Positions 1 through 64,000 of a stretch of 64,000 nucleotides of DNA are shown here, in pieces; within the stretch, counting starts at the first letter, position 1; the number at the start of each line of letters is the position of its first letter. The notes under the pieces were generated by a model. That model was not told where the DNA came from. It saw only the letters and a program-made list of their open reading frames with translations, and did no database searches. Origin of the DNA: Cyanobacterium sp. HL-69 (GTDB taxonomy: Bacteria; Cyanobacteriota; Cyanobacteriia; Cyanobacteriales; Cyanobacteriaceae); NCBI GenBank assembly GCA_002813895.1, contig CP024912.1:1488001-1552000 (forward strand), read 5' to 3'. The translations under genes were made by a program, and so were the position numbers.

Positions 1-60
1 ATTAATAAAATTACAGAAGAATTAAAAACAAGTTCTTTGTCTTTAACAAAATATTCTTAA
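1..60 (+). CDS. possible 3' end of a gene entering the window
   Basis: The first 60 bases are open in frame 1 and end with TAA, giving a 19-residue tail (…ELKTSSLSLTKYS). The other two plus frames stop early. This could be the end of a gene that starts outside the window, but the piece is too short to recognise and could be chance in AT-rich DNA. Confidence 0.25.
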   Translation: MNKITEELKTSSLSLTKYS

Positions 61-292
61 TACTCTCTAGCCTAACACAATTTCAAATATTATTTCATTT
101 CAACATTTATACATCAATCAATAAAACAGGGGGTTTAACCCCCTTGTCTCTAAATTTTTAATGGTTATTCTGCTACTAATTAATTATAAATTATTACTAA
201 AAATTTACAAAAAAACAAAAATATTAGTTATAGCAAAATAACCTTAAATTATTCATTATCACTTCTCAATTATTGATTATCAATTATTAAAT
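61..292. other. AT-rich intergenic region with palindrome
   Basis: No gene is seen here. The region is very AT-rich and carries a G5/C5 palindrome at 128-145, listed separately, 3' of argS. Confidence 0.5.
128..145. repeat. short GC-rich palindrome, possible terminator
   Basis: AGGGGGTTTAACCCCCTT is a near-perfect inverted repeat lying downstream of argS, which reads leftward. It is a variant of the CAAGGGG-N4-CCCCTTG palindrome that recurs in this window at 3916, 8642, 14868, 23613, 27034 and 56628, each time 3' of a gene. A bidirectional terminator or small repeat is the likely meaning. Confidence 0.55.
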
Positions 293-2041
293 CTACATTC
301 TTTCTAATACAGAAATTCCTAACAAAGATAAACCTAATTTAATTACCTTAGCAGTCAAATCAGCCAAAATTAAACGAGATAACTTAATATCATCCTCAGC
401 TTGTAAAATAGGACATTGGTCATAAAATTGATTAAACTTTTGACTCAATTCAAACAAATACAAACAAAGTCGATTCGGCAATAAATCTCGCTCAACTTCC
501 TTAATAATAAAATCTAACTGTAAAAGATGTTTTGCTAAAACTAACTCACTCTCTTCTTTAATAATCAAAGATTGATTAATTTCCAGATTTTCTAAATCAA
601 TATTACCTTTACGACTAATTCCCTGTACTCTCACATAAGCATACAAAAGATAAGGAGCAGTATTACCCTGTAAAGCCAACATTTTATCAAAGCTAAATTT
701 GTAATCAGTGGTGCGATTTTGACTTAAATCAGCATATTTTACAGCACTCAAACCCACTACTTTACTAACATGATTAATAAAGGTTTCATCCTCATTTCTT
801 TTCTCACTTTCAAGGCGACTTTCTAAGTCTTTTTTAGCTCGATTAATGGCTTCATCTAACAAATCTTTTAAGCGGATAGTTTCTCCAGATCTAGTCTTGA
901 TTTTTTTACCATCTTCTGCTAAAACTAACCCAAAAGGAACATGGATTAATTCTACATTTTCGGGGATGAAATTAGCTTTTTGGGCTACTTGGAAAACTTG
1001 AGTAAAATGGTTACTTTGTCCCGCATCGGTAACATAAACAATTTTAGTGGCTTTATCTTCTTCGATGCGGTATTTTAGACACGCTAAATCAGTGGTTGCA
1101 TAGTTGTAACCCCCATCAGATTTCTGTACAATTAGGGGTAAAGGATCACCTTGTTTATTAACAAAGTTATCAAGGAAAACACACTTAGCCCCTTGATCTT
1201 CTACTAATAAATTTTCTTCTTCTAAAGCATTAATAACTGCGGGTAAAAAGGGATTATAAAAAGATTCTCCTCTTTCAGTTAATTCTATGTCTAAAAGATT
1301 ATAAATAACTTCAAATTCTTTTCTTGATTGTTCACACAAAAGTTGCCATGCTTTAATGCTTTCAGGATCTTTACTTTGTAATTTTACTACTTCTTGACGG
1401 GCTTCTTCTTTAAATTCAGAATCTTGGTCAAATTTTAATTTTGCCTGTTTATATAAAGTGACTAAATCACCAATGGCAACGGCATTGGCGGTGGTTAATA
1501 CTTCGGGTTTTTCTTGGCGTAAAAAAGCAATTAACATCCCAAATTGGGTACCCCAATCCCCCACATGGTTTAGTCTTAGGACATCATGCCCTCTAAATTC
1601 TAAAATTCGGGCAATGCTATCACCGATAATGGTTGAGCGTAAATGCCCTACGTGCATTTCTTTGGCGATGTTGGGGCTAGAAAAGTCGATGATGGTTTTT
1701 CCTTGAGAGTCAATTTTTGTTACCCCTAAACGCTCATCCTGATAGGCTGAGGTGATTTGTTGGGCGATATATTCGGGTTTGATGGTAATGTTGATAAATC
1801 CTGGCCCTGCAATTTGCAAAGGTTGACAAAATTCTTCTAAGTTTATATTATCAACTATACGCTGGGCGATCGCCCTTGGATTATCTTTCAACTCTTTGGC
1901 AAGGGGAAGAGCCACATTACATTGATAATCCCCAAATCGAGGATTAGTAGCAGGTACCACCAAAGGCTCCATAAGGGTAACATCATCCCCAAAAGTTTGT
2001 TTAAGAGTAGTGGCAAAAATTTGTCTAAGGTTATCAATCAT
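293..2041 (-). CDS. argS: Arginyl-tRNA synthetase
   Basis: This class I aminoacyl-tRNA synthetase charges tRNA-Arg with arginine in the cytosol. The N-terminal Add-1 domain (about residues 1-100) contains the typical [10 protein letters not shown] stretch. The HIGH-type signature HVGH lies at about residues 130-133, and the KMSK equivalent is in the KKIKTRSGE segment. A DALR anticodon-binding domain fills the C-terminus and ends in ISVLERM. I start at the internal ATG (MIDNLRQIF…), which gives 582 residues as in cyanobacterial ArgS; the longer reading adds 12 unlikely residues. The gene is monocistronic in appearance. Confidence 0.96.
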
Positions 2042-2089
2042 CGGAAATAAAAATAATTTATATTGGAGCAGATTCAATGGCTAGTGCAT

Positions 2090-2136
2090 TGTTAATTGTT
2101 AATTGTTAATGGTCGATGGTCAATTGTCAATTCTCA
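2090..2136. repeat. short degenerate tandem repeat
   Basis: Upstream of argS the heptamer TTGTTAA recurs, grading into GGTCGATGGTCAATTGTCAA. This is a simple intergenic repeat with no coding potential. Confidence 0.5.
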
Positions 2137-2165
2137 ACCTAGCCCCAAAATAAAAGCCATAAAAT

Positions 2166-2375
2166 TTAGTTTCCAGCCCTAAACTCGTCGTGGCCAGAAG
2201 GATTACGGGTTTGGGTAATAAACTCTTTACTTAGACAGGCTTCCAAAAACTTGATTTTGTAAAGATACCAAAAACGACTGGGTTTCCATACCGACTGTTG
2301 TACATCACGACAAAACAAGGGTTGATTAAGATATTGCCACAAAGCAACGCTCATATTTTTAAAACGGTACACCAT
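2166..2375 (-). CDS. Small hypothetical protein
   Basis: This is a 69-residue protein beginning MVYRFKNMSVALWQYL and rich in Trp, Tyr, Phe and Lys. I do not recognise a family. The start is chosen because a strong GGAGG ribosome-binding site sits five bases before the ATG at 2375, whereas the longer reading from 2423 has none. There is no signal peptide or obvious membrane helix. It could be a conserved small cyanobacterial protein. Confidence 0.5.
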   Translation of the reverse strand: MVYRFKNMSVALWQYLNQPLFCRDVQQSVWKPSRFWYLYKIKFLEACLSKEFITQTRNPSGHDEFRAGN

Positions 2376-2758
2376 ATAAACCTCCGTTAGACAACAGTTA
2401 GGGAAATATTTACACAAGACCAAAATAACTAATTAACTTTTGACGGCAGATAATTAAACATTACTTTCACCCCATGGGTTACTCTTAATTCAACCGTTAC
2501 CCTCAATATTTATCGTACTCAAAATATTTTGTCTGGTTACGATTGTCTTCAAAAAAATTAACTAATTATCCATAGTCAAAAAAATAGCCTTCTAGCTTAC
2601 TTATTAATTTGACCCAATTTTCTTGACTTTCGTTCATTTAGAAAATAAGAGCAAAATCAAGCCAGAGGATGTAAGAAAGAGCTAGAGGGCGATCGAGCCT
2701 AAATATGACCTATAAAAATTGTAGTAATAGTTGACAAATAGGTTAATTTTTGCAAACA
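2376..2758. other. intergenic region, no gene seen
   Basis: About 380 bases between the small hypothetical gene and the 3' end of folB. It is AT-rich with short partial HIP1-like sequence (GGCGATCGAG near 2687). I see no RNA gene or convincing ORF. Confidence 0.5.
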
Positions 2759-3115
2759 CTATTGACTTCTAGTAATGTCTATAGTAATGCTGCCACTAAA
2801 ATCGGGAATAGGGGGCGCTGGTTTTCGTAATCTTACTCTAACTTTGGTCACTAAATCGATTTTTAAAACATCTTCGGCAATTACATCCGCTAATTTTTCT
2901 ACCAAGGCAAATTTAGCAGTTTTAATAATATGTTTAACCATGGTAATAGCCTGACGATAATCAACGGTTTTTTCGATGTCATCACTTTTTGCTGATGGCT
3001 CTAAATCTAACCACATAGTTAAATCTACCTCAAACCATTGTCCTAAAGTTCTTTCCTCTTGGAATAAGCCCGTATAACCATAGGCACAAATGCCATTTAC
3101 TTCGATGGAGTCCAT
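2759..3115 (-). CDS. folB: Dihydroneopterin aldolase
   Basis: FolB cleaves 7,8-dihydroneopterin to 6-hydroxymethyl-dihydropterin and glycolaldehyde in folate synthesis. The 118-residue length, the N-terminal DSIEVNGICAYGYTGLFQEE segment, the central DYRQA motif, the LVEKLADVIAEDVL helix and the RLRKPAPPIPDFSGSI segment are all typical. It is followed by the YggT-family gene upstream on the same strand, separated by about 107 bases. Confidence 0.93.
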   Translation of the reverse strand: MDSIEVNGICAYGYTGLFQEERTLGQWFEVDLTMWLDLEPSAKSDDIEKTVDYRQAITMVKHIIKTAKFALVEKLADVIAEDVLKIDLVTKVRVRLRKPAPPIPDFSGSITIDITRSQ

Positions 3116-3222
3116 TATTTTTTTATCTTACTCAATTCAATTTTCTGTTATCCATGATACAAGTTAAATAATTCAGAGTGAGCAACGCCAGTTAAAAATA
3201 GGTTTCATTCTCAATTCTTAAA

Positions 3223-3510
3223 CTACCTCATGGCCATGGTGATAATGCCCTGTTGCCCTAATAAAACTTCCCGCAGAAGGGTGATAATACCTAACCAAAC
3301 AATGGGGGTAATATCAATACCACCGAGGGGAGGAATAACCTTACGGGTGGGGACTAAAAAAGGCTCCGTGGGTATATAGGCGATTTTGTAGGGAAATTTA
3401 CTAACATCGATGTTGGGATACCATGTCATGACGATGCGAAATATAAACAAAAGGGTCATGACCAATAATAATATACCTAAAACAATTGTACTAATTATTG
3501 CTAAATTCAT
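3223..3510 (-). CDS. YggT family membrane protein (Ycf19-like)
   Basis: This 95-residue protein has two hydrophobic helices: residues 1-27 (…LGILLLVMTLLFIFRIVM) and about 66-88. Between them is the family signature TWYPN…FPYKIAYIPTEPFLVPTRKVIPPLGGIDITPI. YggT/Ycf19 proteins sit in the thylakoid or plasma membrane. Plastid relatives are linked to cytochrome b6 assembly or division-related roles, but the function here is not certain. Confidence 0.9.
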   Translation of the reverse strand: MNLAIISTIVLGILLLVMTLLFIFRIVMTWYPNIDVSKFPYKIAYIPTEPFLVPTRKVIPPLGGIDITPIVWLGIITLLREVLLGQQGIITMAMR

Positions 3511-3604
3511 GAGTTAAGATACTTTATGTTTGCTTAAATTCATATCTATTGTAAGGTAAAATGGATAAGACCATATTTTAGAAAATACACAGTATAAAAA
3601 GTTT

Positions 3605-3721
3605 ATGACTCCTTCTTTATCTAATTTTCTCTGGAGCTTGTTATGGGGTGGTGCAATTGTTGTAATCCCTGCAACTGTTGGTTTAATCCTCGTGAGCCAA
3701 GCTGACAAAATTCGCCGTTAA
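3605..3721 (+). CDS. psbX: Photosystem II protein PsbX
   Basis: This 38-residue single-helix protein begins [17 protein letters not shown], continues with the helix [16 protein letters not shown] and ends ADKIRR. PsbX is a small photosystem II subunit next to cytochrome b559 that affects quinone exchange. The gene is divergent from the YggT gene (about 95 bases between starts). It is followed by a clear hairpin terminator at 3734, so it is probably transcribed alone. Confidence 0.95.
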
Positions 3722-3733
3722 CTAAGGCTATGG

Positions 3734-3758
3734 GGGGTTGAGCTTCAACCCCTCTTTT
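3734..3758 (+). terminator. psbX intrinsic terminator
   Basis: GGGGTTGA and TCAACCCC form an 8-bp stem with a 3-base loop, followed by TCTTTT, 12 bases after the psbX stop codon. Confidence 0.8.
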
Positions 3759-3816
3759 AGTAAAGAGTTAGTTTTTTATGGCAGGTTAAAAAATATTTTG
3801 GGCGGTTTATTTTTTA

Positions 3817-3985
3817 ACTGATGTTACGCAAAAATATAATTAGTTTGAGATGATCAAAACGTTGGATGTTCATATTGTGTTTGTACACGTGCTGGGTAGG
3901 GCGCTAGGAGTTGGGCAAGGGGCTTAAGCCCCTTGTTAAAACTTACAGATAAAACTTAACTTATAAATGAGTGCGTAACGTCAGT
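3817..3985. mobile_element. 169-bp MITE with ACTGAYGTTACGCA ends
   Basis: The left end ACTGATGTTACGCA (3817-3830) and the right end TGCGTAACGTCAGT (3972-3985) are inverted repeats matching 13 of 14 bases. There is no ORF inside, so this is a non-autonomous element. It carries the palindrome CAAGGGGCTTAAGCCCCTTG at 3916-3935. T-rich flanks hide any target duplication. Confidence 0.75.
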
Positions 3986-4068
3986 TTTTAATATAAATTG
4001 GAAGTTATTTAATCTGATGGGTGAATCTGGTTAAGATAGGAAAAAGATAGCAAAGCAATTTTTTAGTG

Positions 4069-4956
4069 ATGGTTAATTTTATTTTTACATCCCCGAATAT
4101 TTTGGGAATGGTCAATTTTGGTCTTAATTCTGCCAGTATTTTGGGTATATTTTTGGCAGTAGCAGGGGGTGGCTTGTATTTGATGCGATCGCTCCGTCCC
4201 GAAATTTCGAGGGATCATGATATTTTTTTCGCCGCTGTGGGCTTATTGTGTGGCGGTATTTTGTTGTGGCATGGATGGCGTTTAGATCCTATTCTTCAGT
4301 TTAGCCAATTATTGTTGGCGGGTTCGGCGGTATTTTTTGCCATCGAGACAATTCGCCTTCGGGGGGCTACCAATGACCAAGCCAAGCGCACTGGTTCCTA
4401 TGTAGAGGAAGATCGCCCCGTGAGCCGAGTATATCGGGCTGAGTTGGATCAGTATGATTCCTATGAAGAAGAAGAGCCTGAGAGGGAAGTTATTCCCCGT
4501 CGTCGCCTTGAAGGTAGCCCCGATAGAACTCCTAGTCGTCGCAGTAGTTATGTAGAAGAGCCTCCTCGCGCTCGTAAACCCCGTCGTAGTAGTCTTGATG
4601 GGGAAAATATGCCCCGCTCCCGTCGTCCTTCTGCTCCCCCTAGTAGAGGTTATGAGGCGGATTGGGATGAAGCACCAGATCATTGGGATGATAACCCGCC
4701 CCGTCGCAGTACAAGGGGTTCTAGGGGCGATCGCCCTGCCCCCCCCACTCGTACAGAATCCAGTGGTCGTCCCACCAGGAGACCTCCTTCCCGTCGCCCT
4801 CGCTCTCCCGAGGACATGGTGGCATCCATGGGTAGTGAATATGTAGATTATCAACCCATTGATGATGACAATAATGGCTATGGCAATGAGCCAGACAACC
4901 AACCTCGTCCCCCTGTCAACAATCGCCCTTCTGGTTCCCCTGATTTTGACTACTAA
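4069..4956 (+). CDS. ycf66: Ycf66 family membrane protein
   Basis: About 295 residues. The first ~100 residues form the Ycf66 domain with three or four hydrophobic helices (SASILGIFLAVAGGGLYLMR, …IFFAAVGLLCGGILLWHGWRLDP, …FSQLLLAGSAVFFAIETI). The rest is a long low-complexity tail rich in Arg, Pro, Ser, Glu and Asp with repeated RRPS/RRSS patches, likely disordered and cytosolic. I start at the ATG at 4069; the overlapping GTG at 4066 is an alternative. The role is unknown. The TolB-like gene follows after 14 bases, so they probably share a transcript. Confidence 0.85.
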   Translation: MVNFIFTSPNILGMVNFGLNSASILGIFLAVAGGGLYLMRSLRPEISRDHDIFFAAVGLLCGGILLWHGWRLDPILQFSQLLLAGSAVFFAIETIRLRGATNDQAKRTGSYVEEDRPVSRVYRAELDQYDSYEEEEPEREVIPRRRLEGSPDRTPSRRSSYVEEPPRARKPRRSSLDGENMPRSRRPSAPPSRGYEADWDEAPDHWDDNPPRRSTRGSRGDRPAPPTRTESSGRPTRRPPSRRPRSPEDMVASMGSEYVDYQPIDDDNNGYGNEPDNQPRPPVNNRPSGSPDFDY

Positions 4957-4970
4957 TTAATAATTGTGTT

Positions 4971-5510
4971 TTGATTAGTCCTTTGAAACTAATTCCTATC
5001 TCTCTATTGCTAGGCTCTGCTTTACTTTTGGGCGGTTGTGGTAGCAATAATATCTCCATTACCCCCAATTCCCTCAACAGTCGCTATAACGATGAACAAC
5101 CTGCCATTAGTGGGGATGGGCGTTGGTTGGCCATGGTATCCAACCGTTATGGTCGTAGGGAAATCCTTTTGTTTGATTTACAACAGCGTTCTTTGGTTGA
5201 TTTACCCGGATTAAATAAGGATGGTGCGATCGCCGATAGCCCTAGTATTAGTCGCACAGGTCGTTATTTAGTGTATCTTTCCAGCATTCAAGGACGACCA
5301 GACATTTTTTTATATGACCGTGCCACCCGTCAAAATCAGCTAATTACCCAGGGTTATCGTAGTTGGCTAAGAAACCCCCGCATCAGTCCTGACGGTCGTT
5401 ACATCATCTTTGAAACCGCTAGACGAGGACAATGGGATATAGAGGTTATTGATTTAGGACCCAATATCGAATTAGATCAACCCGATGGGTTAATTCGTCC
5501 CCCTGATTAG
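4971..5510 (+). CDS. TolB-like beta-propeller lipoprotein
   Basis: This 179-residue protein has a lipoprotein signal peptide (LKLIPISLLLGSALLLGGC), with the lipobox Cys at about residue 23. Three WD40/TolB-like repeats follow, each with a DG/TGRYLVY-type core: DGRWLAMVSNRYGRREILLFD, TGRYLVYLSSIQGRPDIFLYD and DGRYIIFETARRGQWDIEVID. It is much shorter than full TolB and lacks its N-terminal domain. The only in-frame start is TTG at 4971. It likely sits on a periplasmic membrane face; its partner is unknown. Confidence 0.8.
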   Translation: MISPLKLIPISLLLGSALLLGGCGSNNISITPNSLNSRYNDEQPAISGDGRWLAMVSNRYGRREILLFDLQQRSLVDLPGLNKDGAIADSPSISRTGRYLVYLSSIQGRPDIFLYDRATRQNQLITQGYRSWLRNPRISPDGRYIIFETARRGQWDIEVIDLGPNIELDQPDGLIRPPD

Positions 5511-5525
5511 GCTCATTTTTACTTT

Positions 5526-5630
5526 TATAGTTACTCTAAATGAAGATGAAACACTACCAGATTATAAAAGATTTATAGAATAGGGATTTTAGCTGGTGAA
5601 ACTGTCTCAAAACTCACTTAAATAACTATA
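5526..5630. mobile_element. 105-bp MITE, copy A (TATAGTTA ends)
   Basis: This stretch is nearly identical, in the same orientation, to 51810-51914. The ends are inverted repeats (TATAGTTAYTYTAAATGA-like) and begin with TA, as in elements mobilised by IS630/Tc1-type transposases. There is no coding capacity. Confidence 0.8.
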
Positions 5631-5636
5631 CCACCC

Positions 5637-5667
5637 AATAAAATACCCTCCCAAAAAATGGAAGGGT
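5637..5667 (-). terminator. psbA intrinsic terminator
   Basis: Read on the minus strand, ACCCTTCC and GGGAGGGT form an 8-bp stem (one G:U) around an A/T loop, followed by ATTTTATT. It lies about 35 bases past the psbA stop codon. Confidence 0.75.
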
Positions 5668-5700
5668 GATAGTGTTTTAGTTCGTTTGATAACGAGTAAA

Positions 5701-6768
5701 TTAACCGTTAATAATAGGTGCAGATACAGGCTCAGCACTAGCTAAATCTAAGGGGAAGTTATGAACATTGCGTTCGTGCATTACTTCAATACCAATGTTG
5801 GCACGGTTAATCACATCAGCCCAAGTGTTGATGGCTTCTCCCTCACTGTTAAGGATAGAGTGGTTAAAATTAAAACCATTGAGGTTGAAGGCAAAACAGG
5901 ATACGGCGAGGGCGGCGAACCAAATGCCCACCACAGGCCAAGCACCCAAGAGAAAATGTAAAGCACGACTGTTATTGAAAGAAGCATATTGGAATATTAG
6001 GCGACCAAAATAACCATGGGCAGCTACGATATTATAGGTTTCTTCTTCTTGTCCGAATTTATAACCTAAACTTTGAGATTCGATTTCGGTGGTTTCCCGA
6101 ATTAAAGAAGATGTAACCAAAGAACCGTGCATGGCGGAGAATAAAGCCCCTCCAAATACCCCAGCCACACCTATCATATGGAAAGGGTGCATTAGTACAT
6201 TATGTTCGGCTTGAAGAACAAACATAAAGTTAAAAGTACCGCTAATACCGAGGGGTAAACCATCGGAAAAGGAACCCTGTCCAATGGAGTAAATTAATAG
6301 AACGGCGGTAGCGGCGGACACAGGAGCACTGTAGGCAACGCAAATCCAAGGACGCATACCAAGGCGGTAAGATAATTCCCACTGTCTGCCCATATAGCAA
6401 AAGATACCTATGAGGAAATGGAAAATGATTAATTGGTAAGGGCCTCCGTTATATAACCATTCATCGAGGGTGGCTGCTTCCCAAATGGGATAGAAGTGTA
6501 GTCCGATGGCATTGGAACTGGGTACAACGGCGGCAGTAATTATATTATTACCATAAAGTAATGCACCTGATACAGGCTCTCGAATTCCATCAATATCCAC
6601 GGGAGGAGCGGCGATGAAGGCAATGATAAAACAGATGGTTGCTGTTAATAATGTGGGGATCATCAATACTCCAAACCAGCCTATGTATAAGCGGTTGTTG
6701 GTAGAGGTGATCCACTGACAAAACTGTTCCCAGCTTGAAACTTTCTCTTGCTGTAGTATTGTTGTCAT
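5701..6768 (-). CDS. psbA: Photosystem II D1 protein, D1' isoform
   Basis: D1 holds the P680 chlorophylls, pheophytin, QB and most ligands of the Mn4CaO5 cluster. I start at [10 protein letters not shown] (355 residues); the upstream in-frame ATG at 6801 adds 11 residues foreign to the family. In canonical numbering the protein carries Ala80 ([10 protein letters not shown]), Leu158 ([10 protein letters not shown]) and Ala286 ([10 protein letters not shown]). Standard D1 has Gly80, Phe158 and Thr286, and this triple change is the published hallmark of the D1' isoform induced under low oxygen. The loop also has Ser in place of the usual Pro in LIYPIGQ. The cleaved C-terminal extension after DLA is present. 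It is probably one of several psbA copies in the genome. Confidence 0.96.
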
Positions 6769-6824
6769 GGTTTTTATAATTTCATTCTTTGTGGACTTCA
6801 TAGCTTTTTTATTGCTATATTTTT

Positions 6825-6853
6825 ATATTACTTTATAGTGATATAGCTGTCAA
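6825..6853 (-). promoter_or_regulatory. psbA promoter
   Basis: On the minus strand TTGACA (6853-6848) is followed after exactly 17 bases by TAATAT (6830-6825). This predicts a start site near 6818 and a leader of about 50 bases before the psbA ATG at 6768. Confidence 0.65.
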
Positions 6854-7040
6854 GCATAATAGCGATAATTTTTTCTTATGAAAAATTAATGATGTGAAAG
6901 CCAAAATACAGATAAGAACAAAGAATGATGATAATATGACAGAGGCGATCAGTTCATGATCTATTAGGTAAGGAGTTTGGGTGATACCGAACCCTAGAGA
7001 GATCGCCCTTAGTACAATTAAGATTATTTATATATTTAGT

Positions 7041-8621
7041 ATGGCAAAAGTTCTAGTATCAGATTCTGTCGATGAGGCAGGTATTAAAATTCTCACTCAA
7101 GTAGCCCAAGTTGACATCAAAACAGGATTATCCGAAGACGAATTAACCGCCATCATTCCCCAATATGATGCTTTGATGATTCGCTCAGGTACGAAGGTGA
7201 CAGAAAAAGTAATTCAAGCAGCCGATAACCTCAAAATTATTGGTAGAGCAGGGGTAGGGGTTGATAACGTCCATGTGCCATCCGCTACCCGTAAAGGCAT
7301 TGTGGTGGTAAACTCCCCCGAAGGAAATACCATCGCAGCCGCTGAACACGCCTTAGCGATGATGTTGTCTCTTTCCCGTCACATTCCCGATGCCAATCAG
7401 TCAGTAAAAGAAGGAAAATGGGATCGTAAAAGCTATATCGGTTCTGAAGTTTACAAAAAAACCCTTGGGGTAGTAGGTTTAGGGAAAATTGGCTCCCACG
7501 TGGCGAAAGTGGGTAAAGCCATGGGTATGAAAATTTTAGCCTATGACCCTTTCATTTCCCAAGAAAGAGCTAATCAATTGGGTTGTACCCTAGTAGATTT
7601 AGACATCCTTTTCAGCGAATCCGATTATATTACCCTCCACATTCCCAAAACTAAAGAAACAGCTAATCTCATCAACGCTGAATCCCTTTCCAAAATGAAG
7701 CCCCATGCCAGAATTATCAACTGTGCTAGGGGTGGTATCATCGATGAAGATGCCCTCTATGAAACCCTCAAAGAAGGTAAAATTGGCGGTGCAGCCCTTG
7801 ATGTGTTTGCCTCTGAGCCTTTAGGGGAATCTAAACTCAGGGAATTGGGTAACAATATTATTTTAACCCCCCACTTAGGTGCATCCACCGCTGAAGCTCA
7901 AGTAAACGTTGCCATTGACGTAGCCGAACAAATTAGAGATGTATTACTCGGACTTCCTGCCCGTAGTGCGGTCAATATCCCCGGATTAAGCCCCGATGTC
8001 ATGGAAAAATTACGTCCTTATATGCGTTTAGCGGAAACCCTCGGTAATTTGGTAGGACAGTTAGCGGGCGATCGTGTGGAGAGCTTAAATGTTAAACTAC
8101 AAGGAGACTTAGCTGATAATAGCAGTCAACCTTTAGTAACAGCATCTCTCAAAGGTTTGTTATCCAAAGCCCTCCGAGAAAGAGTTAACTACGTTAACGC
8201 CGCCATCGAAGCCAAAGAAAGAGGCATCCACCTCATCGAAACCAGAGACGCAACCATTAAGGATTACAGTAACTCTATTTACCTCGAAGCCGTTGGCACC
8301 AAAGGCACCCATGCGGTTACAGGCGCATTATTAAACGATGGAGAAATTCGCATCACCAGCATTAATGGTTTTCCTGTGAATGTTCCCCCTAATAGCTATA
8401 TGCTTTTTACCCTCCACCGTGATGTACCCGGTATTATTGGTAAAATTGGCTCTTTGTTGGGTAACTTCAACGTTAACATTGCCAGTATGCAAGTAGGGCG
8501 CAAAATCGTCCGTGGGGACGCTGTGATGGTACTTAGTATTGATGATCCTTTACCTGAAGGTGTTTTACCTGAAATCCTCAAGGTAGGCGGTGTTACCGAT
8601 GCTTATACCGTAAGTTTATAG
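7041..8621 (+). CDS. serA: D-3-phosphoglycerate dehydrogenase
   Basis: SerA oxidises 3-phosphoglycerate to 3-phosphohydroxypyruvate, the first step of phosphorylated serine synthesis. It has 525 residues, the long form with catalytic and NAD domains (1-315), an ASB domain and a C-terminal ACT domain (about 452-525). Visible motifs are GLGKIG (146-151, NAD binding), NCARGGIIDE and the catalytic HLGAST. I chose the ATG at 7041 (MAKVLVSDSV); the longer reading from a GTG at 6981 adds 20 poorly matching residues. The ACT domain suggests serine feedback control. Confidence 0.96.
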   Translation: MAKVLVSDSVDEAGIKILTQVAQVDIKTGLSEDELTAIIPQYDALMIRSGTKVTEKVIQAADNLKIIGRAGVGVDNVHVPSATRKGIVVVNSPEGNTIAAAEHALAMMLSLSRHIPDANQSVKEGKWDRKSYIGSEVYKKTLGVVGLGKIGSHVAKVGKAMGMKILAYDPFISQERANQLGCTLVDLDILFSESDYITLHIPKTKETANLINAESLSKMKPHARIINCARGGIIDEDALYETLKEGKIGGAALDVFASEPLGESKLRELGNNIILTPHLGASTAEAQVNVAIDVAEQIRDVLLGLPARSAVNIPGLSPDVMEKLRPYMRLAETLGNLVGQLAGDRVESLNVKLQGDLADNSSQPLVTASLKGLLSKALRERVNYVNAAIEAKERGIHLIETRDATIKDYSNSIYLEAVGTKGTHAVTGALLNDGEIRITSINGFPVNVPPNSYMLFTLHRDVPGIIGKIGSLLGNFNVNIASMQVGRKIVRGDAVMVLSIDDPLPEGVLPEILKVGGVTDAYTVSL

Positions 8622-8641
8622 ATCATTGTCATCATTCAACG

Positions 8642-8661
8642 CAAGGGGTTTAAACCCCTTG
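8642..8661. repeat. 20-bp palindrome downstream of serA
   Basis: CAAGGGGTTTAAACCCCTTG is a perfect palindrome 20 bases after the serA stop, followed by TTAAAAAA. It is a member of the recurrent CAAGGGG-N4-CCCCTTG family and may terminate serA transcripts. Confidence 0.65.
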
Positions 8662-8731
8662 TTAAAAAATATGGTTTTTATTTGATCACTTTCAAATATG
8701 TGGAAAACTGTTTAACACTAATAACTAATAT

Positions 8732-9607
8732 ATGAATTCTTCTTGGTGGGAAATTAAAATAAAAAATGTGCCTGATTTAGAGGATACTATTTTCTGGCAT
8801 CTACAGGAGTTTGGCTGTAAGGGTTCGGCTCTAATTCAAGATGATGGTATCTGGTATGTAAAAGGATATGTACCCACAGTAGATATTACTGAGCCACAGT
8901 TACAGCAGTTGGCTTCTGAAGTTCAAGAAGATTTTGATGGGCGAGAATTTGATTTTTCCTATGAATCCATGGATGATCAAGATTGGAGTAGTAGTTGGAA
9001 AGACCATTGGCAACCCATGGAAATCGGCCAGAAAATGGTTGTCTATCCCGCTTGGATTAATGTGCCTCCTGAGTGCGATCGCCACGTAATCCGCTTAGAT
9101 CCAGGTTCCGCCTTTGGTACAGGGGTTCATCCCACTACACAACTATGTATGGAAGCTTTAGAAAGACAATTAGAGCATAAAAATCAACCTCTTACCATTG
9201 CCGATATTGGTTGCGGTACAGGAATTTTATCCCTAACTGCTCGTTTACTGGGTGTAGAAAAAATAATCGCCACGGATATTGATCCCCTTGCAGTGAGAGC
9301 GACTCACGAAAATATGGAGTTCAATAATATTGATAATATTGAAGTTTTTCAAGGTAGTATTGATAAAGTCAAAGAAGTAAGTCAAGAAAAACTTGACGGT
9401 ATTGTTTGTAATATTCTTGCCGAAATTATTAAAACTATGATTCCTTATATGGGAACTATTATTAAACCTCAAGGATGGGTAATTTTGAGTGGTATTTTAG
9501 TTACCCAATCTGAGGATATAAAACAAATTTTGAAGGATAATAATTGGAATATTACAGCCTATCATTCCAAAGAAAATTGGTGTTCCATTGAAGCAGAAAA
9601 ATGTTAA
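8732..9607 (+). CDS. prmA: Ribosomal protein L11 methyltransferase
   Basis: PrmA trimethylates ribosomal protein L11 with S-adenosylmethionine. The N-terminal substrate-recognition domain covers about residues 1-90. The PrmA signature GSAFGTGVHPTT lies at 125-136, the SAM motif IADIGCGTGIL at 157-167, and the catalytic-loop equivalent is VCNILAEII. The 291-residue length is normal. It lies about 110 bases after serA, separated by a palindrome. Confidence 0.94.
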   Translation: MNSSWWEIKIKNVPDLEDTIFWHLQEFGCKGSALIQDDGIWYVKGYVPTVDITEPQLQQLASEVQEDFDGREFDFSYESMDDQDWSSSWKDHWQPMEIGQKMVVYPAWINVPPECDRHVIRLDPGSAFGTGVHPTTQLCMEALERQLEHKNQPLTIADIGCGTGILSLTARLLGVEKIIATDIDPLAVRATHENMEFNNIDNIEVFQGSIDKVKEVSQEKLDGIVCNILAEIIKTMIPYMGTIIKPQGWVILSGILVTQSEDIKQILKDNNWNITAYHSKENWCSIEAEKC

Positions 9608-9711
9608 AAGGATCAATCATTAAAGTCCCCCAAAATTGGCAGGAATGATTCAAAGTAGGAATCAAAAGTGATTTCCCCTCTCTCAAAAGGCGAGGGCAGA
9701 ATTATCTAATC

Positions 9712-10443
9712 TTAATCTATAATCTTTGCCAAACCTAAATATTTAACCCCTTCTGGGGATACATCGAAACGACAAGGTAAAATTTTCACTCCTTTCTCCC
9801 TCGCCTCGTCAAATAAGGCCCCGTATTTAGGATCAAATTCTCTGCCGGGGGCAAACAAATCACAATCACTGCGATTGATAAAATAAAGCATCACAGGGAT
9901 AGCTTCATCACAAAGAGCGATTAATTCTCTCAGGTGTTTTTGCCCTCTGGTAGTTTCTGTGTCGGGAAATAGGGCGAGATTATTATGGGTGAGAGTAGTA
10001 TTTTTTACTTCCAGATAAATAGGTTTTTGGTTGTTTTCCCCTTTCAAAACAAAATCAATACGACTTTTGTTATCCTGCCCAAATTTAACCTCGCTTTTTA
10101 CGGTGTCATATTGCCCTGCTAATTCGGGAATTAGGTTATTTTCAAGGGCAATTTTAATAATTTTGTTGGGCAACCCTGTATTGATACCTACCCAAACTTT
10201 TTGCTTTTCTCCTAACTCAATCATTTCCCAACTATAAGCCAATTTCCTTTTAGGATTGTTGCTATGGGATAGCTGTACCCTTTTTCCTACCTCACACACC
10301 CCAATCATAGGTCCTGTGTTGGCACAATGGGCGGTGATAACTTCCCCTGAGTCTAGTTGAATATCAGCTAAAAATCTTTTGTATCGCTTCAGGAGTATTC
10401 CTGATGTTAGGGGAGGATATTGATATAAGTAGGAGTTATTCAC
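9712..10443 (-). CDS. sfsA: SfsA family protein (sugar fermentation stimulation homologue)
   Basis: At 243 residues this matches SfsA length. Typical segments are the N-terminal LKRYKRFLADIQLDSGEVITAHC, the ANTGPMIG motif, the YLEVKNTTL nuclease-like core and FPDTETTRGQKHLREL. The E-V-K core resembles PD-(D/E)XK enzymes, and E. coli SfsA binds DNA, but the true activity is unsettled. The gene is convergent with prmA. Confidence 0.93.
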   Translation of the reverse strand: MNNSYLYQYPPLTSGILLKRYKRFLADIQLDSGEVITAHCANTGPMIGVCEVGKRVQLSHSNNPKRKLAYSWEMIELGEKQKVWVGINTGLPNKIIKIALENNLIPELAGQYDTVKSEVKFGQDNKSRIDFVLKGENNQKPIYLEVKNTTLTHNNLALFPDTETTRGQKHLRELIALCDEAIPVMLYFINRSDCDLFAPGREFDPKYGALFDEAREKGVKILPCRFDVSPEGVKYLGLAKIID

Positions 10444-10810
10444 AGAAATTTTTGTTTAATGAGTAAGGAAACATTAATGGTGCTACTGACTGAATAAGAA
10501 TACAGTTAGTTTGGCTCTTGATTTGGTCAGAAAATACAGTCTTGTATCAGCACTTGGTCTTAATAGTATATTTAACATTTTTTTCACAATTATTGACTCC
10601 TGAAAAGTCACTATTACATAAAAGTTTATAGCAGAATTAACAATCGAGAATGTAAAATTCTTCATCAAGTAAATAAATAAAAAGAGACTATTCTGATCTA
10701 CTCATCTATGATGGAATAATTTAAATTAACAAATAGATGATATTCATGTACTTAATCTGAGCAAACATCTAATCTTGAACACAAATCTTTGCAATAAGTC
10801 ACTATTTTAT
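10444..10810. other. intergenic region, no gene seen
   Basis: About 370 AT-rich bases between the divergent starts of sfsA and the glycosyltransferase. A 61-codon minus-strand reading is present but has no ribosome-binding site or family features, so I do not call it. Confidence 0.5.
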
Positions 10811-11764
10811 ATGGATAATATTATTTTTCAAAAACCTGATTTAACTATTGTAACTCCCACTAGGGAGGGTTTTTCTGCTCATTGGCTAGAGAATATATCG
10901 AAAGTGAAGGGTAATGTAGAGTTTATTTTGGTTCATCCTCCCGAAATGGAAAAAGTTCAAGTGGATGATTATCGTATCCAACAGATAAATGCACCTTTTC
11001 GGGGAGAGATTATACAAAGGATGACTGGACTATTAAATGCAAGGGCAGAATATACTTTGACTATTAATTGTGATGAATATTTAATTCCTGAGATTGCTGA
11101 AATTGTGAAAATTTATTTTCAACGTTTCCCTAATAGTTGGATACTTCGATTGGCTAGAAAATCTTATGTTTATGGTGAAAAAGATAAGTTGTCAATGCCA
11201 TGGAGTTTTGTTCCATCTTCTGTGGATAGTTTACCCATTTGGGATGGTAGGAAGGAAAGTAAAGAGCCATCTTGGGAGGAGAACTATTTACAGGAAATGC
11301 CGATCGCACCTTTACAAAATTCTTTTGATATTAATATTTTGTGGCGTGATAGAAAAGATTATCATGGCAGACATACAGAAAATTTTGACAAAAAAGTGTG
11401 GAAAACAAAATTGGTTAAAGATGCCCTAATCAAGTTAAGTCAAAATATGACTATTTTTTCTGTGTTTAAATATATTCCTTTTTGGTGTTTGGATCGTTTA
11501 TTAGGTCTAGCTATTCAAGCTAATTGTTTTACTCAAAATGGAGATATTATCGGTCATATATTACCTTTATCTGAACAAATCAGAATAGAAGATAACCCCC
11601 CTGAATATCGAGGTAAACCCAGATATTATGTTTTATCTGAGTTGATTTTGTTAAAGAGTTTTCCTCAATATCCCTATATTTGGAATTTAGTCATTTCTAA
11701 TACGATAAGATATGGGTTTTTATTTATTAAAGAAAGTATTAAAGGTTTTTCTCTACTAGGTTAA
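10811..11764 (+). CDS. Putative GT2-type glycosyltransferase
   Basis: I begin at MDNIIFQKPDLTIVTPTREGFSAHWLENIS, a GT-A-like first strand; a TTG 36 bases upstream is a weaker alternative. The TINCDEYLIPEIAE stretch resembles the DXD-type metal and nucleotide-sugar site, here D-E rather than D-D. The rest (about 180-317) is basic and aromatic with no membrane helix. It probably transfers a sugar onto a surface polysaccharide or lipid, but acceptor and donor cannot be read from the sequence. No neighbouring pathway genes help. Confidence 0.65.
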   Translation: MDNIIFQKPDLTIVTPTREGFSAHWLENISKVKGNVEFILVHPPEMEKVQVDDYRIQQINAPFRGEIIQRMTGLLNARAEYTLTINCDEYLIPEIAEIVKIYFQRFPNSWILRLARKSYVYGEKDKLSMPWSFVPSSVDSLPIWDGRKESKEPSWEENYLQEMPIAPLQNSFDINILWRDRKDYHGRHTENFDKKVWKTKLVKDALIKLSQNMTIFSVFKYIPFWCLDRLLGLAIQANCFTQNGDIIGHILPLSEQIRIEDNPPEYRGKPRYYVLSELILLKSFPQYPYIWNLVISNTIRYGFLFIKESIKGFSLLG

Positions 11765-11908
11765 AATTTCACTTACTAAGGTTAAATTTAAAGACAATCA
11801 ATCAACTATTTTGTTTGATGCGGACTAATTATTATGGAAGATTCTGATTTGACCCAAAGGATTATGGTCATATGATGTACTTCTTCTATATTGCCCATTG
11901 TCAATGGT

Positions 11909-12403
11909 TTAAGGTTCGTTAATCATATCCAATAAAGATTGACCCAGAGTAATATCGAGGGCTTCTTCATCCACATTAACGGGTAAATCAATCAAAGGCT
12001 CGTTGAGGGCAATCATTAAACTTTCATTTTCCCCTGTTGGTTGTTGTGCCATTTGCCAAATGGGGTTACGATTTCCTGTAAATAATCCACCAATGGTGGC
12101 TAGAAGGGTAACAGCGATCGCACTTCCCCCAATTACTAAACGTTTTTTATATTTTTCTTCTTTATCTAATTGGGCAAATACGCCATTACATACTTGGCTA
12201 GGAGTATATTGAGGCTGAGGGATGGGTAAACTATTAATTTCTTGTCTGAGGGCGAGTAAACGACGATAAAGCCCTTGAGCTTCGGGATCTTGGGCTAATA
12301 ATTCTTGGACTTCTTTTCTTTGTGTAGGAGTCACCTCCCCATCTAAATAAGCGCTGAGGAGTTCAAAAGTACATTTATCGATAGGGTAAGAGTGATTAGA
12401 CAT
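11909..12403 (-). CDS. Anti-sigma factor-like membrane protein
   Basis: 164 residues. The N-terminal 60 residues (CTFELLSAYLDGEVTPTQRKEVQELL) look like an anti-sigma domain without the full zinc His/Cys set. A single transmembrane helix follows at about 88-108 (LVIGGSAIAVTLLATIGGLF), then a short extracytoplasmic tail. It is 39 bases downstream of the ECF-type sigma gene on the same strand, the usual arrangement for a sigma factor and its membrane anti-sigma. Confidence 0.8.
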   Translation of the reverse strand: MSNHSYPIDKCTFELLSAYLDGEVTPTQRKEVQELLAQDPEAQGLYRRLLALRQEINSLPIPQPQYTPSQVCNGVFAQLDKEEKYKKRLVIGGSAIAVTLLATIGGLFTGNRNPIWQMAQQPTGENESLMIALNEPLIDLPVNVDEEALDITLGQSLLDMINEP

Positions 12404-12442
12404 AATATTTACAGTGTATAAGTTTGAGGAGTTCGAATAAAA

Positions 12443-13108
12443 TTAATTTTGATTCTCTAAATATGGTTTTAACAAAAGTTGTAATCTATTTCTAGCCCTT
12501 GCTATTCTTGATTTTACCGTTCCTAAAGAAACTTTGGTAATATCGGAGATTTCTTCATAGCTTAGACCTTGAATTTCTCTAAGAATGATGGTTACTCGGA
12601 ATGTTTCGGGTAAATCGGCGATCGCACTATTCAACAAATCATAAAATTCAACGGTACTTAAATTATCTTCAGGTAGAGGAACATCAGAAGGAATCTCCCA
12701 CTTTAAATCATCATCATCCCCACGAGTAATAGAAGCATCCAAAGACAATGGGGGAGCATGGCGTTTTCTTTTACGTAACTGATCATAAAACAAATTAGTT
12801 GTAATTCTACTCAACCAGCCCTTAAACTTCTGGGGTTCATTTAACCGTTTAATATTTTTATAAACCCGAATCCACACCTCCTGAGCTAAATCCGCTCGGT
12901 CATGCCAATCAGGGGCTAAATTATAGAGGATTTTATCAACATAGGGTTGATAGCGGTTAAGGAGTTCTGAAAACGCTACCCGGTCAGGTTTATTGCCCTC
13001 TTGGCAACGCAATATTAGGTCTGTGTTTGAGAGTTGGTCGATTTTCACTCTTTGTTTTGATAAAGCAATTGATAAACTAGACCATGATAACGAAATAGAA
13101 GATACCAT
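12443..13108 (-). CDS. sigG: ECF-type RNA polymerase sigma factor (SigG-like)
   Basis: 221 residues. Sigma region 2 covers about 30-105 (FSELLNRYQPYVDKILYNL…DLAQEVWIRVYKNI…FKGWLSRITTNLFYDQLRKRKR), with an acidic linker (DDDDLKWEIP). Region 4 is about 145-205 (LPETFRVTIILREIQGLSYEEISDITKVSLGTVKSRIARARNRL). The linked anti-sigma-like gene downstream and the overall form match cyanobacterial SigG, a group 3 sigma factor. The symbol is by resemblance only. Confidence 0.85.
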   Translation of the reverse strand: MVSSISLSWSSLSIALSKQRVKIDQLSNTDLILRCQEGNKPDRVAFSELLNRYQPYVDKILYNLAPDWHDRADLAQEVWIRVYKNIKRLNEPQKFKGWLSRITTNLFYDQLRKRKRHAPPLSLDASITRGDDDDLKWEIPSDVPLPEDNLSTVEFYDLLNSAIADLPETFRVTIILREIQGLSYEEISDITKVSLGTVKSRIARARNRLQLLLKPYLENQN

Positions 13109-13292
13109 AACTTATTTTGTACCCATGTTAATGCTAAGTGCTTCTAAATAACAAGACTACACAATGGGTGTTTATGTTCCGAATAAACTAAGTGTTAGGT
13201 GGTAGGGATTAGAGGTTAGGTTTTGGAGAGATAAAAGTTTCATTATTAATTATCAATTACTCTCCTACTTCTTCATCAAACCCTATTTAGTT

Positions 13293-14744
13293 TTATAAAT
13301 CGGCAAAACCACGTTTTTTCTTTTTCTTCTTGGGTTTACCGCCCCCTTTACCACGAGAGCCAGGCATGGGTGCATTTCCCCCCAAAAGTCCTCCCAAACC
13401 GCCCATCCCCGGCATTCCTCCCATACCGGGCATACTTGGCATTCCTCCCCCAGTGGTCATTTGTTGCATCATTGATCGCATCCTAGTAAAATCACTGATG
13501 AGACGGGAAACTTCTTTTTCCTGATGACCAGAGCCTTTAGCGATACGACGACGACGGTTAGGGGATTTTGCCAAAATTTCGGGGTTTTCCCTTTCGTCCT
13601 TGGTCATAGAATTAATGATAGACTCAGTGATTTTTAATTGGGCTTCCCCTTGCTCTATGGCTCCAGCACCAATTTTATTCATGCCTGGAATAAGTTTCAT
13701 TACCCCCGCAAAAGAACCCATATTTTTGAGTAGACGCATTTGTTTGAGGAAGTCGTTAAAATCAAATTTCGCCTCCATCATTTTGCGTTGCATTTTTTCC
13801 ACATCACCGATGTCTAGCTCCTCCTGGGCTTTTTCCACTAGACTGACAATGTCACCCATATTTAAAATACGGGATGCCATGCGATCGGGATAAAAAGGTT
13901 CTAGGGCTTCTACTTTTTCCCCAACCCCAATAAACTTAATAGGTTGCCCCGAAATCGTTCTCACAGAAAGAGCGGCACCCCCTCGGCTATCCCCATCCAT
14001 TTTGGTAAGAATCGCCCCTGTAATGCCTATTTCTTCATGGAAAGTTCTAGTTAAATTAGCCGCCTCTTGCCCCGTCATGGCATCTACTACCAAGAGGGTT
14101 TCATGGGGATTAACGGTAGATTTGATTTGGGATAATTCCCCCATCATGTCTTTGTCAATCTGTAATCGCCCAGCGGTATCTATAATCACCGTATCGATGC
14201 CTTGTTCTTGGGCTTGGGCTACTCCCTGACGGGCAATTTCTATGGGGTTAGCATCGCTTCCAAGCTGGAATACGGGGATCTTTATCTGCTCCCCTAGGGT
14301 AATCAACTGATCGATCGCCGCGGGGCGATATACGTCCGTGGCTACCATCAAGCAGGAGCGTTTTTGTTTTTGTAAATAAAGGGCAAGTTTGGCGGTGGCA
14401 GTGGTTTTACCTGTACCCTGTAACCCCGCCATAAGAATAACTGTGGGGGCTTTGTCGGCTTTGGCAAGGGGAACATTACTTTCTCCCATCACCTTAACCA
14501 ACTCATCGTAAACAATTTTGACGAACTGCTGTTGGGGGTTAACTCCTGAAATTACTTCGGCACCGAGGGCATTTTTTTCTACCTCTGCCACAAAACTTTT
14601 GACGACCTGAAAATTAACGTCTGCTTCTAGTAATGCTCTTCTAACTTCTTGTAGTGCGTCTTGGATATTTGACTGCGAGATTTTTCCTTGACCACGCAAT
14701 TTTTTCCATGTATCTTCTAAACGCTCTGCTAGTGCATCAAACAT
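13293..14744 (-). CDS. ffh: Signal recognition particle protein Ffh
   Basis: This SRP54 GTPase binds 4.5S RNA and signal peptides and delivers nascent membrane proteins to FtsY. The N domain is at 1-95, the G domain carries P-loop GLQGTGKTTATAKLA at about 107-121, then DTAGRLQID and TKMDGDSRGGAAL. The methionine-rich M domain follows, and the tail is Gly/Met/Lys-rich (repeated GGMPGMGG, then PKKKKKKRG). At 483 residues it is normal for cyanobacteria. Confidence 0.97.
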   Translation of the reverse strand: MFDALAERLEDTWKKLRGQGKISQSNIQDALQEVRRALLEADVNFQVVKSFVAEVEKNALGAEVISGVNPQQQFVKIVYDELVKVMGESNVPLAKADKAPTVILMAGLQGTGKTTATAKLALYLQKQKRSCLMVATDVYRPAAIDQLITLGEQIKIPVFQLGSDANPIEIARQGVAQAQEQGIDTVIIDTAGRLQIDKDMMGELSQIKSTVNPHETLLVVDAMTGQEAANLTRTFHEEIGITGAILTKMDGDSRGGAALSVRTISGQPIKFIGVGEKVEALEPFYPDRMASRILNMGDIVSLVEKAQEELDIGDVEKMQRKMMEAKFDFNDFLKQMRLLKNMGSFAGVMKLIPGMNKIGAGAIEQGEAQLKITESIINSMTKDERENPEILAKSPNRRRRIAKGSGHQEKEVSRLISDFTRMRSMMQQMTTGGGMPSMPGMGGMPGMGGLGGLLGGNAPMPGSRGKGGGKPKKKKKKRGFADL

Positions 14745-14867
14745 AATTGAATTTATTAATAGTGATTAATATTTCGAGAGAAAGTTATGAGTTAACTATT
14801 ATAACAATTTCGGTCTTAAGTTTCTGCGGAGTCCTTAGCTTTCATTGTTCAATCACTGAATTAGGGG

Positions 14868-14887
14868 CAAGGGGTTAAAACCCCTTG
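14868..14887. repeat. 20-bp palindrome downstream of ferritin-like gene
   Basis: CAAGGGGTTAAAACCCCTTG lies 21 bases past the stop of the minus-strand ferritin-like gene. It belongs to the same family as the copies at 8642 and 56628. Confidence 0.6.
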
Positions 14888-14908
14888 TTGAAATATATAT
14901 CTCAAAAC

Positions 14909-15760
14909 TTAATTCATGCCTTGGAGAAACATGGGGATAAATTTATCCATAAAGTCTTGGGGGCTTCTTTTCCATGCTCTTTGGGCTAAATCAATGCGGG
15001 TGAGTTGCAATTGAGGGTCAAATAATGTTTGGGGTAATTTTTCCATCAGATAGGTAGTTTGTTCCCAAACGGTCATGGTTTTAGTAATCTCAAGGAGGTT
15101 ATTTAAACGGCGTAATTCTGCCCCTGCCAAGATGTCCATACCACACTCATAGGCAGCGTGTTCGATGGCGATATATTTACGTTTAGCCTGTTCTACTTTG
15201 GCTCTTTTTTCGGGGCTTTGGGCGGCAATTTTGGCTAACCAACGATTTCCCCATCTTACATGACCTGCTTCTTCGGGAAAAATCTTTTCTATGGTGGTTC
15301 TTATTTTGATGTTTTCCTCGGTTTGGGGAGCTTGTTTGAGGGCGTGGATATGGGCGGAGAAAAATTCACATCCTCTTTTTTCAGTAACATTGATAGCTGC
15401 GATCGCATCTATAACCGCATCTTCCATGTTATGAGGTTCATCAATTAACCGCTCAAATTCGTTGATGTAGGACATTCCTGGGGGAGTATCAATGTCAGCA
15501 TCCAATTCTACTAATAAATCCGTTAACCAATAGGCGTGACGGGCTTCATCTGCCACATGGTGCGATAAATCCTGTACTAATTCTCTGGGTTTGCCATTGA
15601 GGGTTTCGATGAGGTTGGTTAAGTCTTTACAACTTCTCTGCTCGTTATAACGGTAACGATTGAGGGTAATAAGGTGAATTTGGCGATCGCCCACAACTCT
15701 TGTAAGAATGTCTCGGGCAGACATTTTATTGCGCAATTTACGAGGATAAGCTACGGTCAT
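14909..15760 (-). CDS. Ferritin-like diiron-domain protein
   Basis: 283 residues, mostly helical. Two carboxylate/His pairs typical of ferritin-like diiron sites are visible: HHVADEARHAYWL (about residues 67-79) and FPEEAGHVRWGNRW (about 163-176). Further Glu residues are in VTEKRGCEFF and AIEHAAYECG. No substrate can be assigned; relatives are oxygenases, oxidases or iron handlers. It stands alone, followed by a palindrome. Confidence 0.75.
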   Translation of the reverse strand: MTVAYPRKLRNKMSARDILTRVVGDRQIHLITLNRYRYNEQRSCKDLTNLIETLNGKPRELVQDLSHHVADEARHAYWLTDLLVELDADIDTPPGMSYINEFERLIDEPHNMEDAVIDAIAAINVTEKRGCEFFSAHIHALKQAPQTEENIKIRTTIEKIFPEEAGHVRWGNRWLAKIAAQSPEKRAKVEQAKRKYIAIEHAAYECGMDILAGAELRRLNNLLEITKTMTVWEQTTYLMEKLPQTLFDPQLQLTRIDLAQRAWKRSPQDFMDKFIPMFLQGMN

Positions 15761-15849
15761 ATTTTTTTATGATTTCAAATTGAAGTATATATCTTCATTG
15801 TATCTTTTTCATTGATTAAGGGTTGCTGAAAAAGTGGAGTTATGAAGGT

Positions 15850-15892
15850 GGGCAATGGGCAATAGGCAATGGGCAATAGGTAATAGGCAATG
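15850..15892. repeat. GGGCAATAGGCAAT tandem repeat
   Basis: Seven-base units alternating GGGCAAT, AGGCAAT and AGGTAAT are repeated about six times between the ferritin-like and rluE-like genes. This simple intergenic repeat has no coding role. Confidence 0.7.
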
Positions 15893-15926
15893 GTATTTTG
15901 ATTACTAAGTTGTTTTGATAGTCTGG

Positions 15927-16529
15927 TTATATTGATTCTATGGCTTGTCTTTCTTGGGGGGTTAATTCTCTAATTTGTCCAACATCTAAGTTATCGATGG
16001 TAAGCTGAATTTGGGGAGTAAGGGCGATCGCCTTTCGTACTAATCTAAGAGTAGGATGGTTAATAGAAGCTGTCATTTTCCTTACTTGACGATTTCTGCC
16101 CTCGGTAAGGGTTAATTCTATCCAACTGGTGGGGATATTTTTTCGGTAACGAATGGGAGGATTTCTGGGGGGTAATTTTGGTTCATTTTCTAGTTTAAGG
16201 GCGATCGCTTTTTTTGTTTTTTTGCCTTTAATTGTTACCCCATTTTCTAGCTGTTTTAAAGAGTCTGAAGAAGGGATATTTTCCACCTGTACCCAATAAA
16301 TTCGAGGATGGGCGAAGGAAGGATCACAAAGACGATGTTTTACCCTCGGATTATCAGTTAATAATAACAAACCTTCACTATCTAAATCGAGTCTTCCCAC
16401 GGAATAAATATCGGGTATATCAATATACTTTTTTAGGGTTTCTCGCTCGGAAGCATGGGGGCTATCATCGGTAAATTGACAAAGAACGTTATAGGGTTTA
16501 TAAAATAAAATATAGGTGTATTTTTTCAT
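15927..16529 (-). CDS. rRNA large-subunit pseudouridine synthase, RluE-like
   Basis: 200 residues of the RsuA/RluB/RluE/RluF family, which isomerises specific rRNA uridines. The N-terminus starts directly in the catalytic domain ([15 protein letters not shown]) with no S4 domain, as in RluE. The catalytic Asp is in [14 protein letters not shown], and the second family motif is [12 protein letters not shown]. The assignment to RluE rather than another short family member is tentative. Confidence 0.85.
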
Positions 16530-16539
16530 TTTTAATAAT

Positions 16540-17640
16540 CTATAAAAACTGTTTAATAACTTCCAAAGTTTCTTTTCCTGTTTTATCCCAGCTGAATTTT
16601 TTTACCCTTTTCAATCCCTCAGTTATTAAGTGCGATCGCACTTTATCCTTAACAATTTCATTCATAGCTTCTGCAATGTCATCCACATCATAAGGATTAA
16701 CCAATAAAGCCCCATCTCCCGCCACTTCAGGTAAAGAAGAAACATTAGAAGTAATCACAGGAGTGCCACAAGCCATCGCCTCTATTACGGGAAAACCAAA
16801 CCCTTCCCAAAGAGTAGGAAAAACAAGTGCTTGAGCCTGATTTAATACTTTAACCAATTCTTGGTCATCAAGATAATTTAAAAACTCTACCCGTTCAAAA
16901 ACTCCTAAATCACGGGCTAATTGTTTAAGTAAAGGAGTATAACGTTTATCTTCTCCTCCCACTAACCAGAATTCATAATTTTTATTATTTTTAAACTTAG
17001 CAAAAGCAGAAAGAATATTAACTAAATTTTTATGAGGATCATGTCTTCCTAAATAAACAAAATAAGGTTTTCTATTAATATCTTTTGCATCATCAATTAC
17101 TTTAAATTTATCAAAGTTATAGCCTAAATAAATAGGAGTAATTTTTTTCGCAGAAATACCATAATAATTAATTATGTCGTTAGCTGTACTTTCTGAATTA
17201 CAAATAATATGGGTTGCTTGTTCACATACTTGGGGTACATAATAACGAAAATAAGCACTTAGAGCCGATTTTTTTTGAGGAAATCTGAGGGGAATTAAAT
17301 CATGTACCATTACCACCTTAGAAAGTTTTGGCGTAAATAAGGGCAACTCAGGCACAGGGGAAAATAATAAATTTCCGTCTAATGTTCCATATATTTTAGG
17401 CAATTTAAACTGAGTCCATAATAATCGCAAAAAATGCCCTTTACTGCCATAGTCTGGACTAAATTTATCAGAAATATTATAATTACACTCAGCACTATTA
17501 ATTAAATTTTTGTTAGCTAGACTAATATTATTTAAATCTTTTAAATAAGGAAAAATGTGATTAATATAATTAGTAATTCCCGTTGGTTTTTCGATCAGCA
17601 TCGAAAAATTTAAAATTAATTTAGATTGATTATTTCTCAC
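16540..17640 (-). CDS. Glycosyltransferase family 4
   Basis: 366 residues in a GT-B fold. The C-terminal half has the GT4 hallmarks [28 protein letters not shown], the donor-binding [26 protein letters not shown] (E-x7-E form) and [18 protein letters not shown]. The N-terminal half carries HDLIPLRFP. Such enzymes act in exopolysaccharide or lipopolysaccharide assembly; the sugar is unknown. It ends 10 bases before the rluE-like gene, same strand. Confidence 0.85.
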
Positions 17641-17817
17641 TCAATAAAAAGTATATAAAAACGTGTTTTGTGACATAACGATAACATAATACTAAATCTG
17701 ATGTCTAAAATTTATTACTGCCTACCATTGACATTATAAATATTTATAAAAGGTTTTTATTCTTAAATTAAAATAATTGTAATAATTATCAATTATCCAT
17801 TCTCAATTATCAATGAT

Positions 17818-18522
17818 CTATTGTACTCCCACAGAACGACCACCAGAACCAAAAACGAGAATATTATTTTGGGCAAAAGGCTCCCAACCTACCTGAAAGC
17901 CCTTAGTAAGGGCTTTTTCTCTAGCTGCCCGAAAAGTAGAAAAACTGTCGGGACGAACTATAAAAGCCACATATTGCTCATTGGGATTAAGGGTTTGTAG
18001 AATCTGGGCAAATTGTGAATTTTCGGCCCCTATTTGCTGATTTTCTTCCCCTTGGGCGTTGGAAATGGGTTCATATCGTAAGGAAGCATCAGCGGTGAAA
18101 CTGACTCTATATTGACCATTATCTACGGAAAAGTTTTGAACACGACGAGCAATATTGCTGGTACAGCTATTATAAATATTGATTTCATTGAGATAGGTTT
18201 GATAAGCAAATTGACTACGACTACGAGGAGGCTCAGGAAGATTACAAGTGGGTAAACTAGAGTATATATCCTCAATTTGTGTCTCAATTTCGGGATCACT
18301 AATATAAAATAATTGGTTGTTTCTTAGTTCAAAAAAAACACCTTTTTTATCAGTTTCTGCCCTTAGGGGAGTTTTAATTATTCTATCGGCTTCTACGGTT
18401 AATAAGCTAACAAATAAACCAATAAACATGAGGACTCCTACGGTATTGGTTAATACGTCTAAAAAGGAGTCTAAATTTTGACCAGGATGATTTTTTTTCC
18501 TAATAGTACGTTGTCTAGGCAT
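17818..18522 (-). CDS. ExbD/TolR-like membrane protein, long form
   Basis: 234 residues. A basic N-terminus (MPRQRTIRKKNHPGQNL) is followed by DSFLDVLTNTVGVLMFIGLFVSLLTV, one transmembrane helix with an acidic residue at its start as in ExbD/TolR/MotB-type proteins. The rest is periplasmic, ending in a domain (YVAFIVRPDSFSTFRAAREKA…GWEPF) that resembles the 18542 protein's tail. It is the third gene of a same-strand unit (19012, 18542, 17818). Confidence 0.6.
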   Translation of the reverse strand: MPRQRTIRKKNHPGQNLDSFLDVLTNTVGVLMFIGLFVSLLTVEADRIIKTPLRAETDKKGVFFELRNNQLFYISDPEIETQIEDIYSSLPTCNLPEPPRSRSQFAYQTYLNEINIYNSCTSNIARRVQNFSVDNGQYRVSFTADASLRYEPISNAQGEENQQIGAENSQFAQILQTLNPNEQYVAFIVRPDSFSTFRAAREKALTKGFQVGWEPFAQNNILVFGSGGRSVGVQ

Positions 18523-18541
18523 AATATTTATTTAGGTTAAT

Positions 18542-18994
18542 TTATTCTGCAAATTTTAGGGTTAAACCTTCGTCAATGGGTTCGTAACCTATGTCAATAT
18601 TTCGAGCTTCTATTAAGTCTCTAACTTCATAAAATGTTTCTAGTCCAGTAGGTCTTAAAATTACGATAACATATTCATTATTACGATTATTTTCTACCTC
18701 TTCAATGAGAGTTAGTAGGGGAGAATTACTACGACTTAATCGATTTCTGGGGACAAATTCTTCACTAGGATGAAGAATAATACCATCTTCTCTACATTCT
18801 ATGTAGCGGGGAGTCTTTGCACTATTTTGTCCTTCTTCGGTTTGCCCAATGATGGTTACTTCGGAACTACTTTCGATGCTTTCGGTGCTAATAACAATTA
18901 TCAATAAAATTAGTGTTCCAATGGTACAAGCGAGGACGGATAGAAAGGGAAATAACTCCATTTCTATTTTGTTAGCACGGGATCTTCTACGCAT
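18542..18994 (-). CDS. ExbD/TolR-like membrane protein, short form
   Basis: 150 residues. The order is a basic N-terminus, then ELFPFLSVLACTIGTLILLIIVIS (one helix), then a soluble domain ending in YVIVILRPTGLETFYEVRDLIEARNIDIGYEPI. That ending matches the layout of the neighbouring 234-residue protein, so the two are probably paralogues. It lies 17 bases from the ExbB-like gene and 19 bases from the longer paralogue, so one operon is likely. Confidence 0.6.
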   Translation of the reverse strand: MRRRSRANKIEMELFPFLSVLACTIGTLILLIIVISTESIESSSEVTIIGQTEEGQNSAKTPRYIECREDGIILHPSEEFVPRNRLSRSNSPLLTLIEEVENNRNNEYVIVILRPTGLETFYEVRDLIEARNIDIGYEPIDEGLTLKFAE

Positions 18995-19011
18995 AGTTAA
19001 TTGTGTAATAT

Positions 19012-20403
19012 TTATTCGTCAATTTGTTCTATGAGGCGAACTATTCTAGGCTTACTTAAGTCTTTTATTACGGGTTGTAGGAGGGTAATTTGTTCTTTTA
19101 TCATGGCTAAAGAGTCTTCCATTTTACTAGCATTTTCTAGGGCTTTTACTATACCTGTAAAACTATCTTCTAGGGTTGATAATTTGGCAATTTGTTCGCT
19201 AGATTGTTGGAGAGAGGCAATTTTTTCGTCTAGGATTGAACCTATATTTTCTAGTCTAAAAGCGATCGCACTTACCTGATTATCTAAGGTATCTTGAGTA
19301 AGCTGATTTTGTTCTTTTATTAGTTCAACCATACCCTTTATATCATTAACTAAATTAGCATTAAAACTATGTTGTTCTTGATAGGATTGGATAATTTTTT
19401 CCCTGTCCGTAAGAATAATACGATTAACCTCTTTTATACCCTCTACCAATTCCGATTCTTGGGTTTGAATTTGGTTAAACTGATGGAGAAATTCTTTAAG
19501 TAAATTTTGAGCCGCTTCCCTTGCATATACTTCCGCTGGTTGAATCAATTCCTCGGAGGTAGGCAATGATTCTTTAATGGCTTGGTGGATAGTTTTGTTG
19601 ATACTATCGTTATCAAAGGAAGAAGAGGGCAATTCTTTTTCAGAGAATCGGGGCAAAAGTCTATCATTGATAAATATATCTATCTGTAACAGCAACTGTG
19701 ATTCCATTCTTTCGATTAAAACAAGGGGAATCATTACCACCACACTCAACAATAAAGCCAGTAAAGTAGTATCAAAAGCCACCGCCAAACCACCCGTTAC
19801 CGTGCCAATACCTTCCCGAATTTGGTCAACTTCTGAGGCACTATCTAGGAAACCAGAAAAGCCATTTACTGCCTGACTAATACCCAATACTGTACCCACA
19901 AAACCGAGTAGAGGTATAGCCCAAACCAAAATACGAGGAAAGGTGTAGGATGATTCCGAAGCACTAAGATAAAAAGAGGAATCGTCAAGGGCTAATTCCC
20001 CCGATGCTTTTCTACTACCTGAATGAATATAGGCACTGAGGACTCTGGATAGTCTATTGTCAACCACATTCCCTGATTCTGAAAAGTATTCGCACATTTG
20101 CCTAACTTTTACTGACTGATGATTTTCGAGGGGAATGTGTATGGGAATGTCTAGTTTTCTAAGGCTTTTTAATTCTGCCCTAATTTTAAAAAACTTATCG
20201 AGACTGCTAGTAATAACGAAACAGGAGAGAAATACTACCAAATATTGAGTTATGCCCCTATCTATTAATAATATTCCCAAGTAGGTATCCCTAAAAGGTA
20301 ATAGTAACGCATATATAGCAATGGTCAAGAGACTAGAAAATAATAATACTAGGGGTAAATTAATATCTAATTCTTGACGATTGTTAGTAATTGAATTGGG
20401 CAT
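19012..20403 (-). CDS. MotA/TolQ/ExbB-type proton channel protein
   Basis: 463 residues. Two N-terminal helices (LPLVLLFSSLLTIAIYALLL and YLVVFLSCFVI) come first. The ExbB/TolQ core pair follows: RILVWAIPLLGFVGTVLGIS and GLAVAFDTTLLALLLSVVVMIPLV. A long coiled-coil tail covers about 290-463. ExbB-like proteins form a pentameric proton channel around an ExbD-type partner, and the two genes downstream supply such partners. What this motor drives is unknown. Confidence 0.75.
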   Translation of the reverse strand: MPNSITNNRQELDINLPLVLLFSSLLTIAIYALLLPFRDTYLGILLIDRGITQYLVVFLSCFVITSSLDKFFKIRAELKSLRKLDIPIHIPLENHQSVKVRQMCEYFSESGNVVDNRLSRVLSAYIHSGSRKASGELALDDSSFYLSASESSYTFPRILVWAIPLLGFVGTVLGISQAVNGFSGFLDSASEVDQIREGIGTVTGGLAVAFDTTLLALLLSVVVMIPLVLIERMESQLLLQIDIFINDRLLPRFSEKELPSSSFDNDSINKTIHQAIKESLPTSEELIQPAEVYAREAAQNLLKEFLHQFNQIQTQESELVEGIKEVNRIILTDREKIIQSYQEQHSFNANLVNDIKGMVELIKEQNQLTQDTLDNQVSAIAFRLENIGSILDEKIASLQQSSEQIAKLSTLEDSFTGIVKALENASKMEDSLAMIKEQITLLQPVIKDLSKPRIVRLIEQIDE

Positions 20404-20474
20404 TTGTAAGCAGGTAATAGTTTGTAAAATTATAGCTTACGAGATTTCAATTTTGAATGATGAATTATCTTAAC

Positions 20475-21530
20475 TTATGATTGTAAATACAACTCACCGA
20501 CTCTTTCAATACTCATCCTTGATGATACTTCAATGTTGAGGGGCGATCGCCCTTGATTGTTAAAATGCTCCGCCGCCGCACAGCCAATCATCGCCGCATT
20601 ATCGGTGCAATATTTGAGAGGGGGGAAATATACCGTTAAACCGTGCTCTTGACAAGCGGATTGCAAACAATCCCGTAAGCCACTATTGGCAGCCACTCCA
20701 CCCCCCACGGCAATGGTATCCAATCCCAAATCTAAACAAGCCCTCACCGCCCTTTTGGTTAATGCTTTGGCAACGGTAATTTGAAAACTGGCACACAAAT
20801 CAGCGATGGGCAAATTTTCCTCCCCCATTTCCTCCTTCAACTTGGTGACTAAACGCAACACCGCCGTTTTTAGTCCACTAAAACTCGAATCATAGGGATG
20901 AAAACCTTGATTATTAGGTAAAGAAACTCGTCCTTCTGGTAACTTAAAGGCTTGGGGATTTCCTTCCTTGGCTAATTTATCGATAATCGGACCCCCAGGA
21001 TAGCCCAAATTTAACAGCCTTGCCACCTTATCAAAAGCCTCCCCCGCCGCATCGTCACGGGTTGAGCCGATATTTTCATAGTTACCGCAACCTTTAACAT
21101 GAATAAGGCTAGTATGTCCCCCTGAAACTAATAAACACAGAAAAGGCGGTTTTAAATGGGGTTGGGCAAGGTAAGAGGCAAAAACATGACCTTCGAGGTG
21201 ATGAACCCCCAAAAAGGGCTTATTATGTACCATAGCGAGGGTTTTTCCTGCCATTACCCCCACCATCAAAGAACCTACTAATCCAGGGGTCACCGTAGAG
21301 GCGATCGCATCTATACCATCCCACCCCAAGCCTGACTCCTCCAAGGCTTTATCAATACAAGGGTTGACCATTTCCAGATGTTGCCGAGATGCCAATTCTG
21401 GTACTACTCCCCCATAGGTTTCGTGTAATTTTATCTGAGATGCCACCACATTACCTAGTACAGTGCGATCGCGCACCACTGCCACACTGGTATCATCACA
21501 ACTACTTTCAATGGCCAGAATAGTTCCCAT
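20475..21530 (-). CDS. tsaD: tRNA N6-adenosine threonylcarbamoyltransferase
   Basis: TsaD makes t6A at position 37 of ANN-decoding tRNAs with TsaB and TsaE. Its ASKHA fold carries the iron-binding HHLEGH at about residues 110-115, the N-terminal AIESSCDDTSVAVV motif, LLVSGGHTSL and the C-terminal DNAAMIGCAA. At 351 residues it is normal. The start overlaps the leader region of the divergent psaF. Confidence 0.96.
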   Translation of the reverse strand: MGTILAIESSCDDTSVAVVRDRTVLGNVVASQIKLHETYGGVVPELASRQHLEMVNPCIDKALEESGLGWDGIDAIASTVTPGLVGSLMVGVMAGKTLAMVHNKPFLGVHHLEGHVFASYLAQPHLKPPFLCLLVSGGHTSLIHVKGCGNYENIGSTRDDAAGEAFDKVARLLNLGYPGGPIIDKLAKEGNPQAFKLPEGRVSLPNNQGFHPYDSSFSGLKTAVLRLVTKLKEEMGEENLPIADLCASFQITVAKALTKRAVRACLDLGLDTIAVGGGVAANSGLRDCLQSACQEHGLTVYFPPLKYCTDNAAMIGCAAAEHFNNQGRSPLNIEVSSRMSIERVGELYLQS

Positions 21531-21680
21531 AATTAAATTAATTTGTTAAGAATAATAAACTTTCCTGTTATTACTGTACTGCATTTCCCCAATCGCTGTA
21601 AGATCGCATTTGAAGTAAATTTTTTAGCTTCATTTTTTGTAACAATAATTTGTTGTTTCGTAACAAAAGGAAACAATTTT

Positions 21681-22187
21681 ATGGGTAAAATATTCAGTCT
21701 CGTATTAGCATTTACACTTTCACTAACCGTATGGGGCAACTTCAGCGCCCCTGCTCATGCAGATTTATCTCACCTTACTCCCTGTAGTGAGTCTGCCGCT
21801 TATCAAGCAAAAGCCAAAAACTTCCGTAATACCACCAATGACCCCCAATCTGGTCAAAAACGTGCAGCAAGATACGCCGAAGCCCTCTGTGGCCCCGAAG
21901 GCTATCCTCGCTTAGTGGTAGATGGCAGATTAGATCACGCAGGTGACTTTATCATCCCTGGCTTACTCTTTCTCTATATAGCAGGTTGGATTGGTTGGGT
22001 TGGTCGTGCCTATCTTATCGCCGTTAGAGGAGAAAAAGATGCTGAAATGAAAGAAATTATCATCGATGTACCCCTAGCAATCAACAAAATGTTATTAGGC
22101 TTTAGCTGGCCTCTTCAAGCATTAGGGGAACTAAAATCTGGAGCATTAACCGCTAAAGATTCTGAAATTTCTGTTTCACCTCGCTAA
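21681..22187 (+). CDS. psaF: Photosystem I subunit III (PsaF)
   Basis: PsaF sits on the lumenal and outer side of photosystem I, next to PsaJ. The 168-residue precursor has a signal peptide ending at AHA, giving a mature start [14 protein letters not shown]. Two Cys (in TPCSES and ALCGPE) form the conserved pair. A hydrophobic helix lies at about 96-115 ([20 protein letters not shown]). The ATG at 21681 is chosen because the signal peptide begins there; the longer open frame is not coding. psaJ follows 41 bases later. Confidence 0.97.
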
Positions 22188-22228
22188 TATTCATTGATTT
22201 TTAATTATTTTTTTGGGAGATTTTTTTG

Positions 22229-22357
22229 ATGAAAGGTTTACCTACTTTTTTATCTACAGCACCCGTTTTAATTACCGCATTGTTGGTATTTACTGCTGGT
22301 CTATTAATTGAATTTAACCGCTTTTTTCCAGACCTTTTATTCCATCCTATGGGATAG
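22229..22357 (+). CDS. psaJ: Photosystem I subunit IX (PsaJ)
   Basis: This 42-residue single-helix protein begins [14 protein letters not shown], continues with helix [17 protein letters not shown], then [10 protein letters not shown]. It borders PsaF in photosystem I. TTGGGAG upstream is the ribosome-binding site. It is cotranscribed with psaF and ends at the hairpin at 22388. Confidence 0.96.
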
Positions 22358-22387
22358 TTTTTATAAAAAAAAAGATTAACATCTTTA

Positions 22388-22428
22388 GGGTATAGCCTCC
22401 AATTTTTTTTTGGGGCTATGCCCTTTTT
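22388..22428 (+). terminator. psaFJ intrinsic terminator
   Basis: GGGTATAGCC (22388-22397) pairs with GGCTATGCCC (22414-22423), followed by TTTTT. It lies 30 bases after the psaJ stop. Confidence 0.85.
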
Positions 22429-22565
22429 ATTAACCTAGATGTATTACGCTACGCTACAGAAAAAAAATCAAAAAAGGGGTTTGAACAATACAGTCTTTAC
22501 GATATGATTAGGGTCATTACAAAAATTTATTGTACTTAATTAAAATACCAGAGGAAATAAAAACA

Positions 22566-23579
22566 GTGGTTAGAGTAGCTATTAATGGTTTTGGAAGAAT
22601 CGGACGTAACTTCTTACGTTGTCTATTAACCAGAGAAAACAGCGATTTAGAATTAGTCGGTATCAACGATACTTCCGATCCCCATACTAACGCGCATCTT
22701 CTAAAATATGACTCCATGTTAGGAAGATTAGATGCAGACATTCAAGCCGATGAAAACTCCCTAATTGTTAACGGCAAAACTATTAAATGTGTTTCAGACC
22801 GTAATCCTTTAAATTTACCTTGGGCTGACTGGGGTGTTGACCTTGTAGTTGAATCTACTGGGGTATTTGTCACCGAAGAAGGTGCATCAAAGCACATCCA
22901 AGCGGGAGCTAAAAAAGTATTAATCACCGCTCCTGGTAAAGGTGGAAACATTGGTACTTTCGTAATGGGTGTTAACCACGAAGATTATGACCATGATAAA
23001 TATAATATCGTTAGTAACGCCAGTTGTACCACCAACTGCTTAGCTCCTGTTGCTAAAGTATTACACGAAAACTTTGGTATCATCAAAGGTACCATGACCA
23101 CCACCCACAGTTACACTGGGGATCAGCGTTTACTAGATGCTAGTCATAGAGACTTAAGACGTGCTCGTGCGGCGGCCATCAATATCGTACCCACCAGCAC
23201 CGGGGCAGCCAAAGCTGTAGCCCTTGTATTACCTGATCTTAAAGGTAAATTGAATGGTATCGCCCTTAGAGTTCCTACCCCTAACGTTTCCATTGTTGAT
23301 TTAGTGGTACAAGTAGAAAAAAGCACCATTGCAGAGCAAGTAAATGATGTTGTTAAAGAGGCCTCTGAAGGCTCTTTAAAAGGAATTTTGGGTTACAACG
23401 AATTGCCTTTAGTGTCCTGTGATTACCGTGGTAGCGATGTATCTTCTATTGTAGATGCTAGTTTAACCATGGTAATGGCTGGAGATATGGTAAAAGTTGT
23501 TGCTTGGTATGACAATGAATGGGGTTATTCTCAAAGGGTTGTGGATTTAGCTGAGTTAGTAGCTAATAAGTGGAAATAG
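22566..23579 (+). CDS. gap2: Glyceraldehyde-3-phosphate dehydrogenase, Gap2 type
   Basis: The photosynthetic GAPDH reduces 1,3-bisphosphoglycerate with NADPH in the Calvin cycle. I start at GTG 22566 ([15 protein letters not shown]), preceded by AGAGGAAAT, which gives 337 residues, the Gap2 length. The catalytic Cys154 is in [23 protein letters not shown] and [11 protein letters not shown] are also typical. The Gap2 rather than Gap1 call rests on overall similarity from memory. Confidence 0.93.
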
Positions 23580-23580
23580 A

Positions 23581-23686
23581 TAAGTAAGTAGGCATAATTA
23601 AATCGATTTAGGTAAGGGGTTTAAACCCCTTGTTCATAAGAGTCTTAATAAAATAAGAACTATAATTAATTTCGCCAACCTACTTA
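23581..23686. mobile_element. 106-bp MITE-like element, copy 1
   Basis: This element is nearly identical in inverted orientation to 26980-27085. Its ends (TAAGTAAGTAGGC… and …CCTACTTA) are inverted repeats and its core is the palindrome TAAGGGGTTTAAACCCCTTG at 23613-23632. It begins one base after the gap2 stop codon, so it may also end gap2 transcription. Confidence 0.75.
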
Positions 23687-23880
23687 AATATCTAAGTTTT
23701 TTATTTGTATTAGTATTAATTTCCCAGTCTGATATTTAATAGGGGAAGGATGTATTTCTATACGTTCTTCCTTTTTTATTTTCAATTCTTTATTTTCTAT
23801 TAAGAGTTACTAAACTAAGTGAGAAATATTTTAGTTAAAATAGTATTGCATATTGAAATCTCTAGTAAGGTAATATTGCC

Positions 23881-24390
23881 ATGGTGCAGACTTTAGAGAA
23901 ACGAAGAAAAAGATGGTTGTCGAAACCCATCGGCGAAAAATTGGAAGAGGCGGGATTGATTTCAAAATATCAAATTGAGGTTGCTCTTATAGATCAAGTG
24001 TCCTACATTGAGAGTAAATTTGGAGAAATTTTAGCTCTCAGGGGATGGTTGAAACAACAAACCATCGATTTTTTTGTTAAGGATTTACCCGATTTAATCA
24101 ACAACCCCCAAAAAATTCGTATTGGTAATTATTTTAGGGCGGCGGGTTTGTTGGATGATGGGCAAGTACAGGAAATTTTGGACGAACAGACAAACTCAGA
24201 GATAAAGTTTGGCTACATTGCTGTTTTAAAAGGTTATGTGAAACAGGAAACTTTAGATTTTTTCTTGCGACACTTTGTCTATGATGGATTTGAAAGAAAA
24301 ACGATTCATCAAAGTAAGGAAACTTTTATTCAATACGATACGAATATAAGTGTTAATAGTGATTTTGATTTAGATTCTCTTTGGGATTAA
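23881..24390 (+). CDS. Conserved hypothetical protein with two MshEN-like repeats
   Basis: 169 residues with two similar segments of about 55 residues: 17-68 (IGEKLEEAGLISKYQIEVAL…KFGEILALRGWLKQQTIDFF) and 79-130 (IGNYFRAAGLLDDGQVQEIL…KFGYIAVLKGYVKQETLDFF). The pattern resembles the N-terminal domains of type IV pilus and GspE ATPases, some of which bind c-di-GMP. No ATPase part is present. The acidic tail ends DSLWD. The function is unknown. Confidence 0.6.
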   Translation: MVQTLEKRRKRWLSKPIGEKLEEAGLISKYQIEVALIDQVSYIESKFGEILALRGWLKQQTIDFFVKDLPDLINNPQKIRIGNYFRAAGLLDDGQVQEILDEQTNSEIKFGYIAVLKGYVKQETLDFFLRHFVYDGFERKTIHQSKETFIQYDTNISVNSDFDLDSLWD

Positions 24391-24475
24391 TATTGTTTAA
24401 TTTGGGGGATGAATTTGATCTGGTTGCCCCATGGTTTAAAATAATTCTGATACCTTGTAGAGATAAAGAAAGCCA

Positions 24476-25279
24476 TTGTCGAAAGAAAGATTAGATACGT
24501 TGTTAAACAGTCAGGGATTGTGTAATTCCCGTGCTTTGGCACAAAAGTTGATTCGGGCAGGAAAGGTTAGGGTTAAGGGGCAAATCGTTGATAAGCCTGG
24601 CACTTTGATAAGTGTTGATAGTCCCATTGAGGTGAAGTCTGAGCCTCCTTTTGTGTCGAGGGGTGGAGAAAAGTTGGTTAAGGCTTTGGAATATTTTGCC
24701 ATTGATGTGGACGATAGAATTTGTCTTGACGGGGGTATTTCTACGGGGGGTTTTACGGATTGTCTGTTTCAAAGGGGGGCCAAAAAGGTTTATGGCATTG
24801 ATGTGGGTTATGGGCAGGTGGCTTGGAAGATAAGGCAGGATGAGCGTTTGGTGTTGAGGGAGAGGACAAATTTTCGCTATCTAACCTATGATGATTTGTA
24901 CCAAGATAGTGAGCCTCCTAATTTGGGGGTGATGGATTTATCTTTTATTTCTTTGACTAAGGTTTTGCCGACTCTTTGGGAGTTGTTGGTTAATCCGAAG
25001 GAGGTGGTTTTGTTGGTGAAGCCTCAGTTTGAAGTAGGTAAGGGCAAGGTTGGGAAAAAAGGGGTGGTGAGGGATTATCGTTTGCAATCAGAGGCGATCG
25101 CCTCTATCCTTAATTGTGCTATAAATATAGGATGGAAGTATAAGGGTTTAATAGCTTCTCCTATCCAAGGACCAGCGGGAAATGTAGAATACTTATTATG
25201 GTTGGGAGTATCTGGGGAGGATTTGATGCCCTCACAGAAAGATTTAGATGAGATAACTCAAAAAGCCATGGATAAATAA
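24476..25279 (+). CDS. TlyA-family rRNA methyltransferase
   Basis: 267 residues: an N-terminal S4 RNA-binding domain (1-60, RLDTLLNSQGLCNSRALAQK) and an FtsJ-like Rossmann methyltransferase from about 62. The SAM-binding motif here is CLDGGISTGGFTDCL; the usual form is DVGAST, so Gly-Ile replaces Val-Gly-Ala. VLLVKPQFEVG carries the catalytic Lys. TlyA proteins 2'-O-methylate rRNA cytidines. The start is TTG at 24476, the only in-frame choice. Confidence 0.85.
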   Translation: MSKERLDTLLNSQGLCNSRALAQKLIRAGKVRVKGQIVDKPGTLISVDSPIEVKSEPPFVSRGGEKLVKALEYFAIDVDDRICLDGGISTGGFTDCLFQRGAKKVYGIDVGYGQVAWKIRQDERLVLRERTNFRYLTYDDLYQDSEPPNLGVMDLSFISLTKVLPTLWELLVNPKEVVLLVKPQFEVGKGKVGKKGVVRDYRLQSEAIASILNCAINIGWKYKGLIASPIQGPAGNVEYLLWLGVSGEDLMPSQKDLDEITQKAMDK

Positions 25280-25356
25280 GTTAGTGATTATGTATTTAAT
25301 GAAACCTTTACCATAGGACTATTTCTACCTAAAGTCTAACTCCTAATACCAAAGCC

Positions 25357-25755
25357 TTAATTAATAACTGTTTCCTTGGAAATGTCTTTGCTACTGATGG
25401 GTTTGGCAGAAACATTTTTGCCATGACTAGCACTAGAATCATCATCATCAGAACCTAACTGAATTAATATTTTAGGCCCTGAACTAGCTAAACGGATAAT
25501 CATTCCGTCTTTTACTAAAACTTTATTAATTTTTCTTCCATTTACAAATGTTCCATTAGAGCCTAGGCTAACTAAAGCCCAGTCATCATTACGAGGACGA
25601 ATTTCCAGATGGTGACGGGAAACCACGGCACTGTATAGTACGACATCATTATCATTCGCCCTGCCGATTCTTATCACCTTATGGGGTTCAAAATTCCATT
25701 TTTGGACAGGGGTAGATTTGAGGGGGTGCAAAAGAGTTAAGGTAATCACCAACAT
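25357..25755 (-). CDS. FHA-domain protein
   Basis: 132 residues containing a single forkhead-associated domain (about 25-95) with the phosphothreonine-binding core IRIGRANDNDVVL, VVSRHHLEIR and SLGSNGTFVNGRKI. The C-terminal tail is Asp/Ser/Lys-rich and probably disordered. FHA proteins read Ser/Thr phosphorylation, but no kinase gene lies next to it. Confidence 0.88.
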   Translation of the reverse strand: MLVITLTLLHPLKSTPVQKWNFEPHKVIRIGRANDNDVVLYSAVVSRHHLEIRPRNDDWALVSLGSNGTFVNGRKINKVLVKDGMIIRLASSGPKILIQLGSDDDDSSASHGKNVSAKPISSKDISKETVIN

Positions 25756-25878
25756 TCCATCTGGATAGATATTTTGTATAGTTATAAATCAATAACAACT
25801 ATTTTAACAAGTTTATTTTAGCTGAAAAATGGTCTTTTGTCTGAATTTTGCCTAACACTTAACCTTAAGAATGGCTAA

Positions 25879-26154
25879 CTATAGCAATCCTGCGTTGGAT
25901 AAGCCGAGAATAAATCCTGCTCCTAGTATATGTCCTAAACTAGCGGTGGCTAGTAATTCGGGTACTCCAAAATTTTTCCAAATTGCTGGTTTGGCTAAGG
26001 GTAAATCAGGCCCTGCCCCTGCTTTTTGGATGGCGAAACGTCCGATAAAAATTGCCACGAGATTAGCAGAAATCATTATCAAAGCTACTTGATAATTCCA
26101 TTCTACGGTTTGAGGTACTTGGGCTATTAAATTAGAAAAGGCAATTAAATTCAT
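25879..26154 (-). CDS. psaK: Photosystem I subunit PsaK
   Basis: 91 residues with two transmembrane helices (about 22-42, QVALIMISANLVAIFIGRFAI; and about 68-88, ATASLGHILGAGFILGLSN) and the linker IGRFAIQKAGAGPDLPL typical of PsaK. It lies at the outer edge of photosystem I and helps phycobilisome or antenna coupling. Confidence 0.95.
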   Translation of the reverse strand: MNLIAFSNLIAQVPQTVEWNYQVALIMISANLVAIFIGRFAIQKAGAGPDLPLAKPAIWKNFGVPELLATASLGHILGAGFILGLSNAGLL

Positions 26155-26283
26155 TTTTATGATAAATTTGTTATGTTAACTATTTTGGTTATTTTACTCT
26201 TTCCAATAGTTTTTTGCTGATTTACTTAACTTTAATTAATCTTTTTTTATTAACTTTTACTATTTATATTATTCACCGGAATC

Positions 26284-26931
26284 ATGCGCATAAAAATCTG
26301 TGGTTTAACTAATGTGGAGGAGGCAAAGGCGATCGCATCTATGGGAGTTGATACCATTGGTTTTATATGTGTCCAAGAATCTCCCCGTTATATCTCTCCT
26401 TCTAGTATAAGGGCGATCGTTGAAAAACTTCCCCCTCAAATTAGCACCATCGGTGTATTTGTCAATGCCCCTCTTTCAGAAATAGTAAACATAGTCAGAG
26501 AAACAAAACTAACAGGGGTACAACTCCATGGAGAAGAAGATACTGCTTTCTGTCAGCAATTACGAGAAAAATTACCAGATATTGAAATAATCAAAGCCAT
26601 TAGATACAAAAATCCTCAATCTCAACAGGAAGCGGAGGAGTACATCCCCGTAGTTGATACCCTATTAATAGACACCTATCAAAAGGGAATCCATGGCGGC
26701 ACGGGAAAAACTTTTAACTGGCAAGAATTACGAGATTATCGGCCCTCTCGCCCTTGGTTAGTGGCGGGAGGAGTTAGCCCTGATAATGTTATCACAGCTT
26801 TTAATACTCTTCAATGTGATGGAATAGATCTTTCTAGTAAGGTTGAAATTAGTCCAGGTAAAAAAGATTTAGAAAAAATAAGACAACTAATTGTTAGTTT
26901 AGAGTCCATTAAAAATAAATTACCTAATTAA
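26284..26931 (+). CDS. trpF: Phosphoribosylanthranilate isomerase
   Basis: TrpF converts N-(5-phosphoribosyl)anthranilate to CdRP in tryptophan synthesis. It is a 215-residue TIM barrel with the catalytic Cys in KICGLTN (residues 3-9), GVQLHGEE, the catalytic Asp in LLIDTYQKG, the phosphate-binding GGTGKTFNW, and VAGGVSPDNV. It stands alone, away from other trp genes. Confidence 0.95.
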   Translation: MRIKICGLTNVEEAKAIASMGVDTIGFICVQESPRYISPSSIRAIVEKLPPQISTIGVFVNAPLSEIVNIVRETKLTGVQLHGEEDTAFCQQLREKLPDIEIIKAIRYKNPQSQQEAEEYIPVVDTLLIDTYQKGIHGGTGKTFNWQELRDYRPSRPWLVAGGVSPDNVITAFNTLQCDGIDLSSKVEISPGKKDLEKIRQLIVSLESIKNKLPN

Positions 26932-26979
26932 TTAGTTTTTACTATTTAACAAAGACTTTAATAGTTATTATTAAAAACA

Positions 26980-27085
26980 TAAGTAGGTTGACGAAATTAA
27001 TTATAGCTCTTATTTTATCAAGACTCTTATGAACAAGGGGTTTAAACCCCTTGCCTAAATGGATTTAATTATGCCTACTTACTTA
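26980..27085. mobile_element. 106-bp MITE-like element, copy 2
   Basis: This is the inverted copy of 23581-23686, with palindrome CAAGGGGTTTAAACCCCTTG at 27034-27053. It lies 48 bases after trpF. Two near-identical copies 3.4 kb apart in inverted orientation indicate recent spread and could support inversion of the segment between them. Confidence 0.75.
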
Positions 27086-27154
27086 TCAAAAGTCACATTA
27101 TCATAAATAATTGAGTTTTTTATAGATTACAATAAATATATTTAATAAAAAATA

Positions 27155-27805
27155 ATGATTAATACTGTTAACAAAAAAGAAGTTAAAAAAACATTAAATA
27201 ATAATTTATTATACGAATATCCCATTGTCGAAACCTTCCATTCTGTCCAAGGAGAAGGCTTTTTTGCGGGAGTTAACGCCTTTTTTATTCGCTTAGCTGG
27301 TTGCGATGTGTTTTGCCCTTGGTGTGATCAAAAAGAAACTTGGTCAATGAAAAAATATCCCTTATATACAGTAGAAAAAATAGTTAGAGAAGTTAAACAA
27401 ATTAACACTAATACTATTATTGTTACTGGTGGAGAACCTTTATTACATGACTTAAACCCTTTGACCATAGAGTTAAAAAAAACAGGTAAAAATATTCATT
27501 TAGAAACATCAGGAGCTCACCCTTTTTCGGGAGTTTTTGATTGGGTAACATTTTCTCCAAAACCTTACAAAAAACCCCATGAAACTATTTATAATAAAGC
27601 TAGTGAATTAAAAGTAGTAGTCGCCGAAGAAAAAGATTTTATCTGGGCTTTATCTGAAGGAGAAAAGGTTTCTTCCCATACTATTAAATATTTACAACCA
27701 GAATGGAATAGCCCCCATACTCAGGAGTTAATTTTTAATTATATAAAAGATAATCCTTCATGGCGTTTAAGTTTACAAACTCATAAATATTTAGGAGTCA
27801 GATAA
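27155..27805 (+). CDS. queE: 7-carboxy-7-deazaguanine synthase
   Basis: This radical-SAM enzyme makes CDG for queuosine synthesis from 6-carboxytetrahydropterin. At 216 residues it has ETFHSVQGEGFFAG at the substrate site. The cluster Cys set is C-x3-C-x2-C (GCDVFCPWC), the short spacing of QueE, followed by the SAM motif TGGEPLLH. A QueD-like gene sits at 55657. Confidence 0.93.
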   Translation: MINTVNKKEVKKTLNNNLLYEYPIVETFHSVQGEGFFAGVNAFFIRLAGCDVFCPWCDQKETWSMKKYPLYTVEKIVREVKQINTNTIIVTGGEPLLHDLNPLTIELKKTGKNIHLETSGAHPFSGVFDWVTFSPKPYKKPHETIYNKASELKVVVAEEKDFIWALSEGEKVSSHTIKYLQPEWNSPHTQELIFNYIKDNPSWRLSLQTHKYLGVR

Positions 27806-27837
27806 AATTATTTGAGCAATTTTTTTAGTGGACAAAA

Positions 27838-29103
27838 TCACGATGCGATAGGAATAAATAAGGAAAAAGTAGTGCCATTTAGTTGTTGATTTTTTATCCA
27901 AAAAGAAGGACTAAAAATTTCTATATCAACGGACATTTTATCGCATAATTCTTTGACAATGGCTAATCCTAAACCTGTGCCATCAATATCACCTTCTTCC
28001 TGTACTCCTCGATAATGACGTTCAAATATATGTTTTTGGTCTTCTGGGGGGATACCATAGCCAGTATCGCTAATTTCTACGACTATTTTTTCTCCTTCGG
28101 GAGTAGATTTTTGTTTGACTATTTCTACGCAAATTTTACCGCCTTCGGGGGTATATTTAACAGCATTATCTAATAAATTATTCAATACTTCGGTTAGGGC
28201 TTTGGGGTTACTAGAAATGAGGGGTAAACCATCATCAATATCACTCATAAAAGTAATATTTTTATCTTGGGCGATGGAATCAATTCCCATAATTAGAGGT
28301 TTAATTAATTGTTTTAAATCTACTTTTTCTAACTTTTGAATATTCTCAGTTAAAAAAAAGCTAGTTGATTGACCTTGTTCTAAGCTAAGGTTAGAAGTAT
28401 TACTAACAACTTTCCAATCTTCGCTAAAATCTTGGATAAGGTCTCGAAGGCGATCGCCCTCTCGCACAATGCCTTGGGCTATGGTATAATTTTGATCATC
28501 CCCCTTCAGACGTTTAATCAATAACTTGCCAAAAGTACGAATAGCCGTCAAAGGATTACGTAATTGATGGAAAAAATCATCAAGATGATCATTTTGTAAC
28601 TTCTGTAGCTGTTGATAACGCTTTAATTGTTGTTCAGAAATTTGTTGTTTTTGATCCAAAAGTCTTGCAAAAGTAATTGTATGTGCCACTTCCTGTACTT
28701 GCAAAACCTCCTGTTTACGCCAAGGTTTTGTACCCCGATTAGTAGCCAGTAAACCTACCATACAATCATCGTGTATCAGAGGTAAAAGTAACTGATAAGG
28801 AGAAGCAGACTCAGGAATATAATTAATAATTTTATTTAAATTAGTATCCCTTTCCTCCATCAAATTAAATTCAAAATCTGCCCCCTCTTCCGACTCAGGT
28901 AGCAATAATAAATCTCCATTATTATCACCGCTAGAAAAAGGATAAACTATGACAGGAATCAACTTTGGCTCATCACCTTTAACCCTTTCCGTCAAATAAA
29001 TAGCACTTTCTTGTACCGCTAAATTTTGAGCCAACAAAATCAGCTGAGATTGACATAAACTAATAAACTCTTTGCTGACAAAAACCTCTTCATATTCAGC
29101 CAT
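27838..29103 (-). CDS. GAF-type sensor histidine kinase
   Basis: 421 residues. A GAF-like sensor fills about 10-165. The dimerisation domain has the H-box DDFFHQLRNPLTAIRTFGKLL, phospho-accepting His at about residue 181. The ATPase domain has N-box LTEVLNNLLDNAVKYTPEGG, G1 ISDTGYGIPPED and G2 GTGLGLAIVKEL. There is no membrane helix, so it is cytosolic. The layout resembles the cyanobacterial Hik2/chloroplast sensor kinase group, but this is tentative. No response regulator gene is adjacent. Confidence 0.85.
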   Translation of the reverse strand: MAEYEEVFVSKEFISLCQSQLILLAQNLAVQESAIYLTERVKGDEPKLIPVIVYPFSSGDNNGDLLLLPESEEGADFEFNLMEERDTNLNKIINYIPESASPYQLLLPLIHDDCMVGLLATNRGTKPWRKQEVLQVQEVAHTITFARLLDQKQQISEQQLKRYQQLQKLQNDHLDDFFHQLRNPLTAIRTFGKLLIKRLKGDDQNYTIAQGIVREGDRLRDLIQDFSEDWKVVSNTSNLSLEQGQSTSFFLTENIQKLEKVDLKQLIKPLIMGIDSIAQDKNITFMSDIDDGLPLISSNPKALTEVLNNLLDNAVKYTPEGGKICVEIVKQKSTPEGEKIVVEISDTGYGIPPEDQKHIFERHYRGVQEEGDIDGTGLGLAIVKELCDKMSVDIEIFSPSFWIKNQQLNGTTFSLFIPIAS

Positions 29104-29421
29104 AATTATTTAATCATATAAAATCTAAAATCCCTAACAAAATTATCAATAAAACCTTGAACCTACAGAAATACTACATTAACCAAAAAACTCTAAAAAA
29201 TTAATAAATAATTAAAAATGAATAATCGATTAAAAAAAACATTTTCCATTTTTACCACCTGATTCTTATTTTATAAACCCTTCACCTTATGATGATTAAT
29301 GACTACCTCCCCATAAATAACATCTTAACCTGATTAGGGGTTGATCACAGAATCTAAACTAAACCATAATTATAATTAAAAGCCAAAAATATCCTCGCCT
29401 TTTCCCCCTCTCCTATCTACC
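29104..29421. other. intergenic region, no gene seen
   Basis: About 320 AT-rich bases between two divergently transcribed sensor kinase genes. Both promoters must lie here, but I cannot pick out convincing hexamers. Confidence 0.45.
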
Positions 29422-31785
29422 ATGAATTTTTTTTACTCTACCATCAAAAAATATGACTTTAACCCCCTTCGTGTGCCATGGTGGAAACAAATTGTCGTAG
29501 CGCTTACCTACTTCATTACAGCACTAATATCTATTACTTTCACCACTTACCCTAACACAGGTTCAACTCCTATCTGGATACCTGGAGGAATTGCGGTAGG
29601 ACTAATTTTTATTTGGGGTTATTCTGCGTGGCTAGGAGTATTCATAGGCATATTAATGACTCAAATTAGCATCTTTCAAGGATGGGAAAATTTCGGTAGT
29701 TTTACCCTTGTTATGCTAATCACCGTAGTGACATCACTGGGCAAAATACTAGCCAGTCTATGTAGTGAATCCCAAAATAACAATATTTTTCCTCAATCGG
29801 ATAATCGCTATTTTCTTCATAGTGTTAAAAATACCGCTCAATTTATCCTTTTTGGTTGTTTTATTAGTCATTTACCCATCGCAATTATTTGTGCTTGTTT
29901 AGTGTGTGGATTTGGCAGGGCGCCATGGAATTTATTTATAGAAATTGCGGTTACATGGTGGTTAAGTGATAGTTTTGGGATTTTGATTTTTACCCCTTTA
30001 ATTGTGGCATGGCAAAAACAAGTTTTTAATTTTATAAAGTGTATTAAGAAACAATGGTTAAATACACTTGTTACTGTATTTTTAGTTTTTATTATTAATC
30101 AATCGATTATTAACACGTCTTACGATATACAGTTTTTATATATTCCCTTGGTGGTATGGGTAGTATTTAAGTTTGAAGAATTGGGTGCAAGTTTAGTTGT
30201 ATTAGTTATTACCATTAATTTAATGTTAGCCACCATCGCACAAACTACTTCTTTTGCCATGGAATCGACGAGGGATTCTCTACTTTTATTACAGTCTTTT
30301 ATTGCTTGTATTTCTATGACAACCTTGCTTTTAGGAGCAGTTTTAAGCGAAAATAATTATCGTAAGCAAGAATTAATAAAATTAAATAAAGATTTATCCG
30401 CAAAAAATAAATTATTAGAAGAATTAAATCGTCAGAAAGATTTACAAAGTGAAGCAAAGGAGAAAATATTAACAGAATATAATAGGTTACTTCAAAAACA
30501 GTTGTCTTTAGTTAAAGCGAAAGAAAAAGCTGAAAATTTAACTAAACGGAAAAGCCTGTTTTTTGCAAGTCTGAGCAATGATTTTCTTAACCCTATTAAT
30601 GCTTTAGTAAAGATAACAGAAAGTTTAGCTAACACTCAATTAAATGATCAACAAAGGGAATATACTCAAATAATTCAGCAGACAATCTCAACGCTATTAA
30701 AAGCTGTTAATGATATTTTTAATTTTTCTTCCATTGAAATTGGGGATTTTGAGTTACAGGAGGATAAATTGAGTATTAAAGATATTCTCCAATCTATTAA
30801 TATTTTATTCTCAAAACAGAGTCAAGAAAAGGAGGTTAATATTTCCTATTCTATTCAGAAAGAATTACCCAATTTTATCGGAGATGCTTCTCGTATTCGT
30901 CAAGTATTATTTAATATTTTAGGAAGCTCTTTTTATAATCAAAATAGTTCTGTTTTCATTTATATAAAGGAAGCAAATTTATTAAATAAAAATAAAGGTT
31001 TAGATAATAGCAAAACACTTTTACTTTTTACTATTAAAAGCACTATACATGATCAAAATGAAGTGAGAGAAGATGGGGAAGCGATACAATATGATGGTGA
31101 AACGGCGCTATGCGATCGCACTGAAAATGATAAGATAATAGATACTTATGATATTTTTAATACATTTGAAACCACCACAGAATTTCCAGAAAATAATAGA
31201 GAATTAGAGCTATTTATCGCCCAAAAACTAATTAACGCCATGGGAGGTACTATCTGGATAGAAAATGACGGTAAAATAAAAGGAAATCCCCCAGCACAAT
31301 GGAGTTTGCCATCTCCATCATCCCCAACCTCAATTATTTACTTTACTCTACAACTATGCCCTATATCTAGTGAAGAAAATAAATCAACATCTTCCCATAT
31401 TTTCAAAGAATTATCCCCATTAAACATTTTGATAGCAGAAGATAATCGTATTAATCAGAAAATAATGCTTTATCATCTAAAACAACTAGGATATGAAGGG
31501 GAATTTGTAGCCGATGGTGCAGCACTTTTAGAACAGGTAAAACAAAAAAAATATGATATTATTTTTATAGATATAAAAATGCCTATTATGGATGGTATTC
31601 AAGCCAATAAACTTTTAAGAAAAAACTATAATAAAGCTCACTATATAGTTGCTATTAACCACTTGATTGAAAACAAAAAAGAAGAGTTTATTTCTCTAGG
31701 TTTTGATGACTGCATTAATAAACCCATTCAACTGGAAGAATTAAAAGTGGTTTTACAAAAAATATTGTTGATACATAATCTGTAA
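29422..31785 (+). CDS. MASE1 hybrid histidine kinase with degenerate kinase core
   Basis: 787 residues. A MASE1 membrane sensor (about 12-310, at least eight helices) is followed by a coiled coil (about 315-370), a HisKA/HATPase-like region (about 375-635) and a receiver domain (about 670-785). The H-box reads FFASLSNDFLNPINAL, where Asn replaces the phospho-accepting His. The N-box reads RQVLFNILGSSFYNQ, losing the second Asn. G1 and G2 glycine motifs are not recognisable. The receiver is intact (AEDN, FIDIKMPIMDG with the phospho-Asp, KP). It therefore looks like a pseudokinase fused to a working receiver, probably phosphorylated by another kinase. Confidence 0.8.
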   Translation: MNFFYSTIKKYDFNPLRVPWWKQIVVALTYFITALISITFTTYPNTGSTPIWIPGGIAVGLIFIWGYSAWLGVFIGILMTQISIFQGWENFGSFTLVMLITVVTSLGKILASLCSESQNNNIFPQSDNRYFLHSVKNTAQFILFGCFISHLPIAIICACLVCGFGRAPWNLFIEIAVTWWLSDSFGILIFTPLIVAWQKQVFNFIKCIKKQWLNTLVTVFLVFIINQSIINTSYDIQFLYIPLVVWVVFKFEELGASLVVLVITINLMLATIAQTTSFAMESTRDSLLLLQSFIACISMTTLLLGAVLSENNYRKQELIKLNKDLSAKNKLLEELNRQKDLQSEAKEKILTEYNRLLQKQLSLVKAKEKAENLTKRKSLFFASLSNDFLNPINALVKITESLANTQLNDQQREYTQIIQQTISTLLKAVNDIFNFSSIEIGDFELQEDKLSIKDILQSINILFSKQSQEKEVNISYSIQKELPNFIGDASRIRQVLFNILGSSFYNQNSSVFIYIKEANLLNKNKGLDNSKTLLLFTIKSTIHDQNEVREDGEAIQYDGETALCDRTENDKIIDTYDIFNTFETTTEFPENNRELELFIAQKLINAMGGTIWIENDGKIKGNPPAQWSLPSPSSPTSIIYFTLQLCPISSEENKSTSSHIFKELSPLNILIAEDNRINQKIMLYHLKQLGYEGEFVADGAALLEQVKQKKYDIIFIDIKMPIMDGIQANKLLRKNYNKAHYIVAINHLIENKKEEFISLGFDDCINKPIQLEELKVVLQKILLIHNL

Positions 31786-32085
31786 AATTTCTATGGACTT
31801 AATCGAAACAAAACAACATATTCAATGAATTATTATTAATTACACCAAATTTTTCTTAAGATAAGATACCTATTCGTTAGCTTGAAATAGAGATGATTAG
31901 TTTATTGATCCGTAATTATGAACTGTTTCCCGTCATAATTAGTACGTTATCAAAGACTTACTGTTATAGCAATTATCATGGTTACGGGGTACAAAATGAT
32001 TCCCCTAAATCCCCCGCAAATTCGGGGGACTTGAAAATAATAAATGTATCTCATAATTATAAAAAACGCTATAGTATATTTTTAA
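31786..32085. other. intergenic region with MITE
   Basis: About 300 bases between the hybrid kinase gene and the gene remnant at the CAST right end. Besides the MITE at 31965-32073 I see nothing coding. Confidence 0.5.
31965..32073. mobile_element. 109-bp MITE with TATAGC ends
   Basis: TATAGCAATTAT at the left and ATAATTATAAAAAACGCTATA at the right form imperfect terminal inverted repeats. The interior holds the palindrome AATCCCCCGCAAATTCGGGGGA, found widely in cyanobacterial intergenic DNA. There is no ORF. Confidence 0.6.
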
Positions 32086-32228
32086 TTAACTTCCAAATCG
32101 TATTATTCCCAAATCAAAAACCCCTGTTTCATTTGCTGGAATTGTAAACTCTGTACTTAAACGAGGATTTGTAAATAAATTGAGGCGATAACTTCCTGGA
32201 GTTAAACCCATGAGAACAAAACGCCCCA
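32086..32228 (-). pseudogene. 3' remnant of a gene cut by the CAST right end
   Basis: The minus strand is open from the transposon junction to TAA at 32086, giving a 46-residue C-terminus starting GRFVLMGLTPGSYRL and ending GVFDLGIIRFGS. This looks like the end of a carboxypeptidase-regulatory or Cna-B-like beta-sandwich domain. The N-terminal part is missing: the sequence beyond the other transposon end (43297 onward) does not continue it. The gene was therefore truncated by deletion or rearrangement, not merely interrupted. Confidence 0.65.
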
Positions 32229-32314
32229 TGTACATTAACAAATTATTTGTCATCGGTAACAAATTAGTGTCGTCTTAACAAAATAAATGACGTGATAACA
32301 GATTAATGTCGTCA
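32229..32314 (-). repeat. CAST right end, four TnsB-binding sites
   Basis: Starting from TGTACA, four ~20-bp imperfect direct repeats follow: TTAACAAATTATTTGTCATC, GGTAACAAATTAGTGTCGTC, CTTAACAAAATAAATGACGT and GATAACAGATTAATGTCGTC. The fused guide RNA runs directly up to the innermost site. Confidence 0.88.
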
Positions 32315-32558
32315 AGGCACACGGAGAGACTCGCTTTCAATTCTCTAAAAGAACTCCTCCTTGCTGGGAAGTGATTCGCTAACCGCTGGAACAGGATATC
32401 TGCATCCTTGTTGCTGAGAGTGCTCTTATTTTCTCTATCCGAAGATAGACAGCATCGGGACAATCAGTTAGCAGGAGCAGAAAGCAAACTTTTAATTCAA
32501 AGTAAACTACTCCAAATTTTCGTAGAACAGAGGTCACTAAAACTTGAACTACGGCACT
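32313..32558 (-). ncRNA. Natural single-guide RNA candidate (tracrRNA-crRNA fusion)
   Basis: This minus-strand unit is a diverged copy of the cas12k tracrRNA at 33810-34034. Shared blocks in order include GACCTCTGTT, GTAGTTTACTT, CTTTCTG, GATGCTG, CAGCAA, AATCACTTCC and CAAGGAGGAGT. It then forms a hairpin (AGTTCT, loop TTTAG, AGAATT at 32355-32339) and continues into GAAAG, the 3' end of a V-K repeat, and a guide beginning CGAGTCTCTCCGTGTGCCTT (32333 down to about 32313). In the split system the matching pairing is AGTCCCT:AGGGATT, so base changes are compensated. A TATAAT lies at 32570-32565, seven bases before the likely start. The guide resembles a tRNA T-arm plus acceptor strand, which would fit homing to a tRNA gene. 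Confidence 0.8.
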
Positions 32559-32564
32559 ACAGCT

Positions 32565-32570
32565 ATTATA
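32565..32570 (-). promoter_or_regulatory. -10 box of the fused guide RNA
   Basis: A perfect TATAAT on the minus strand about seven bases upstream of the predicted 5' end (near 32558). The -35 region is not clear. Confidence 0.5.
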
Positions 32571-32680
32571 ACCTTATAAGCCATATGGTAAGCCAATAGG
32601 ACTTATAGAAGGTATTTTGCGATTTCAACGCAACTACTAGAAAAAAAACAACCTTGGCTTTACAACTTTCAATCCCTATA

Positions 32681-33590
32681 GAACCCATTTGGTATCTTAA
32701 GAAGCAGTGAGTCTTTTTAAGAGTAGTCGAATAAAGCATAAGTTAACTTTCTGGGTAGAATTAAATAAGGTTCTTTCAAAGTTTTTGACTAAATTTTTAC
32801 ATCTTTCCATCCAGGCATTGGATCTTTCAATAATCCATCTTGCTTTGACTACCACGAAGCCCTTTTTTCTTTCTAACTTTTTCTGTTCAGGAGATATTTT
32901 GGGGGACTTTTCAATACGAATTTTTCTTCCAATTTGTGGATAAATTTTCTCTAATTCGGCCATGATAAAGCCAGGATGATAACCTGAATCGACCAAAATT
33001 GTAATTTTATGAACATTCATGGGTTTGCGACGAAAATAATCCATATGGTTGGTTAACATCATGATTAATCCTTTATCATCAGAAACGTTTGCCTTTGTAC
33101 AACAAGTGAAAAAAGGAAAGCCGAGGCTATCTACGGCTAAATGTCTTTTAATACCATTGGTCAGTTTATACCTACAGAATCCTTTACTCTCTACCCCCGC
33201 ATTACAAGTATTTTGTACTGCTTGAGAATCAATGATTATTAATCGAGTCCAAGTAGATTTTTTTTTACTTTTTCCCTTAGTTGCTTATGAAGTTCACACA
33301 TCACTATTTCAAAGATTCCCTCCTTTTTCCAGTTTTTATAATGCCAGTAAACTGTTGAATAAGGGGGTAAATCTTTAGGCAAATCAGACCAATTGCAGCC
33401 ATTTTTGAGCTGATAAAAAATACCATCCCAAATCTGCCTTTTTGACCATTTTGAGGGACAAGTTCTTTTCTTTTTTGGCAACAGAGGTTTAATTATTTCC
33501 CATTCTTGATCACTTAGACTGCTAGAGTAAGCCATTCTTCTATTTCTCTATGTTTTCATCTCAATATTCTACTAGATACCAAATGGGTTC
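32681..33590 (-). mobile_element. 910-bp IS5-family insertion sequence
   Basis: 17-bp perfect terminal inverted repeats GAACCCATTTGGTATCT (32681-32697 and 33574-33590) are flanked by TATA direct repeats. The interior holds one transposase in two frames. The insertion lies inside the first CRISPR repeat of the CAST. Confidence 0.9.
32697..33535 (-). CDS. IS5-type transposase, made by -1 frameshift
   Basis: OrfA (33535-33239) begins MAYSSSLSDQEWEIIKPLLP, the DUF4096 N-terminal domain. A run of nine A residues on the coding strand (33266-33258) allows a -1 slip into the second frame, which continues STWTRLIIIDSQAVQNT and runs to TAA at 32697. The fused protein shows the DDE set: IDSQ (first D), VDSGYHPGF (second D) and IIERSNAWMERC (E with downstream R). 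Two-frame organisation with slippery A runs is known for IS5-type groups, so the gene may be intact. Confidence 0.85.
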
Positions 33591-33809
33591 TATAGAAGGT
33601 ATTTTGCGATTTCAACGGCTTATACTTCAAAACCTTGTACAACAAGGCTTGTAAAAGCAGTTTGCGTAAACCCCCCTTAAAAATACTATAATTCTTATCT
33701 TTCATAGAATTTTGCATTTTTCTAAAACGCTATTACCTTTGATAGATATAGGTTTTAGCAATTGCGTAAGGCAAAAATACGAAATTATGTAACTCGTACA
33801 TTTGATCTA

Positions 33810-34034
33810 AACGTCAAACAGGGACTCCTCCTTGATTGGAGGTGATTTGATAACCACTACATTGGTAAACCCATAGTCTTATTGCTGGGAGTGCCCCTTG
33901 TTTCCGCACTTGATTCATTGCGCAGCATCAGACCGAGTAGTTATCAGGGACAGAAAGTAAACTTATTATTTAAGTAAACTACCCCTCATTTTCGCAAAAC
34001 AGAGGTCGATAAAAACTTGATTTACGGCACGATT
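33810..34034 (-). ncRNA. Cas12k tracrRNA
   Basis: It lies directly 3' of cas12k on the same strand and shares ordered blocks with the published Scytonema (ShCAST) tracrRNA as I recall it: GCCG near the 5' end, CCTCTG, AAATGAGGGG, TAGTTT, CTTTCTG, CTGATGCTGC, CACTCCCAGCAATAAG, TGTAGTGGTTAT and AATCACCTCC-ATCAAGGAGG. The anti-repeat AGTCCCT (33826-33820) pairs with AGGGATT of the array repeat over 7 bp. A TAGAAT -10 box at 34046-34041 sits just after the cas12k stop. The exact 3' end is inferred. Confidence 0.88.
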
Positions 34035-34048
34035 TGATTTATTCTAGC

Positions 34049-35932
34049 TCAAAATTTTGTGTTTCGGGGAATTTTACCCTCAGTAATATTCTGTTGGATA
34101 CTCAAAGCTAACTGTAGTGCTTTATCAGTAAATGTTCCCTGTTTAGGCTGTTTGCCCTCTCTTACGACAATACCTACCTTGGCGGAATTAGCCTTAATAT
34201 TATCAATTAATCGACCATAGCTCCACTGATGGACTTGTACACGGTAATCTTTGGCATATTTTTTTTGCCCTTCTTTATACTCAGGTATTCGCTCCTCAGC
34301 CCTAGCTTGTACTTCTGCTTCAGTAATTGATCGCATCTGGCTTAATAGAGGAATGATGATTGTTGAAACTTTATATTCTTGAGCTATTTTGAGAATAGAT
34401 TTAGCAATGAGACGATCAACGTATTCCCCCAAATTAGATTCCCCTTTCTGTTGAAAACTAGCTCTTTTCCTTGCTTTATGGTTCTGGTGATTCAATTTTT
34501 GCTTTTCATTTCTTCTTCTTCTTAGTAGATGATAGTTATCTCCCAACAATTGTTTAATGTTACGGTATAAAATTGCTTTCCCTTCACCAACGTTAACAAG
34601 AGCAAGGGTAACAGATTCTTGTAACCCCATAGCGACTCCAAGAAAAAGATTCGGATTACCCTGATAAATAGGTTTACCGGGGCGAGGGAAAATATTATTA
34701 AGTCGGGCAAGAGTTGTTTCTTTGCGTTGGATAAATTTTTTTTGAGTATCCCTTAAATCATCTTTTTCTTTCATCCCGTCAATAATATTTAAAACTTCCT
34801 TTTGCTTTCTTTGAGCAACTACTTGTGTACCTTCAACAGTCCAATAGTCGGTGTCTAAAGTACAGTGTAAATAAAGTTTATGTTTATCCCATAACTCCCC
34901 TTTTCCGTCATCTTCTTTCCAAATAATCATCGCTGAACGCAGAGTGAATAAAGCACTAGAAAATTGATTTTTGTTCGCCTTTTTCAATTCTTGATCTTCG
35001 TAGAAGCGCTGAAAATAAGGAAGTTGACGAGAATCACAATAAATTTTAAAAGTATGGTCACTTAAACCATTAAATCGAACATGGAGGCGGTTTTGATCAC
35101 TTAGACTCCATTTCAAATCTTCATTGGTTTCATAAATGACAGGATAAGGAATAGAAGGGGAATTTTTTTTCAGAGCGGAAAACCAACGATCGCACTGAGC
35201 TTGATTGAGGGGCATCGTAGTAGAAGCAAGAGAAGCAAGAATGAGAGTATCTAACCACTTTTGCTGATTTAAGTCTCTGCCAGTGGGAGCAGAAATTTCT
35301 ATTTGTTTTTTTAGTTTATGAACCTGAATCTCTACTTTCCGTTTGAGTTTCTTGTATTTTTTTTCAGTTTCTACTTTATTGTCTGGGATACTAGCACCAT
35401 TTTTGATTAGATAAACGATCGCCCCTTGAATCCGAGGATCGTTAGTTGCTTCATACTCCTTAAATAACTTATCAACAATACGCGTGTGAGAAAGAGTGCT
35501 ATCAATCTCATCGAGAATCTTTTTGGCTTGATTTTGTAACTTTTCCCAAGAACCATCAAAACACTGGAGAATTTCGGTATCAGGTTTCAACATTTCTAAC
35601 CAGCGAGTATGTCCTTGAAGTCTGAATTTATTTTTATCTTGTATCGTAAACCAAGACTCATAAACATAGTCAATCATCTTATGGACAGAAGCGTAAAAAC
35701 GAGATGGTTGTCCTTGAAAACGTTTATCTTCCTTTAGTTCAGCAATTTGTTGAGCAAGAAAATTTTTGGGCAGTTTTCCCTTTTCTTTCCACACAGAAAA
35801 ATCGGGATGTTCTGCTATTCTCATGAAGATTTCATTGATCAAAGGAGTATTTTTCTGACTCATCAACATCCAAAGAAATTGACGGGTATCAGCAGAAGCA
35901 ACCAAACGACATTGAATAGTGATTAGACTCAT
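34049..35932 (-). CDS. cas12k: Cas12k, nuclease-inactive type V-K effector
   Basis: Cas12k with tracrRNA and guide locates the target for Tn7-like insertion without cutting DNA. I start at MSLITIQCRLVASADTRQFL (627 residues), which matches the family start; the ATG at 35977 adds 15 unrelated residues and would overlap the regulatory region. Typical segments include NTPLINEI, GQPSRFYAS and HTRWLEML. The RuvC region is present but lacks catalytic acids: RuvC-I reads LGVAMGLQES (about 431-440), RuvC-II reads IIIPLLSQM (about 525-533), and the C-terminal part reads FTDKALQLAL (about 601-610). It is divergent from cvkR. Confidence 0.96.
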   Translation of the reverse strand: MSLITIQCRLVASADTRQFLWMLMSQKNTPLINEIFMRIAEHPDFSVWKEKGKLPKNFLAQQIAELKEDKRFQGQPSRFYASVHKMIDYVYESWFTIQDKNKFRLQGHTRWLEMLKPDTEILQCFDGSWEKLQNQAKKILDEIDSTLSHTRIVDKLFKEYEATNDPRIQGAIVYLIKNGASIPDNKVETEKKYKKLKRKVEIQVHKLKKQIEISAPTGRDLNQQKWLDTLILASLASTTMPLNQAQCDRWFSALKKNSPSIPYPVIYETNEDLKWSLSDQNRLHVRFNGLSDHTFKIYCDSRQLPYFQRFYEDQELKKANKNQFSSALFTLRSAMIIWKEDDGKGELWDKHKLYLHCTLDTDYWTVEGTQVVAQRKQKEVLNIIDGMKEKDDLRDTQKKFIQRKETTLARLNNIFPRPGKPIYQGNPNLFLGVAMGLQESVTLALVNVGEGKAILYRNIKQLLGDNYHLLRRRRNEKQKLNHQNHKARKRASFQQKGESNLGEYVDRLIAKSILKIAQEYKVSTIIIPLLSQMRSITEAEVQARAEERIPEYKEGQKKYAKDYRVQVHQWSYGRLIDNIKANSAKVGIVVREGKQPKQGTFTDKALQLALSIQQNITEGKIPRNTKF

Positions 35933-35961
35933 AGCATCGACAATAATGTTTAATAAAACAT

Positions 35962-35979
35962 ATTTGTATAATAACAAAT
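35962..35979. promoter_or_regulatory. Candidate CvkR operator
   Basis: ATTTGTATAATAACAAAT is a perfect 6-bp inverted repeat (ATTTGT/ACAAAT) with a 6-base spacer. It lies in the 65-bp gap between the divergent cas12k and cvkR genes, 29 bases before the cas12k start. MerR-type proteins bind such dyads, and CvkR is known to repress cas12k in Anabaena. Binding here is inferred. Confidence 0.5.
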
Positions 35980-35984
35980 CATTT

Positions 35985-35990
35985 TATAAT
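35985..35990 (+). promoter_or_regulatory. -10 box of cvkR, predicts leaderless mRNA
   Basis: TATAAT ends seven bases before the cvkR ATG (35998), so transcription should start at or next to the start codon. There is no ribosome-binding site in between. Confidence 0.5.
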
Positions 35991-35997
35991 TGTTGCT

Positions 35998-36426
35998 ATG
36001 AAACAGGAAGTATTTTTTAGTAGCAAAGATATATCAAAGATTACAGGGTGTTCGCTCCGACAATTACAGTATTGGAGGGATAAGGAAGTTGTTGTACCTT
36101 TTATTGGTGCTTCGGGTACGGGAAAAACAATCTACTATTCTTCTGTGGAGTTGGTGGAGGTATCAGTAATGGTATATCTCCTTTCTGTGGGGCTAAATCT
36201 GGAGATGGTGCAAAAAATCCTCAATGATTTGAGGGCAAAAGAGCCTGATTTTACTGATAGTGGTTGTAAAAAGCGTTTTATGGTAGTAGCTGGTGATGGT
36301 ACTGTTGATTTATTGCCTTATGAACAGGAAGGGGCGATCGCTCTTTTGGAGGAAAATAAAGGAATCATTCCCCTTTGGATTGATCAAATTCATAAAATTT
36401 TAGAAATCAAAATTAATCACTGTTAA
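35998..36426 (+). CDS. cvkR: CvkR, MerR-type repressor of the V-K CAST
   Basis: 142 residues. An N-terminal winged helix-turn-helix (FFSSKDISKITGCSLRQLQYWRDKEVVVP) has the short wing GTGKTIYYSSVELVEV, followed by a helix (MVYLLSVGLNLEMVQKILNDL) and a small C-terminal domain without the Cys ligands of metal-sensing MerR proteins. Its place divergent to cas12k matches the described CvkR repressors of cyanobacterial V-K CASTs, which also act on the guide RNA genes. It carries a HIP1 site (GGGGCGATCGCTC) near its 3' end. Confidence 0.92.
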   Translation: MKQEVFFSSKDISKITGCSLRQLQYWRDKEVVVPFIGASGTGKTIYYSSVELVEVSVMVYLLSVGLNLEMVQKILNDLRAKEPDFTDSGCKKRFMVVAGDGTVDLLPYEQEGAIALLEENKGIIPLWIDQIHKILEIKINHC

Positions 36427-36461
36427 TATTCTTAGATTAATTGTAGTTAATAAATTTCATT

Positions 36462-37460
36462 TTAAGCACACTTAAGAGAGTATTTTTGTTTTTCTTCTTC
36501 TATTATTAAGTTAATTATTTGTCCTGAAATATGCCACATCAGCACTGGTGGTACTGCATTTCCTATAGCCTTATATTGACGATTTTCTGAAACAACATTT
36601 AAGATAAAATCATTTGGAAATGACTGTATTCTAGCTGCTTCTCTGGGGGTAAAACGTCTATAAGAATCATCTTGTTTTAAAACTGGATCTGTGCTATTCA
36701 AACTTACTTTAGCTAAATGCGAACTTATAGTATTACACGGTTGATTTATATTTTGAACTCTTCCTTTATTCATGATTTTTTTTGCCTTCAGCATTCCCTC
36801 AATTGCTTTTTGACTAAAAAAATATTTATCTTCTATTTCATCTTCTAAAACTAACTTTAGGGGAATTTTTTCATTCGTTGTTGTCCGTTGAGGAAATTGA
36901 AATTTAAAACAATCTTCAAATTTTTTAAATCCGATAATAAAAACTCTTTCCCTCTTTTGCGGTACACCGTAATCGGAGGCATTCAATACTTGATAAGTTA
37001 CGTGATAACCAACTTTTTGAAACTCTTGGATAATCAAAGGAAAAGCTCTTTTTTTATTAGCGGATAAAATTCCTTTAACATTTTCAGCTATAAAAAATCT
37101 AGGTTGTTTCTCTTTTAAAATTCTACAAATTTCAAAAAATAATTGACCTTTTTCATCTTTAATACCTAATCTAGGGGGATTTTGAGCAACCACAGAGAAT
37201 GATTGACAAGGAAATCCTCCTACTAAAATATCGTGGTCGGGTAAATCTTTTTCATTAATATTTTTAATATCCGCAACAAGACAATTATGGCTAAAATTGG
37301 TGTTATAAATTTCAACGGCATAAGAATCATTGTCAACGGCATAAACAATTTCAGTTGGTAATTGATTATAAGTTTTGTTTAAATATTTAAAATTACCTAG
37401 TATCCCTAAATCCATTCCTCCACAACCACTAAAAAGCGATAATACTTTTAATCTCTCCAT
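36462..37460 (-). CDS. DNA (cytosine-5) methyltransferase, cargo gene 3
   Basis: 332 residues with all main C5 motifs: I LSLFSGCGGMDLG, II/III YAVDNDSYAVEIY, IV GGFPCQSFS (catalytic Cys), VI AENVKGIL, VIII QKRERVFIIGF, and X FKAIGNAVPPVLMWH-like (QYKAIGNAVPP). The target-recognition part lies between about 215 and 275. Its start overlaps the nuclease gene by 13 bases, so it is the last gene of a methyltransferase-nuclease-methyltransferase operon and is carried as CAST cargo. Confidence 0.93.
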   Translation of the reverse strand: MERLKVLSLFSGCGGMDLGILGNFKYLNKTYNQLPTEIVYAVDNDSYAVEIYNTNFSHNCLVADIKNINEKDLPDHDILVGGFPCQSFSVVAQNPPRLGIKDEKGQLFFEICRILKEKQPRFFIAENVKGILSANKKRAFPLIIQEFQKVGYHVTYQVLNASDYGVPQKRERVFIIGFKKFEDCFKFQFPQRTTTNEKIPLKLVLEDEIEDKYFFSQKAIEGMLKAKKIMNKGRVQNINQPCNTISSHLAKVSLNSTDPVLKQDDSYRRFTPREAARIQSFPNDFILNVVSENRQYKAIGNAVPPVLMWHISGQIINLIIEEEKQKYSLKCA

Positions 37461-38869
37461 AATAATAATTCCTCCTTTCGAGAATATTGTTCCGTAAATT
37501 TTATATCCACACCATCTTTGGGTGTCATCTTTATTTTGTTTGATTTGTATAATCCAACAGGATCTTGAATTAAATGTAATTCTCGATTTATTTTAGAAAT
37601 AGCAAGTCTATAAACAAAATATCGATCATTTAAAGATTCTGCCGTACTCCATTCATTTGGTGTTAGATGAAAGTTGAAAAAATTAATTTTTTTATTACTA
37701 ATTGTTGTTTTAACTTCTATGTATCTTTTTGTTTCGTCAAGTTCTACCGATTGAATATCATAACCAACTGCAAATTGTGTCGGTATTTTTTGTATTAAAT
37801 GAAGTAAATCTTCCCTATTTCCTAATTTAATCCTCATTTTTTCATGTCCTAAAACTAAACCTTCGCCAAAATCTCCAATTTCTTTTGTTTTTATTTCTTG
37901 TCCTTGTTCAAGTTTAGTGTGAAAATCACTGATAGATTCTAACACTAAATCTTGATAGCTAATAGGATCAATTCCTAAATATTTATATAAATCTGTTTTA
38001 AAAATTTCTTGATCTAATTTAGAATTTACAAACATAAACCAAGCATCATTTAATAATTTAATATCATTAATTATTAAGTTTTTCTTTTGATAAAGTGGAA
38101 GATAATCTTCAAAGATTGTTTCATTTTTAATAAAAGCAGTAATTACTTCTTGGTTATTATTATTGAGATAAAACTTATTGCCATGACAAATAAGTAAATC
38201 ACCAACAACCATATAATCTAAAATATCACCTGCATATCTAATGACATCCCCCGTCCAATCATAAGTAAGATTCTGTTTTCTATTATGAATAATTAAATGT
38301 GCAGTATTCTTTGGTTTTCTTCTTTTGTTTCTACGGATTACTCTTAAATCATTAAAGATACAATGAGTAGCTTCTGCTTTATCAATATAAAACCTACCTT
38401 GAGTTATTTTTTCTCCTTCTTGCAAAACTTTAATTATATAGCTGACGGGTTTAAATAATATTCCTTTATTTATATAATCCAGTGCTTCATGGGGTTTAAG
38501 ATAGCCCCCTGGATATTGAAAATAAAATAAAAAATACTTAAAAAATTCTACTAAATCTTGATTTAGACTAAGTTTTAAAGCTAAATTAGAAGGCTTACTT
38601 TTTTTCTTGATGGAGTCAGTTTCAATGAAGCCAAAAAAAGAAGAAATTTCTGTTCTCCAATTGTTAATAGTTTTCTCTGTTTTACTGGCATTACCCGGAA
38701 ATAATTTGATAGCTTTATTCATCGCATTTTTAAATTGATCACTGGGCATTTCAGTTAAGTTACTTAAGCAATTAGCCATATAAATTAAGACATTTTCGTT
38801 ATCGTTTTTAAAACGAGGTCTGATGTGATGAAGTCGATAAAAATTATCATGTGGTACTTGATACATCAT
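37448..38869 (-). CDS. Putative type II restriction endonuclease with DUF3883-like domain
   Basis: 473 residues. The N-terminal half is unrecognised, with RPRFKNDNENVLIYM and many aromatic residues. The C-terminal ~120 residues carry VGYDIQSVELDETKRYIEVKTT…FFNFHLTPNEWSTAE, a DUF3883-like fold with a D-x(n)-E-V-K pattern as in PD-(D/E)XK nucleases. Wedged between two cytosine methyltransferase genes, restriction is the natural role. The start codon overlaps the upstream methyltransferase stop as TAATG. Recognition sequence unknown. Confidence 0.75.
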   Translation of the reverse strand: MMYQVPHDNFYRLHHIRPRFKNDNENVLIYMANCLSNLTEMPSDQFKNAMNKAIKLFPGNASKTEKTINNWRTEISSFFGFIETDSIKKKSKPSNLALKLSLNQDLVEFFKYFLFYFQYPGGYLKPHEALDYINKGILFKPVSYIIKVLQEGEKITQGRFYIDKAEATHCIFNDLRVIRRNKRRKPKNTAHLIIHNRKQNLTYDWTGDVIRYAGDILDYMVVGDLLICHGNKFYLNNNNQEVITAFIKNETIFEDYLPLYQKKNLIINDIKLLNDAWFMFVNSKLDQEIFKTDLYKYLGIDPISYQDLVLESISDFHTKLEQGQEIKTKEIGDFGEGLVLGHEKMRIKLGNREDLLHLIQKIPTQFAVGYDIQSVELDETKRYIEVKTTISNKKINFFNFHLTPNEWSTAESLNDRYFVYRLAISKINRELHLIQDPVGLYKSNKIKMTPKDGVDIKFTEQYSRKEELLLWRD

Positions 38870-39933
38870 TATTTATTTTCCTCCAAAAAATTATAAATAG
38901 ATTCTGCTAATGCTTTTGCTAATAGAGGAGGTACAGCGTTACCAACTTGTCTATTCTGATCTGTTTTATTCCCTAAAAAACGAAAAGAATCGGGAAAAGA
39001 TTGTAATCTAGCGTGTTCCCGAACGGTGGGAACTCGATCGTATTTATAATGAAAATAATGACGATGTCCAGTATCTATAGTATTACATGGTTTTTGACTG
39101 TGATACCTTGTCCATGCAATATTAAAATTACGACTTCTCTGTAGATTTAATGGTAAGTCTTTATAGTTACCTCCTTCAGGAACAAGTTGTATTGTTTTAA
39201 TTACTTTTTCTGTATGTCTTGTGCCAATGTGATTATAGACCATATCACAATTATCTCTCATTTGTTTTTGATATTCTGATTGTGGTTGTTTAGCATATTC
39301 CATCTCTTCATAACCTATATCTCCCACTAAAGGAGGTAAATCAGATAAAGCCATTTCACAAGTAATATAATTTGTTTTCTCTAATTGAGGAGAAGGATAA
39401 GTGAATTGTTTGTTATATATATTGCCCACAAAAAAAACTCTTTTTCGTATTTGAGGAACGCCATAATCTGAAGCTAGTAAAATTTTATCTTGGACATGAT
39501 AGCCCAAAATGTTCATTTTTTCTTTGAATAATTCTTTAGCTTTACCTTTGTATAAATTAGTAAAACCAGTAACGTTTTCAAGCACAAACATTTTCGGTCT
39601 TAAATACTTTACAAATCGAATAAACTCTAAAAACAAATTATTTCTATCATCTGTAAATTCTCTTTTTCCCGCGATGGAAAAACCTTGACATGGTGGACCA
39701 CCGATCACTAAATCTATCGAGCCATATTTTTCAATTATTGATTTCGGATTAATATTTCTTATATCTTCATGCACAATACTAATATTAGGCTTATTAAAAT
39801 GAAGTGTTTCTAATGCTTTTTTATCACTATCAATTGCCAATTTTATTTCAAATTTATTAGTTAATTCAAAACCATAGCTAAGACCTCCACAGCCAGAAAA
39901 TAAATCTACAACAATGTATTTTTTGTATTTCAT
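38869..39933 (-). CDS. DNA (cytosine-5) methyltransferase, cargo gene 1
   Basis: 354 residues: motif I VDLFSGCGGLSYGF, IV IGGPPCQGFSIAG (catalytic Cys), VI LENVTGF, VIII QIRKRVFFVG, and the end motif RQVGNAVPPLLA. It is clearly different from the 36462 protein, so the operon has two methyltransferases. Two m5C enzymes with one nuclease often mean an asymmetric recognition site, one enzyme per strand; here that is inference. It begins 79 bases after tniQ. Confidence 0.93.
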   Translation of the reverse strand: MKYKKYIVVDLFSGCGGLSYGFELTNKFEIKLAIDSDKKALETLHFNKPNISIVHEDIRNINPKSIIEKYGSIDLVIGGPPCQGFSIAGKREFTDDRNNLFLEFIRFVKYLRPKMFVLENVTGFTNLYKGKAKELFKEKMNILGYHVQDKILLASDYGVPQIRKRVFFVGNIYNKQFTYPSPQLEKTNYITCEMALSDLPPLVGDIGYEEMEYAKQPQSEYQKQMRDNCDMVYNHIGTRHTEKVIKTIQLVPEGGNYKDLPLNLQRSRNFNIAWTRYHSQKPCNTIDTGHRHYFHYKYDRVPTVREHARLQSFPDSFRFLGNKTDQNRQVGNAVPPLLAKALAESIYNFLEENK

Positions 39934-40012
39934 TTGTTTAAAACTATCTATTTCCTTACATCTTGAGTGATTAGAACAACGTCATTTATTATACGCTGAT
40001 TTTTTGCTAGTA

Positions 40013-40492
40013 TTAATCGTGCTTCATTTCAGCAAAAGGAGTAAAACATCTATGACACCAACCATCAATCCATAGACTAGGAATCTTAAATCTAGCACCA
40101 CAATGGGGGCATTCCGATAATAGTTTTAGTTGATGCCGATCGCAACTATAAACCTCCTTATACTGCCATTTCATGCGATGATAAGGCTTTTCACCATAAC
40201 AAGCCGAACAAAGACGGATGGGAGTCATTTTCATCGGTGCAGAAGGACACATCATTTGTAAGGTTGCTACATCCACTTGTATGACCGCACTTAACTTTTC
40301 CAACTGTTCAATGGAAGGAGGGGGATTAAAACGGAACTTTTCCCAACGGGCGATCGCACTATATAAACCAGTTATTTCACCCAACCCAGAAACAGTAAGC
40401 ACATTCTCCCTTCTAAACCTTCCCAGGAAATGACTAATACTTTCATCCTCATAAGGTGTTACGGTAAACCACCAAGGCTCAATTTCCATCAT
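40013..40492 (-). CDS. tniQ: TniQ, CAST target-complex adaptor
   Basis: 159 residues, the short TniQ of V-K systems. The N-terminal motif is PYEDESISHFLGRFRRENVL. Two zinc-finger-type Cys/His groups follow: CSACYGEKPYHRMKW…CDRHQ and CPHCGARF…WCHRC. TniQ links the Cas12k R-loop to the TnsC filament. Its start overlaps the tnsC stop by 4 bases, implying coupled translation. Confidence 0.94.
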   Translation of the reverse strand: MMEIEPWWFTVTPYEDESISHFLGRFRRENVLTVSGLGEITGLYSAIARWEKFRFNPPPSIEQLEKLSAVIQVDVATLQMMCPSAPMKMTPIRLCSACYGEKPYHRMKWQYKEVYSCDRHQLKLLSECPHCGARFKIPSLWIDGWCHRCFTPFAEMKHD

Positions 40493-41316
40493 TTATACTC
40501 CTGTACAACTTCCTTTAAAGTGTCATAATCAATCTTGTTAAGTCCCTTCTTCAGAGAACGAATCGCAGCATCACGCAAAACCATATCCATAATGCCGATG
40601 TAACCCTGAGTCGCCTCTCCAATCAATTTCAACATCCTTTTATTCGTTAAATTAGAAGCCACAGGTAGCTTCAACACCTGTTTCTCCCAAATGTTGACAG
40701 TACGACTAAATTCTTCTCCCCCTAACTTACCAAACCGATAACAAGCCCGAAAACGATTATAAACTTGCTCATCCTTTTTTACTACCGCATCCAAACGATC
40801 TGTACCCACAAGAACAATCGCAATATTGAGATGATCAAAAATATCCCGAATTTCGGCAAAAGTCTTTGGTTTACAGCGATCTGCCTCATCAAAAATGATC
40901 ATCTCTACACCACATCCTTGCAATACTGTCATCGCCCTTTTTCTGATTTCAGCTACCGTACCCTTAGTCATCTGATACTTGAGGTGTTCAATAATTCCTT
41001 GAAATAAATCTTTTGCTCCACATTCTTGGGGTACTTGTAAATAAATTACTGGAACTTGAGGAGGTTTACCCTTCTCTTGAATTGGCTTATGTCTCAAACG
41101 ATAAGAATTACACGCAATAGTTTTCCCCGTACGAGATTCCCCCACCACTCGACAAGACTGTTTCGATTGACGCTTACTTTCCAACCATTCATGAAGTATC
41201 GCAACTTGCTCTAAACTTACCACCGTTTTACCCTCTAATCTTTTGATCTCCTCCTGTAGATTTGCTTCAGGGACATCAATCTTACCCAATTGTTCTGCTA
41301 CATTTTCCGCTTTCAT
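40489..41316 (-). CDS. tnsC: TnsC, AAA+ regulator of transposition
   Basis: 275 residues, matching V-K TnsC. Walker A is in RVVGESRTGKTIACNSYRL (about residues 57-75), Walker B is MIIFDEADR (about 137-145), and the sensor-1 region reads IAIVLVGTDRLDAVV. TnsC polymerises on DNA with ATP and recruits TnsB. It lies 9 bases after tnsB and overlaps tniQ. Confidence 0.95.
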   Translation of the reverse strand: MKAENVAEQLGKIDVPEANLQEEIKRLEGKTVVSLEQVAILHEWLESKRQSKQSCRVVGESRTGKTIACNSYRLRHKPIQEKGKPPQVPVIYLQVPQECGAKDLFQGIIEHLKYQMTKGTVAEIRKRAMTVLQGCGVEMIIFDEADRCKPKTFAEIRDIFDHLNIAIVLVGTDRLDAVVKKDEQVYNRFRACYRFGKLGGEEFSRTVNIWEKQVLKLPVASNLTNKRMLKLIGEATQGYIGIMDMVLRDAAIRSLKKGLNKIDYDTLKEVVQEYK

Positions 41317-41325
41317 GGCTAACCC

Positions 41326-42933
41326 CTAAAAATCGAAATCTTCTTGTAGTTCTTCATAGTCAACAACCTCCACCCAATGATCATCAGAAAAACCAGAAGG
41401 CTCATCTTCTAGTTCCGTTGTTTTCAAGACAGGGGAAGGTATGGAAGGCTTGACTCGTTCTTGTTCCTCTTTCTGTCGTTGTTTTTTCGTTTTCTTCACT
41501 GTAAAGTTCGAGCGTTCCTCTACCTCCATCAAAATGCTACGATTACTCAAACTTCTTCCAGCATTTCTTACTCTTTTAGCACTAGCTTTCGCATCGATCA
41601 AGGATAAAGACTCACACTCTAAATCCACCGCATAGGCACGAGTCAGGAAAACCTCTTTATTATTCTCACGACGATATACTAAAATGCTTGTAATATCCCT
41701 AGGGTCATAGCGAATGATGATAGTTTCTCCTTCATAACCTGCGAGATATTCTCCCTTATAAATCAGATTTTCAAATTGGAGATGACCACCCTTTTGCACT
41801 CTTCTCCGTGACTGTTTCATTAAGCAAATATCTAACTCTCGTTCAGAAAGAATATGTGGCACAGAAAGTAATCCAGCTTCCCAACGCACAAAACGAGTTT
41901 GTTCTCCCATACGAGCATCAAGACGTTGATTGTAGTTATCCACAATGTAGCGGACAATTAGTTTCTCCAAATCTTTCAACGTTAAACAGGCTTCCTTTTC
42001 CGCATCCTCTGGACGTTCTTGAACATTACCACCTGTATATCCTGGTAAAGTAGAAAATACCTCCGTGTTCAAGGTTTTAAAAGGACGTTCTACCACACCA
42101 CCCTCACTAGGGCGACTGCGTAAATGACAAGTAAAACCTAACTGTAAGCTGATTTGTTGAAGATGATTAGAACGAAAATCTTTACCGCCGTCAGTGTAAA
42201 AATACTCAGGTTTACCATAAGTTCCCCAATCCTCGTGTAGTCCATAGTCAGAACTATAACTTTTGGGTAAAATAGCGTGACGTAGAGCCAAAGCAACCAC
42301 TTGGGAACTAGGGGCATCAAAACCAAGATGTATACCCATAATACAGCGAGAATAAGTATCTATTACTGTGGTTAGCCAAGGTCTGCCTAATAATTCACCA
42401 AATTTATCTACGAGAAGAATATCAGCTCGAGTATGGTCACATTGCCACACATGATTACTATACTCCACATTAATATCTGTCCCTGCTCTGGTGGATACAG
42501 CTAACCTTGTACCTCTCCACCCCGGACTTCTAACCCTTTTCTTATTTTCTTTTTCAGCAATAATTGGATTGAGGATACGATACACCGTCATGTGAGAGGG
42601 AGGGTTGATACCCCAATTCTCGGCTTGAGCGAATGCCCGTAAATAAACTTGCTTGGGAGTAATTCTTCGACTACCTTTATTGCCTTCCCGATAAGTCTTA
42701 ACAATAAAATCCTGCAATCGTCTATCAATTCTATAAGATCCCTTATCTGCTCGATTATTTTGGGCGATGCCATGCAAACCATCTTTTTCCCATTGTTTGA
42801 CATATCTTTGGATAGTGCGAACTGACTTATTCAATTGGATTGATGCTCGTTTTAACTTTTCCCCATAAGTTTTGCGGTCACGAAGTGGCAGGCTTCGCCT
42901 GATCGCACGGCTCCAGTAAGTCTTCAATGACAT
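41326..42933 (-). CDS. tnsB: TnsB, DDE transposase (5' end frameshifted)
   Basis: TnsB cuts and joins the transposon 3' ends. The frame holds an HTH region (LNKSVRTIQRYVKQWEKDGLHG), the DDE residues in VWQCDHTRADILLVD, YTDGGKDFRS and SEGGVVERPFKTLN, a beta-barrel domain, and a C-terminal TnsC-recruiting tail. The first ~19 residues from this ATG (MSLKTYWSRAIRRSLPLRD) are an out-of-frame product of a 25-bp insertion at 42876-42900. Without it the frame continues upstream to an ATG at 43003 with AGGAG 8 bases before it. The original protein would be about 550 residues. The present gene either restarts here and makes an N-truncated protein or is non-functional. Confidence 0.9.
   Translation of the reverse strand: MSLKTYWSRAIRRSLPLRDRKTYGEKLKRASIQLNKSVRTIQRYVKQWEKDGLHGIAQNNRADKGSYRIDRRLQDFIVKTYREGNKGSRRITPKQVYLRAFAQAENWGINPPSHMTVYRILNPIIAEKENKKRVRSPGWRGTRLAVSTRAGTDINVEYSNHVWQCDHTRADILLVDKFGELLGRPWLTTVIDTYSRCIMGIHLGFDAPSSQVVALALRHAILPKSYSSDYGLHEDWGTYGKPEYFYTDGGKDFRSNHLQQISLQLGFTCHLRSRPSEGGVVERPFKTLNTEVFSTLPGYTGGNVQERPEDAEKEACLTLKDLEKLIVRYIVDNYNQRLDARMGEQTRFVRWEAGLLSVPHILSERELDICLMKQSRRRVQKGGHLQFENLIYKGEYLAGYEGETIIIRYDPRDITSILVYRRENNKEVFLTRAYAVDLECESLSLIDAKASAKRVRNAGRSLSNRSILMEVEERSNFTVKKTKKQRQKEEQERVKPSIPSPVLKTTELEDEPSGFSDDHWVEVVDYEELQEDFDF
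42876..42900. repeat. 25-bp double palindrome inserted in a HIP1 site in tnsB
   Basis: The insert carries two small hairpins, AGGC-GAA-GCCT and CAC-TTC-GTG (minus strand). Removing exactly 25 bases rejoins TTTGC and GATCGC into TTTGCGATCGC, restoring a HIP1 octamer and the tnsB frame (EPCD-RKTYG, as in the Scytonema protein's EPCDRTTYG). Short palindromes at HIP1 sites are common in cyanobacteria. Confidence 0.85.
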
Positions 42934-43003
42934 CAGCTATTTTCTGTTCTTCGGGAGAGAGTTGAGTTATTAATTCTGGTGCATCGGAAAATTGGTCATC
43001 CAT
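42878..43003 (-). pseudogene. Detached N-terminal coding part of tnsB
   Basis: This open frame codes for MDDQFSDAPELITQLSPEEQ and on to …VIEDLLEPCD, then runs into the inserted palindrome (QAKPATS) and stops at TGA. It matches the N-terminal region of V-K TnsB (LSEEAQ…SLLEPCDR in Scytonema). The ideal ribosome-binding site AGGAG at 43012-43016 shows this is the original start. Confidence 0.8.
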
Positions 43004-43058
43004 CCCCATAACTCCTACATAAATGTTTTATTAATACATAGTAGATTAATACTTATTG

Positions 43059-43296
43059 TACGACATACAATTTGTTAATGACCACTTTTCAAACAAAAAA
43101 TCGCCTAATTGAAAGGCGACATATAATTTGTTATATTTCAGGAAAACGACACTTAATTTGTTAACTTAATCTGAAAGACTGTTAAACCTGATTTAGGAAG
43201 AATATAACTGACAATACTTGATATGCAAGGATTTGAAGGGTCTTAGTTGTAGATGACACTAATCTGTTATCACGTCATTTAATCTGTTACTGTACA
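43059..43296 (-). repeat. CAST left end with TnsB-binding sites
   Basis: From TGTACA at 43296 inward: GTAACAGATTAAATGACGT and GATAACAGATTAGTGTCATC (43292-43255), an ~90-bp gap, then TTAACAAATTAAGTGTCGTT (43164-43145), ATAACAAATTATATGTCGCC and TTAACAAATTGTATGTCGTAC (to 43059). A small hairpin TCGCC/GGCGA lies at 43101-43119. The tnsB start is 56 bases further in, so its promoter overlaps these sites, a layout that would allow TnsB autorepression. Confidence 0.85.
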
Positions 43297-43689
43297 CATT
43301 TGGATAGGTTTTAATAATTTGCTCGAGTATAGTAATAATTGTATGAATTATTTTTTGAGCGGATAAATTTATCCTTTTAAGATTCATTATCTCGGAAAGT
43401 GACAAAAGAGGGATAACAAACAATTTTGGAGCCTGATTATCAAAATCTCTGCTACTTAGTCTGCCCGTGAATATAGTTTTTAATGGAAATATGATGGTAA
43501 AAATCCTCATGACAGTTCAATGTTTTATGATGAGCTTTCGTTATTTTCTAATCGGTAAAGTTAATTGCTCAAACTTGATTCGGTAAACCACATCTTGAAA
43601 GGAATAGACAGGGTGTGACATGATAAAAACTAGCCACAATCAACAGGCTGTTATAGTTATTCGATAAAAATAATAAAAAAACATCATCT
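43297..43689. other. Region between CAST left end and htpG
   Basis: About 390 bases. I find no tRNA gene, no match by eye to either guide, and no continuation of the gene remnant at 32086-32228. A minus-strand reading at 43259-43510 runs across the transposon junction and is not called. Confidence 0.55.
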
Positions 43690-45648
43690 ATGAGCAACGT
43701 ATTAGAAAAGGGTAATATTTCCATCCATACCGAGAATATATTTCCCATTATCAAAAAATCCCTTTACACTGACCATGAAATTTTCTTAAGGGAATTAATT
43801 TCTAACTCCGTGGATGCTATTTCCAAAGCAAAGATGGCATCTTTGGCGGGGGAATTTAGTACAGACTTACCTGAGCCTGAGATCATCCTATCCATTGATA
43901 AAGAGAAAAAAACCCTCTCCATTAGTGACAATGGTATTGGGATGACGGTGGAAGAAGTTAAAAAATATATTAACCAAGTAGCCTTTTCCAGTGCCGAAGA
44001 TTTCATTACCAAATATGGCAAGGATGCTAATGAATTAATCGGACATTTTGGCTTAGGTTTTTATTCCGCCTTCATGATAGCCAAGCAGGTAGAAATCGAT
44101 ACTTTATCATACCGTGAGGGTTCAACCCCCGTCCATTGGAGTTGTGATGGTTCGCCCGAGTTTGAATTAACGGAGTCTTCCCGCACCACTCCAGGCACCA
44201 CTATTACCCTAACGGTTTTAGATGAGGAAACGGAATATTTAGAAGAGGCAAGAATTAAAAACCTTGTTAAAAAGTATTCTGATTTTGTTCCCGTGGCTAT
44301 TAAGATGGATGGGGAAACAGTTAACCGTCAAAAAGCCCTTTGGAAGGAATCTCCCCAAAATCTTACTGATGAAGATTATTTAGAATTTTATCGTTATCTT
44401 TATCCTTTCCAAGAAGATCCTTTATTATGGGTACATCTAAATACTGATTATCCTTTCTTGCTCAATGGTATTTTATACTTCCCTAAATTAAGACCTGATG
44501 TTGATGTTACCAAAGGGCAAATTAAGTTATTCTGTAATCAAGTATTTGTAAGTGATCATTGTGAAGAGGTTATCCCCGAATTTCTTATGCCTTTGAGGGG
44601 GGTAATTGATAGCCCTGATATTCCCCTTAATGTGTCTCGTAGTGCTTTGACTAACCATCGTACCGTGAGAAGAATTGCTGATTTTATTACCAAGAAAGTG
44701 GGCGATCGCCTCAAGTCCTTATATACTGATAACAAGTCAGAATATATCCGTTGTTGGGAAGACGTTGGCACTTTCGTAAAATATGGTGCATTGAGAGACG
44801 AAAAATTCAAAAAACAAGTAGAAGACTTAATCATCTATCGCACCACCTACCAAGCCGATAAAAACGCCGAAAAACCCAAAGTAGAAATCGACTCAGGGGA
44901 TGACGCATGGGCGCAAGTAGAAGAAGAAAACAATCAACCCTTTGTCACCCTCAAAGAATATCTTGAGAGAAACAAAGAGAAACACGAAAACAGCGTCTTT
45001 TATTGCACCAACCCTCAAACCCAAAGCACCTATGTTGACTTGTACAAAAACCAAGGCATTGAAGTGCTATTCATGGATTCTTTCATCGATACCAACTACT
45101 TCATTCCCTTCCTCGAAAGAGAATACAACGAAGTAAAATTTTCTCGAGTTGACTCCGAGTTAGACTCTAGCCTAGTGGAAGAAGATAAAGCCAGTGACAT
45201 TGTTAACCCCAACACTAACAAAACTCGCTCCGAAGAAATCAAAGAGATATTTGAAACCGCTATCAATAAACCCAAAGTAAATATCAAAACCCAATCCCTC
45301 AAAGCCGAAGCCCAAGAAGAAACTCCCCCCGCCATGGTATTGTTACCCGAAGCCATGCGCCGCTTCCAAGAAATGACAGCCATGATGCAACAAAGGGAAA
45401 TGAAATTCCCCGATGAGCATATGTTGGTGATTAATACCTCCCATCCCCTCATCGAAAATATCTATCAACTCAATAAAGGGGCGATTATTCAAGGTAGCGG
45501 AGAATCCAACACCCAAGAAATGGTTAACATGATGTGTCAACACGTCTATGATTTAGCCTTAATGGCACAAAGGGCTTTTGATGCCGAAGGGATGACGGCT
45601 TTCGTTGAGCGCTCAAATAACGTCTTAACCAAACTAACCCAGCGTTAA
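43690..45648 (+). CDS. htpG: Chaperone HtpG (Hsp90)
   Basis: 652 residues. The N-terminal GHKL ATPase domain has ELISNSVDAISKAK (Glu for hydrolysis), SISDNGIGMT and GHFGLGFYSAFM. The middle domain has NGILYFP and the conserved SRSALTNHRTVRRI, where most Hsp90s read NVSRE. The dimerisation domain ends at LTKLTQR. In cyanobacteria HtpG supports heat and light stress survival and phycobilisome or tetrapyrrole maintenance. Confidence 0.96.
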   Translation: MSNVLEKGNISIHTENIFPIIKKSLYTDHEIFLRELISNSVDAISKAKMASLAGEFSTDLPEPEIILSIDKEKKTLSISDNGIGMTVEEVKKYINQVAFSSAEDFITKYGKDANELIGHFGLGFYSAFMIAKQVEIDTLSYREGSTPVHWSCDGSPEFELTESSRTTPGTTITLTVLDEETEYLEEARIKNLVKKYSDFVPVAIKMDGETVNRQKALWKESPQNLTDEDYLEFYRYLYPFQEDPLLWVHLNTDYPFLLNGILYFPKLRPDVDVTKGQIKLFCNQVFVSDHCEEVIPEFLMPLRGVIDSPDIPLNVSRSALTNHRTVRRIADFITKKVGDRLKSLYTDNKSEYIRCWEDVGTFVKYGALRDEKFKKQVEDLIIYRTTYQADKNAEKPKVEIDSGDDAWAQVEEENNQPFVTLKEYLERNKEKHENSVFYCTNPQTQSTYVDLYKNQGIEVLFMDSFIDTNYFIPFLEREYNEVKFSRVDSELDSSLVEEDKASDIVNPNTNKTRSEEIKEIFETAINKPKVNIKTQSLKAEAQEETPPAMVLLPEAMRRFQEMTAMMQQREMKFPDEHMLVINTSHPLIENIYQLNKGAIIQGSGESNTQEMVNMMCQHVYDLALMAQRAFDAEGMTAFVERSNNVLTKLTQR

Positions 45649-45687
45649 TTTTTGGTTATTTATGCAACATAAATATTAATCTTGTAG

Positions 45688-45704
45688 GGTGGGCAATGCC
45701 CACC
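45688..45704. terminator. Hairpin downstream of htpG
   Basis: GGTGGGC-AAT-GCCCACC forms a perfect 7-bp stem, followed by TTTACTATT, 40 bases after the htpG stop. The T run is weak. The same palindrome type is also a common cyanobacterial repeat, so the terminator call is tentative. Confidence 0.5.
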
Positions 45705-45814
45705 TTTACTATTGTTTAGAGATATTAAAAATTTTAAAAAAGCATTTTATTCCTATAGATAAATAACTATATAAAATGAATCATAAAAAATCAGAATTTT
45801 AAAAAATTTAGGGA

Positions 45815-47554
45815 TTATTCATCACCAAAAAAATTAGCAAGTAAGGTGCGCTGATTTTCATTCAACTTATCCATTACCTTTAACTGATAACTAGTAACCT
45901 TTGGTTTAGCCAACTTCACCATCAAATTTTTTAACTCATCTTGATGAAATATTGTCACCTCCACTTCATCTCCCTCCTGATAATCGCTTAATCTATCCCC
46001 CAGAGTCTCTAAAGTAACTCTAAATCCATCCATAGCCAGTAACTCATCCCCCGCCTCAATGCCTACCATACCAGCAGGAGAATTGGCATCCACAAAACTA
46101 ACCTTATCAATCACCCCCTCCTTTTGTACTAATATCCCTAAATAAGGGTGACTATCCTTCGCTGCTTTTCCTTCCAAAATTAACCCAAAAGGCTCTAAAA
46201 ACTCATTAAAAGGTAGTTCATTAATATTATTTAAATATAAATCCCAAAACTGAGTTAAATCTTCACCTGCTATCTCCTCAATAACACCTTTTAACTCTTC
46301 CTCGGTATAACCAATTTCATCCACTCCAAAACGTTGCCACATTTCCCGCATCACATCATCAAAAGACTGTTGCCCCTTGCTATTTTTGCGAATAATTAAA
46401 TCTAAGAATAAAGCAATAAACTGCCCTTTGAGATAATAAGAAATTTGATTATTATTGCTATAAGCATCACGGCGATATAACTTAATCCAAGCATCAAAAC
46501 TAGACTCCCTTAAGGGTTGGATATGTCTGCCCGGGATAGATAAATATTGACTAATATCCTTGCTCAGTAAATCTAGTAAAGTTTTGCGGGAATAAACCTT
46601 GGCACGATAGGGAATCAACATATCATAATAGCTGGTGATACCCTCACAAAACCACAGAGAAGCAGTGTAATTTTCTTGACTATAATCAAAAATTTCTAAC
46701 TCCTTGGGGCGAATCCTTTTGACATTCCACAGATGGAAAAATTCATGGGCAACCAACTGCATAAAGCGGTTATATTTATCTTCTTTACGAAAACCAAAAC
46801 GAGGATAGTTCAAAACACAACAGTTTTTATGCTCTAAGCCTCCAAAACCACTTCCCGAAAGATGTAATAAAAAGAAATAATCTTCGTAGGGTAAATCCCC
46901 AAATAATTCTTCCTCTTTTTCAATAATTGCCTTAGTATCTTTGATTAATTTTTCTTTATCAAGATTACCTTTGCCCCAAGTTACCCATTGATGGGGTTTA
47001 TCTGATACTACAAAGTTATCAATTTCTTGAGTACCGATTTCAAAGGGGCTATCAACTAAAGTATCAAAACAGTCTGCACAGAAGGTATTATGACTAATTT
47101 TTAGTAAAGAAGTTGTCACTTCCCAATCTTGATGGGGTGGTACGATGGAGATAGTATGAGGAATGTACTGATATTCTGGAATATAAAAGAATAAGGCAGC
47201 ACCATTAAAATAGCCATGGGTACTATCTAAATGATTAGTCCTAACGGTTAACTCGTTAGCATATATTTTATAACTTATTTTTACTTCCTTGGTGTTTTTT
47301 GCTTCTATTTGCCAATGATTTTTTGATTGTTTTTGCCATGGAATCGGTTGATGTGTGGTTGCGTCCGTGGCTGAAAATTCTTGTAGATTTTTAGAATATT
47401 CCCTGACTAAATATGAACCTGGTGTCCATACGGGCATCATTATATCAAGTATTTCTTGTGTCCAATTGGTGATGGTTAAATTTACCTGAAATAGATGTAA
47501 TTCAGGATTTTCCATGGACACTTGATAGTATATGTCTGGTTGTTGGGTATTCAT
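45815..47554 (-). CDS. M61 family metallopeptidase with PDZ domain
   Basis: 579 residues. The N-terminal beta domain covers about 1-170. The catalytic thermolysin-like domain has VAHEFFHLWNVKRIRP (HExxH zinc site) and the downstream Glu in WFCEGITSYYDML. The C-terminal PDZ domain (about 470-560) has PAGMVGIEAGDELLAMDGFRV. No signal peptide is visible. M61 enzymes are glycyl or broad aminopeptidases. Confidence 0.9.
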   Translation of the reverse strand: MNTQQPDIYYQVSMENPELHLFQVNLTITNWTQEILDIMMPVWTPGSYLVREYSKNLQEFSATDATTHQPIPWQKQSKNHWQIEAKNTKEVKISYKIYANELTVRTNHLDSTHGYFNGAALFFYIPEYQYIPHTISIVPPHQDWEVTTSLLKISHNTFCADCFDTLVDSPFEIGTQEIDNFVVSDKPHQWVTWGKGNLDKEKLIKDTKAIIEKEEELFGDLPYEDYFFLLHLSGSGFGGLEHKNCCVLNYPRFGFRKEDKYNRFMQLVAHEFFHLWNVKRIRPKELEIFDYSQENYTASLWFCEGITSYYDMLIPYRAKVYSRKTLLDLLSKDISQYLSIPGRHIQPLRESSFDAWIKLYRRDAYSNNNQISYYLKGQFIALFLDLIIRKNSKGQQSFDDVMREMWQRFGVDEIGYTEEELKGVIEEIAGEDLTQFWDLYLNNINELPFNEFLEPFGLILEGKAAKDSHPYLGILVQKEGVIDKVSFVDANSPAGMVGIEAGDELLAMDGFRVTLETLGDRLSDYQEGDEVEVTIFHQDELKNLMVKLAKPKVTSYQLKVMDKLNENQRTLLANFFGDE

Positions 47555-47702
47555 TTTTATGTGATAAATAGCAGTTTCTTTATTTTAAAGCTATCATTTT
47601 GATTCGTAAAATGCCCCAATTTTATTGAGAAAGTATCGTCAACACAAACTAAATAAGGTGCGCTGAGTAAAACAAAAATTATATCTAAATTCAGCAATGC
47701 CA

Positions 47703-48395
47703 TTATTCATTACCCAATTGACCGATAATATGATGAAGTTGTTTGATATTGGGAAGAAACATAATATTAAAGTCGTTATCGAGACTGACTAAATTTTTAT
47801 GTTCTAACTTACTCATATTTTGTATACATTCTTCTAGGGATAATAATGCTAAATCGGCTAAATCTTGGAGATGAAAATTATAAATCTCAAACCCATTTTC
47901 CATGGGTTTACCATATTTATCGGCTAAGGAAATTAAAATTGTTACCAGCCTTACTTTGCTAGTTTGTTGATAAAAACGATAATATTCTTGAGCCTCTATT
48001 ACTTTACTCACCATGGATTTTAGGAGGCGATTTTGGATTTGAGCATCTCGGAATAAAACTTGAATAAATCTTTGGGCGGAAATGGTAAACATTTCTACGT
48101 CAGAAATGCTGATAACTTGACTATTAAAATCACCGCTACTGAGAATCCCTATTTCTCCTACAAAACCCCCTTTTCCAATAATTTCGATGGTGATGGGTTG
48201 TCCGCCATAAAAACGTTGTACTTTTACCCAGCCCGAAGCGATTAGATAAAAACAACTACCCCAATCATTTTGGGAAATTATGGTTTCTCCTCTTTCACAG
48301 TTTTTGGCTTCTAGTAGTTTTATAACTGATTCTAGGGTTTCATCACTGAGGTTATGAAAAAGGGGAAAAAGCTCGGCAAATTCTTGCGTCTCCAT
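47703..48395 (-). CDS. Crp/Fnr family transcription regulator
   Basis: 230 residues. The cyclic-nucleotide-binding beta roll (about 10-125) has FYLIASGWVKVQRFYGGQPITIEIIGKGGFVGEIGILSSGDFNS-type spacing. The C-terminal helix-turn-helix (about 170-215) has LQDLADLALLSLEECIQNMSKLEHKNLVSL. The GEIGILSSG segment lacks the Arg that contacts cAMP phosphate in true CRP, so another or no ligand is likely. The gene is divergent from sat (199 bases), which it might control. Confidence 0.85.
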   Translation of the reverse strand: METQEFAELFPLFHNLSDETLESVIKLLEAKNCERGETIISQNDWGSCFYLIASGWVKVQRFYGGQPITIEIIGKGGFVGEIGILSSGDFNSQVISISDVEMFTISAQRFIQVLFRDAQIQNRLLKSMVSKVIEAQEYYRFYQQTSKVRLVTILISLADKYGKPMENGFEIYNFHLQDLADLALLSLEECIQNMSKLEHKNLVSLDNDFNIMFLPNIKQLHHIIGQLGNE

Positions 48396-48594
48396 GGAGT
48401 ATTGATTAAAGAATAGTTTTTTCTTTAAGAGTTTAGGATTTCTGCATTTTACTTGATTTTTTACTTTTGGGTCAACTATTCTTGATTATCTGCGGGTGAA
48501 ATCAGGTTTAGTGATGGGGTTACAAGGGTTAGAAAAAATGGTCATTGCTTGATAGGATAAAACGTGACTAAATTTTAACTTTTATTGAAATTCT

Positions 48595-49761
48595 ATGACT
48601 AAAATTGAAGAAACCATCCCAGCCCATGGTGGTAAATTAATAAATAGGTTGGCAACTACGGCTGAAAGAGATGAGTTTATGGCTCAAGCTGATAAACTGC
48701 CCAGAGTGCAACTTGATGAGAGAGCGACTTCTGATTTGGTCATGATTGCGATCGGTGGTTTTAGCCCCCTCCAAGGGTTTATGGCACAGGATGACTACGA
48801 AAATGTAGTAGATAATATGCGCCTTAAAAATGGCTTACCTTGGTCTGTGCCTGTCACTTTATCTGTTACCCAAGAAGTAGCAGAGCCTTTAAAAGAAGGT
48901 GGTTGGGTACGTTTAGATGATTCTAATGGTAGATTTATTGGGGTTTTGGAACTTACTCAAAAATATCGTTATAACAAAACCCATGAAGCGGTTAAGGTTT
49001 ATGGTACTGATGAGGATAAACACCCCGGGGTAAAGGTGGTTTATGAGCAAGGAGAGATTAATTTAGCTGGCCCTATTTGGTTGTTAGAAAGAGATGGTCA
49101 TCCTCTTTTCCCTAAATATCAAATTGATCCTGCTGAGTCTCGTAAGTTGTTTGTAGAAAGAGGCTGGAAAACTGTGGTGGGTTTCCAAACCCGTAATCCT
49201 ATCCACCGCGCCCATGAGTATATCCAAAAATGTGCATTAGAAACTGTTGATGGTTTATTCCTCCATCCTTTGGTGGGGGCAACCAAAAGCGATGATGTGC
49301 CTGCGGATGTGAGAATGCGCTGTTATGAAATTATGATGGATAGATATTTCCCTCAAAACAGGGTAATTCTTGCCATTAATCCTTCTGCGATGCGTTATGC
49401 GGGCCCTAGGGAAGCGATTTTTCATGCTTTAATTCGTAAGAACTATGGTTGTACTCATTTTATTGTGGGACGTGACCATGCGGGGGTTGGGGACTATTAT
49501 GGTACTTATGATGCTCAGTTAATTTTTGATGAGTTTGAACCTGCGGAATTGGGTATCACTCCTATGAAGTTTGAACATGCTTTTTATTGTAAGCGCACTG
49601 AGCAAATGGCAACTTCTAAAACCAGTCCTTCTGCTCCTGAAGAAAGAGTACATCTTTCGGGTACTAAGGTAAGGGAAATGTTGAGACGTGGAGAGTTACC
49701 ACCTCCTCAATTTTCTCGCCCTGAGGTGGCAGCGGAGTTGGCTAAGGCTATGCACCGTTAA
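48595..49761 (+). CDS. sat: Sulfate adenylyltransferase (ATP sulfurylase)
   Basis: Sat activates sulfate to APS for assimilation. At 388 residues it has the single-domain bacterial form, with the active-site [13 protein letters not shown], the [12 protein letters not shown] loop and [18 protein letters not shown] strong hairpin terminator follows at 49786. Confidence 0.96.
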
Positions 49762-49782
49762 TTTTTGACTTTTTTTGTCGCC

Positions 49783-51366
49783 TTACCCTTCTCCTGTAGG
49801 AGAGGGGTTTTTTTGTTCGGATTCTTCTTCTTGTGGTTCGTCGGCATTTTGGTTGTTAGGAATGGCAACCACGATCGCATCTATGACCCGATTTACACTG
49901 ATAATATCCAAACCTAAGTCACTGGGATAGGTTTGCCCTTTGGGTACGATCGCCCTTTTAAACCCCAATTTAGCCGCTTCTTTTAGTCTTAACTCCATCT
50001 GAGATACTAGGCGCACCTGCCCCCCCAAACCGATTTCACCGATTAAGACGGTGCGAGGATCCACGATACGATCTCGAAAACTGGCCACAATGGCGATCGC
50101 CATGCCCAAATCCGCCGCAGGTTCTTCTACTCCCAATCCCCCCGCCGAAGCTACGTAGGCATCTAATTTGGAGAGGGGAATTCCCACCCTTTTTTCCAAT
50201 ACTGCCAAAATTTGCTGTAAACGGTTGTAATCCACCCCCGTGGTAGAACGTCGAGGGGAAGTATAACTGGTGGGGCTCACCAAGGCTTGTAACTCCACCA
50301 CAATAGAGCGTGTACCCTCCGAGGAGACGATGGTAGCAGTACCTGGTGCTAGTTCATCCCGACTACTCATAAACAACTCCGAAGGGTTTAAAACCTCCAC
50401 CAAACCATGATCCACCATTTCAAAGATACCGATTTCGTGGGTAGCCCCAAACCTATTTTTTACCGATCTTAACAGACGATGGGATGCGTAGCGATCGCCC
50501 TCAAAATATAGTACCGTATCCACCAAATGTTCTAATACTCGGGGCCCTGCGATCGCCCCTTCCTTCGTCACATGACCCACAATAAACAAAGTAATACTCT
50601 CCCTTTTTGCCACCTGCATCAAAGCCGAAGTACACTCCCTCACCTGAGAAACCGAACCAGGGGCAGAATTAAGACTCGAATAATGGAGGGTTTGAATACT
50701 GTCAATAATCGCCACTTGAGGCTTCAGAGATTCCAACTCCTTCAAAATCTCCTCCAAATCAGTCTCCGGCATCACATAAAGATTGGGAGACGAAGCCAAA
50801 CTTACCGCCCCCTTTTCTTCCGAATGTTTCTTTTTGGGCTTTTTACCATTCCCATTGTGATTATTCTGTTCCTCCATTTCCAAAGCCTCTTGTGCGCCTA
50901 CATGAAGACGAGTTGCCCTCAATTTAATCTGTTGCCCCGACTCCTCCGCCGACACGTAGAGAATGCGAGGAAGACGCAAAGATAATTGATTGGCTGTTTG
51001 TAACAATAACGTAGATTTACCAATACCTGGATCACCCCCTATCAAAACCAACGAACCCGGTACAATGCCACCCCCCAAAACCCGATCTAATTCCTGATAA
51101 CCCGATTCAATTCTCGGTTGCTCTTCCTCCGTAATATCAGAAAATTTTACCGAAGCCCGTGGTTTTGCCTCCGCATCACCAGTATGAAATTCACGGGTTT
51201 GAGACTGCCAACCAGCCCGACTAAAACTTGTCCCCCCATTATTCGTAGGATTAATAATTTGTTCCTCTAAAGTTCCGTATGTATCGCACTGAGGACATTT
51301 CCCAAACCACTGGATAGACTCAGTTCCGCAGGCACTACAGATATAAACAGTTTTGGTTTTAGGCAT
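49783..51366 (-). CDS. radA: DNA repair protein RadA
   Basis: RadA is a RecA-like ATPase helping branch migration. 527 residues: N-terminal zinc finger (CSACGTESIQWFGKCPQC), Walker A GGDPGIGKSTLL (about 99-110), Walker B VAIIDSIQTL, the RadA signature KNRFG, and a C-terminal Lon-protease-like domain. A Lys/Asn-rich insertion (NNHNGNGKKPKKKHSEEKGA) sits after Walker A. The last codons (NPSPTGEG) are written by the opposite-strand sat terminator hairpin. Confidence 0.95.
   Translation of the reverse strand: MPKTKTVYICSACGTESIQWFGKCPQCDTYGTLEEQIINPTNNGGTSFSRAGWQSQTREFHTGDAEAKPRASVKFSDITEEEQPRIESGYQELDRVLGGGIVPGSLVLIGGDPGIGKSTLLLQTANQLSLRLPRILYVSAEESGQQIKLRATRLHVGAQEALEMEEQNNHNGNGKKPKKKHSEEKGAVSLASSPNLYVMPETDLEEILKELESLKPQVAIIDSIQTLHYSSLNSAPGSVSQVRECTSALMQVAKRESITLFIVGHVTKEGAIAGPRVLEHLVDTVLYFEGDRYASHRLLRSVKNRFGATHEIGIFEMVDHGLVEVLNPSELFMSSRDELAPGTATIVSSEGTRSIVVELQALVSPTSYTSPRRSTTGVDYNRLQQILAVLEKRVGIPLSKLDAYVASAGGLGVEEPAADLGMAIAIVASFRDRIVDPRTVLIGEIGLGGQVRLVSQMELRLKEAAKLGFKRAIVPKGQTYPSDLGLDIISVNRVIDAIVVAIPNNQNADEPQEEESEQKNPSPTGEG
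49786..49814 (+). terminator. sat intrinsic terminator
   Basis: CCCTTCTCC-TGTA-GGAGAGGGG followed by seven T residues, 24 bases after the sat stop. The hairpin lies within the last codons of the convergent radA. Confidence 0.85.
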
Positions 51367-51448
51367 CAGTCTCCTAACCTATCATATACTTCTCGTTAAC
51401 TCGATTATGCGCCCAAAAAAAAATTTTTGTTTAAAATAATTAAAAAAA

Positions 51449-51629
51449 GTTAACAACATTAATCAAATCAGAGGAACTTTAACTATTAGACTCCCCGATG
51501 ATACCTACCAAAGATTAAAAGATTGGCAAAAATAGAGGTGTTCGTTTTGATAAATTAATGGAGGAATTTTTAAATCAAGAGATCGCCAAGCTTAATATAT
51601 ATTATCATTTTCAAGCTATGATCAAGTAA
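51449..51629 (+). pseudogene. Decayed ribbon-helix-helix antitoxin
   Basis: Frame one reads VNNINQIRGTLTIRLPDDTY and on through QRLKDWQK to a stop; after a one-frame shift the sequence continues RGVRFDKLMEEFLNQEIAKL. Together they look like a CopG/RHH antitoxin (TIRLPDD…RLK…G…FNKLMEE). No toxin gene follows. The rest of 51367-51809 holds one HIP1 site and nothing else I can identify. Confidence 0.55.
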
Positions 51630-51809
51630 AGGTAATATTGAACGGGATTTCACTCTACTTGATAGATTGGATATTTTTTATTATGAATATTAACATTAAA
51701 GGGCGATCGCAATTAAGTAATGGTCAACGGTGCGATTCATTGGAGACTAATAAATTTGTGATAAATTTGTGAGAACCACAATAAGTAAAAAGACTAGGAT
51801 ATTTATAGT

Positions 51810-51914
51810 TATAGTTACTCTAAATGAAGATGAAACACTACTAGATTATAAAAGATTTATAGAATAGGGATTTTAGCTGGTGAAACTGTCTCAAAACTCA
51901 CTTAAATAACTATA
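51810..51914. mobile_element. 105-bp MITE, copy B (TATAGTTA ends)
   Basis: This differs from the copy at 5526-5630 by about one base, in the same orientation. Its right end lies inside the 3' end of the dynamin-like gene and supplies that gene's last codons and stop (…YSYLSEF). Confidence 0.8.
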
Positions 51915-53864
51915 ATCTAAATTAATTTTTAATTTTCCTAAATATCTGCGTTTTTGTTTAATATCATTTAAAGTTATTTGACTCGACTTTATCATCTCTT
52001 GATGAAACAAATCATTTTGCATGATTAACTCTTCACAGATACATATCGATTGTTGAATAACTTGAATGATAATATCTGATCTATCTTGAAAAATAGCGAT
52101 AATTTTGTCACACACATTATTATAAATATCTTCTCCAGATTCACTAAATTTTTCCCAACCCTTTTCTAAAACTTTTTCTTTACAATCATCGTCAACAAAC
52201 CAACCTAAAAGCTCTCCAGCTCCAGATCCAAATGCAACTCCTGTTCCAAATGCAATAGGAGTAAGAAGTCCTCCAGTAAATATTGATAATAAACTTGCCA
52301 CAAATACACCACTTCCAAGACCAAACCACCCAGTATCACTTTCACTATCTTCTTTCGATACAAATAGCTTTAACGTAATGTCTTGTTTCACATTAGCGAT
52401 AGATAAACTAAATTGATGAATAAGATTTGAGCCAATTTCTAAATCTAAAGACTCAAGATTATTTTTGATTGCATTTATATGATTATTTATATCTTCATCT
52501 AATAATTTGATATGGTCATCTAAATATTCAGAAATTATTTTAGACTCAAAATTATCATGAAAATCTACTCCCAAATCTTTAGTAAATTGTTGGGCATAGT
52601 CACGCATTTTGCCTTGTTTACTTTTTTCGCTAGAAGTCCATTTCTCGCTATTTTTAACTAAACGATTTGCTAAATTTTCGACCCACTTATCCCAATATTC
52701 TAAAACATTTTCAATGGTATCTTCTAATATTAGATTAACCAAAAGACCCATTTTGACTTCTCTACCAGTTGCTTCTCCAATACAATCAAATATTTTTTGT
52801 TTATTTTTCTGAGAAATTTTTATTTTCTTAGTAATTAATTTTTCAAATTGTTTTAGTTCTGAATTGTAAAGATTTACTAACCTATTAAGTTCTCGTTTAG
52901 TTTGATTGATCTTAATATCACCAAGCTCATGAGTTAAAAATTGCTCCACCGATTGAGTAAAAAATTGAAATGATTTAACGTAATCATCTTTCTTGTTTTC
53001 TAAAATTCCATCAAGGGCAGATTGGGCTGAAATATAATGAATACGATTATTACCCGTTATGATTCCGTCTTGCCCCAATAACACTTTTTCAACTCTTTGC
53101 TCGACACTCAGACGATCTTTTTCTTTGCGTATTAAGTCAAAAAAATTAATTACAACAAAAATATTATTTGCAGGTTGGGTTTTATTACCGTTATTAACTT
53201 GTAATCTGATTTCTTCCAATAATTTTCTCTCTCCTTCTGTCAAAAGAGGATTAGCACTGGTTAAAAAAATTATGGCATCAGTATCATTAATCAATTGCTT
53301 AGTAATGCCACTTCTGTTAGGGTGTTCATTTAATCCAGGCGAATCAACAATCTCGACACCATTTTTACATAAAGTTAATTCAGGATGCTCTAAAATAATT
53401 TCCTTGATGTTGGAATGAGCTAATTCTTCTGATAATGTTTTTAAATCATCATGATCCAAATCTTCGGAGATACTTACTTTTTGGGAGTATTTTTCAAAGG
53501 GTATTTCTTCTTGATGTCCATTTTTATAGCGACAAATTACTCTTTTTTTATTACCATATTTTAAAATAGTGATTTGACCAGTACAAGGAGTAATACTAAC
53601 TGGTTGTACTTCTTCTGCTAGCCACGCATTGAGTAAAGTGGATTTTCCTTTGCTAAATTCTCCAATGATAGCAATTCTGAAACGCTGAGACTTAATTTCT
53701 TGTAATGTTTTTTTAACTTCATTTAATAACTTTTCTGAACTAATACCTTCATTAAATGTTTTATTTATTTGTTGCAATAACATCTTACAGATAGCTTCTA
53801 ATTCTTGATGTTGTTTTTTCCAAGATTCAAAACCCGAGTAGTTATTAGTTGGCGAAGTAGTCAT
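51891..53864 (-). CDS. Dynamin-like GTPase
   Basis: 657 residues. The GTPase domain has G1 IAIIGEFSKGKSTLLNA (about 64-80), switch Thr in SITPCTGQIT, and G3 EIVDSPGLNEH. A helical region follows, and a hydrophobic hairpin at about 525-570 (GVFVASLLSIFTGGLLTPIAFGTG…GELLGWF) would insert in membrane, as in bacterial dynamin-like proteins. The gene is divergent from the ACP-fusion gene with 88 bases between them. Its final ~8 residues come from an inserted MITE, so the original C-terminus was different. Confidence 0.85.
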   Translation of the reverse strand: MTTSPTNNYSGFESWKKQHQELEAICKMLLQQINKTFNEGISSEKLLNEVKKTLQEIKSQRFRIAIIGEFSKGKSTLLNAWLAEEVQPVSITPCTGQITILKYGNKKRVICRYKNGHQEEIPFEKYSQKVSISEDLDHDDLKTLSEELAHSNIKEIILEHPELTLCKNGVEIVDSPGLNEHPNRSGITKQLINDTDAIIFLTSANPLLTEGERKLLEEIRLQVNNGNKTQPANNIFVVINFFDLIRKEKDRLSVEQRVEKVLLGQDGIITGNNRIHYISAQSALDGILENKKDDYVKSFQFFTQSVEQFLTHELGDIKINQTKRELNRLVNLYNSELKQFEKLITKKIKISQKNKQKIFDCIGEATGREVKMGLLVNLILEDTIENVLEYWDKWVENLANRLVKNSEKWTSSEKSKQGKMRDYAQQFTKDLGVDFHDNFESKIISEYLDDHIKLLDEDINNHINAIKNNLESLDLEIGSNLIHQFSLSIANVKQDITLKLFVSKEDSESDTGWFGLGSGVFVASLLSIFTGGLLTPIAFGTGVAFGSGAGELLGWFVDDDCKEKVLEKGWEKFSESGEDIYNNVCDKIIAIFQDRSDIIIQVIQQSICICEELIMQNDLFHQEMIKSSQITLNDIKQKRRYLGKLKINLDYSYLSEF

Positions 53865-53952
53865 AAAATTTCTAGATCATTGGAGTTATTGATAACCAAA
53901 TTTATTATAAACTGATCTTATAAAAGATATAAATAAAAAAGGAGTGTTAACC

Positions 53953-55521
53953 ATGCACTTTCAGTTTCCTCCAGCAATTCAGGCAGGTATAAAAGCAGGT
54001 AAGTATTCACAAGTATTGTCTGCCAGTGGAATACCTTTAAGTATGGTTAGAGATTCTTCTACAGGTCAATTTGTAGGTCATGCAGTGGGATTATTGAATA
54101 ACAACGGGGTGGCATTCAATCCCGTTGTCACACCATTAAATCTAGCTACAAGTGGATTACAAATGCACCAAATGCACAGGGGATTTCAAGCAGTGGAAGC
54201 CAGTTTAGGAGTTTTACAAGCAACTACCGCAGTCATTGGCGTCGGTGTTGTTGCTAGTGTCGCCCTTTCTGTTGTCAATTTATATCAAACAATCAAGATT
54301 AGAAAAGCGGTAGAAAGATTAGAATTAAGAGTGGAAAATGGTTTTATTGATTTAAAAAGAGTTTTTATCAATCAAGGCTCAGAAATTATTAATCATATCG
54401 ATCAAGTTGCTCAAGATATGAAATTTGAACAACACCGTTTAATTTTAGTAAGGGCTTATGGTCAACTAATGGCAGCTATTAAACGTTTTAATTCTGCAAT
54501 AAAATTAAAAAATATTCAAACAAGAAATACAGAAATTAATGCAGTAAGAGGAATATTATTTGAATCATTGGCTGACTATCAGAATCCTCAATTACTAGAA
54601 GAAAACTCTGCTTGTGGATTGTTAAGAAGATGCGAATGTTCTTGGTTAATAGAACAAATGATTATAGCTACCTATCAAATACAAAATGAATTGATTGTTG
54701 CCAGTGAGCGCTTATGTAATTTAGATCAACAAATCAAGAATGATTGTGTTCAAGTTTTAGAAAAATGCGACTCAGGAGATGAACTTGATTTTTTATTCCC
54801 TGAAATTACTAGATTACATGATCAAGATCTAATTGTGTTAGAGTCGTGGCGAAATAATCTTAATTATATGCAATCCCTTTCTAAAGCAGAATTACAATTA
54901 TTACAAAGTTCTGAAGTTAGTCAATCTCAATTAATTGTTGATACGGATAATTTAGATAACGATATTATCGAAGAACCTGAGTTAAAAATTTATGAAACTT
55001 TACAGGAAAAATCTCATTTTAATTCTCTGGTTAGTCAACTAATCTTTATGATGAAACCTAAACTAAGAAAAGAGTATGAAGATTATATTAATGATGAAGC
55101 CAAAAAATATAATTATAAAGTTTTTATTCCCTCAAATTTAAAAGAAGTTTCTAACTTTACTTTAGCCAATCTTTTCTGGTATTTCCTTTCCCTTGATGAT
55201 TCTGATAATGAAGAATCAGAAATGGTTGATAGTCAATTAGAATCAATTGAGGATGAGAATTCTGATGACAAATTAGAACAATCTAAAATTTTCTTGCAAC
55301 TAAAAATGGTTATTGTTGAACAGTTGGATGTTGATTATAATGATGTCAATCTTCACTCCAATTTTTCTTGTGATCTTGATGCTGATAGCTTAGATGCTGT
55401 AGAATTAATCATGGCTTTGGAAGAAGCCTTTGAAATTAATATTCCTGATAAAGACGCTGAAAAAATACAAACTGTTAAACAAGCACTTCAGTATATAGAG
55501 CTTTATAAAAACAATTCATGA
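53953..55521 (+). CDS. Unknown protein with C-terminal acyl-carrier domain
   Basis: 522 residues from the ATG at 53953 (GGAG ribosome-binding site 8 bases before; an in-frame GTG 9 bases upstream is less likely). Residues ~20-75 are unrecognised. A glycine/valine-rich hydrophobic helix at about 85-112 (TTAVIGVGVVASVALSVVNLYQ) is followed by a helical region and an acidic linker. The last ~75 residues are an acyl carrier protein: VEQLDVDYNDVNLHSNF, then LDADSLDAVELIMALEEAF, where the Ser (about 479) would carry phosphopantetheine, and IPDKDAEKIQTV. I do not know this architecture. It shares an intergenic region with the dynamin-like GTPase gene. Confidence 0.75.
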   Translation: MHFQFPPAIQAGIKAGKYSQVLSASGIPLSMVRDSSTGQFVGHAVGLLNNNGVAFNPVVTPLNLATSGLQMHQMHRGFQAVEASLGVLQATTAVIGVGVVASVALSVVNLYQTIKIRKAVERLELRVENGFIDLKRVFINQGSEIINHIDQVAQDMKFEQHRLILVRAYGQLMAAIKRFNSAIKLKNIQTRNTEINAVRGILFESLADYQNPQLLEENSACGLLRRCECSWLIEQMIIATYQIQNELIVASERLCNLDQQIKNDCVQVLEKCDSGDELDFLFPEITRLHDQDLIVLESWRNNLNYMQSLSKAELQLLQSSEVSQSQLIVDTDNLDNDIIEEPELKIYETLQEKSHFNSLVSQLIFMMKPKLRKEYEDYINDEAKKYNYKVFIPSNLKEVSNFTLANLFWYFLSLDDSDNEESEMVDSQLESIEDENSDDKLEQSKIFLQLKMVIVEQLDVDYNDVNLHSNFSCDLDADSLDAVELIMALEEAFEINIPDKDAEKIQTVKQALQYIELYKNNS

Positions 55522-55656
55522 TTTAGTTAAATTTTACAAAAATGCTCTAATCTAGTGTGAAGTTGACCAAACAAATCTTATGACTATTCGTAATTAGAAG
55601 CAAAGAAACATTCATAATATCTAATGGGGCAAGGCAACCCTTAACCCCAAAAATAA

Positions 55657-56529
55657 TTAAGCCAAAGCAGGAACTTTTTCCGATTCTTGCGCTTTCACAC
55701 CATCAAAACTTTGATTGCGGCAGAAAATTTCACAAGAATTATTAGGACTTTCAATGAGTTTAATCTTTTCTAACTCAACCCCTAACTTACTTACAGGCTC
55801 TTTTAAGAGAGTAGCAATATAAAAAGCAATATTTTCTGCGGTGGGAACAGTATCAGCAAAATGAGCTATATCTTTGTTAAGGAATGTGTGATCAAAAGGT
55901 TCTACCACATACTCATCAATGACATTTTGCAGCGCCCCTAAATCCACAATCATCCCTGTACGAGCGTCCATATTTCCAGTCACAGATACTTCTAAATGAT
56001 AATTATGTCCATGACCATTAGGACGAGCGCACTTACCATATATTTCTAAATTTTCTTCATAGCTTAATTTATTAGAGGCTAGACGATGAGCGGCGCTGAA
56101 ATGAGTTTGAATACTTAAAGTTGCTTCCATATCTTTTCCTTGATAGTTTACCCAAAGTTGAGGATGTTCGTATAACAAAATGTCCGTTAACGGTAAATGA
56201 GGATTTAACCGTTGCCAAATTACCCTTGCAATGTTTTCGGTGGTAGGTAAAGTTTCTTGGAATTCCTCCCATATATCATTAAGATAACCATAGTCTAACT
56301 GACTGGTCACTTCATTTTTAATAACCTTTTTTACATTGGAGAGATTTTGCACCATGCCATATTGATCCAATTCTCCAATCAAAGACACAAATAATACATA
56401 ATTATGTCCATGACCAGGAAAACGGCTATTAAGACCAAAACGCTCTTGGTTTTCTTGCTCCGATAACTCAGGCAACCAATAACGATGACTGGCGCTGAAT
56501 TTTGCTCGACGATTGACAATACATTTCAT
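55657..56529 (-). CDS. queD: Tandem 6-carboxytetrahydropterin synthase-like protein (QueD family)
   Basis: 290 residues in two PTPS domains. Domain 1 (about 1-120) has FSASHRYW and PGHGHNYVLF, domain 2 (about 135-275) has FSAAHRLA and NGHGHNYHLE; both keep the zinc His residues. Only domain 2 has the catalytic-type Cys before the His pair (YGKCARPNGHGH); domain 1 reads LNSRFPGHGH. It would supply the substrate for QueE (27155). A fused pair with one degenerate half is unusual in plain QueD. Confidence 0.85.
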   Translation of the reverse strand: MKCIVNRRAKFSASHRYWLPELSEQENQERFGLNSRFPGHGHNYVLFVSLIGELDQYGMVQNLSNVKKVIKNEVTSQLDYGYLNDIWEEFQETLPTTENIARVIWQRLNPHLPLTDILLYEHPQLWVNYQGKDMEATLSIQTHFSAAHRLASNKLSYEENLEIYGKCARPNGHGHNYHLEVSVTGNMDARTGMIVDLGALQNVIDEYVVEPFDHTFLNKDIAHFADTVPTAENIAFYIATLLKEPVSKLGVELEKIKLIESPNNSCEIFCRNQSFDGVKAQESEKVPALA

Positions 56530-56627
56530 TGCAATAGTTATGATTTCGGCTTGCTGATTCTTTCTCTACTTTACCATTTTTTCCTTTACCTAACTTAACA
56601 ATTCTTTAATTTTTCTAGCTTCATTAA

Positions 56628-56647
56628 CAAGGGGCTTAAGCCCCTTG
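56628..56647. repeat. 20-bp palindrome downstream of mltA
   Basis: CAAGGGGCTTAAGCCCCTTG, a perfect palindrome 41 bases past the minus-strand mltA stop. A partial duplicate (AAGCCCCTTGCC) follows on its right. Confidence 0.6.
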
Positions 56648-56687
56648 CCCCAGAAAAGCCCCTTGCCTCAGAAAATCAAAGTCAATC

Positions 56688-57899
56688 CTATTTCAACAAC
56701 AAATAAAATAAATCTCCATCCCAATCCACTAAACCTGCTTGGGCTTTGGGAATATCTCCTGTACCAAAGAAAATATCTACCCTCCCAGCGCCCCTAATGG
56801 CACTTCCTGTATCTTGATCTAGGACATAACGACTGGTTACAGGGGTAGTCATCTGCCCATCTCGGTTAACTTGAGGAATGCGAGTATGAATCAATGCCAA
56901 CGCTCCGGGGGGCATAATAGATTTATCCGTGGCGATGGATCTTTCATCGGTAACAGGTACATTTAAACTACCCATGGGGGGTTGTCCTCCTGTTTCATTA
57001 AAGAAAATAAAGCGGTTATTGCGGGGTAAATATACACTCAATTCATCGGGGTTACTTTCTAAATACTGCATCAATCGAGGTAAACTCATCTCCTCGGCAG
57101 GTACTTTGCCATCATTAATTAATTCCCTGCCCAAACTTACATAGGGATAGTCTGTGGCACCATTAAAGCCGATAGTCATGGTTTGACCGTTGGTTAGTTG
57201 TAATTCTGCTGAACCCTGTACCTGTACTAAATAGGCCTCGAGGCGATCGCCCAGCCACACCAATTCATTGCCTTTGATAACACTATCAGTACCCCGTCCA
57301 TCCACTCCTTCTAGTTGCGCCCTAGTGGGGTGGGGTTTATTCCACGAATCAAAATTACTCGGTTTACGATAAAGAGGATAACGAAACTCATCAGTCCTTT
57401 GACGACTAGCACGATATATGGGTTGAAAATAGCCCGTAAAGTGTACCGTACCATCTCCATCATGACCCACAGAACGATAAAAACGAAATTCTCTCTCAAT
57501 AGCTTGTTGTAACTGTGCCGAAGAATGAGACGTCGCTACCAACTCTCGGAAACGTCGTAAAGACGCAATCACTCTCTCACGGGTAAAACCAGGCACATTA
57601 TAATTTTCGTAGGCTTTTCTGGAGCTTTCGGTGTTAAGGTATCGTAAACTATGGTCAACGGCACGAATTAATGATTGTCTATCTCGGCTCAAAATTTGTT
57701 GATCTAATACCTCCATGGGTAAACTATCAACGGGTTTTAATGGTACATTTTGAGCAAACAAAGAAGGGACAAAAAATAGTCCTAAACCAATATTTATTAA
57801 ACTAACTTTTGACAAATTAGATATAGTTTTGTTTAAATTAAGACTATAACTTATTTTATTTTGATTTTTTGTTTTTTTATTTTTATTTTTTAAAAACAT
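56688..57899 (-). CDS. mltA: Membrane-bound lytic murein transglycosylase A
   Basis: MltA cleaves peptidoglycan to 1,6-anhydro products. I start at MFLKNKNKKTKNQNK (403 residues), giving a signal peptide with hydrophobic core SLINIGLGLFFVPSLFA; the longer reading from 58010 runs into the divergent gene. MltA motifs are FTGYFQPIYRASRQ, YPLYRKP, VQVQGSAELQL, GFNGATDYPYVSLGR and the 3D domain VLDQDTGSAIRGAGRVDIFFGTG with its catalytic Asp. There is no lipobox. Confidence 0.93.
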   Translation of the reverse strand: MFLKNKNKKTKNQNKISYSLNLNKTISNLSKVSLINIGLGLFFVPSLFAQNVPLKPVDSLPMEVLDQQILSRDRQSLIRAVDHSLRYLNTESSRKAYENYNVPGFTRERVIASLRRFRELVATSHSSAQLQQAIEREFRFYRSVGHDGDGTVHFTGYFQPIYRASRQRTDEFRYPLYRKPSNFDSWNKPHPTRAQLEGVDGRGTDSVIKGNELVWLGDRLEAYLVQVQGSAELQLTNGQTMTIGFNGATDYPYVSLGRELINDGKVPAEEMSLPRLMQYLESNPDELSVYLPRNNRFIFFNETGGQPPMGSLNVPVTDERSIATDKSIMPPGALALIHTRIPQVNRDGQMTTPVTSRYVLDQDTGSAIRGAGRVDIFFGTGDIPKAQAGLVDWDGDLFYLLLK

Positions 57900-57918
57900 C
57901 TTTTTAATACTTAAAATT

Positions 57919-58773
57919 ATGACTAAAATAGCTGTATTTGGTATGGGTTTAATGGGATTACCCATGACCCAAAAACTAGCAGAGGCGAATATTTCCGTCA
58001 TGGGTTTCAATCGCTCTGCTCAAAAATTAGAACCCTTAAAGGCACAAAATGTTCCTGTCACCACTGATGTAAAAGAAGCTCTGGATTTCGCTGACTGTTT
58101 AATTTTGATGTTGTCGGATTTCCCTGCCATTCAAGAGGTTATTTTATCCTGTGATAGTTCCTTTGCCCAAAAAACTGTCATTCAAATGGGTACTATCGCC
58201 CCCGATGAAAGTCGGCAATTATGCTCAGAAATTAAGGCGAGGGGAGGAGATTATTTAGAAGCCCCTGTGTTGGGTAGTATTCCTCAAGTCAAGCAGGGAG
58301 AATTATTGTTGATGGTAGGAGCGACACCACAGCAATTTGAGCAATGGCAACCTTTATTTAAAAATTATAGTCCTGAGCCTAGTTTAATCGGGGAAGTGGG
58401 ACAGGCGGCAGCTTTAAAATTGGCGTTGAATCAAATGATTGCAGGATTAACCAGCACTTTTGCCCTCAGCTTGAGCTTTTTAGAGCAACAGGGAGTATCT
58501 GTGGATATTTTCATGGATATTTTGCGAGATAGTGCTTTGTATGCCCCTACTTTTGATAAAAAGTTAACGAGAATGTGCGATCGCACTTACGAAAATCCCA
58601 ATTTTCCCACCAAACATTTACTTAAGGACATCAATTTATTTTTGGATGCCACCCAAGGAAAAAACACTAATAATGTAACTCTCCAAGCTATTCAAACAGT
58701 AGTACAAAGGGCGATCGCCAAGGGCTATCAAGATGGGGATTATTCTGCCTTAATTGAAGGAATAAAAGACTAA
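57919..58773 (+). CDS. 3-hydroxyisobutyrate dehydrogenase family oxidoreductase
   Basis: 284 residues. A Rossmann N-terminus (IAVFGMGLMGLPMTQKLAE) with GxGxxG is followed by APVLGSIPQVKQGELLLMVGA for substrate binding and the catalytic Lys in LKLALNQMIAG. The NRSAQKL segment after the second strand favours NADP, as in glyoxylate or succinic semialdehyde reductases. Substrate not fixed. It is divergent from mltA with only 19 bases between starts. Confidence 0.88.
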   Translation: MTKIAVFGMGLMGLPMTQKLAEANISVMGFNRSAQKLEPLKAQNVPVTTDVKEALDFADCLILMLSDFPAIQEVILSCDSSFAQKTVIQMGTIAPDESRQLCSEIKARGGDYLEAPVLGSIPQVKQGELLLMVGATPQQFEQWQPLFKNYSPEPSLIGEVGQAAALKLALNQMIAGLTSTFALSLSFLEQQGVSVDIFMDILRDSALYAPTFDKKLTRMCDRTYENPNFPTKHLLKDINLFLDATQGKNTNNVTLQAIQTVVQRAIAKGYQDGDYSALIEGIKD

Positions 58774-58795
58774 TTAGAATTTAGAAAGAAACTAA

Positions 58796-61033
<2,238 letters not shown>

Positions 61034-61376
61034 TCTAAGTGGTGTGTCAGAGTAAAATCTGCCATGTCCTCGGTGGGTTAATTACTGTCCGAACAATATT
61101 TATGGGCGATCGCTGACGGGCGATCGTCTGAGGTTAGGGGTTACTAGAATTCCTGCTCCCTTGAGAAAAAAAATTAATCTTTTCTTTACCTTCGGAAAAA
61201 GCAGAAAAAAAGGCTGAAATAGTCTATTTTGCGTTGTTTAGAGAAACCAAAAGAAACAAGAAAACTAGAGGAGATACTGATTTCCGTACCACATACTGTG
61301 TCAGTTAGCACAGACTGACCATATTCCTATGCTAAAATCAACAATAAACAAGGCATAAGGTGAATTAAGGTATATT
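61034..61376. other. katG-clpC intergenic region
   Basis: About 340 bases with HIP1 sequence at 61106 and a near copy, and an inverted repeat GTCAGT-N8-ACTGAC at 61300-61319, 57 bases before clpC, that could be an operator. No gene is seen. Confidence 0.5.
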
Positions 61377-63851
61377 ATGTTTGAACGCTTCACAGAAAAG
61401 GCGATCAAGGTGATCATGTTGGCTCAAGAAGAAGCTCGTCGCTTGGGTCATAACTTCGTAGGTACTGAGCAAATTTTGCTTGGGCTAATCGGAGAAGGCA
61501 CCGGTGTCGCCGCCAAAGTCCTCAAACCCATGGGCGTTAATCTCAAAGACGCTCGTATCGAGGTAGAAAAAATCATCGGCCGTGGCTCAGGATTTGTTGC
61601 TGTCGAAATTCCTTTCACTCCCAGAGCAAAAAGAGTGCTGGAATTATCCCTAGAGGAAGCTCGTCAATTAGGTCACAACTACATTGGCACCGAACATTTA
61701 CTTTTAGGGTTAATTAGAGAAGGGGAAGGAGTCGCCGCTAGGGTTTTAGAAAATCTAGGGGTTGATTTAGGCAAGGTTAGAACTCAAGTCATCAGAATGT
61801 TAGGGGAAACCGAATCTGCTCCTGTGGGTGCTGGTGGGGGCAACCGTTCCAACAAAACTCCTACTCTCGATGAGTTTGGCTCTAATTTAACCAATCTCGC
61901 CGCCGAAGGAAAATTAGACCCTGTGGTGGGCAGACAAAAGGAAATTGAACGAGTAATTCAAATTCTTGGTCGTCGTACCAAAAATAACCCTGTTTTAATT
62001 GGTGAACCAGGGGTAGGTAAAACTGCGATCGCCGAGGGACTTGCCCAAAGAATTGGTAACAAAGACATCCCAGATTTATTAGAAGATAAAAGAGTTGTCA
62101 CCCTCGATGTAGGTTTATTGGTAGCTGGTACCAAATATCGTGGGGAATTTGAAGAACGACTCAAAAAAATTATGGAAGAAATTCGTCAGGCGGGGAATGT
62201 CATCCTTGTGATTGATGAAGTTCATACCCTCATTGGTGCTGGGGCGGCCGAAGGGGCGATCGATGCGGCTAATATTTTAAAACCAGCCCTCGCCCGTGGT
62301 GAACTACAGTGTATCGGTGCTACCACCCTCGATGAATATCGTAAACACATCGAAAGAGATGCAGCCCTTGCCCGTCGTTTCCAGCCCGTCATGGTGGGTG
62401 AACCTACCGTAGATGAAACCATCGAAATTCTCTTTGGACTACGGGAGCGTTATGAACAACACCACAAACTAAAGATTAGTGATGAGGCCCTCGAAGCTGC
62501 CGCTCAATTATCGGATCGTTATATTAGCGATCGCTACTTACCCGATAAAGCCATTGACCTCGTTGACGAAGCAGGATCAAGAGTTCGTTTACTCAACTCT
62601 CAACTCCCCGCCGAAGCCAAGGAATTAGATCAAGAATTACGGGAAGTCCTCAAAGAAAAAGACGAAGCGGTAAGATCCCAAGACTTTGATAAAGCAGGGG
62701 AACTGCGCGATCGGGAAATGGAAATCAAAACCGAAATCCGTGGTTTAGCAGACCAGAAAAAGAAAAATCCCGATGTTAGTGATAGCCCCGTTGTCGGCGA
62801 AGAAGAAATCGCTCAAATCGTCGCCTCTTGGACTGGTGTACCCGTACAAAAACTCACCGAATCCGAGTCGGAAAAACTACTCCACATGGAAGATACTCTC
62901 CACCAGAGAATTATCGGTCAAGAAGACGCAGTAAAAGCGATCTCCCGCGCCATCCGTCGTGCCAGAGTAGGTTTGAAAAATCCTAACCGTCCCATCGCAT
63001 CCTTTATTTTCTCTGGACCGACAGGGGTAGGAAAAACCGAACTTACCAAAGCCTTAGCAACCTATTTCTTCGGCTCAGAAGATTCCATGATTCGCCTAGA
63101 TATGTCCGAGTATATGGAGCGTCACACCGTATCTAAATTAATCGGTTCACCTCCAGGTTATGTCGGTTATAGCGAAGGTGGACAACTCACCGAAGCCGTA
63201 CGTCGTCGTCCCTACACCGTAGTATTATTTGACGAAATCGAAAAAGCACACCCCGATGTATTTAACCTCCTCTTACAAATATTAGAAGATGGACGTTTAA
63301 CTGATGCTAAAGGGCGCACCGTTGACTTCAAAAATACCCTCTTGATCATGACTTCCAACATTGGTTCTAAAGTCATAGAAAAAGGTGGCGGTGGATTAGG
63401 GTTTGAACTCGAAGACGATCAAACTGAGTCTCAGTACAACCGTATTCGCTCCCTTGTTAACGAGGAGTTGAAAAACTACTTCCGTCCCGAATTCCTCAAC
63501 CGTCTTGATGAAATCATCGTATTCCGTCAACTCAACAAAGAGGAAGTCAAAGAAATCTCCGAACTCTTACTCAAAGAAGTATTTGCTCGTCTTACCGAAA
63601 AAGAAATTACTTTAAACGTAACCGACAAATTTAAAGAGCGTTTAGTAGAAGAAGGATATAATCCCGCCTATGGTGCTCGTCCATTACGTCGTGCCATCAT
63701 GCGTCTGTTAGAGGATGTATTGGCAGAAGAAATCCTCTCTAAACGTCTCAAGGAAGGAGATGCCGCCCTTGTGGATGTAAACGAAGAAGGTAAAGTTATT
63801 ATTAAAGCTGAAGAAAATACAACTCCATTACTTGCCAAAGCCGGTAGTTAG
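61377..63851 (+). CDS. clpC: Clp protease ATP-binding subunit ClpC
   Basis: This Hsp100 unfoldase feeds substrates to ClpP. 824 residues: two Clp-N repeats (1-145, [20 protein letters not shown]), AAA-1 with Walker [12 protein letters not shown] and Walker [12 protein letters not shown], a UVR/M-domain ([15 protein letters not shown]), AAA-2 with [15 protein letters not shown] and [14 protein letters not shown], and the ClpP-binding loop in GGLGFE. Essential in cyanobacteria studied so far. Confidence 0.97.
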
Positions 63852-63898
63852 GTTGAATCGTTTTTTCATCTTGTGTCGAAAAGTTTAATTTGTTTTTG

Positions 63899-63927
63899 GG
63901 TGAGTTTTTTAACTCACCTCTTTTTTT
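63899..63927 (+). terminator. clpC intrinsic terminator
   Basis: GGTGAGTT-TTTT-AACTCACC followed by C and seven T residues, 48 bases after the clpC stop. Confidence 0.88.
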
Positions 63928-63985
63928 GGAAATTATTAATGTGGTGTAAATAAACTCTTTAACCATCCAAGAAATTTAATTCACA

Positions 63986-64000
63986 ATGTCCACGAGTATG
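63986..64000 (+). CDS. possible start of the next gene
   Basis: ATGTCCACGAGTATG (MSTSM…) runs off the window end. No clear ribosome-binding site is seen, and five codons cannot identify a gene. Confidence 0.25.

Follow-up and report, generated by a model that had tools for sequence, protein, structure and literature searches.

Engineered single-guide RNAs (sgRNAs) of type V-K CASTs such as ShCAST are composed of the 3' end of the tracrRNA, a short loop, the 3' segment of the repeat and then the guide. Natural V-K elements, as presented in reviews and in the paper on cvkR, home by means of a separate truncated repeat followed by a 17-nt spacer (PMC9938897), and the origin of this delocalised crRNA is listed as unclear in a 2024 review (PMC11656645). 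No earlier report of a natural sgRNA in V-K elements was found in the literature searched, the coverage of which was incomplete.

This article describes a V-K CAST of Cyanobacterium sp. HL-69 in which a second tracrRNA-like body, a linker hairpin, a repeat tail and a guide are fused. Very probably this feature serves CAST homing as a natural single-guide RNA. Five features of the sequence carry the proposal: the fused architecture, its conservation, the covariation of base pairs, the agreement of guides with PAM-flanked tRNA genes and the weak pairing of the repeat tail with the first tracrRNA (tracrRNA-1). The RNA would be transcribed, loaded into Cas12k as an uncut molecule and used for transposition.

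Organisation of the element and its fused RNA

The window, that is, the whole stretch of 64,000 nucleotides analysed, contains a complete type V-K CAST bounded by TGTACA at 32229 and at 43296. Its genes for Cas12k, TnsB, TnsC and TniQ match V-K models (PADLOC), and the element has a tracrRNA 3' of cas12k and 37-nt repeats ending TTGAAAG. Encoded on the minus strand are tnsB (41326–42933), tnsC (40489–41316), tniQ (40013–40492), a cargo composed of a type II restriction-modification system with two C5 methyltransferases and a BpuJI-like endonuclease (36462–39933), and cas12k (34049–35977; Cas12k model, E 2e-249). A MerR-type regulator (35998–36426, plus strand; Pfam MerR_1) occupies the cvkR position, placed as in PMC9938897. 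Both termini carry TnsB-type repeats; the distal end spans 43130–43296 and the tRNA-proximal end, which is equal in the other copies of this genome, 32229–32316 (both minus strand). The first-pass annotation assigned the feature to the right end; the location in a transposon end holds, and this tRNA-proximal end is the one called 'left end' in PMC9938897.

The order of parts 3' of cas12k is tracrRNA, remnant array split by an insertion sequence, TATAAT, second tracrRNA-like body, linker hairpin, TTGAAAG and guide. The conventional tracrRNA (34030–33815, minus strand) lies directly 3' of cas12k, matches the tracrRNA profile and pairs with the array repeat at -12.5 kcal/mol; its 3' end reads AGTCCCT, and the 37-nt array repeat ends AGGGATTGAAAG. 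The remnant array (32604–33617, minus strand) consists of a 37-nt repeat 1, one 36-nt spacer and a degenerate repeat 2. Within repeat 1 lies an IS4/5-like insertion sequence (32676–33595, minus strand; Pfam DUF4096 and DDE_Tnp_1; 22-nt inverted repeats), which probably broke the array; the TATAAT that belongs to the fused RNA further downstream is retained. The array spacer, compared by eye with the window copy's own flank, gave no match, and an Rfam scan of 25–50 kb of the window matched no family.

The fused RNA occupies 32557–32317 of the minus strand, inside the tRNA-proximal end. Reading along this strand, a predicted -10 element, TATAAT, is present at 32570–32565 and is followed by the sgRNA scaffold (32557–32334), in which a tracrRNA-like body beginning GTGCCG at 32557 is connected through the linker to the repeat tail TTGAAAG, the GAAAG of which ends at 32334. 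The linker hairpin AGTTCTT-TTA-GAGAATT (32339–32355) joins anti-repeat to repeat tail, and RNAfold gives it 7 bp with a closing U-G and -3.5 kcal/mol. The guide, CGAGTCTCTCCGTGTGC (32317–32333), is followed after about 2 nt by the first of the TnsB-type repeats. The two tracrRNAs of the window are 71% identical over a 208-nt alignment. The fused tracrRNA, linker and guide are encoded as one uninterrupted unit, the arrangement of a single-guide RNA.

Most of this had been proposed beforehand: the first-pass annotation described a second, diverged tracrRNA running unbroken through a hairpin into GAAAG and a guide, with a TATAAT before it, and all of these parts were found at the locus, the guide being 17 nt long instead of the suggested 20 or so. 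The paired change that it reported, from AGTCCCT/AGGGATT to AGTTCT/AGAATT, is real and can be seen by comparison with the ends of the linked tracrRNA and of the array repeat. The minimum free energy of the whole window RNA, folded without pseudoknots, is no lower than that of shuffled sequences (z -0.64).

Fused and conventional loci compared

Across the class, 390 genomes were scanned twice by pattern and showed the fused form only in family f1 and, with the looser pattern, in G026; an order-wide scan of 391 genomes added f19 and f24; such scans miss diverged forms and the counts are lower bounds. A search of other V-K elements for tracrRNA fused to a guide had been advised at the outset, and full-length fused loci number 15, in 12 genomes of four GTDB families (f1, f19, f24 and f13). 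Nine belong to f1 (three in this genome, namely the window copy, L011 and L009; two in G014; one each in G007, G008, G011 and G012), those of f24 and f19 are in G037, G605, G515, G602 and G599, and that of f13 is in G026. The TATAAT stands 7 nt upstream of the body in six of the nine f1 loci, with one-base variants nearby in the other three. A search of plasmid records for the fused sgRNA returned none. Several pattern matches were discarded: G206, from a class-wide scan, is by eye not tracrRNA-like and was absent from the second scan; G528 and G700 are ordinary tracrRNAs with a chance TGAAAG, their guides having at least 7 mismatches; and L098, L100 and L106 are ordinary tracrRNAs with a chance tail, the true homing guide of L106 lying further on. 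In L172, at about 3600–3700, a second TGAAAG with a guide-like stretch follows the fused RNA and is perhaps an older homing guide.

It had been argued that relatives lacking the hairpin and tail would speak against the feature; instead, body, linker, tail and guide are kept in the four families. The structure of the tracrRNA-like blocks, on which the same argument depended, is conserved as well: an alignment of 14 fused RNAs has 51 consensus pairs, of which 18 are altered on both sides, although these sequences are related and the events not independent. Linker stems cannot be aligned between lineages, distinct ones being present in f1, f24/f19 and f13, with predicted energies of -2.9 to -8.7 kcal/mol in f1, G037/G605 and G026, and weak stems (about -0.7 kcal/mol) in G515, G602 and G599. 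Most fused loci with the whole region available keep the first tracrRNA and an array upstream, which agrees with the origin by tracrRNA duplication put forward initially.

Conventional loci were taken from 80 named V-K loci plus L071, of which 55 had a downstream match at no more than 2 mismatches; L101, with a split tracrRNA, was left out. All 55 have a single tracrRNA and the tail-guide unit follows it at 192–1626 nt, whereas in fused loci only 13–28 nt separate the tracrRNA end from the repeat tail. The contrast drawn at first with a delocalised crRNA that uses a common tracrRNA holds against these 55 loci and against the reviews consulted. In seven genomes tracrRNA-1 pairs with the array repeat at -8.3 to -12.5 kcal/mol versus -0.6 to -4.3 kcal/mol with the fused tail. 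The short gap and this weak predicted pairing do not fit a separate RNA served by a common tracrRNA.

These figures bear on the alternative that survives best, namely that a conventional delocalised crRNA lies by chance just 3' of a duplicated, non-functional tracrRNA and that the common tracrRNA serves it in trans. In its favour, the last 12–13 nt look like the known truncated repeat and the 17-nt guide like its anchor spacer (PMC9938897), and G599 has a fused tail whose pairing with tracrRNA-1 is about as good as with its own anti-repeat. In the other six genomes, however, the tail pairs better with the adjoining anti-repeat; moreover, the second tracrRNA body is conserved with covariation, and in L009 the stretch from cas12k to the fused RNA contains no separate tracrRNA. 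Such a chance arrangement is considered unlikely.

Guides, tRNA genes and the history of the copies

Matches to each guide were sought in the 430 bases 3' of it. In 14 of the 15 fused loci the flank contains a guide-like site in a tRNA gene (identified by eye) with a GTN PAM, the sequence before the site being GGTT, AGTT or GGTG. Matches are 17/17 in five loci, that of G008 among them, 16/17 in six and 15/17 in one, so that a 17-nt guide with a GTN PAM and an adjoining tRNA gene, as expected for homing, occurs at 0–2 mismatches in 12 of the 15. As controls, exchanging guides between elements gave a match with no more than 2 mismatches in 2 of 202 pairs, and using 17-mers taken from the RNA bodies did so in 1 of 3230. 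The distance from PAM to transposon end is 51–63 bp in eight of the ten loci measured, with extremes of 42 and 114; in published conventional V-K elements it is 46–82, with one at 147 (PMC9938897). Guides vary with the adjoining tRNA, also among the copies in this genome. Most single mismatches oppose a guide T to a target C, which rU:dG wobble might tolerate.

A different use of these guides would be regulatory, with Cas12k, which is without nuclease activity, repressing a promoter; experiments have shown such a role for tracr-L of type II-A systems, a natural single guide by which the cas promoter is repressed (PMC11417352). Yet the fused guides match 3' ends of tRNA genes adjoining the element, with a PAM and a spacing compatible with insertion, and on these flank matches a regulatory function is judged very unlikely.

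Some observations weigh against a homing sgRNA. The window guide has no site in its own flank (7 mismatches). In G007 the guide matches its flank at only 13/17 (4 mismatches) and cas12k looks broken; in G605 only the first 12 nt match, with 5 mismatches in all, and the locus is counted as a seed match only. RNase III could also separate the two halves of the RNA in vivo.

The window guide is best placed, among PAM-flanked sites of the genome, at the 3' end of a tRNA-Leu gene (G000:C1:2216093; 15/17, GTT PAM), that is, 2 of 17 nt off its nearest tRNA, and this gene is already occupied by L011. The genome has two further full fused copies and one partial copy (L005, in which only hairpin, tail and guide are retained), beside tRNA-Leu genes matching their guides. 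Flanks of single elements do not match as target duplications would; the one exception is the 5-bp TGGGG common to the proximal flank of the window copy and the distal flank of L009. When joined, these two flanks give one uninterrupted reading frame, usher-like by eye, and therefore both ends appear to have once been the borders of one insertion into a protein gene, later separated, it would seem, by recombination or replicative transposition between copies. The window copy, which does not adjoin a tRNA gene, belongs to this insertion in common with L009, so that its own guide did not, on this reconstruction, place it. Structure assigns the window copy to the family; it is its relatives that provide the evidence for homing.

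In L009 cas12k is followed only by the fused RNA (16989–17318), array and separate tracrRNA being absent, and the guide matches at 16/17. The first 43 nt of this RNA are identical to tracrRNA-1, after which it continues as the fused RNA; the copy is best read as the product of a crossover that removed tracrRNA-1 and the array. Reduced forms were also observed. L011 (1247–1577), which adjoins a tRNA-Leu gene, consists of a solo proximal end in which the fused RNA is intact; it has no cas12k or tns genes nearby, and a solo distal end lies 350 kb from it (G000:C1:1867912–1868057). L068 (7542–8292) is a mini-element of about 750 bp having both ends, the hairpin, the tail and a guide with one mismatch to the adjoining tRNA, and devoid of transposition genes and tracrRNA body.

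That the fused RNA is an unexpressed relic, merely preserved by older insertions, is hardly credible: the window copy does lie away from its guide's target, cas12k is damaged in G007 and L011 comprises only solo ends, but conservation in four families, linker stems that differ and guides newly matched to other tRNA genes point to continued selection.

Origin and relation to known systems

The Cas12k proteins of 11 fused loci (f1, f19 and f24) group as a single clade in a tree of 117 rows (support 0.96–0.98). That of G026 falls outside in the best tree, and placing it inside is not rejected (p-AU 0.48). In the tracrRNA tree the two copies of G026 are sisters and a single clade of all fused RNAs is rejected (p-AU 0.035), while f1 together with f19/f24, excluding G026, is not (p-AU 0.13). 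A single origin of all fused RNAs is opposed by the tracrRNA tree but compatible with the Cas12k tree. G026 may well represent a second origin; gene conversion is a real alternative, because the RNA of L009 begins with the 43 nt identical to tracrRNA-1. The chances are about even that natural sgRNAs evolved more than once in V-K CASTs (f1/f19/f24 and G026), turning two-RNA into one-RNA homing, and that some elements (L009), having lost array and separate tracrRNA, now live as one-RNA CASTs that serve homing only.

Under the favoured reading, a natural sgRNA for homing, the tracrRNA of an ancestral V-K CAST would have been duplicated beside the transposon end and the copy fused with the truncated repeat that belongs to the homing guide, the intermolecular repeat:anti-repeat duplex becoming an intramolecular hairpin. 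Transcription of the fused RNA would be driven by its own -10 element or, where the array was lost, by the tracrRNA promoter 3' of cas12k. It would bind Cas12k with no other RNA and direct insertion about 50–60 bp from a GTN PAM in a tRNA gene, and the array and its own tracrRNA would remain for other targets.

If this is true, homing and array guides divide labour and a programmable transposon has a naturally evolved counterpart of engineered sgRNAs. The natural linkers would offer compact V-K CAST tools designs already shaped by evolution, elements with nothing but the sgRNA, such as L009, hint at the small amount of RNA that homing requires of a CAST, and loci with a duplicated tracrRNA plus an array may inform the origin of the delocalised crRNA.

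The fused RNA shares with the delocalised crRNA of V-K elements (R* of about 12–13 nt plus a 17-nt anchor spacer) the tRNA-proximal position, guide length, GTN PAM and tRNA target, together with a similar PAM-to-end distance (PMC9938897; PMC12719977). The delocalised crRNA is, however, a separate RNA in need of the common tracrRNA, whereas the fused RNA has a second tracrRNA joined by a hairpin. CAST variants that have no array and just a delocalised crRNA (PMC11656645) resemble L009, which differs in that cas12k and its fused RNA have no separate tracrRNA between them either. The tracr-L of Streptococcus pyogenes type II-A is likewise one natural RNA that acts by itself as tracrRNA and guide (PMC11417352), but it is made from an alternative promoter of the tracrRNA and directs Cas9 to repress the cas promoter, with neither transposition nor a duplicated tracrRNA. 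Unlike engineered V-K sgRNAs, the fused RNA is encoded by the transposon and has an evolved linker stem and, in most f1 loci, its own -10 element.
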